DNA of 33,327 bases from Candidatus Cloacimonadota bacterium (lineage in GTDB: Bacteria > Cloacimonadota > Cloacimonadia > Cloacimonadales > Cloacimonadaceae): the NCBI GenBank assembly GCA_029565535.1, contig JAKQNZ010000096.1, positions 1-33,327 of the forward strand, in the 5' to 3' direction. Shown here in pieces: positions 1 through 33,327 of this stretch. A program made the translations under genes and the position numbers. How positions within the stretch are numbered: the first letter of the stretch is position 1; the number at the start of each line of letters is the position of its first letter. The notes under the pieces are model-generated. The model saw only the letters and a list, made by a program, of their open reading frames with translations, did no database searches and was not told where the DNA came from.

Positions 1-39
1 TGTTGCCTTAATCTATTTTTTTTTACCATAAAATAAAAA

Positions 40-115
40 TGGTGGGCGCTAAGGGACTCGAACCCCCGACCACATGCGTGTAAAGCATGTGCTCTCCCAG
101 CTGAGCTAAGCGCCC
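40..115 (-). tRNA. tRNA-Val (anticodon TAC), CCA encoded
   Basis: Reverse complement GGGCGCTTAGCTCAGCTGGGAGAGC...CATGC-TTTACAC-GCATG...GGTTCGAGTCCC...AGCGCCCACCA folds as a cloverleaf with anticodon TAC. Confidence 0.96.
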
Positions 116-127
116 ACAAATATTCTG

Positions 128-205
<78 letters not shown>

Positions 206-384
206 CAGATGAAAACAAAAACTTTCAATGGGGCTTTTCTGTCAACTACTTTCGCTGGTATCAGAATCAAGGAGCCTATCCTTATGAGAACGAGGCAACC
301 TGGAAGCATAATTAGTTTGACAAATTTGCCTGATCACGAGTAGTTGAAAGCTGGTAAATAAAAAACTAAAGAGCAAGCGAGATA

Positions 385-774
385 ATGGTAAATACCTTTT
401 TGAGAGATCTTCCCTTTGTTCTGCTGGGGGGCGCACTAGGCAGCGCTTTGAGGTACTTTGTAAGCGTCCTTACTATTTATGACACCAGTAGTCCATTGCC
501 ATATAAAACTTTGATTGTAAATGTGATAGGGTGTTTCTTAGCTGGTTTTGTAGCAATGTATTTTGAGCATCATTCTCGCTTCAACCATATCAGGTTGTTC
601 CTGCTTATTGGGTTTATTGGAGCTTTTACCACCTTTTCCACGTTTTCCTTGGAAACTGTTAAGTTATATCAAGCGGGGCACCTCAGAACTGCGCTGTGGA
701 ACATTGTGCTTTCCACCTTATCTTGCCTGGTATCAGTGTTAGCCGGTTTCTGGCTGGGGTTCCGGATTCGCTGA
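385..774 (+). CDS. crcB: CrcB/Fluc-family fluoride channel
   Basis: 129 aa; GGALGSALRY, TLIVNVIGCF and GFIGAFTTFSTFSLE motifs; four hydrophobic segments. Confidence 0.93.
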   Translation: MVNTFLRDLPFVLLGGALGSALRYFVSVLTIYDTSSPLPYKTLIVNVIGCFLAGFVAMYFEHHSRFNHIRLFLLIGFIGAFTTFSTFSLETVKLYQAGHLRTALWNIVLSTLSCLVSVLAGFWLGFRIR

Positions 775-888
775 TCTGCAACCAAGCTAATATCAACAAG
801 ATGCACAATTCTAGCACAGGAATTTGCACTTTCCGCTTGACAAAAATCATGCCATTCAAACTAATGCTCCTGACAATGTGAACTTAAT

Positions 889-964
889 GGGGCATTAGCT
901 CAGCTGGGAGAGCGCATGACTGGCAGTCATGAGGTCAACGGTTCGATCCCGTTATGCTCCACCA
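889..964 (+). tRNA. tRNA-Ala (anticodon GGC), CCA encoded
   Basis: GGGGCATTAGCTCAGCTGGGAGAGCGCATGA-CTGGCAG-TCATGAGGTCAACGGTTCGATCCCGTTATGCTCCACCA; anticodon GGC and the G3:U70 pair of alanine tRNAs. Confidence 0.96.
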
Positions 965-971
965 TTATAGA

Positions 972-999
972 CCCCTTCACCGGAGTTCCGGTGAAGGGG
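972..999 (+). terminator. Perfect 12-bp hairpin after tRNA-Ala, possible terminator
   Basis: CCCCTTCACCGG-agtt-CCGGTGAAGGGG; no strong T-run follows. Confidence 0.55.
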
Positions 1000-1037
1000 A
1001 TAATCATTTAAGCACAGAAATTTCGAGGTAATTACCC

Positions 1038-2930
1038 ATGAAAGCAGCAACTCAGGGACTTGTTAACCAGATAATTGAACAGGCCAATCAAGCCCGTAGA
1101 GCCATATTAACCATGACGACCCTTTCCGCTTCCGGCCATCCCGGCGGTTCGATGTCCTCAATAGATATTCTGATCAGTTTGTATCATCTGATACATCACG
1201 ACCCCCAGAATCCGCAACTGGTGGACCGTGACAGAGTTGTGATCAGCAATGGCCATATTTCTCCGGCAGTATACGCCACCCTTGGCCTGATGGGCTACTT
1301 CGATCTGGATGAGGCAATTTCCCAGTTCCGCTTATCCGGCTCGATCTTCGAAGGCCATATAGAACGTGAGGTTCCAGGCGTGGAATGGAGCACCGGAAAT
1401 CTGGGTCAGGGTCTCTCGGCAGCATCTGGCATGGCTTTGGCGTCCAGAATAAACCAAACACCCTACCAGGTTTACGTTCTGATGGGCGATGGGGAACAGC
1501 AGAAGGGCCAGCTAAGCGAAGCCCGGAGATTTGCTGCAAAATTTAAGCTGAGCAATCTGACCGCTATCGTGGATTATAACCAATTGCAGATAAGCGGTTC
1601 CATCCATGAGGTGATGCCGCAAAACATCAGGAAGAGCTGGGAAGCCGATGGTTGGCAGGTGCTCGAAGTAAACGGACACGATATTCCGCTGATCCTGTCG
1701 GCCTTTCAAAACGCGCATGGCTTTGACCAGCCAACCATGATCCTGGCTCATACTGTGATGGGCAAAGGAGTGGACTTCATGGAAAATAAGGCTAAGTTTC
1801 ATGGCTCTACGTTGGATGAAGCTCAATTAGACGAAGCCCTGAAACAGCTAAAAATGCCCAATGATCTGAAGAAATACCGCAGGTCGCGTGGTGAATTCAA
1901 GCCAGGAATCGAACCCAAACCGAGTTTTGGTTTGAATCCCGATTTTACCTGTGGCAAACCGATCCTATATGAAGCTGAAAATGACTGCCGCAGTGCCTGG
2001 GGTAAGGCGATTGCAGATCTGGGAAAGATCAATACCAATGCCAAAACCCCTTTGGTTGTAGTGGATTGCGATTTGGCTGCCAGTGTGAAAACAGGTGATT
2101 TTGCCGAGGCGCTGCCCGAACGATTCATCCAATGCGGGATAATGGAACAGCATGCGGCCGTAATGAGTGGAGCTCTCTCCACTTGCGGGATTCAGACTTT
2201 CTGGAGCGATTTTGGCATGTTTGGTCTTGCGGAAGTTTATAATGCGCAGAGGCTAAACGATATTAATCACACCAACCTGAAAACCGTTGTTACCCACGTA
2301 GGAATCGATGTGGGTGAGGACGGCAAGACGCATCAAAGCATCGACTACATCTCTCTGGCGCGAAACCTGTTCGGATTCAAGGTGATTTGTCCTGCCGACT
2401 CCAATCACACAGATAGAATAATCCGTTGGCTGGTTAATAAACCAGGCAACTACCTGGTAACTATGGGACGTTCCAAGCTTCCGGTAATCCGCAGTTTTGA
2501 TGGGGCTTTATATTATGGCGCGGACTATTGCTTCGATTATGGCCGGGCAGATATTCTGCGCGATGGGAATCATGGCAGTATGCTGGTATGCGGAACTCCT
2601 ATCGGCCGCGCCTTGAAGGCTGTGGATACCCTGCGTGAAGAAGGGATATTTATTGAGTTGATCTACATCTCTTCTCCTCTGCAGATAGATCCCGAGCTGA
2701 TCAGACGCGCAGCAACGAAAAAACTGATCTTCAGCGTGGAAGATCACTCCATAAAAGGCGGACTCGGCACCACAGTCGCAGAAAACCTTGTGGAACAAGA
2801 GCTGCAAGCCAGGCTGGTAAAGCTGGGAATCCGTGAATATCCCATGTCTGGCTCATCTACCGACCTTTATAAATGGGCGCAGATGGACACGATCTCGATT
2901 GTCAAAACCATTAAAAAGCAACTGGGCTAG
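1038..2930 (+). CDS. tkt: Transketolase
   Basis: 630 aa; GHPGGSMSSIDIL, GDGEQQKGQ...N TPP-binding motif, pyrimidine-binding and C-terminal domains present. Confidence 0.93.
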   Translation: MKAATQGLVNQIIEQANQARRAILTMTTLSASGHPGGSMSSIDILISLYHLIHHDPQNPQLVDRDRVVISNGHISPAVYATLGLMGYFDLDEAISQFRLSGSIFEGHIEREVPGVEWSTGNLGQGLSAASGMALASRINQTPYQVYVLMGDGEQQKGQLSEARRFAAKFKLSNLTAIVDYNQLQISGSIHEVMPQNIRKSWEADGWQVLEVNGHDIPLILSAFQNAHGFDQPTMILAHTVMGKGVDFMENKAKFHGSTLDEAQLDEALKQLKMPNDLKKYRRSRGEFKPGIEPKPSFGLNPDFTCGKPILYEAENDCRSAWGKAIADLGKINTNAKTPLVVVDCDLAASVKTGDFAEALPERFIQCGIMEQHAAVMSGALSTCGIQTFWSDFGMFGLAEVYNAQRLNDINHTNLKTVVTHVGIDVGEDGKTHQSIDYISLARNLFGFKVICPADSNHTDRIIRWLVNKPGNYLVTMGRSKLPVIRSFDGALYYGADYCFDYGRADILRDGNHGSMLVCGTPIGRALKAVDTLREEGIFIELIYISSPLQIDPELIRRAATKKLIFSVEDHSIKGGLGTTVAENLVEQELQARLVKLGIREYPMSGSSTDLYKWAQMDTISIVKTIKKQLG

Positions 2931-2962
2931 ATCGCTAGCAAGATCTGGCAAGGAGATTAGGC

Positions 2963-3817
2963 ATGATAAGAAAGATAAAAAGCATCAGGAATGCCGAAGC
3001 AACTCTGGAGGGAGCGGGTGTATATCTGAAGCGCGCCTTTGGATACTACCAGCAACCTGAATATGATCCCTTTTTAATGTTGGATGACTTTCGCAACGAC
3101 GATCCGGACAAATATTTGCCTGGTTTTCCCTGGCATCCGCACCGGGGAATCGAAACCATTACCTATATGCTGGAAGGGGCCGCCGAGCACGGTGATAGCC
3201 TTGGCAATCATGGCGTGATTCACAAAGGCGAAGTGCAATGGATGACGGCAGGCAGCGGGATAATCCATCAGGAAATGCCCAAACCCAATAAAAAGGGACG
3301 GATGTATGGCTTTCAGCTCTGGACAAATCTGCCAGCGAAAGAAAAAATGTGCAAACCGCGTTATCGCGACCTGCGCGCCAAAGATTTGCCAGTGGTACGC
3401 ACTCCCGAAGGGGCATCTGTAAAGATAATCAGTGGGGAGTTTAATGGAGTGAGGGGTCCCGTAGAGGATATATTTGTTCAACCACACTACTATGACGTAA
3501 GGCTTTCCGAGAAATCCAACCTTAGCCTGCCTACCGCCCCAGGCTTCACATGCTTTATCTATGTTTACTCTGGAACATGTTTCACCTCAGATACAAAGCT
3601 AGGAAACACCCAGCTTGTGCTGTTTGAGGATGGTGATAAGGTCGAGATTTCAACCCAGGACACGGAATGCAGTTTCCTCTTTCTTTGCGGCAAACCGCTG
3701 GGAGAGCCCGTTGCCTGGCGCGGGCCGATTGTGATGAATACCAGAGAAGAGATCAGGCTGGCTTTTCAGGAACTGGAGCAGGGAAATTTTATAAAAGACA
3801 GAGTGCAAAGCAAGTAA
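2963..3817 (+). CDS. Pirin family protein
   Basis: 284 aa; FPWHPHRGIETITYMLEG, HGDSLGN, TAGSGIIHQEMP pirin signatures. Confidence 0.93.
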   Translation: MIRKIKSIRNAEATLEGAGVYLKRAFGYYQQPEYDPFLMLDDFRNDDPDKYLPGFPWHPHRGIETITYMLEGAAEHGDSLGNHGVIHKGEVQWMTAGSGIIHQEMPKPNKKGRMYGFQLWTNLPAKEKMCKPRYRDLRAKDLPVVRTPEGASVKIISGEFNGVRGPVEDIFVQPHYYDVRLSEKSNLSLPTAPGFTCFIYVYSGTCFTSDTKLGNTQLVLFEDGDKVEISTQDTECSFLFLCGKPLGEPVAWRGPIVMNTREEIRLAFQELEQGNFIKDRVQSK

Positions 3818-3870
3818 TCACAGATCTCGATAGAAAAAGATTGACAAAATCCTAGCTTTGTATTTTCCAT

Positions 3871-3882
3871 CTTAGCGCTAAG
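3871..3882. promoter_or_regulatory. Perfect 12-bp palindrome CTTAGCGCTAAG upstream of the caspase-like gene
   Basis: Self-complementary 12-mer between a TTGACA-like box (3841-3846) and the RBS GAGGAGG. Confidence 0.35.
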
Positions 3883-3899
3883 TAAAAGAGGAGGATACA

Positions 3900-5756
3900 A
3901 TGAAAAAGCTGTTAGTTGTTTCGTTGATCTTGGCAATGTTCGGTATGGCTTTCGGAGCACGTAAAGCGCTAGTGATAGGGAATGCGCGATATGCTGAAAA
4001 ACCCTTGAAAAACCCTGTAAATGATGCAGAATTGATGCGTCAAACTTTGGCAAAACTGGATTTTTCCGTAGTTAAGCTTATCGACGTGAACCGTCAGGCT
4101 TTTGACAAGGCCGTAAGGGAATTTGCGGCCAAACTCGAAGAAGAAGATGAGGTTGTTTTTTACTACAGCGGGCACGGCGTACAGGTAGATGGAACGAATT
4201 ATCTGCTACCAATAAACGAGCAGATCGAGGATGAAGACGACGTGGTGGATAAGGCCCTGCGCTTGGATTGGATTACCTCAAAGCTCAGTTCCACTGCCAT
4301 CACAATGGTATTTCTCGATGCCTGCAGGGACAATCCTTATGCGCAATATCGCTCAAATCAGAAAGGCCTTGCCATGGCCGGAGCCACTGGAAACAATATG
4401 TTTATGATGTATTCCACAGAGGCTGGCGCGGTGGCCAACGACGGCAAAGGCCCAAACAGCGATTTCACAAGCAGTCTAACCACTCAGATGCTCACTCCGG
4501 GACTAAGTTTGGACGATATCTCCACAAAGGTTACCGCTGATGTAAGAGAAAGCAGCAATGATTCCCAACGTCCCTGGAAGATCGGATCGCTGAGCTTCAA
4601 GTATTACTTCTTAGAGCCTGATGATATGCGTGACAGCAGTTACCCCGCTTACCAGGAGAATGGAAGAGGGCGCATTTCAAGCACTGTGGAAGAAAGAATG
4701 CGGCGCAAGGGCACGGTAAGCGACGTCTACAACCCCTCTGCCAGTAAATATCTCACATTACATAGCGCAAATGAGATAATAATTGAGGACTTGGACGATA
4801 ATGATTTCACAAGAGGGCAATTCGTATCCCGCAACACCTTTGGGATGAAGATTCCTTATCTGGGTGTCGAGTGCTTTTATAACACAGTAAAGAGCTGGCA
4901 GAACGCCGATCTGGGAACCGGAAACCAGAGTTCCCAGGTTGGAGCTGGAGCAGGCATGCCCGACCCGGAAAAGCTTAGGCTTTTTGCCTACCTTCTGCAA
5001 AACAATCTAAGTGCCTACTATCCATACGAGAATTTCCTGGGAGTTAAAGGGCAGCTTATCAAACGAGTTTTAACAGGCAAGCAGTTCTCTGAGCTGGGCT
5101 GTGAAATCGAGTATAACCAAGTGCCCGATACCTTTGATTATACTGATGAACTGCCTATGGCTCAATACTTTGACCGTAGTGCACTGAACTGGACCCCCAA
5201 TCTGCGGGTTAATGCGTATTTGTTTGCCTCCACAGTTAAGAACAGGTATCTGGAGGCCAATAATTTCCGCGGACTTGGTCCTGCCAATAGCCCCCTCTTG
5301 CTGGCAAATCAGCAAGCCTCAGCGCTTATTGGCCGCCTCAGGATCGAAGATCGGAAAACGAGCCTGGCAAACTATCGGGACATCGCGGCAGAATTTTTGC
5401 TCCCCTTGAACTTTGGAAAGGTTGTGGGTATGGATTTTGGTTATAATTGGATGCGCAGGGACGATTGGGACACAGAGGAGCAGACCAGCAGTTCAAACTT
5501 AAATGGCGGGCTGCGCATTACCTTTTTACCCATGGAAAATTTCCGCCTGATCGGAAGCGCTGAATACAACAGATTAAACCAGGATACAGCCAGAGAAGAC
5601 CTTTTTGTGGCAGGGCATATAGTCCTGAAGTTTACTCATCATCTGGCAGCCATGGCTAGCTTCAAATACGATTTTCTCTGGAATCGGGATCTGGGTTTCA
5701 CTGAGCTTGATCCGGAAGGATTCATCTTCGGAAGCACCCTCGCCATAAGATTGTAG
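3900..5756 (+). CDS. Secreted caspase family (peptidase C14-like) protein with C-terminal beta-rich/barrel-like region
   Basis: 618 aa; N-terminal signal sequence; FYYSGHGVQVDGTNYLLP (catalytic His) and MVFLDACRDNPY (catalytic Cys); C-terminal ~150 aa with amphipathic strands ending ...FGSTLAIRL. Confidence 0.88.
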   Translation: MKKLLVVSLILAMFGMAFGARKALVIGNARYAEKPLKNPVNDAELMRQTLAKLDFSVVKLIDVNRQAFDKAVREFAAKLEEEDEVVFYYSGHGVQVDGTNYLLPINEQIEDEDDVVDKALRLDWITSKLSSTAITMVFLDACRDNPYAQYRSNQKGLAMAGATGNNMFMMYSTEAGAVANDGKGPNSDFTSSLTTQMLTPGLSLDDISTKVTADVRESSNDSQRPWKIGSLSFKYYFLEPDDMRDSSYPAYQENGRGRISSTVEERMRRKGTVSDVYNPSASKYLTLHSANEIIIEDLDDNDFTRGQFVSRNTFGMKIPYLGVECFYNTVKSWQNADLGTGNQSSQVGAGAGMPDPEKLRLFAYLLQNNLSAYYPYENFLGVKGQLIKRVLTGKQFSELGCEIEYNQVPDTFDYTDELPMAQYFDRSALNWTPNLRVNAYLFASTVKNRYLEANNFRGLGPANSPLLLANQQASALIGRLRIEDRKTSLANYRDIAAEFLLPLNFGKVVGMDFGYNWMRRDDWDTEEQTSSSNLNGGLRITFLPMENFRLIGSAEYNRLNQDTAREDLFVAGHIVLKFTHHLAAMASFKYDFLWNRDLGFTELDPEGFIFGSTLAIRL

Positions 5757-5820
5757 TTGACTCAAAGCCGCAGCAATTTTATTTTGGCCCGAAGAATAAA
5801 TCCAATGGAGATCAGGCCAG

Positions 5821-6204
5821 ATGAAAGTGCTAAAAACGTTTCCAGACAAGTGCATAGCTTGCCATGCCTGCGAAAGCGCTTGTTCCAAATTATATTTCAA
5901 AGAGGATAATCAAGCCAAATCCTGTATCGTTATCTCAGACGAGACACACCCTGTCGACATGAATGTGTGCAATCAATGCGGAACCTGCGTAGCCGCCTGT
6001 CCCACCCTGGCGCTATCAATCAATAACCAAGGTGTGATAATGCTTAATAAAAACCTCTGCATTGGATGCCTAATGTGCGTGGCAGTATGCCCGACCGAAT
6101 CCATGCGAACTTATCTGGGCAATCAAAACCCCTTCAAATGCATCGCTTGCGGAGTCTGCGTGAAAAGCTGTCCGGCCGAAGCAATCAAAATAGTAACTGA
6201 GTAA
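5821..6204 (+). CDS. 4Fe-4S ferredoxin with four cluster motifs
   Basis: 127 aa; CIACHACESAC, CNQCGTCVAACP, CIGCLMCVAVCP, CIACGVCVKSCP. Confidence 0.9.
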   Translation: MKVLKTFPDKCIACHACESACSKLYFKEDNQAKSCIVISDETHPVDMNVCNQCGTCVAACPTLALSINNQGVIMLNKNLCIGCLMCVAVCPTESMRTYLGNQNPFKCIACGVCVKSCPAEAIKIVTE

Positions 6205-6214
6205 GGAGAGCAGA

Positions 6215-8347
6215 ATGGAACGCAAGGTTTTAGCTGAATTCAAGTACGATCTGGCACCAGTGGTGCAAGGATACAATAAACGCACTTTATACGTGAACGT
6301 GGGGACAAAGGTAATTGCTGCCAAGCCAGTTAGCGACATGATGATAGATAAATTCGTTGGTGGCAAAGGTTTTGACCTCTACCTAATGTGGCAGGGTGTG
6401 AAAGACAGCACTAAGTGGAACGACCCCGAAAACGAAATTTGCATTTCTTTTGGCCCCTTATGCGGAAATACAAGCTATCCCGGTAGCGGGAAGTCCATTG
6501 TTACAACTATCTCTCCCCTTACCGGGATTCCAGTCGATTGCAATGTGGGTGGGCATTTTGGTCCCTACACAAAATTTTCGGGTTGGGATGCTCTGGAAAT
6601 CCAGGGCAAAGCTGATGAAGAGGTAATAGTCTTTATCGACGGAGACAAGGGCTTGGTTCAGATCATGACCGCTCCAGACAAGGAGATAAACAGCCACATC
6701 CTGGCGGAAGAGCTGGTTAAGGAATTTGCCGACAGTCCTGATAAACTGCAGTATGTATCTGTGGTATCCACGGGGGAAGCAGCGGATCATGTGCTGATCA
6801 CTTGTCTGAATTTTTCTTTTTGGGACAAACGCCGCAAGGTAGCTCGCCTCAAACAGGCGGGGAGAGGTGGCACAGGTTCGGTTTTTCGCGATAAGAAGAT
6901 CAAAGCTCTGGTAGTAAAATACAGCGGGTTAAAATCTGATACCAACCACCCTGTAGACCTTCCCACGCTTCAGAAAACAGGCCTGAAGCTGCACCGCGAG
7001 ATTGAAGCAGGAGACGATTCCCAATGCCGCATGCACCAGGTGGGAACCGCACACCTGATGGAGATTATGAACGATTACGATCTTTTACCCATCCGTAATT
7101 TCAAGTATGGCCAGATGCCAGAAGCGATTGGTCTGCATTCAAAGGAGTTTACCGCCCTCTTCACTCAGGGTATGGTAGATGGCTGTTGGTATGGCTGTTC
7201 ACTATCCTGCTGCAAAGCGGTGGACAACTTCAAACCCCGCACCGGCCCATACAAAGGTCAGCCGGTTTGCGTGGACGGTCCGGAATATGAAACTGCAGCT
7301 GGCTGTGGAAGTAATATTGGCATTTTCGACCCTAAAGATGTGGTGGAAATCAATTTCTATTGCGACACCTACGGAGTGGATACTATTTCCTTTGGCACGA
7401 GCACTGCTTTTGCCATGGAATGCTATGAAAACGGTATTCTGAACCAAGAACGAACCGGCGGGCTCGATCTAAGCTGGGGAAATGCCGATGCAGCCCTGGA
7501 GCTTTTACACCAGATGGCTCGCGGAGAAGGCTTCGGGGTCACAGTGGGTAAGGGTGTACGTGCCATGAAGAAAATTTTTGCCGAGCAATATGGCGCGGAT
7601 CCAGATTTCCTGCAAGATATCGGTATGGAAGCCAAAGGCCTGGAATATTCTCAGTATATGAGCAAGGAATCTCTGGCTCAGCAAGGCGGCTACACCCTGG
7701 CTCTAAAAGGCCCCCAACACGACGAAGCCTGGTTGATTTTCATGGATATGGTGAACAACCACATTCCCACATTCAAAGACAAAGCCGAAGCTCTGCACTA
7801 TTTTCCGATGTTCAGAACCTGGTTTGGGCTGCAGGGATTATGCAAGCTTCCCTGGAATGACATCGAACCAGCAGATAATGCTCAAACTGATGAGCCAGCC
7901 AAGGTGCCTGAACACGTGCAGAATTATGTGGATATCTACAAGGCAATTACTGGGAAACCGATGGACAAGCATGAGCTCATCCGTCAGTCTGAAAGGGTTT
8001 ACAACTTTCAAAAGGTTTTTTGTATGCGCTTTGGCAAAGGTCGCAGAATCGACGATCTGCCTCCCTATAGGGCGGTTGGTCCGGTTACCGAAGAGGAATA
8101 CCTATCCCGCCAGGATCGCTACGACAAGCATCTGGTGGAAAAACTAGGCTTGAACCCTGAGGGGTTGACAACTGCCGAAAAAATGGCCAGACTGCGTGCC
8201 TATCGGGAAGACCAGTATCAGCAACTCGTAGATGCTGTATATGAACGCAAAGGCTGGACACCGGAAGGAGTGCCAACCGTAGATCACCTCCAGTCCATCG
8301 GCATGGATTTGCCAGAAGTTCTGGAAGTGGTAAAGCGCTACCTATAA
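6215..8347 (+). CDS. Aldehyde:ferredoxin oxidoreductase family protein
   Basis: 710 aa; GGKGFDLYLMW, GPLCGNTSYPGSGKSIVTTISPLTG, CWYGCSLSCCK cluster ligands, LQGLCKLPW C-terminal Cys region. Confidence 0.92.
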   Translation: MERKVLAEFKYDLAPVVQGYNKRTLYVNVGTKVIAAKPVSDMMIDKFVGGKGFDLYLMWQGVKDSTKWNDPENEICISFGPLCGNTSYPGSGKSIVTTISPLTGIPVDCNVGGHFGPYTKFSGWDALEIQGKADEEVIVFIDGDKGLVQIMTAPDKEINSHILAEELVKEFADSPDKLQYVSVVSTGEAADHVLITCLNFSFWDKRRKVARLKQAGRGGTGSVFRDKKIKALVVKYSGLKSDTNHPVDLPTLQKTGLKLHREIEAGDDSQCRMHQVGTAHLMEIMNDYDLLPIRNFKYGQMPEAIGLHSKEFTALFTQGMVDGCWYGCSLSCCKAVDNFKPRTGPYKGQPVCVDGPEYETAAGCGSNIGIFDPKDVVEINFYCDTYGVDTISFGTSTAFAMECYENGILNQERTGGLDLSWGNADAALELLHQMARGEGFGVTVGKGVRAMKKIFAEQYGADPDFLQDIGMEAKGLEYSQYMSKESLAQQGGYTLALKGPQHDEAWLIFMDMVNNHIPTFKDKAEALHYFPMFRTWFGLQGLCKLPWNDIEPADNAQTDEPAKVPEHVQNYVDIYKAITGKPMDKHELIRQSERVYNFQKVFCMRFGKGRRIDDLPPYRAVGPVTEEEYLSRQDRYDKHLVEKLGLNPEGLTTAEKMARLRAYREDQYQQLVDAVYERKGWTPEGVPTVDHLQSIGMDLPEVLEVVKRYL

Positions 8348-8374
8348 GCAAAAGTAACTGGCTAACCAATATTG

Positions 8375-8402
8375 AAAGGCGGATTGTTTTCCGCCTTTTT
8401 TT
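8375..8402 (+). terminator. Rho-independent terminator after the AOR gene
   Basis: AAAGGCGG-attgtttt-CCGCCTTT followed by TTTT. Confidence 0.88.
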
Positions 8403-8617
8403 GATAGAATCTGATGGTCCAGTTTGTAGATCGAAAGTATTTTTGGAATGATCTTCCGCATAATAACGGAATCGAAGATGAAAACCCCGAATTGCGGCAG
8501 CGACGGCAAGCCAAGGATAGTCAGTCACATTTTCTATGCCAAACAGGAGTATGTCAGCCAGGAGGTTCCTAGACTCTGTTAATCTTATCTCTCCAACCTC
8601 GGGATTTGCTTTACTAT

Positions 8618-9955
8618 TCAGCTTTCCAGGGCTGCGTAGAGAGCTTTAATATCTCTGATTTTTATAACCTTGGGTGAAGCCTTAATCTTGCTGTAGCCAG
8701 ATACATAAATCTTCTCATAGCCAAGCTTTTGAGCTTCTTTGATGCGACCTTCCAGTTGCGAAACTGGCCGAACTTCGCCATTCAACCCCACTTCCCCAAT
8801 GAACACGGTCTTGGGGGCCAGCGCTTTATCCTTCAGACTGGAAATCAGCGCTGCCAGGATGGCCAGATCAAGGCTGGGATCGGAACTACGAATTCCACCA
8901 GTCAGATTGACAAAAACATCGTTATTACGCAGATAAAGCGATAGGTTTTTTTCCAGGATGGCAAGCAGAATGGCCAGTTTCTTCTGTTCCAAACCAACCA
9001 CTACTCGCTGAGGGGTGCCGTAATTCGAAGATGTGGCCAGGGTTTGCACTTCCACGATGAAACTGCGGCTGCCTTCTGTGATGCAGCCTATGGAAGTGCC
9101 TGGCTGATGTTGGTCATGGCTCAGAAAGATGTTGTTTGGGTTGTCTACCTGAACCAAGCCAAGATTTGTCATCTCGAAAAGCCCTATCTCATTGGTAGAG
9201 CCGAAACGGTTTTTCACAGCCCGCAGAATCTTATATTGATTGCGCAACTCACCCTCAAAATATAGAACAGTATCCACCATGTGCTCCAATATTTTGGGCC
9301 CCGCTACAAAACCTTCCTTGGTCACATGCCCCACCATGAAAAGGGGAATGCCCGAAAGCTTGGAACAGCGCAACAATCTGTTTGCGCTTTCCCTCAGCTG
9401 AGCAATGCTCCCTGCCACAGATTCCAGAGTGCCTACGCTGACTGATTGAATAGAATCTACTATCGTCAGATCAGGATGATGGTCGGACATGGCATTAACT
9501 ATATGATCTGTGTCGTTGGTGCAAAGCAGATACACATTCTCGCTGGAAACCTGCAGTCTTTTACTTCTGAGACGAATCTGCTCAGCGCTTTCCTCTCCAG
9601 AGCAATAGAGAATTTTCTTATTCAGTGATCCTAGCCATTGGGAAAGCTGTAGCATCAGGGTAGATTTTCCGATACCTGGCTCTCCACCGATCAGGCTTAC
9701 CATGCCCTTGACAATTCCACCTCCCAGAACCAGATCAAACTCCCGGTTTCCGGTTGGTAATCTGTCTATCTCTCCATATTTTAAGTCGATTATTCTTTCA
9801 GGCACAACCCTATTATTAACTTCTCCATGTTTCACATTTTTTCCGGTGACTCTGGTGGATTCTCTCAGGGTGCCCCAAGAGCCGCAGGAAGGGCATTTCC
9901 CGCTCCATTTGGTAGTCTCGTGACCGCAGTCTGAGCAGAAGAAAATCGTGGCCAT
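8618..9955 (-). CDS. radA: DNA repair protein RadA (Sms)
   Basis: Start taken at MATIFFCSDCGHE rather than the longer ORF start. Zinc finger CSDCGHETTKWSGKCPSC, Walker A GEPGIGKST, KNRFG motif, Lon-like C-terminus. Confidence 0.96.
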   Translation of the reverse strand: MATIFFCSDCGHETTKWSGKCPSCGSWGTLRESTRVTGKNVKHGEVNNRVVPERIIDLKYGEIDRLPTGNREFDLVLGGGIVKGMVSLIGGEPGIGKSTLMLQLSQWLGSLNKKILYCSGEESAEQIRLRSKRLQVSSENVYLLCTNDTDHIVNAMSDHHPDLTIVDSIQSVSVGTLESVAGSIAQLRESANRLLRCSKLSGIPLFMVGHVTKEGFVAGPKILEHMVDTVLYFEGELRNQYKILRAVKNRFGSTNEIGLFEMTNLGLVQVDNPNNIFLSHDQHQPGTSIGCITEGSRSFIVEVQTLATSSNYGTPQRVVVGLEQKKLAILLAILEKNLSLYLRNNDVFVNLTGGIRSSDPSLDLAILAALISSLKDKALAPKTVFIGEVGLNGEVRPVSQLEGRIKEAQKLGYEKIYVSGYSKIKASPKVIKIRDIKALYAALES

Positions 9956-10112
9956 TATAGCCCCCATGTTGCTTTTTTTCAACAATATTAGAGTCGTGAT
10001 TTGTGGCAAGGAAAATCTCTAATATGCCGTCAAGTCTTTCTGAATAAGGGTTTAGTTCTCAATGAAAGTATTGTGTGATACAAAAGCAATCTCGTAAGAT
10101 GAAAAAATAGTT

Positions 10113-10141
10113 TTTGCGCCCAGGAAAATTTGCGCTATAAT
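10113..10141 (+). promoter_or_regulatory. Putative promoter with TATAAT -10 and two direct TTTGCGC repeats
   Basis: TTTGCGC at 10113-10119 and 10129-10135; TATAAT at 10136-10141; followed by AGAGGTG and ATG at 10161. Confidence 0.5.
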
Positions 10142-10160
10142 GTGGGTAGAGGTGATATTA

Positions 10161-10427
10161 ATGAAAACTACCATTGTCGTATTTTCTACGCCCACATGTT
10201 CTTGGTGTAGAAAAGTGAAAGACTATCTAAAGAAAAACGGACTAATATACAAAGATATAGATGTTTCCAGAGACCTTGCGGCTCAAAGGGATATGATCCG
10301 CAAGTCTGGCCAGCAAGGGGTTCCACAATTGTGGATCAACAACAACCCGGTAGTTGGCTTTGACCGGGATAAAATCGACCGTTTATTAGGACTACAAAAC
10401 AATCAAAAGGAGCAAACAAATGTCTGA
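10161..10427 (+). CDS. Glutaredoxin family protein
   Basis: MKTTIVVFSTPTCSWCRKVKDYL; CxxC and GVPQLWINN cis-Pro region. The ORF-track start at 10140 lies inside the putative -10 box. Confidence 0.9.
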   Translation: MKTTIVVFSTPTCSWCRKVKDYLKKNGLIYKDIDVSRDLAAQRDMIRKSGQQGVPQLWINNNPVVGFDRDKIDRLLGLQNNQKEQTNV

Positions 10428-10875
10428 TTATTCCACGAAGTTTCATGGTCTTATCACTAGGCTTCAAGTTGTGTTGAGTGAGATAGACTACGCGCAGAAA
10501 GCTTGCTTACAAGCAGGTCGCATGGAATGTATGTTGCTGAATCACCTTTACAAGATCAAAGGGCCAGCCAATATGAATGAATTGGCCAAGGTTCTGAATG
10601 TGTCGCACAGCCGGGTTACCCGTATAATGGACAACCTGGTAAGCAAACAACTGGTATTGCGTCAACCCTCGGTGGAAGACCGCAGATGCTGGTATGCCCT
10701 GATTACCGAAAAAGGCAGCAAGCTGGCTGAAAATAGCTTGCAGACTGTGGTGGATCAGCAGGCAAAGATCATCTCAAAGCTGCCTGACAAAGAGATTGAT
10801 CCCATGTTTAAAGCCCTCAAACTTTATGTAGAAAAGTATGAGGAAGTTTTGAAAGAAACCTATGTGGAGCTCTAA
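10420..10875 (+). CDS. MarR family transcriptional regulator
   Basis: 151 aa; winged helix MNELAKVLNVSHSRVTRIMDNLVSKQLVLRQPSVEDRRCWYALITEKG. Confidence 0.9.
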   Translation: MSDYSTKFHGLITRLQVVLSEIDYAQKACLQAGRMECMLLNHLYKIKGPANMNELAKVLNVSHSRVTRIMDNLVSKQLVLRQPSVEDRRCWYALITEKGSKLAENSLQTVVDQQAKIISKLPDKEIDPMFKALKLYVEKYEEVLKETYVEL

Positions 10876-11303
10876 TGCCAAGTAGCGTTATTACTAAATG
10901 GACTGGCGGGATGGTGTTTGACGCTGAAATCAATGGCCATCACCTGAAGATGGATGCCGATCCCGAATGGGGTGGCACTAATCAGGGGCCTCGTCCAAAA
11001 CCCTTGTTGCTTGCCGCCTTGGCAGGCTGCTCAGGCTTGGATATTGTATCTATCCTGAACAAAATGCAAATCACCAATTACCACTTCGAAATAGTAACGG
11101 AAGCGGAAAACACCCTCGAGCATCCCATTGTTTATCATACGATAACCGCAAAGTTCGTCTTTCGTGGGGACAATCTACCCGAAGATAAGATCAAGAAAGC
11201 GGTAACTCTTTCTACCGAGCGTTATTGTGGAGTAAATGCCATGCTGAAAAAATCCGCTAACATCATTGTTAAAATTGTAATTAACGACACGGAAGTGATG
11301 TAG
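10875..11303 (+). CDS. OsmC family protein
   Basis: 142 aa; GPRPKPLLLAALAGCSGLDIVSIL and STERYCGVNAMLKKSANI, each with one of the two expected cysteines. Confidence 0.9.
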   Translation: MPSSVITKWTGGMVFDAEINGHHLKMDADPEWGGTNQGPRPKPLLLAALAGCSGLDIVSILNKMQITNYHFEIVTEAENTLEHPIVYHTITAKFVFRGDNLPEDKIKKAVTLSTERYCGVNAMLKKSANIIVKIVINDTEVM

Positions 11304-11304
11304 C

Positions 11305-11823
11305 ATGAAATGGACTATTATAATTATCCTGGTGTTTGCAGTCTCATTTTTAGGCTGCACACCCGCTCCAAAGCCTGAGCCAACTCAGGAACAAGCTCCA
11401 ACTCCGAGCTTCGATGAAGCCATGGACAGTCCCAAGGCATACAACGGCGAATGGTTAACCGATTTTAGTAAGGCACAAGAACTGGCGAAAGAATTGAATA
11501 GGCCGATTTTGGTGAATTTTACTGGATCGGACTGGTGTAGCTGGTGTATCAAGCTTACGAAAGAGGTCTTCTCCAAAGAAGCCTTCGTGAGTTATGCCAC
11601 TGACAGCTTGGTGCTCTTGAAATTGGATTTTCCCCGGAAAATACCGCAAACTCCCGAAGTGAAAGCAGCTAACGAAAAACTGGCCAAAGATTTCGGAGTT
11701 CAGGGCTTCCCGACTATTGTGTTGCTGGATACCAATGGAAAAGAGATCAACCGGACCGGTTACCAACCCGGTGGAGCTGAAGCCTATGTGAAGCACCTTC
11801 AGGATCTGCTTGCTGGTAAATAA
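11305..11823 (+). CDS. Thioredoxin-like lipoprotein
   Basis: 172 aa; lipobox-like SFLGCTPAP; FTGSDWCSWCIKLTKEVF active site; GFPTIVLLD cis-Pro. Confidence 0.88.
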   Translation: MKWTIIIILVFAVSFLGCTPAPKPEPTQEQAPTPSFDEAMDSPKAYNGEWLTDFSKAQELAKELNRPILVNFTGSDWCSWCIKLTKEVFSKEAFVSYATDSLVLLKLDFPRKIPQTPEVKAANEKLAKDFGVQGFPTIVLLDTNGKEINRTGYQPGGAEAYVKHLQDLLAGK

Positions 11824-11850
11824 ACTAAGACACTAAACAAACAATCATTA

Positions 11851-11888
11851 CCAACAGCCTGCCCATCCCAACAGGCTGTTGGCTTTTT
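11851..11888 (+). terminator. Rho-independent terminator of the redox operon
   Basis: CCAACAGCCTG-N10-CAGGCTGTTGG (11 bp perfect) followed by CTTTTT. Confidence 0.92.
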
Positions 11889-12055
11889 ATATCTCATAAA
11901 TTCGTTTTGGCCTTCGGAAAAATGGATTATCTTGTCTGAACGGGAATCCGTCGTGTGCTGAGATTAAGGTTATAATTTGTTGCATCGCCAGGCTTTGTTC
12001 TCGGGATACGTATGAATACCGCAATAATCCTGTTCACACAGAATAGGAGGTGAAC

Positions 12056-15000
12056 ATGGCCAGTTATCTCAAAGCAGTTGCGCTGATTGTTTTCTTCTTT
12101 ACACTCAGCATTTTTAGTTTTGCCCAAACCTCAGGATTGAGCGCCATGCCAGATTCTCTAGATTTTGGAACAATCCCGATCAGCACCTCTCAAGTTATGC
12201 TGGTAAATATCTCATCATCTCTTGCTCATGTTACGATCTTGAATATTTACTTAACAGGAGAGCCAGGTTTTTCGATTCACAGTATGCCATCCCTTCCTTT
12301 AGGGTTGAATTTCGCAGTGTCTACCCAAATTGAAGTTGCCTTCAGTCCAGTTTTGGAGAGTTCCGTAGCCGGAATCCTGCATGTGGCAACTTCCACAGGG
12401 TTAGAACTGGAAGTTGGCCTAAGGGGTGCAGGGTTCAGGATACCCATGTTCCATATGCCGCCAGATTATGACTTCGGCGAGGTTGTTGTGGGTAACACTG
12501 CTTCTACAGTGCTTGACCTTACCCTCAGTTCACCTTGGGTGGCATGGGTAGGTTCAGGCGAGGTGGTAGCCGTAACCATAACTGGGAGTGCGGACTATTC
12601 TTTACCACTGGTTTACAAGAACGATCTTTTGGAGCAGGTAGCCTATCCTGTAACTCTGGAATCCGACGATACTCTGCATATTCAGATCAATTACCAGCCA
12701 GTGACCCCAGGCACGGCAGCGGCAACCCTGAATGTTGCAGGTTCCGATGGAATCATTTACAGTAACAATCTTACTGGTAATGGAATGGCTGGAGGACCTG
12801 AGATATATGTGAATCCAAACTCCCTGATCATGGATATGTATGCAGGTACAGAAACTGATGGGTCGTTTATCATAGGCAATCGTGGAGATGCCGAATTGGA
12901 TTTCACGATTGATGGTTCCACTTTGCCTTCCTGGATTAACCTAAGCCCCGGAAATGGAGTCGTAGCCAATGGTGATTCCACTTCGATAAATGTGCATATA
13001 AATGCAACTGCGGTACCAGCAGGTAATTATAGCTATCTGATTGAGATTATTAGCAATGATCCTACCCATGCCTCAACGAGCTTGATGATTACGGTGGTGA
13101 TTACCAATGCAGCATTACTGGCTGATTTTCATGCCGACCAGTTGACTGGACATCCACCTCTTGCTGTACAGTTCCACGATGACAGCATCAGCGATGCAAC
13201 CGCTGCCTGGTCAAGCATCAATAGCTGGAACTGGGATTTTGAGAATGATGGCGTTTTTGATTCAGCCGAGCAAAATCCGCTGCATACCTATTCTCAGCCT
13301 GGTATGTACTCAGTTCGTTTAGTAGTGGGTACAGACACGGGATTAACTGCTACAAAACTGCGAACAGGTTATATCGAATTGGTAAACTCAGCTCCAGTGA
13401 TAGCAGTTCCCTATCCCTTAATTCCGGACATGGTCGAGGACACTCCCTGGGGGCCTACCAATCTCAGCCATGTGTTCTCCGATCCTGATTCTGATCCTCT
13501 GGTCCTTTCGGCAAAGGGATCTGCCCATCTCTCAGCCTCTGTTTCACCGGATGGGCTTTACATCGTGCCGGCCGCAAACTGGTTCGGAACCGAAACCATT
13601 ACCCTCACCGCTATCGATCCCTTTGGACTGGGGGTGGCTCAGCCGATTTCAGTTACGGTAGCATCCGTTAACGATGCTCCAGTTGTGAGCATCCCTCCTG
13701 ATCTCTATTTCATACGCAATTCTTCTTTCAATGTGGATTTCGCCCAATACATCAATGATCCCGATAATCCGGACAGTGAGATTTCTATCCAGTTAAGTGC
13801 AATATCAGTTCCACAAGTGGTATATTTTGCTTATACTCCCCTAAATATGCCTAATATAGTGGGACAACTAACCGCGATTTTTACGTCGCCATCACAAGTG
13901 GATGCAAACCAGGTTATTCAGATTCAGGTAAGCGACAATGCCGGCCGTTTGCTGAGTTTCGCTACATTTAACATGCATGTCTTGCAGCACTTCAATCCTC
14001 AAATCACTTTGGACGATATCTATCAATTCACTGGCCAGAGTGTGGGGTTCAACGATGCCACGCTGGGCAATCCTGATCATTGGCTATGGAGCTTTGGCGA
14101 TGGTAATACATCCACCGAGCAACATCCGGTGCATCAGTACCTAAGCTCAGGTACCTTTGATGTCAGCCTAAGCCTGGGTAACAGCCAAGTGCCGGAAGAA
14201 GACAGAACGATCCTGATGCCTGGATTGATTCACTTGAGTGGAACAGCGGTTACAGTTGACTTTATCCCTAGCAACTGGACTATTCAGGGATCACCTTATA
14301 ACCTTGTGGAAGATTTGATTATACCGCCAGATGACCTTGTCGTGATCGAACCTAACGTCGAGGTGAATTGCTTCGGCGAAGAGCCATTGGATATTCAAGG
14401 CAGCTTGCAGGCCAATGGGGTTACCTTCCGTTCGCCGGCTGGAAGTGGTTTGTGGGGTGGCTTGAGGTTTCGGGGTTCCAGCCTGCGCGAGCCGAGTAGC
14501 TTGCAAAACTGCCAGCTCATTGACGCCCAAAACCCAATAATAATTGAAGACAGCAGCCCCCTGCTAAGTAATCTTAGTGTCTCAGTATCCGATACCACAG
14601 CAATCCTGAATGGAACTGCCATCCGTTTGCAAGGCCAGTGCGCAAGTCAGCTCAGCGGTCTGGAACTGGTGAATTATCAATCAGGTATCCATATCGAAAC
14701 CGACGGTACCGGCCGCGATACTCCAGTGCTCAGCAATGTGCGTATCCGTAATAGCAGCAGTGCGATCAGAGAAGTCGGCGACCCGAGCGTGGCAATAACC
14801 CTGGTAAGTACCGCCATTCTCGAGGATGTGGAGATTAGTGAATATGACACTGGGCTTGTGATTCAAACCACTGAAGAAAGGAACAGCAGTGCTCCCAGCC
14901 TTACCAATGTACGCATCCGCAATAGCAGCAGCGCGATCCGCTGCGAAAAAACCGGTATCCGGATTTCGGGCAATACAGCTCCCCAGCTAAGCCAGATTCT

Positions 15001-16786
15001 TATCGAAAATGCCAGTTTGGGTCTTCGAATGGAAAACATTACGGCTTCATACCGGGATACTCCCAGTCTGACGAATGTTCGTATTCGCAATACCAGCAGT
15101 GCCATCCGGAGCGTAGGTACGGGAATCGAGATTGAGAATGTACCAAAACTAAATCTGGAATCTGTGGAAGTGGATAGCTTTGCTTTAGGTATCAAGATCA
15201 ATGCAACTCAAAGGGATGCAAGTACTCCCAGTCTCACCAACGTCCGTATTCGCAATACCAGCAGCAGTATCCGCTACGAGGGGAAGGGCCTCCAGATAAC
15301 GGGCTCAGTTTTTGCCCTGATCAACGATTTACATATCGACGACTATATGTATGGCCTTAGCTACCAAACCAGTCAAAGCGGAAGAAGCGATCTTTCCGCC
15401 AGCCTTAGTAATGTGAGAATTCGCAATACCAGCAGCAGCATCCGCCAGTTGAGTCAGGGTGCGTTCTTCAAAGGCTTGGGAAGGTTTAGCCTGAACGATG
15501 TGGAGGTAAACGACTACAACGAGGGAATCCGGATCGAAGCTGACGACCTGCGTACGGATACGAGTCCCTCGCTTACCAATGTCCGCATCCGCAACTCCAG
15601 CAGCAGTATCAGGACTCAGAACACAGGCCTGTATCTGGGAGCTCAGGTGAGAGGTTCTCTTGTAAATTCACGCATCGAAAATGCCTCACTGGGGATTTTC
15701 GTAGCTCAGGGGAATCGCACTGTAATGGAAAACAATGTAATTAAGAACTGCCTCACTGGCATAAAAGCCTATGGCGAGGACCCTTTGCCGTTGAAAAAAA
15801 CTATCCTTTTTGTCGAAACTGATTTTCTGGATACACATCAAGGTATGGTTCAGGCCGCCTTTGATCTGAATGGTAATGGGCCATGGAACATCTATCAGAA
15901 TTCTGTCTTCAGGTATCCCAAAGGGATCAAGGCAAGCTTTGCCCAAGTGTACTCGCACACTAACATATTCTGGACAGATAACGGAATCTTGCAGCCGGTG
16001 TTGCAAAGCAGTTCCACAGTATTGGTGGATTATAGCGATATCTGGAGTCCGAGTGGTGTTTTTGCCGGGATCGGGAACATTAATGCCCATCCCTTGTTTG
16101 CCAATACTGATGCTGGAAACTTCCAGCTGCTGCGAGACAGTCCTTGTATAGATGCGGGGGGGCCATCAGCCGGTACCGATTCAGACGGCAGCATTGCAGA
16201 TCAGGGTGCAATTCCATATCTGCACAGGGCTGCGGCAATAGTTACTCCCAGATTCGTGGTAGTGGGAACCTCTGTGACCTTCCAAAATAACTCCTTGGGA
16301 CACGATTATCCCGATACCCAGATTAGCTGGGATATTGGCAATGATGGCAGCGTGGAATCCGCAAGCCGGGATTTTGGCTTTGTATTCAACACCCCTGGGG
16401 TCTACAGCCTGGGGCTGACCATGCAAAGCGGATCATTGACGGATTATGTGATCTATCCAGCGTTCATCGTGGTTAGTTCTCAAGCACTTCTGGCTCCCCA
16501 AAATCCCACCTTGTCTGTAAATGGATCGGATATCGCTTTCCTATGGGATCCCGTAAGCCAAAGTGTGGAAGGCTTGCCCGTGGACGTGCAGTTCTACATT
16601 GTTTACAAAGCGGATAAGCCAGATGGATTCTATGCCTTTTCTTCATTCGTGGTTGCACCTCAAACCAGTTGGACCGATTTTGGGGCAGCCCTGAATGAAC
16701 GAGCTTTCTATCTGGTTCTGGGTTTTGCAGGAAGCCGGGCCGACCTTTTGGAATACATAACGGAGCATCCTCAATTACGTAAATAA
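12056..16786 (+). CDS. Large secreted PKD-domain / right-handed beta-helix repeat protein
   Basis: Signal peptide MASYLKAVALIVFFFTLSIFSFA; RBS AGGAGG at 12045-12050; ASH-like N-terminal domains; PKD domains (SWNWDFENDGVFD...HTYSQPGMYSVRLVV; HWLWSFGDGNTSTEQHPVHQY); six NVRIRN repeats. Confidence 0.88.
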   Translation: MASYLKAVALIVFFFTLSIFSFAQTSGLSAMPDSLDFGTIPISTSQVMLVNISSSLAHVTILNIYLTGEPGFSIHSMPSLPLGLNFAVSTQIEVAFSPVLESSVAGILHVATSTGLELEVGLRGAGFRIPMFHMPPDYDFGEVVVGNTASTVLDLTLSSPWVAWVGSGEVVAVTITGSADYSLPLVYKNDLLEQVAYPVTLESDDTLHIQINYQPVTPGTAAATLNVAGSDGIIYSNNLTGNGMAGGPEIYVNPNSLIMDMYAGTETDGSFIIGNRGDAELDFTIDGSTLPSWINLSPGNGVVANGDSTSINVHINATAVPAGNYSYLIEIISNDPTHASTSLMITVVITNAALLADFHADQLTGHPPLAVQFHDDSISDATAAWSSINSWNWDFENDGVFDSAEQNPLHTYSQPGMYSVRLVVGTDTGLTATKLRTGYIELVNSAPVIAVPYPLIPDMVEDTPWGPTNLSHVFSDPDSDPLVLSAKGSAHLSASVSPDGLYIVPAANWFGTETITLTAIDPFGLGVAQPISVTVASVNDAPVVSIPPDLYFIRNSSFNVDFAQYINDPDNPDSEISIQLSAISVPQVVYFAYTPLNMPNIVGQLTAIFTSPSQVDANQVIQIQVSDNAGRLLSFATFNMHVLQHFNPQITLDDIYQFTGQSVGFNDATLGNPDHWLWSFGDGNTSTEQHPVHQYLSSGTFDVSLSLGNSQVPEEDRTILMPGLIHLSGTAVTVDFIPSNWTIQGSPYNLVEDLIIPPDDLVVIEPNVEVNCFGEEPLDIQGSLQANGVTFRSPAGSGLWGGLRFRGSSLREPSSLQNCQLIDAQNPIIIEDSSPLLSNLSVSVSDTTAILNGTAIRLQGQCASQLSGLELVNYQSGIHIETDGTGRDTPVLSNVRIRNSSSAIREVGDPSVAITLVSTAILEDVEISEYDTGLVIQTTEERNSSAPSLTNVRIRNSSSAIRCEKTGIRISGNTAPQLSQILIENASLGLRMENITASYRDTPSLTNVRIRNTSSAIRSVGTGIEIENVPKLNLESVEVDSFALGIKINATQRDASTPSLTNVRIRNTSSSIRYEGKGLQITGSVFALINDLHIDDYMYGLSYQTSQSGRSDLSASLSNVRIRNTSSSIRQLSQGAFFKGLGRFSLNDVEVNDYNEGIRIEADDLRTDTSPSLTNVRIRNSSSSIRTQNTGLYLGAQVRGSLVNSRIENASLGIFVAQGNRTVMENNVIKNCLTGIKAYGEDPLPLKKTILFVETDFLDTHQGMVQAAFDLNGNGPWNIYQNSVFRYPKGIKASFAQVYSHTNIFWTDNGILQPVLQSSSTVLVDYSDIWSPSGVFAGIGNINAHPLFANTDAGNFQLLRDSPCIDAGGPSAGTDSDGSIADQGAIPYLHRAAAIVTPRFVVVGTSVTFQNNSLGHDYPDTQISWDIGNDGSVESASRDFGFVFNTPGVYSLGLTMQSGSLTDYVIYPAFIVVSSQALLAPQNPTLSVNGSDIAFLWDPVSQSVEGLPVDVQFYIVYKADKPDGFYAFSSFVVAPQTSWTDFGAALNERAFYLVLGFAGSRADLLEYITEHPQLRK
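14717..15729 (+). repeat. Six in-frame ~56-aa repeats with core NVRIRN[S/T]SS[A/S]IR
   Basis: Core codon AAT/AAC starts at 14735, 14906, 15074, 15239, 15410 and 15578 (spacings 171, 168, 165, 171, 168 nt). Confidence 0.93.
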
Positions 16787-16812
16787 CCACCAAATACAAA
16801 AACCAGTTCTGT

Positions 16813-16851
16813 GATGGCTGTGAGGAATAATACTCACAGCCATCTCTTTTT
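16813..16851 (+). terminator. Rho-independent terminator after the beta-helix gene
   Basis: GATGGCTGTGAG-gaataata-CTCACAGCCATC followed by TCTTTTTAT. Confidence 0.9.
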
Positions 16852-17129
16852 ATCTTGGCCGGGGATTTTGCCAGCGCCAGCTATCCCATCCTGTTCCCAT
16901 CCTTTACACATCCAATGAATATGAGGTAAGAATAAGATATGTAAGTGGTTAGCTGTGTGGGAAAGGGAGAACCGCAAGCATAACCTGGTCCGCAGATAGG
17001 AGAACAAATACGCCAGATGACCATTGCATATAGTAACAAAGCGAATTCCTGGCACAAGCATTTCAAGCTGTTCAACTCAGATTATGCAGTAGAATTCCAG
17101 CGCAATGAATTCCGGTGTCTCATCGGAAA

Positions 17130-17206
17130 GGTCTGCCTGCGTCTCGCTGGCATAAAAAAACCAGCCAGAGGCTGGTAAAACCTTGCCAGCGAGACGCAGG
17201 CAGACC
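17130..17206. repeat. Perfect 21-bp inverted repeat with nested hairpin
   Basis: GGTCTGCCTGCGTCTCGCTGG (17130-17150) and its exact reverse complement (17186-17206); inner ACCAGCC-aga-GGCTGGT (17160-17176). Confidence 0.95.
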
Positions 17207-17345
17207 AGGGACAGGGAACTGCTTTACTGGATTGTTTGGGTTTATGTGATGCGCTTTTACTGGTTTCCTGATAGCATTGAAGGTTGAATCATTCAGCAGT
17301 CTTACCCTAGCAGCACGGATAAGGCACTAACCCTCGGCAAATGAA

Positions 17346-17385
17346 GCGAAAAAAATGAAAGCCGGCTCGCTTGAAGCCGGCTTTC
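17346..17385 (-). terminator. Rho-independent terminator of the minus-strand lipoprotein gene
   Basis: GAAAGCCGGCT-N7-AGCCGGCTTTC; on the minus strand followed by ATTTTTTTCG. Confidence 0.88.
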
Positions 17386-17410
17386 AGATATTGTTTTTAA
17401 TTCACTTTCT

Positions 17411-19828
17411 TTACATTATCTCGTTGAGGATCTTGTTCATCATGGTTTGGGCATCGGTCTCCAGCATGTAAGACAGCGGGAAACCAAATACATAAGCTCT
17501 GCTGTTATTTTCGTTTATGCGGCGATAGGCCACCACCTGGTTATTAATCTGGTCAAACTGGACCTGGGTAGGCGGGAAGGTGGCATAGCTTGTAGGTTTG
17601 CATCCGAACCGATAAAGCGAATCGCCCAAGAAGCTGGTGCTTGGGAAATAGGTGAGAGTAGAAAGTCCATGCCGAGCATTCACGATAGTATTGAAGGAAG
17701 CTGGCGTCCCAAACTGAAGATTTACATCGTTATATCCGGTGAGAGCACCCACGGCCTTCTGGAAGAAATACCAATTCGCGGGATTTGGTTTGTTCGGATA
17801 AGGCAGATTTGGAATGGGATCCATCAGTCCCAAGTATCTGAGGAAGGTAGTGCGAGCCCCATCTTTGGAGAGGTTGTCAAGTACGGAAGACAGCAAGTGA
17901 GTGTGTGAAATCAGCATGTTGCCGCCTTTCAGCATGTAAAGTGCATAGGCATCCACATCGTTCACCAGATTTCCCGGGTCTTGGGAATTGTCGTTGTGGT
18001 AAATCACCAGCTTGTATTTCTGCAAATCGGTAAAGGACACTGCTCTGCCGCGGGTATCTTCGGCGGGATTGGGAACTCCGGCTTGAGTTGGATCTGCAGG
18101 ACGGGTATAGACGGTTACATTCCCGGTGTATCCAGCCAGCATATTGGCATACTTTCCATCCACGATTTCATCTGGAGCCTGAGTAGCCTGATTAACGTCA
18201 TCATCTATCACTAAAATGCCTGAACGGTTAGCTGGCTCAATATAGTTGTGCAGATAGAACTTGAAGACTGCAGGATTCGGATCCGCTTCCCCTTGCAGGT
18301 CTACCACGCGAATTTCAAATGTATGTTCGCCAGGTGTGGAGTTTTCGGGAACTGGCAATTGACCGCCGGCCAGCACCACGGTTTGTCCCAATGGTGAATT
18401 CACAGGGATGCGCAACCATCGCTTGCCATTTTCGTCAGGGGGAGTAATGGAATTGGCATAAGGTGGGAAGTTGTATGGCTGGTCGTCGTAGCGCAAATCG
18501 AAGTGAGTTATCTCGCTGAAGTAGTTTTCGTTGGTGACCCGATCAAGCACTACGTCCACTTTTTTGGTGTAGGGGTCTTCGGCGTATACAACCGTTTCGC
18601 CGGCTGTGTTGCCATATTCACCCCACCAACCCCAGCGGACCCATAACTTAAGGTTGCTGGAATGCACCACGGAATATTTGCCTTCCATGTCTTTAAACAG
18701 CGGAGTGGCATAGCGTAAAATACCCTGGGTGGTCGTGGCGGGGAGAACTTCCTCAGTGGAATCGTCGCCATAGTCTTCATAATGATGAGTGCCCACTGCG
18801 TAAGTCTTGGTAGGATAGATCACTGAACGCGGTTTGAAACCGGGTTTAACCATGAAGTCGATCACTGTATTGGAATCGGGAATGGATACCACGCCGGCCA
18901 TGTCGGTCACCCTGGCGGTTACCCGGGTAAAGCGGTTCAGATAAGCTCCCGTGCCGGTATCATAATCATATTCTAAAAATGGTGTGGTGTAACGGGTAAG
19001 AAGGTATTCATTAATCTTACCGGTTTCATTAGAAACGCTGGTTGTAGAAAACCATTCGCTCTGAGAACCGGGGATCACCACGCCGGTAGTATCGGTTTTC
19101 ATGATCTGGAATTCATACTTGTAGGGAATATGAGGAATGAAGGGGTCGGTATCTTGCATGGAGAATTGCAGCTTCAAGCCGGCACCCACCATCTTGCGAT
19201 TGGGATTTCCTTTGGTTGTGGAAATCGTGCAAGTGGGACGTGGGGAAGTGGTCTTGAAGTTTCGCCAGGCTGGCTGAGCTGTAACTGCACCACGATTGTC
19301 GATGGCCACCACTTCAAACTTGCTCATGTTGATGATCGGATTTCCCTGAGCATCGGCAGAGGGGAAGTTGATCACGGCATACTTTTGGGATGTCCAAATG
19401 GTACGTTTGGCTGCAGTATCGTTCAAGGGTATAGATTGATCCGCCCCAGGCAGATAATGAATCACCCAGCCAGTTCCCAAGGTAAGCAGACTGGCGGGAG
19501 TAAGCTCTGCGGCCGTATCGATATACTGGTATCCAGGTGTGGCAATAGGATTGCCGTTGTCATCCAAAATTCTGAAGGCATAACCTGCGATAATTCCGTC
19601 GGGATCGCTGGCATGCCAGTAGATTCTTTGTTGGAATGAGTATGTGGCGGTTGTGTCATAACCGGCGGCTATATAGCTGTCATCCCAGCCTTCAAATGAA
19701 GTTATTTTGATGGTCGGAGCCACATTGGCAAAGCGTGAACCAGATTTGCCACAGCCGGCAACCATCAGCATTAATATTAGAGTCATCACAATGATGGACA
19801 AGAGTTTAACACTCTTAACTTGCATCAT
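17411..19828 (-). CDS. Large lipoprotein of unknown function
   Basis: ~805 aa; MMQVKSVKLLSIIVMTLILMLMVAGCGKS lipoprotein signal; GGGAGGA RBS; C-terminal SGILVIDDDVNQ...YKLVIYHND...GGNMLISHTH resembles an amidotransferase/DUF4350-type fold. Confidence 0.75.
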   Translation of the reverse strand: MMQVKSVKLLSIIVMTLILMLMVAGCGKSGSRFANVAPTIKITSFEGWDDSYIAAGYDTTATYSFQQRIYWHASDPDGIIAGYAFRILDDNGNPIATPGYQYIDTAAELTPASLLTLGTGWVIHYLPGADQSIPLNDTAAKRTIWTSQKYAVINFPSADAQGNPIINMSKFEVVAIDNRGAVTAQPAWRNFKTTSPRPTCTISTTKGNPNRKMVGAGLKLQFSMQDTDPFIPHIPYKYEFQIMKTDTTGVVIPGSQSEWFSTTSVSNETGKINEYLLTRYTTPFLEYDYDTGTGAYLNRFTRVTARVTDMAGVVSIPDSNTVIDFMVKPGFKPRSVIYPTKTYAVGTHHYEDYGDDSTEEVLPATTTQGILRYATPLFKDMEGKYSVVHSSNLKLWVRWGWWGEYGNTAGETVVYAEDPYTKKVDVVLDRVTNENYFSEITHFDLRYDDQPYNFPPYANSITPPDENGKRWLRIPVNSPLGQTVVLAGGQLPVPENSTPGEHTFEIRVVDLQGEADPNPAVFKFYLHNYIEPANRSGILVIDDDVNQATQAPDEIVDGKYANMLAGYTGNVTVYTRPADPTQAGVPNPAEDTRGRAVSFTDLQKYKLVIYHNDNSQDPGNLVNDVDAYALYMLKGGNMLISHTHLLSSVLDNLSKDGARTTFLRYLGLMDPIPNLPYPNKPNPANWYFFQKAVGALTGYNDVNLQFGTPASFNTIVNARHGLSTLTYFPSTSFLGDSLYRFGCKPTSYATFPPTQVQFDQINNQVVAYRRINENNSRAYVFGFPLSYMLETDAQTMMNKILNEIM

Positions 19829-19846
19829 TCCTCCCAAACATCTTGT

Positions 19847-20770
19847 TTAATATTCCTTTCTTTTGGCACTGAAAATCAATGCGATATATTCGTCAATACT
19901 TTTGTTTTGCCCTTGTTGCAAAAGTGTAGCCTTCAGCAGATTGAGATAGAGAACCGAAGTGGTAATCCTGCCTATCCCACCCGGTACTGGCGTTATTGCC
20001 AAAGCTTTATCGTAGCATGATTTATAATCAACATCTCCTACATATAAGCTGGCCCCGCTGCCGTCTTTTACCTCGTTAATACCCACATCCAGGAGTATGG
20101 AATTTTCTTTGATCATCTCTGCTGATACGAAATTCGCCTTACCAATGGCGGTGACCAGGATATCGGCTTGTGAGGTTATCATGGACAGGTTTCTGGTTTG
20201 ACTATGGCACACGGTTACCGTTGCATTGGCAAAGGCTTTTTTCCAAAGCAGCATATTCGCAAGGGGCTTGCCTACGACGTTGCTGCGGCCCAAAACAACC
20301 AGATTTTTCCCCAGGGGATCGATCCCGTAGTATTGCATGCAATAATAAACTGCGGCTGGAGTGCAGGGTAAAAAACCTTCCAGTTCCATCATAATCTTTC
20401 CCAGGTTTGTGGGGTGTAAACAATCCAGGTCTTTATTTGGGGACACTGCTAAGTTTATCCTGCTGTCGCTGATCTGGCGGGGCAGGGGTTTTTGGATCAT
20501 TATTCCGTTTATGCTGTCGTCATTATTCGCGGTTTCGATCAGCTCAAGGAGCACATCCTCGGAGGTGTCGGCAGCCAGGGTATGAAGTCTGCATTCGCAG
20601 CCCAGTTTCGTTCCGCTGTTGATGATGCTTTGAACGTAAAAACTAGAGGCGGGATCCTCTCCCACTTGGATTAGGACCATACAGGGCTTGAGCTGGTAAT
20701 CAGCAATCAGGGTTTTACAAACCCGGTTCAATTCCAAAGATACCGGCTTGCCACTTAGTTCATTCGGCAT
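19847..20770 (-). CDS. folD: FolD-family methylenetetrahydrofolate dehydrogenase (cyclohydrolase lysine replaced)
   Basis: VGEDPASSFYVQSIINSGTKLG, GIMIQKPLP, PNKDLDCLHPTNLG, GRSNVVGKPLANMLL, TPVPGGIGRITTSVL. ATG at 20770 preferred over GTG at 20779, which overlaps the GAAGGTG RBS. Confidence 0.92.
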   Translation of the reverse strand: MPNELSGKPVSLELNRVCKTLIADYQLKPCMVLIQVGEDPASSFYVQSIINSGTKLGCECRLHTLAADTSEDVLLELIETANNDDSINGIMIQKPLPRQISDSRINLAVSPNKDLDCLHPTNLGKIMMELEGFLPCTPAAVYYCMQYYGIDPLGKNLVVLGRSNVVGKPLANMLLWKKAFANATVTVCHSQTRNLSMITSQADILVTAIGKANFVSAEMIKENSILLDVGINEVKDGSGASLYVGDVDYKSCYDKALAITPVPGGIGRITTSVLYLNLLKATLLQQGQNKSIDEYIALIFSAKRKEY

Positions 20771-21557
20771 TTGTTTCACCTTCTATTATTCTGCGTATCC
20801 GCTCAATTTTACAAGCCTTGCCTTGGTTGTCAAGCTCCAAAAAAACTGCATTGACCTGTAAGCCCAGATGAGATGATTCATAGCGCGATGGAATACAGCT
20901 AATAAGCTTGTTTACGATTATCTCCTTGCGAACTCCGATCACACTGTCGTGCGAGCCGGTCATCCCGATGTCGGTAATGTATGCAGTCCCTTGGGGTAGT
21001 ATTTCTTCATCGGCGGTTTGGATATGAGTATGTGTTCCCAACACTGCTGCCAGCTTTCCATCGGCAAACCAGCCCAAAGCTCTTTTTTCGCTGGTTGATT
21101 CTGCATGAATATCCAGGATTATAGGTATATCTTCTTTGTCTTTCTGATGATCCCAAAAGTTTTGTAGAGATGTGAAGGGGTTGTCGCAGGGGGGCATATA
21201 AATCTGTCCACAAAGGCTGATTATTCCTAGCTTGAGTCCCTCGTTTTCCAAAACTCCATAGGGATTCCCAGGAGTAATCTCAGGGTAGTTTCGAGGTTTG
21301 ATAATCTTGTTTTGGTTAGCAATATAGCTAAGGGATTCAGCTCTGTCCCAGAGATGATTACCGCCAGTTACAGCATGAACGCCTGCCTGAAGCAGAGGAT
21401 AAAGTGTTTTCTCAGTAAGCCCTTTGCCATCGGCAAGATTTTCTGCGTTAGCCAAAATAAAATCCGGCCTGAATTCATCTTTCAGGCCGGGTAAAGAGCT
21501 TAGTAGCGCTTCTCTTCCGGCTTTGCCATAAACATCGCCAAAGAAGATGATTCGCAT
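20760..21557 (-). CDS. ymdB: YmdB-type metallophosphoesterase (TIGR00282 family)
   Basis: MRIIFFGDVYGKAGREALL, NAENLADGKGLT, TGGNHLWDR, GTHTHIQTADEEIL, TDIGMTG; directly downstream of rny. Confidence 0.92.
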   Translation of the reverse strand: MRIIFFGDVYGKAGREALLSSLPGLKDEFRPDFILANAENLADGKGLTEKTLYPLLQAGVHAVTGGNHLWDRAESLSYIANQNKIIKPRNYPEITPGNPYGVLENEGLKLGIISLCGQIYMPPCDNPFTSLQNFWDHQKDKEDIPIILDIHAESTSEKRALGWFADGKLAAVLGTHTHIQTADEEILPQGTAYITDIGMTGSHDSVIGVRKEIIVNKLISCIPSRYESSHLGLQVNAVFLELDNQGKACKIERIRRIIEGETNAE

Positions 21558-23128
21558 TATTTTGCCATGGCTATCTGCCGGGTTTCTCTAATCACGGTTA
21601 CTTTAATCTGGCCGGGATATTGCACCTGCTTTTCGATCGAAGCGGCAATCTCCGTAGCCAAAAGTGTGGTCTGATTTTCGTCGATCACGCTAGGTTCGAC
21701 AATTATGCGCAGTTCACGGCCTGCCTGGATGGCATAGGATTTATTTACACCTTCCACGCCATTAGCGATTTCTTCTAGCTTGGCCAGACGCTGCATATAG
21801 GTTTCCAGCATTTCACGCCGGGCTCCGGGTCGAGCTCCGGATATGGCGTCGGATGCCTGAGCTAAAGCGGCGTAAACCGAAAGAGCTTCCACTTCTTCGT
21901 GGTGCGCTTCAATGGCATTCACAATCAGTTTGCCTTCACCATTCTTCCTGGCCAGATTTGCGCCTATGATGGCATGTGTTCCGTCAAACTCGTGATCCAC
22001 GGCCTTTCCGATATCGTGCAGTAAGCCGGCACGACGGGCGATTTCCTGATCCAGATTCAGTTCTGCAGCCAGGATTCCGCAAATCCAGGCAGCTTCTATG
22101 GAATGTTGAAGCACATTTTGGCCATAACTGGTACGGTAATGCAAACGCCCTAAAATCTTGATAAGATTGGGGGAGATATTGTGGATATTGGTTTCAAGCA
22201 CGGCTTTTTCTCCTATTTTGATGAGCGTTTCCTCCATTTCCTTGGTGGTCTTGGAGATCACTTCCTCGATGCGTCCGGGATGAATTCGTCCATCGGAGAT
22301 TAGTTTCTCCAGGGCAAGCCTGGCTATTTCACGGCGCACTGGATCGAAGCAACTTAAAACAACCGCCTCAGGGGTATCATCGATTATCAGATCTACACCA
22401 CTGGCTTTTTCAAAGGTTCGGATGTTTCTGCCTTCGCGGCCAATGATGCGTCCCTTCATTTCGTCCGAAGGCAACGAGACCACAGAAACCGTGGTTTCAG
22501 AAACATGATCGACAGCCATGCGTTGAATGGCGGTTGAGAGTATTTCCGCGGCTTTCTTGCTGGCGTCCAGTTTTAGCTGTTCCACTGTTAAACGCACGTC
22601 ATTGGCAGCTACTTGTCTGGCTTGGGAAATGAGTTCTTCACGAAGCCTGGACACCGCTTCCTCTCGCGAAAGACCGGCTATTTCGGCCAGTTTGTTTTTT
22701 TGGTCGGTAATAATGTTTTCCAGGTCCTGTTTGCGCTGTATCAATTCATCGTCTTTGGTCTTCAGTTTCTTTTCCTGTTCGGTTAAGTTGCTTTCTTTTT
22801 TGTCCAGCGAATCAAGGCGCTTATCAAGACTGCTGAGGCGTTCATTGTATTTCTTTTCTTGTGCTCGCAGTTCTTTTTGGCGTTCTTTTACTTCTTCGTC
22901 CAGAATCCGTTTTTGTTTGAACCATTCTTCTCTGGCTTCCAAAAGAGCGGCTTTCTTGGCGTTTTCAGCCTCCTGTTTCGCTTCTTTTTTCATGTCCTCG
23001 GCGATCTTGGTAGCCTGAGAGATTAGTTTGAATGTGGTATTGCGTTTAGAAATGTAAATAACCAGTGCAATTACAAAGCCGATAACTGCACCTATACCTA
23101 TGGCAAGTAAGGGATTTATGGTCGACAT
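21557..23128 (-). CDS. rny: Ribonuclease Y
   Basis: 523 aa; N-terminal TM helix, long coiled coil, KH domain (GRIIGREGRNIRTFEKASGVDLIIDDTPE), HD domain (LLHDIGKAVDHEFDGTHA). Confidence 0.97.
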   Translation of the reverse strand: MSTINPLLAIGIGAVIGFVIALVIYISKRNTTFKLISQATKIAEDMKKEAKQEAENAKKAALLEAREEWFKQKRILDEEVKERQKELRAQEKKYNERLSSLDKRLDSLDKKESNLTEQEKKLKTKDDELIQRKQDLENIITDQKNKLAEIAGLSREEAVSRLREELISQARQVAANDVRLTVEQLKLDASKKAAEILSTAIQRMAVDHVSETTVSVVSLPSDEMKGRIIGREGRNIRTFEKASGVDLIIDDTPEAVVLSCFDPVRREIARLALEKLISDGRIHPGRIEEVISKTTKEMEETLIKIGEKAVLETNIHNISPNLIKILGRLHYRTSYGQNVLQHSIEAAWICGILAAELNLDQEIARRAGLLHDIGKAVDHEFDGTHAIIGANLARKNGEGKLIVNAIEAHHEEVEALSVYAALAQASDAISGARPGARREMLETYMQRLAKLEEIANGVEGVNKSYAIQAGRELRIIVEPSVIDENQTTLLATEIAASIEKQVQYPGQIKVTVIRETRQIAMAK

Positions 23129-23181
23129 AGATTTGTTCCTTTTTTATAATCTATATAACTTTGGACTGGCCAAAGCGAATT

Positions 23182-23352
23182 AAAAAGCCCGCATGAACCG
23201 TGTAAGCTTGTCATTTCAAAGCCAAGCATAAAGTGGGCGCCTACCTTTTGAGCTTTATGTATCCGGAACTGGCCGGCTCGCATGCCGCTCATGGCTTGGC
23301 TCCCCAATCAGAAGTAGCTTTTATGCAATTCATATCACGAGTTCTGCAGGCA
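23182..23352 (-). ncRNA. ssrS: 6S RNA (SsrS) candidate
   Basis: Closing stem CCTGCA-GAAC-t-CGTG / CACG-GTTC-a-TGCGGG; inner stem AGCCAAGC/GCTTGGCT separated from it by a large asymmetric bubble; distal CATAAAG...CTTTATG hairpin; U-run at the 3' end; lies between zapA and rny. Confidence 0.8.
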
Positions 23353-23360
23353 AAAGAGAA

Positions 23361-23624
23361 TTATGAGATTATTCTGGAGATCATCTGATTCATGCGTTCC
23401 AGCTCGGTTCCTAGTTCCAGATTTCGGTCGCCAAGATCGATGACCTGCTCTTGCTGTTGAAGGCAGATAAGTAGTAGCAGTTTGGTGAAGTCAAGATTGT
23501 CGTATTGGCTGCTCAGTTCGTTTATCTGGCGATTTATCTCATCTGCTACGCGGGTAGTTTTTTCGGGATCGTCGCTTCGCAGACGGAAACGTCGTCCGAA
23601 AATCTCTACTTCAACAGCATGCAT
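23361..23624 (-). CDS. zapA: Cell division protein ZapA
   Basis: 87 aa; VEIFGRRFRLRSDDPEKTTRVADEINRQINEL with C-terminal coiled coil. Confidence 0.9.
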   Translation of the reverse strand: MHAVEVEIFGRRFRLRSDDPEKTTRVADEINRQINELSSQYDNLDFTKLLLLICLQQQEQVIDLGDRNLELGTELERMNQMISRIIS

Positions 23625-23627
23625 CTA

Positions 23628-23951
23628 TTATTCCCCAAATTCCGGCAGGGGGATAATGCTGTCGATTTTCTTTATTGCACCTTCGGCCAGGGTTTCAAAT
23701 CCGGCCAGAATCTTCTGAAGTTCATTATAACGGGTTTCCAGTTTGTTGAATTCCTCTTGCAGGGTTTGGTATTTGTTTTCCTGCATTTCATTCTGGCTTC
23801 CGCTTGCCTCGATTTGGGCGAAAAGCTGCGAGTTTTCTTCGGTGAGTTGTGCTACTTTGTTCTCCAGTTCTTCCAGCTTCTGTTTGTCCAGCGTATACTG
23901 GTCTATCAATTTTTGTATCTTGTCTTGTAGGTTTACTACATGGCTTTCCAT
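23628..23951 (-). CDS. Small coiled-coil protein (possibly ZapB-like)
   Basis: 107 aa, heptad-rich throughout (LQDKIQKLIDQYTLDKQKLEELENKVAQLTEENSQLF...); stop lies 4 nt before the zapA start. Confidence 0.75.
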   Translation of the reverse strand: MESHVVNLQDKIQKLIDQYTLDKQKLEELENKVAQLTEENSQLFAQIEASGSQNEMQENKYQTLQEEFNKLETRYNELQKILAGFETLAEGAIKKIDSIIPLPEFGE

Positions 23952-23955
23952 TATT

Positions 23956-26508
23956 TTACCTCATTGTTATCTGCCATTTGTCTTGCAGGGTTTTTATAAC
24001 TAATTCAACAAGTTGATCCACTCGTTCATCTGTCAATGTTTTTTCTTTGTCCTGAATTTTTAAATGCAGGGACAAGCTTCTATATCCGCTGGGAACCTGT
24101 TTTCCGCGGTATTCGTCGAAGGGGCTAAGCTCGCAGATCAGGTCCGGATTCAAAGATAGTATCTCCTGGTGAATATCCTGCCAGCCAATTGAGTCGGCGA
24201 TTAGGAAAGAAATATCGCGGACAACTGAGGGAAAGCGTGAAAGCTCATTAAAGACCCGTTGCAAATGGCGTGTGGCTTCGATGATATCTTCCAGATGCAT
24301 CTCCAATATCCAGATGTCCTGCTTCAGTTCCAGGGTATCAATTCCAAATGTCTGTGCAATATCTGCTCTCAGCTTGCCATAATAAGCTAATTGCTTTCCT
24401 TGAAACAGGTATTGGCTTGATTCAGCGGTTTGCAGGAATGGCTCGCTGGCTGGTTGGCAGGTGTATTCCCGCAAACCGAGCAGATCCAGCAATTCCTCCA
24501 CTACGCCTTTGGGATATGATGCGTTTATCATGGCTGCTTTGTGTTGCCAATGCTCATTTTGGATTCTTCCACAGAGTGCAGCAGCCAAGTGATAGGGTTC
24601 ATAGCTCAGGCCTTCAGCTTTGTGATAAGTTTTACCCAGTTCGAAGAGCTTGATGTTTTTTTCACCGTGATTCAGATTGTAAACCAGGTTTTGCAGAAGC
24701 TGGGGAACCAGCGAAGTGCGCATCGCGCTCTGATTGCTGCTTTGGGGGTTCTTCAATCTTAGCATATCCAGCTTGGGATCCTTTTCCGCATATCCCAGCT
24801 TCAGCATCAGGGCTGAATCGGAAAAGCTGTAGTTCAGAGTTTCAAAAAATCCCCTGGATACAATGTATTCCGCAGCAACTTTCTTTATCCTGTAGGCATG
24901 ACGATCCATCACCTGACGGGGAATTGTCTTCACTGGTACCTTGTCGTATCCATCCAATCTGGCAAGCTCTTCGATCAGGTCTATTTCACGCTCCAGGTCT
25001 ATTCTGTAGGGTGGGATTTCATAATATTGAGTGTGAACGCAATCCGGTAACTCGGTGAACTCCGTCTTACCCTGTTTCATTTCCTCGGCGTGATGGCAGT
25101 AAAGCTTGGCAACATCTGTAATCTTTCCGGGAATCCAGCATCCATATTGGATAAACTTCAAGCCCAGTTTTTTCAGATAGTCCATTATAGCATTGTCGTT
25201 CAGTTCATATCCGATCACCTGTTTGTATCTGCTGGGACGAATGCCAAGAACCTGGGGCTGGGACGGATTTGGCCAATTGTCATGTACTTTGGGGCAGAGC
25301 TTGCCATTTGCCAGTTCACTGATCAATTTGGCGGCGCGCAAAGAAGCTGCGTCTGTGGCATGATCGCTTAGGTGCCGCTCGAAACGGTACGATGAGTCGG
25401 TGCTAAGCTTTAGCTTGTAAGATGTTCTGCGAATCGAGCCAGGATGAAAGGCTGCGCTTTCCAATACTACCATGCAAGTTTCGGGATTTATGCCGGATTG
25501 CTCAGAGCCCATTACACCAGCCAACGCAGAGGGACTTTCTCCATCTCCGATTACCAGGTCTTCGCTGTCAAGAGTGTAGGTCTTACCGTCTAAAGCCGTG
25601 AAAGTTTCATTGTCTTCAGCTCGGCGAACTACGATAGCAGGGACCGTATCTCCAGGTAGGCTGCGAAGTCTTGCATAGTCAAAAGCATGCAGGGGATGAC
25701 CATATTCCAGCATCACAAAGTTCGTGATGTCCACCAGATTGCTGATCGGCCTGAGTCCGGATTTGATCAGAGCGGTTTTCATCCAAAGCGGAGATTGTCC
25801 TGTTTGCACATCGACAAAGAGTCTGGCAGTATAGCGGGGGCACTTTTCAGTGTCATTGATCACCAGCTTTAAAGCCAAGTCTTGTTTTGCGAAATACTCG
25901 TCCTCAATTTTGGTGTCGGGCATGATAAGTGGACGGGATAACTTTGCGGAAAGGTCTCTGGCGATGCCAAGATAACCCAGCAGATCTGGCCGGTTTGGAG
26001 TGATCTCAAGTTCAAAGATTGTATCCGGCAAATCATATAGGTCATTTACGCTGATTCCGATTGCAGTTTCGTAGGGAAGCTCGATGATTCCGGCATGATT
26101 GTCGGAAATGCCCAATTCCTTTTCCGAGCAGAGCATTCCGTGCGATTCCACACCTCTTATCTTAGCCTTGCCGATTGTATAACCCGGCAATTCACTTCCC
26201 GGCAGGGCGATGATGGCCATCATTCCAGCATGGCAATTGGGAGCACCACAGATCACTTGCACATAGCCTGCTTCGTTTTTTTCGGGATAATCATATTCGC
26301 CGATATCCACCAGGCATTGCTGCAAATGGTCAGTTTTGGGAACTGCCACGGCAGAAACCACTTTGGCGCTTATCACGCTTTTGGGCAGAGCAGGAAGCTC
26401 TTTTACAGCTTCCACTTCGATGCCGGCAAAGGTTAGCAGTTTTTCCAGTTCGGCAGTGCTTTCACCAAGCTCGATGTACTTCTTCAGCCAGTTCAAAGAG
26501 ATAATCAT
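23956..26508 (-). CDS. pheT: Phenylalanyl-tRNA synthetase beta subunit
   Basis: 850 aa; MIISLNWLKKYIEL, N-terminal tRNA-binding domain, B3/B4, B5, core and FDX-ACB domains; overlaps the pheS stop. Confidence 0.97.
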   Translation of the reverse strand: MIISLNWLKKYIELGESTAELEKLLTFAGIEVEAVKELPALPKSVISAKVVSAVAVPKTDHLQQCLVDIGEYDYPEKNEAGYVQVICGAPNCHAGMMAIIALPGSELPGYTIGKAKIRGVESHGMLCSEKELGISDNHAGIIELPYETAIGISVNDLYDLPDTIFELEITPNRPDLLGYLGIARDLSAKLSRPLIMPDTKIEDEYFAKQDLALKLVINDTEKCPRYTARLFVDVQTGQSPLWMKTALIKSGLRPISNLVDITNFVMLEYGHPLHAFDYARLRSLPGDTVPAIVVRRAEDNETFTALDGKTYTLDSEDLVIGDGESPSALAGVMGSEQSGINPETCMVVLESAAFHPGSIRRTSYKLKLSTDSSYRFERHLSDHATDAASLRAAKLISELANGKLCPKVHDNWPNPSQPQVLGIRPSRYKQVIGYELNDNAIMDYLKKLGLKFIQYGCWIPGKITDVAKLYCHHAEEMKQGKTEFTELPDCVHTQYYEIPPYRIDLEREIDLIEELARLDGYDKVPVKTIPRQVMDRHAYRIKKVAAEYIVSRGFFETLNYSFSDSALMLKLGYAEKDPKLDMLRLKNPQSSNQSAMRTSLVPQLLQNLVYNLNHGEKNIKLFELGKTYHKAEGLSYEPYHLAAALCGRIQNEHWQHKAAMINASYPKGVVEELLDLLGLREYTCQPASEPFLQTAESSQYLFQGKQLAYYGKLRADIAQTFGIDTLELKQDIWILEMHLEDIIEATRHLQRVFNELSRFPSVVRDISFLIADSIGWQDIHQEILSLNPDLICELSPFDEYRGKQVPSGYRSLSLHLKIQDKEKTLTDERVDQLVELVIKTLQDKWQITMR

Positions 26509-27539
26509 CTTAGCTCTCCTTTGAATTGACGCAGCATCTTAAGATCGTTCTCAAAAAGGATCCGCATATCCGGAATATTGTATTTCAGCATGGCAATCCT
26601 TTCGATTCCCAGGCCAAAGGCAAAACCGGTATAAAGCTCAGAATCGATTCCCAAAATGTCAAACACATTGGGGTCTACCATTCCAGCTCCGCCCATTTCC
26701 AGCCAACCTGAGTTTTTGCATACCCGGCAACCTGAACCTCCACAAACCACGCAGGATATGTCCATCTCCGCGCTGGGTTCGGTGAAGGGGAAGAAATGGG
26801 GACGAATCCTGCTGCCAACTTTCTTGCCAAACATGATGGAGGCGAATTGTTGAAGGGTATCGGTCAGGTCTCCAAGGCTGATACCTTTATCTACTACCAG
26901 GGCTTCCACCTGATGGAAAACCGGGGAGTGGGAAGGGTCGGGCTTGTCGTTTCGATAACAGCGCCCAGGTGAGATTATCCTGATCGGCGGGGCATAGCGT
27001 TCCATGGTGCGGATTTGAACTGTGGAGGTTTGAGTTCTCAGCAAGCCGCCATTTTCCAGATAAAAGGTATCCGCCAGATTGCGGGAAGGATGATCGGCAG
27101 GGGTATTCAGGGCATCGAAATTGTGAAAATCATCATCGATATCAGGCCCTTCAGCTATTTCAAAACCCATGCTCAAAAACACTTCATCGATCTCTCTGCG
27201 AACTATGGTCAGCGGATGAAAACCACCGCGTGAGCTTTCGATTCCAGGCATGCTGAGATCGTAGGAACTCGCATTGGAATTATTCATCCAGGCCTGTTCC
27301 TTCACCTGCTTGCTTCTGATCTCCAGCAGAGCTTCAATCTGCGTCCGGCTTTGGTTTATCATATTTCCGAAAGCGGGACGCTCTTCCGGGCTAAGCTCCT
27401 TCATCCGGGCAAAAAGACCGTTCAAAACGCTCTTTTTCCCCAGATATTGAGCCTTTGCGTTCATCAGGTCATTTGCCGTAACACAGGCTTGAATGTCGGT
27501 TTCAGCCTGCTTTACCAATTCCTTCAGCTGTTCTTGCAA
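26505..27539 (-). CDS. pheS: Phenylalanyl-tRNA synthetase alpha subunit
   Basis: 344 aa; GRCYRNDKPDPSHSPVFHQVE, CVVCGGSGCRVCKNSGWLEMGGAGMV, GFAFGLGIERIAML. Confidence 0.97.
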   Translation of the reverse strand: MQEQLKELVKQAETDIQACVTANDLMNAKAQYLGKKSVLNGLFARMKELSPEERPAFGNMINQSRTQIEALLEIRSKQVKEQAWMNNSNASSYDLSMPGIESSRGGFHPLTIVRREIDEVFLSMGFEIAEGPDIDDDFHNFDALNTPADHPSRNLADTFYLENGGLLRTQTSTVQIRTMERYAPPIRIISPGRCYRNDKPDPSHSPVFHQVEALVVDKGISLGDLTDTLQQFASIMFGKKVGSRIRPHFFPFTEPSAEMDISCVVCGGSGCRVCKNSGWLEMGGAGMVDPNVFDILGIDSELYTGFAFGLGIERIAMLKYNIPDMRILFENDLKMLRQFKGELR

Positions 27540-27569
27540 CGTTTCCTCGATTAGATAAATAACTCGGAT

Positions 27570-27591
27570 TTACACGGATTACGCGGATTTT
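27570..27591. repeat. Left terminal inverted repeat of the GxxExxY element
   Basis: TTACACGGATTACGCGGATTTT; reverse complement matches 28044-28066 except for one extra base there. Confidence 0.85.
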
Positions 27592-27977
27592 CGCAGATTT
27601 CTTACCTTAAGTATCTTCCGTTTGATCTCGGCTTGGGGACCATAATTCAGGATCAGCCCCAGTTCCGTTTCCGTAGATTTTTTATTATGTAGTAGTTGAG
27701 CTTCATGTTCCGGCAGAATTCGGGCAGCAGTTTTCAGCTCAATAATATGTTTATCTTCCACCCTCAGATCGGCATAATACTTGCCGATAATGGTGTTTTC
27801 GTAATGGACTTCAATAGGCTTCTGGGATTCTACTTTCAAGCCAAGTTTATTCAGCTCATAGATCAGGGCGTTTAGATACACTTTCTCCAGATGACCGTAT
27901 CCCAAAGCGTTGTAAGTTTTGTAGAACATACCGATCTCTTTTTCAGTTAGGTCGTTATCTACTTCTTTACTCAGCAC
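27579..27977 (-). CDS. GxxExxY family protein
   Basis: 132 aa; LGYGHLEKVYLNALIYELNKLGLKVESQKPIEVHYENTIIGKYYADLRVEDKHIIELKT; GxxExxY motif plus nuclease-like D...ELK residues. Confidence 0.9.
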   Translation of the reverse strand: MLSKEVDNDLTEKEIGMFYKTYNALGYGHLEKVYLNALIYELNKLGLKVESQKPIEVHYENTIIGKYYADLRVEDKHIIELKTAARILPEHEAQLLHNKKSTETELGLILNYGPQAEIKRKILKVRNLRKSA

Positions 27978-28043
27978 TTATCTGATCCTTGTCATCATTA
28001 CTCGGTTTATGAGTTCAAAGGATGCGTATGCATAATCACTCAC

Positions 28044-28066
28044 AAAATCCGCGTGAATCCGTGTAA
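28044..28066. repeat. Right terminal inverted repeat of the GxxExxY element
   Basis: AAAATCCGCGTGAATCCGTGTAA; inverted partner of 27570-27591. Confidence 0.85.
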
Positions 28067-28069
28067 TTA

Positions 28070-28417
28070 TTACCCTTTTGCGATCTCGACCAGCTTGGCA
28101 AAAGCCGGAGCATCATGCCAGGCAAGGTGAGCCAAAGTTTTACGGTTGATATCTATATTGGCTTTATGAAGGCCGTTTATAAAGCGGCTGTAGCTCATGT
28201 CGTTCAAGCGGCAGGCAGCGTTGATACGGGTGATCCAAAGGCTGCGGAACTGGCGTTTTTTCAGCTTGCGATGTGCAAAAGCGAAGGCCATGGCGCGTTC
28301 CACGGTTTGGCGTGCTACGCGGTAGGTTTTGCTGCGGCGGCCAAAATAGCCACGGGCTTTCAGCATGTAAGCTTTTCTTCTGCGATGGGCTGCTACGTTA
28401 TTTGTTACTCTTGGCAT
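28070..28417 (-). CDS. rplT: Ribosomal protein bL20
   Basis: 115 aa; MPRVTNNVAAHRRRKAYMLKARGYFGRRSKTYRVARQTVERA. Confidence 0.97.
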   Translation of the reverse strand: MPRVTNNVAAHRRRKAYMLKARGYFGRRSKTYRVARQTVERAMAFAFAHRKLKKRQFRSLWITRINAACRLNDMSYSRFINGLHKANIDINRKTLAHLAWHDAPAFAKLVEIAKG

Positions 28418-28434
28418 TTGTCATTCCTCCTGTT

Positions 28435-28629
28435 TTAGATACCCAGCATCCGGTAGATTCTTTTTTCGTCAGCTTTCACGACGATGGCGCTGGTACGCAG
28501 ATTGCGTTTCAGTTTGGGTGATTTCTTGGTCTTGATATGAGCGCTTTTGGCGTGGTGGCGCACAATCTTTCCCGTGCCGGTAACTTTGAAGCGTTTGGCG
28601 GCCGATCGGTTGGTTTTGATCTTAGGCAT
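28435..28629 (-). CDS. rpmI: Ribosomal protein bL35
   Basis: 64 aa; [45 protein letters not shown]. Confidence 0.96.
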
Positions 28630-28744
28630 TTTTATCTCCTTATCTATTAATCTCTTTTACTCCGGGTGCTTACCCGGGACTTCAGTTTTGCGATTATCTC
28701 AGGCGGGACTTGGATATCAGTCCGCAGGATTGATCAGGTTTGGC

Positions 28745-29410
28745 TTAGCTTTCGTTTTCCTGGCTGCTTTCAGGCGCAGTTTCTGCAACGGCAGCCGGTT
28801 CCAGGGTTTCAGGAACGGCGGTTTCCGCAGGTTTGGCGTCTTTGGCTAGAATGCGGTCGATGTCCTTTTTCGGGGTTACAACCATGGACAGAAGGTTGCG
28901 ATCGGATACGGGTTCGCTATCCACGTCCGCAATGTGACCCAATTCTGCTTTCAGCTTGTCCAAAACCCGGTAGCCCAGTTCTTTGTGCGCCATCTGCCGA
29001 CCCCGGAAACGCACGGTGAATTTCACCTTGTTATGCTGTTTCAGGAATTTGATGGCATTATTCTTCTTGAAGTTAAAGTCGTGTTCTTCGGTATTGGGGC
29101 CGAACTTGATTTCTTTCACTTCCACTTCATGTTGTTTTTTTCGGGCTTCCTTGGCTTTTTTCTCTTTCTCGAAGTAGTATTTGCTAAAATCCAATATGCG
29201 GCAGACCGGTGGCTCCACATTGGGAGAAATCTCCACCAGATCCAAATCGGCTTCTTCGGCGCGACGCAATGCTTCACGCAGGGTAACCACTCCAATCTGT
29301 TTTCCATCGCTACCGATCAGGCGAACTTTGTCCGCGTCGATCTGGTTATTGATGCGCTCTTTTGGCACCACTTCCTTGGTCTTTGCCTTACCACGTTTAA
29401 TCCGGATTAT
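28745..29410 (-). CDS. infC: Translation initiation factor IF-3, probable non-AUG start
   Basis: ERINNQIDADKVRLIGSDGKQIGVVTLREAL...VKFTVRFRGRQMAHKELG. SD AAGGAGG at 29416-29422, followed by in-frame ATA (29410) and ATC (29407); no ATG at a suitable distance. Confidence 0.9.
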   Translation of the reverse strand: MIRIKRGKAKTKEVVPKERINNQIDADKVRLIGSDGKQIGVVTLREALRRAEEADLDLVEISPNVEPPVCRILDFSKYYFEKEKKAKEARKKQHEVEVKEIKFGPNTEEHDFNFKKNNAIKFLKQHNKVKFTVRFRGRQMAHKELGYRVLDKLKAELGHIADVDSEPVSDRNLLSMVVTPKKDIDRILAKDAKPAETAVPETLEPAAVAETAPESSQENES

Positions 29411-29435
29411 AAGAACCTCCTTCTTACCGGAAATG

Positions 29436-29459
29436 AAAAAAGCGGAAACCAGGTTCCGC
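29436..29459 (-). terminator. Attenuator-like intrinsic terminator in the infC leader
   Basis: Minus strand GCGGAA-CCTGGT-TTCCGC followed by TTTTTT, upstream of the infC SD. Confidence 0.75.
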
Positions 29460-29493
29460 ATTCTTCACAGTAAAGAGTTTACTCTTCTTTATT

Positions 29494-29499
29494 ATTATA
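29494..29499 (-). promoter_or_regulatory. Candidate -10 box for the infC operon
   Basis: Perfect TATAAT on the minus strand; weak -35. Confidence 0.45.
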
Positions 29500-29732
29500 C
29501 TCAATGGCCTTAGTAGCTTTTCACCCTAAGGCAGAAGCATGCGGCTTCTTTTCATGGATGCCATAAATTTCCTCAGCCAATTCCTGTCAATCTCTTTCTT
29601 GGGTTTCATCTTTATCTTGCTTACATCGATCCACCGAATTGCGCCATAAGACTATGCTGTCAACCTTATTCGTTCCTTCCTGGCCCCTGGGTAGCAACCC
29701 GGTATCCACTCGAATTCCTCGCTGATTTGATT

Positions 29733-29776
29733 CGGGAGGGACTCGGGAGGATAGCGGGTGGCATTCGGGAGGTGAG
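29733..29776. repeat. Four-copy 11-bp G-rich tandem (CGGGAGGNNNN)
   Basis: CGGGAGGGACT CGGGAGGATAG CGGGTGGCATT CGGGAGGTGAG, exact 11-bp spacing. Confidence 0.9.
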
Positions 29777-29836
29777 GAAGAAGGGGACAGAAAATTACCT
29801 GCAAGATTAAAAATCAAGAAGAATTGACTTGACGAT

Positions 29837-29864
29837 TCTGACTACTAAGCCAAAATGAGTCAGA
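29837..29864. promoter_or_regulatory. Inverted repeat upstream of the TetR gene, candidate operator
   Basis: TCTGACT-N14-AGTCAGA. Confidence 0.4.
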
Positions 29865-29923
29865 TATTCAGACGTGTGTGTGTAAGGTATTGAGATACAA
29901 GCCATAACAACAAAGGAAAAGCT

Positions 29924-30523
29924 ATGAGTAATGCTGGTGAAAAACGGCAAATAATCCTGGAAACCGCTTCAAAGCTGTTTTCCAGATACGGATTTAACAA
30001 GACTTCTCTGGACGAGATAGCGGCAACAGCGCAGATCGCCAAAGGGACCGTTTACTATTATTATGCCAACAAAGAAGAGCTGTTTATGGCAGCGGTGGAG
30101 AAAAAGGCGGAGGATTACTTCCTGGCTTTGCAGGAGCAATTGGATGAGATTGAATCCTTTGAAGCCAAACTCCATGCGTTCTTGCATATTCCGATCAGGT
30201 TTGTGTATGAGAACATGCCGATTTTAATCGAATGCATGCGGAATCTACCTTACAATTACCAGGATCGCCTGAATGGTTTTCGGCTTGGCAATCGCAGCCG
30301 GATGATGGAGATGCTGAAGGGCATCCTGAAACTGGGAGAAGAACAGGGAATTCTGGCTGACAACATCTCAGGGGAGCGGTTAAGCGACATGCTGGTGGAC
30401 TGGTATCTTATGGGAGATATGAGCTTTACGGTGATCGATGTTCCAAAACTGCTGCAGCGAATTGAGCGCGATCACGAATTGATAATTCAGATGATTTTAT
30501 ATGGAATAGTAAAACGAGGTTAA
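29924..30523 (+). CDS. TetR/AcrR family transcriptional regulator
   Basis: 199 aa; KRQIILETASKLFSRYGFNKTSLDEIAATAQIAKGTVYYYYANKEELF. Confidence 0.95.
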   Translation: MSNAGEKRQIILETASKLFSRYGFNKTSLDEIAATAQIAKGTVYYYYANKEELFMAAVEKKAEDYFLALQEQLDEIESFEAKLHAFLHIPIRFVYENMPILIECMRNLPYNYQDRLNGFRLGNRSRMMEMLKGILKLGEEQGILADNISGERLSDMLVDWYLMGDMSFTVIDVPKLLQRIERDHELIIQMILYGIVKRG

Positions 30524-30525
30524 AC

Positions 30526-31905
30526 ATGAAAAAGACCCTCTTAATGTCGCTCCTGCTTATGTTTATGGCCATTGGGCTATCTGGCATAAGTTTGGAGGAG
30601 AGCATTGCCAAGGCCAGACAGAACAACAAGAATCTGCTGATGGCCATGGAAGACGTAAAAAAAGCCGAGCAAACTTACAATGACGTACGGGGCAGCCTGC
30701 TTCCGCAGCTCACTCTGCAGGGAGCATATGGACTGAGCAAAACTTATCTGCCACCTTCGGCCATTCCCTCATCATTCAGTGTGAGCTCTGGGCTGGATTC
30801 ACTAGCCACCGACAATGATCACTATCTTGCTGCAGTAGTGGAGAACATGGTTTCTTCCATGATTCCAGCCTCACCCAGCAATGAAGGATCCTTTGCTATG
30901 CAACTGAAGCTGGATCAGGTGATTTTTTTAGGCGGGAAACTGATAAACGGAATCAAGGCGGTGGATCGTTATCGCAGCATTCAGAAATTGCGGTACGATC
31001 TGGAAGAGCAGGATGTGGTTTTACAGACTACAGAGCTCTTCTACCAGTGCATGTTGGCAAAAAAGCTTTGGGATGTGCAAAAGGAAGGACTGCAGATTGC
31101 CAACCGCCATTTGCAGCGAGTGGAGCTCTTCCAAAGTGAAGGCCAGGTCTCCGAATTTGACGTTCTTAGAGCACGTTTGGAAGTGGCCAAGCTGCAACCC
31201 CAGGTTCTCCAGGCAGAAAACACCTATGATCTGGCACTGGCGGCTTTTCGCAAGCAGATCGGCGAAGCAGATTCGCAGGCGGTTCCCGAAGGGGAATTCC
31301 TGCTTCCTGACAAGCAGGCCATCAGTCTGGAAGAAGCCACCCAAATGGGCCTGAAACAGCGCACCGAACTGGAACTGGCAGATATTAACTCCCAGATAAT
31401 GGAGATTCGCTATAATGCCGAAAAAGGGAACTATCTTCCGAATATTGCCCTGAGTGCCGATTACTCGCTGTTTACCGCTGCAGATGATTATGGCATCCAG
31501 AGAGATGATTTTGGCAAGAAGTATGGACTCAGCATCGGTTTTCAAATTCCGTTGTTTACGGGCTTCTCCAATACATCAAAGCGGAATTATGCCCGGCATG
31601 ATTATCAGCAGGCCAGACTGATGCAACGCGACTCAGAAGAACTGATCGCTTTGCAGATCAGGCAGGATCATCAAAAATTGAATAACGCCTGGGAAAACTA
31701 CCGAGTTCAGGCGGAAAACATCAAACTGGCGGAACGCAGCCTGGAACTGGCACAGGTTCGATATGATAACCAGGTGGGTATCCAACTGGAAGTTTTCGAT
31801 GCTCAGATCATGCTGCAAGCTATCAAACTACAATATTATCAGGCGATCTATGAGATTATCTCGGCTGACCGCAATTTGAATAAATCACTGGGTATCAAAC
31901 TGTAA
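30526..31905 (+). CDS. TolC family outer membrane efflux protein
   Basis: 459 aa with signal peptide; SLEESIAKARQNNKNLLMAMEDVKKAEQTYNDVRGSLLPQLTL and a repeat half in the C-terminus. Confidence 0.93.
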   Translation: MKKTLLMSLLLMFMAIGLSGISLEESIAKARQNNKNLLMAMEDVKKAEQTYNDVRGSLLPQLTLQGAYGLSKTYLPPSAIPSSFSVSSGLDSLATDNDHYLAAVVENMVSSMIPASPSNEGSFAMQLKLDQVIFLGGKLINGIKAVDRYRSIQKLRYDLEEQDVVLQTTELFYQCMLAKKLWDVQKEGLQIANRHLQRVELFQSEGQVSEFDVLRARLEVAKLQPQVLQAENTYDLALAAFRKQIGEADSQAVPEGEFLLPDKQAISLEEATQMGLKQRTELELADINSQIMEIRYNAEKGNYLPNIALSADYSLFTAADDYGIQRDDFGKKYGLSIGFQIPLFTGFSNTSKRNYARHDYQQARLMQRDSEELIALQIRQDHQKLNNAWENYRVQAENIKLAERSLELAQVRYDNQVGIQLEVFDAQIMLQAIKLQYYQAIYEIISADRNLNKSLGIKL

Positions 31906-31910
31906 ACGGA

Positions 31911-32942
31911 GTGAAAATGAAAAGAGTACTACTGATCAGCCTAAGCCTGCTGCTGATTTTACTTGGCGCTTGCGGAAAGAAAAAAGAAGCCGCCAAAAAC
32001 ATGCAGCAAATCCAGGCGGAAGATGGAATTCCCATTCGCCAAAGGACAGTGGAAGCCACCACCTTCCATCAGGAACTGAAATACAACTCAAACTTGAATG
32101 GGCTGGAGGAATCCACTGCCCAGGCCATGGTGTCCGACATTATCACCCGCATTAATGCCAAAGTGGGGGACAGAGTTCAAAAGGGAGACGTGATAATCAG
32201 CTTTCCCGCCAATACCCCTGCTGCCCAATGGGAACAGGCTACTACTGCTTTTAACAGCATAAAGACTGTTTACGAAAGGATGCAAAGGCTCTTTGCCCAG
32301 GGCGCGATAAGCCAACAGGACCTGGACAATGTGGAAACCCAGTACAAAGTAAGCAAGGCGAATCTGGAAGCCAGCGAGCAGATGATAAATGTGCGAGCTC
32401 CCATTTCCGGGGTAATCACCGCCATGCTGGTAAACCCAAGCGAAAAGGTGTTTCCCGGCAAAGACCTCTTTACCGTAGCTTCCACAGGGGGCTACAAGGC
32501 TGTGATCATGGTTCCTGGAACTGAAGTAGCCAAGATAAAAAAAGGCGCCAAAGCAACCGCCACCTGGCTGGATACCAGCATCCAGGGACGGGTTTCTTCC
32601 ATCTCTATGGCCATGGATATGAATACTAAAGCGTTCCGTGTGGAGGTCAGTTTCCCTGGCTTGAATCCCAAGATCAGTTATGGGGTAACCTCTGAGATAA
32701 GTATTGAAATCCTTTCCAAACCGAAGGTCTTCGTTGTGGAGCGGGAGTATATAGTATACGAGAACGGCAATGCCTTCGTTTGGCTGAACGAAAATGGGCA
32801 GGCGGTAAAAAGGCAGATCACGACCGGGCTGGATAATTCACTTTCTATTGAGGTTACCAACGGCTTGAGCGGTGGGGAAAACTTGATCGTGGAAGGGATT
32901 AACATGCTATCCGACAACGCCAAACTGCAAGTAATCGAATAA
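31911..32942 (+). CDS. RND efflux periplasmic adaptor (HlyD/MFP family) lipoprotein
   Basis: 343 aa; LILLGACGKKKE lipobox; VGDRVQKGDVI lipoyl half and NVRAPISGVITAMLVNPSEKV. Confidence 0.94.
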   Translation: MKMKRVLLISLSLLLILLGACGKKKEAAKNMQQIQAEDGIPIRQRTVEATTFHQELKYNSNLNGLEESTAQAMVSDIITRINAKVGDRVQKGDVIISFPANTPAAQWEQATTAFNSIKTVYERMQRLFAQGAISQQDLDNVETQYKVSKANLEASEQMINVRAPISGVITAMLVNPSEKVFPGKDLFTVASTGGYKAVIMVPGTEVAKIKKGAKATATWLDTSIQGRVSSISMAMDMNTKAFRVEVSFPGLNPKISYGVTSEISIEILSKPKVFVVEREYIVYENGNAFVWLNENGQAVKRQITTGLDNSLSIEVTNGLSGGENLIVEGINMLSDNAKLQVIE

Positions 32943-32958
32943 TAGCAGGTACAAACAG

Positions 32959-33327
32959 ATGTTTCTTTCAAAACTCTCGATAGAGCGCCCGGTAATGGTT
33001 ACCATGGGCCTGCTGGTCTTCGTGGTCTTCGGACTGCTGGCCTATCTTGGCATGCCCCTAAACCTGATGCCGGACGTGAAACTGCCCTATGTAGTAGTGC
33101 AAACCGTGTATCCCGGAGCAGGACCCAACGAAGTGGAAAGCCAGATCACAGAAAGGGTCGAGGAAGCCGTGGCCACGGTTAGCCAGATAGACTATATCCA
33201 ATCTTATTCCATGGAAAGCGTTTCAATTGTGATGATCGCCTTCGAGATGGGTAAAGATGTGGATATTGCCAATCAGGAAGTAAAGGATAAGGTAGACAGC
33301 ATCATCCGTGATTTCCCCGACAATACC
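32959..33327 (+). CDS. RND efflux permease (AcrB/MexB family), truncated by the window edge
   Basis: Open from ATG 32959 to the last base: MFLSKLSIERPVMVTMGLLVFVVFGLLAYLGMPLNLMPDVKLPYVVVQTVYPGAGPNEVESQITERVEEAVATVSQIDYIQSYSMES. Absent from the ORF track because it has no stop in the window. Confidence 0.95.
   Translation, partial: MFLSKLSIERPVMVTMGLLVFVVFGLLAYLGMPLNLMPDVKLPYVVVQTVYPGAGPNEVESQITERVEEAVATVSQIDYIQSYSMESVSIVMIAFEMGKDVDIANQEVKDKVDSIIRDFPDNT

Follow-up and report, generated by a model that had tools for sequence, protein, structure and literature searches.

A single gene of the GxxExxY family lies between rplT and pheS in the window, the whole stretch of 33,327 nt of Candidatus Cloacimonadota DNA that was analysed, and a pair of short inverted repeats brackets it. 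Genes of this kind have a scattered distribution across many phyla and, to our knowledge, have no known function. The locus raises the question of what such a gene and its repeats are doing inside a host operon. An original prediction, made from the sequence alone, took the arrangement for a mobile cassette of about 0.5 kb, and the evidence for and against this is considered here, from the window itself outward to other genomes and phyla.

The rplT-pheS locus

The features concerned, all on the minus strand, are:

28070..28417, minus strand: rplT, ribosomal protein L20 (PF00453), the host gene upstream of the element
28044..28066, minus strand: 5' arm, upstream of the GxxExxY gene, two units of ~10 bp
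27579..27977, minus strand: GxxExxY gene (PF13366 / TIGR04256), predicted PD-(D/E)XK nuclease
27561..27599, minus strand: 3' arm, four units with a period of 9-10, including at 27570-27591 an inverted copy of the 5' arm
26505..27539, minus strand: pheS (PF01409, PF02912), the host gene downstream of the element

Profile matches confirm all three gene assignments. The left repeat, TTACACGGATTACGCGGATTTT (27570-27591), and the right repeat, AAAATCCGCGTGAATCCGTGTAA (28044-28066), are 22 and 23 bp long and inverted, with 22 matching positions and one extra base, as had been described; because of this inserted base the pair escaped an ungapped repeat search. Local alignment of the two flanks scored 39, compared with 25 for the best of 100 dinucleotide shuffles. 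Both repeats belong to tandem arrays whose period is ~10 bp: the right one has two units (in the sense of the gene, ACACGGATT and CACGCGGATT) and the left one four (27565-27599), with CGGATT at 27565, 27575, and 27584 and CAGATT at 27594. The gene does end within the left repeat, its final codons (TCC GCG TAA) lying there and its stop codon thus falling inside the 3' arm.

Read along the coding strand, the rplT stop codon is followed by 3 nt, the 5' arm (28066-28044), 66 nt, the GTG start of the GxxExxY gene with AAGGA upstream of it, 132 codons, the stop in the 3' arm, and then a ribosome-binding-like sequence of pheS (GAGGAAA, 27543-27549), which is outside the element, and the pheS TTG start. 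The suggestion that the cassette keeps the operon "in frame" does not apply to an element placed between the rplT stop and the pheS ribosome-binding site; the operon simply stays co-directional. At the same junction, genomes G001 and G004 have gene-less inserts with weaker inverted repeats of the CGCAGATT type at their edges (scores 28 and 35, against shuffle 99th percentiles of 24 and 28), and other genomes have shorter spacers.

The window protein

The 132-aa product scores 106 bits against each of the TIGR04256 and PF13366 profiles, for which the curated cut-offs are 35 and 22. PF13366 is its only Pfam match, and the profile search gave no match to a known transposase. The family-invariant G, E, Y, D, ExK, and Q residues are all kept, including the GxxExxY motif and the catalytic-type residues D70, E80, and K82. 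An AlphaFold model (pLDDT 88) has a predicted PD-(D/E)XK fold, to which the nearest solved structures are SSO0001 (Cas4-like), LHK-Exo, and the Hjc Holliday junction resolvases; a sequence search against solved structures found no credible relative. The profile scores place the protein clearly within GxxExxY/PDDEXK_3, and its residues and the model point to an intact predicted PD-(D/E)XK nuclease. It matched no anti-phage defence family among the PADLOC models, and nothing at the locus came close to any Rfam family threshold. Positions 97-100 read HNKK where the family has NYLK; with the near-invariant Tyr-Leu at 98-99 altered, the window copy may be diverging. It is also the lowest-scoring of the three GxxExxY copies in its genome.

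Inverted arrays bracket GxxExxY genes generally

Bracketing was assessed at other loci by comparing the 5' flank of each gene with its inverted 3' flank and scoring the result against dinucleotide shuffles. GxxExxY matches were found in 31 of 50 genomes of the host family, with up to ten per genome, and at 56 of 62 loci the inverted pair scored above the best of 100 shuffles. The median score for the two ends of the same locus was 47.5, as against 18 when flanks were crossed between loci, and just one of 250 ordinary ORFs taken as controls from the fetched loci was positive. Outside the family, a scan of a species-level genome collection with one protein of one subfamily as query yielded 80 loci in more than 15 phylum-level groups (as judged from record titles), archaea included; of the 78 that could be tested, 59 were positive, and CACAGAG-like units predominated among them. 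A wider set from other phyla, again including archaea, had 105 positives among 134 loci (50 shuffles); it adds other subfamilies from 41 scan genomes and overlaps many of the scan loci. The sequences of the arms vary widely between loci, yet the two ends of any one locus agree. A cassette bounded by inverted repeats and lying in sense inside operons is thus well supported as a general architecture, and this much of the prediction stands; its mobility is indicated indirectly, by the turnover described below.

The unit follows the protein subfamily

The arms of GxxExxY elements are arrays of 8-10-bp units, and the class of unit differs by protein cluster. The IIGACIEVH group has CAGAG/AAGAG, ISYQIRGA has CGCAGATT, LLYKDECYKIVGA has CACGAATT/CACAAAT, and MIYEKELSDRIIGCAI has CACCGA, while the group of the window protein (LTEKxIGxFYxxYN) has mostly CGGATT/AGGAT-type units. 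It had been supposed that the 22-mer of the window might flank GxxExxY genes universally; instead, each protein subfamily has a unit of its own.

Across pairs from different genomes of the host family, protein similarity and arm similarity were correlated (Mantel r 0.54, 0/2000 permutations), and remained so with pairs above 0.6 protein similarity removed (r 0.37, 0/2000 permutations) and for pairs restricted to host family versus other phyla (r 0.27, 0/1000 permutations). A relative of the window protein in a Spirosoma genome, for example, is accompanied by the window's type of unit, ACGCGGATTGAACAGATTGAACGGAT (L308). Arms are dissimilar among unrelated GxxExxY proteins of the same genome (mean similarity 0.17), so the correlation does not stem from host composition. 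The type of unit tracks the GxxExxY subfamily, also across phyla. Inheritance of whole elements from a common ancestor might explain part of this association.

Placement and turnover

The median element length is ~520 bp, and the fit into operons is often tight: in 26 of 53 cases no more than 20 nt separate the upstream stop codon from the element, and in 31 of 51 no more than 40 nt separate its end from the following ATG. Where the neighbours are co-directional, the element is in sense at 113 loci and antisense at four.

Several junctions differ between related genomes. One has an element in many species and in L109 only a short stop-to-start gap; no target-site duplication could be read from this single empty site against filled ones, as the intergenic DNA is too diverged. 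At this same junction, G024 and G023 have flanking proteins with 88% and 95% identity but element proteins with 43%; for G013 and G011 the values are 89% and 89% for the flanks and 55% for the element. A further junction has a GxxExxY gene in G041 and G023 and an element with an S23 gene (see below) in G034. Two elements of one genome (L300 and L322 in G062) match at 81% over 446 nt, with flanks that have no similarity. A search for an empty site with G041 DNA against G040 found none, bringing up dispersed S23-type arrays, and no transposition event was seen in the genome comparisons. Overall, these patterns are better explained by insertion and replacement than by inheritance. Plasmid or phage carriage was rejected as an explanation, with 8 of 72,556 plasmid records and two phage records of one virus.

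Damaged and multiplied copies also occur. L087 (5717-5964) contains what appears to be an internally deleted GxxExxY element, its N- and C-terminal parts joined and both arms at full length; a complete copy lies beside it. Within 42 kb of G001 (C1, 786-828 kb; L074-L076) there are ten GxxExxY matches, some whole and others broken, including near-identical tandem copies.

Arrays without a GxxExxY gene, and S23 elements

The repeat had also been proposed to be tied to GxxExxY genes, with wide occurrence apart from them counting against the idea. Bracketing is indeed general, as described above, but units of the window's class are found at three further sites of its genome where no GxxExxY gene is bracketed, and another class is abundant in genomes free of the gene. 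Matches to CGCAGATT arrays number 66 in G001 and 42, 41, and 36 in G004, G008, and G031 (the reversed pattern, as a control, gave zero), and no PF13366 gene was found in the latter three, of which G004 and G008 are 99% complete. This amounts to a partial refutation. Since the arrays are present in genomes without a detected GxxExxY gene, they can persist, and perhaps spread, without it. They occupy tens of intergenic sites (e.g., L344-L363), often several together in one orientation.

A second kind of gene has the same surroundings. In the 50 family genomes, inverted arrays were found at 28 of 30 loci with S23 genes (PF05635; L134-L163), whose products are four-helix-bundle proteins unrelated in sequence to GxxExxY. 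Their array units are 7-8 bp and locus-specific (e.g., GGTGTTA, GAGAGGTC, and AGTGATT). Given the gene-less arrays and the S23 genes with arrays of their own, not every array can depend on the nuclease: either several kinds of protein each act on the arrays that fit them, or one driver is common to the arrays.

Some arrays are elaborate. Three or four classes (CGCAGAT, CGGAT, CACCGA, and AATTCTC) are stacked head to tail in L082 (520-715), and L335 (208-356; G040, C150) has a near-perfect tandem array of the 8-bp GTTAAAAC, S23-type and well over ten units long, which suggests growth by slippage.

A proposed mechanism and its alternatives

The explanation that we consider best, and on balance probable, is a nuclease-repeat element of ~0.5 kb that works like REP/RAYT with a different enzyme and a different repeat, and whose movement would be driven by the protein through its cognate arrays. 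Support comes from the bracketing, the tandem units, the matching of the two ends, the match of unit to subfamily, the sense bias, the turnover at junctions, and the predicted nuclease fold. Such an element would be small and chromosomal, consisting of one nuclease gene and two ends, each an array of 8-10-bp units inverted relative to the other, with a unit proper to each nuclease subfamily. The GxxExxY protein would recognise its cognate arrays and cut or nick the DNA there, and the element, or an array alone, would then be copied or moved into intergenic gaps. Most of the insertions kept would lie between operon genes and run the same way as transcription, where GxxExxY could be read from the host promoter, and gene-less arrays would be non-autonomous copies or remnants. 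Array binding, cleavage, and movement by the GxxExxY protein are the steps that we infer; we know of no established case of a PD-(D/E)XK protein as sole transposase. Confidence in the mechanism is held at this level because the nuclease is not necessary for every array.

The most serious competitor, which we regard as rather unlikely, makes the arrays independent REP-like intergenic repeats spread by other machinery, with GxxExxY and S23 genes either passengers trapped between two copies in opposite orientation or genes for resident proteins whose binding to the repeats serves another purpose, such as repair or regulation. The common architecture of two unrelated proteins would follow naturally, as would the abundance of arrays, single or stacked, in the intergenic DNA of genomes without GxxExxY. 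Passengers, however, would not be expected to show a unit that changes with the GxxExxY subfamily, across phyla too, nor would unrelated GxxExxY proteins in one genome then be expected to have unrelated arms.

Two further readings account for the concerted change of both arms at a locus, and both are improbable. The elements might act in RNA, like a 23S rRNA intervening sequence, the arms pairing in the operon transcript so that RNase III would process the stem and cut the gene from the mRNA; the arms are complementary, the elements lie in sense, and S23 proteins are the classic proteins of intervening sequences (PMC4990558). Pairing kept in the transcript would predict an excess of G-U-preserving mismatches over A-C ones, but at 146 loci there were 257 of the G-U type and 258 of the A-C type. 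There is no visible selection for pairing in the sense RNA, and the arms behave as DNA ends; a stem, moreover, does not need tandem units. With G-U mismatches no commoner than A-C, the RNA-stem reading was rejected as quite improbable. Very improbable, too, is a vertically inherited operon gene without mobility, its flanking repeats homogenised by gene conversion, even with one subfamily at the same junction in at least nine species. The divergence of element proteins between conserved flanks, the similar elements at unrelated places of one genome, and the alternation of GxxExxY and S23 at one junction all speak against it.

The proposed nuclease-repeat element looks like a new pairing of repeat and nuclease for which the genomes offer strong evidence of both turnover and specificity; it points to a widespread kind of small mobile element that has apparently not been described before. 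No description linking GxxExxY with inverted repeats was found in the open-access papers searched, and others may exist outside them; neither of the two open-access full texts found to name GxxExxY concerns mobility. With most of them bracketed by arrays matched to the protein, GxxExxY genes become candidates for mobile elements, and their own ends can be named as the substrate. Such elements would account for many of the intergenic short tandem repeats (CACAGAG, CGCAGATT, and CACGAATT types) in uncultured lineages, and their naturally occurring pairs of protein and DNA could allow a recognition code to be worked out. More tentatively, GxxExxY proteins may be the movers of a new minimal class of transposable element shared by bacteria and archaea: a single PD-(D/E)XK nuclease would read a tandem "word" at the inverted ends, word and protein would co-diversify, and the four-helix-bundle S23 proteins would form a parallel second class with the same end design. 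If so, rRNA intervening sequences would be a special case of a much wider type of element.

Comparison with known systems

Inverted ends made of short tandem repeats are also a feature of the Foldback elements of Drosophila, which are unlike GxxExxY elements in being eukaryotic, kilobases long, and of different gene content. Rpn recombination-promoting nucleases are PD-(D/E)XK proteins linked with DNA mobility; their Pfam families differ from that of GxxExxY, and we know of no cognate terminal arrays for them. Insertion sequences and MITEs share with the GxxExxY elements terminal inverted repeats around one gene, and both deleted derivatives (as in L087) and gene-less copies. Unlike insertion sequences, the GxxExxY element has no DDE or HUH transposase and no target-site duplication was seen, and the tandem arrays that form its arms vary from copy to copy.

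The 23S rRNA intervening sequences with S23p (PMC4990558) are likewise small (~0.45 kb), with one small ORF and complementary ends in a transcribed unit, and look like relatives in design of the S23 class. The GxxExxY element differs in its location outside rRNA, its protein, and the lack of any sign of RNA-pairing selection.

The closest analogue is RAYT/REP. RAYT genes invariably have an inverted pair of REPs at their flanks, and further REPs are dispersed elsewhere (PMC2817692), and in RAYT/REP/REPIN systems (PMC2817692; PMC3116915), as here, a small nuclease gene lies between two inverted, family-specific repeats that also occur alone between genes, the unit resembling a transposable element. 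The GxxExxY protein, however, has a predicted PD-(D/E)XK fold in place of the IS200-like tyrosine transposase, with no Transposase_17 (Pfam01797) match, its ends are tandem 8-10-bp arrays rather than GTAG-headed palindromes, and its elements are strongly sense-biased inside operons. The element appears to work like RAYT/REP; because only PF13366 matches and the repeat is not palindromic, it is not a member of that group. An IS200/RAYT-like ORF (identified by eye) with its own inverted repeats is present inside the G001 cluster of GxxExxY copies (L075, 2612-3158), so both systems may share a genome.
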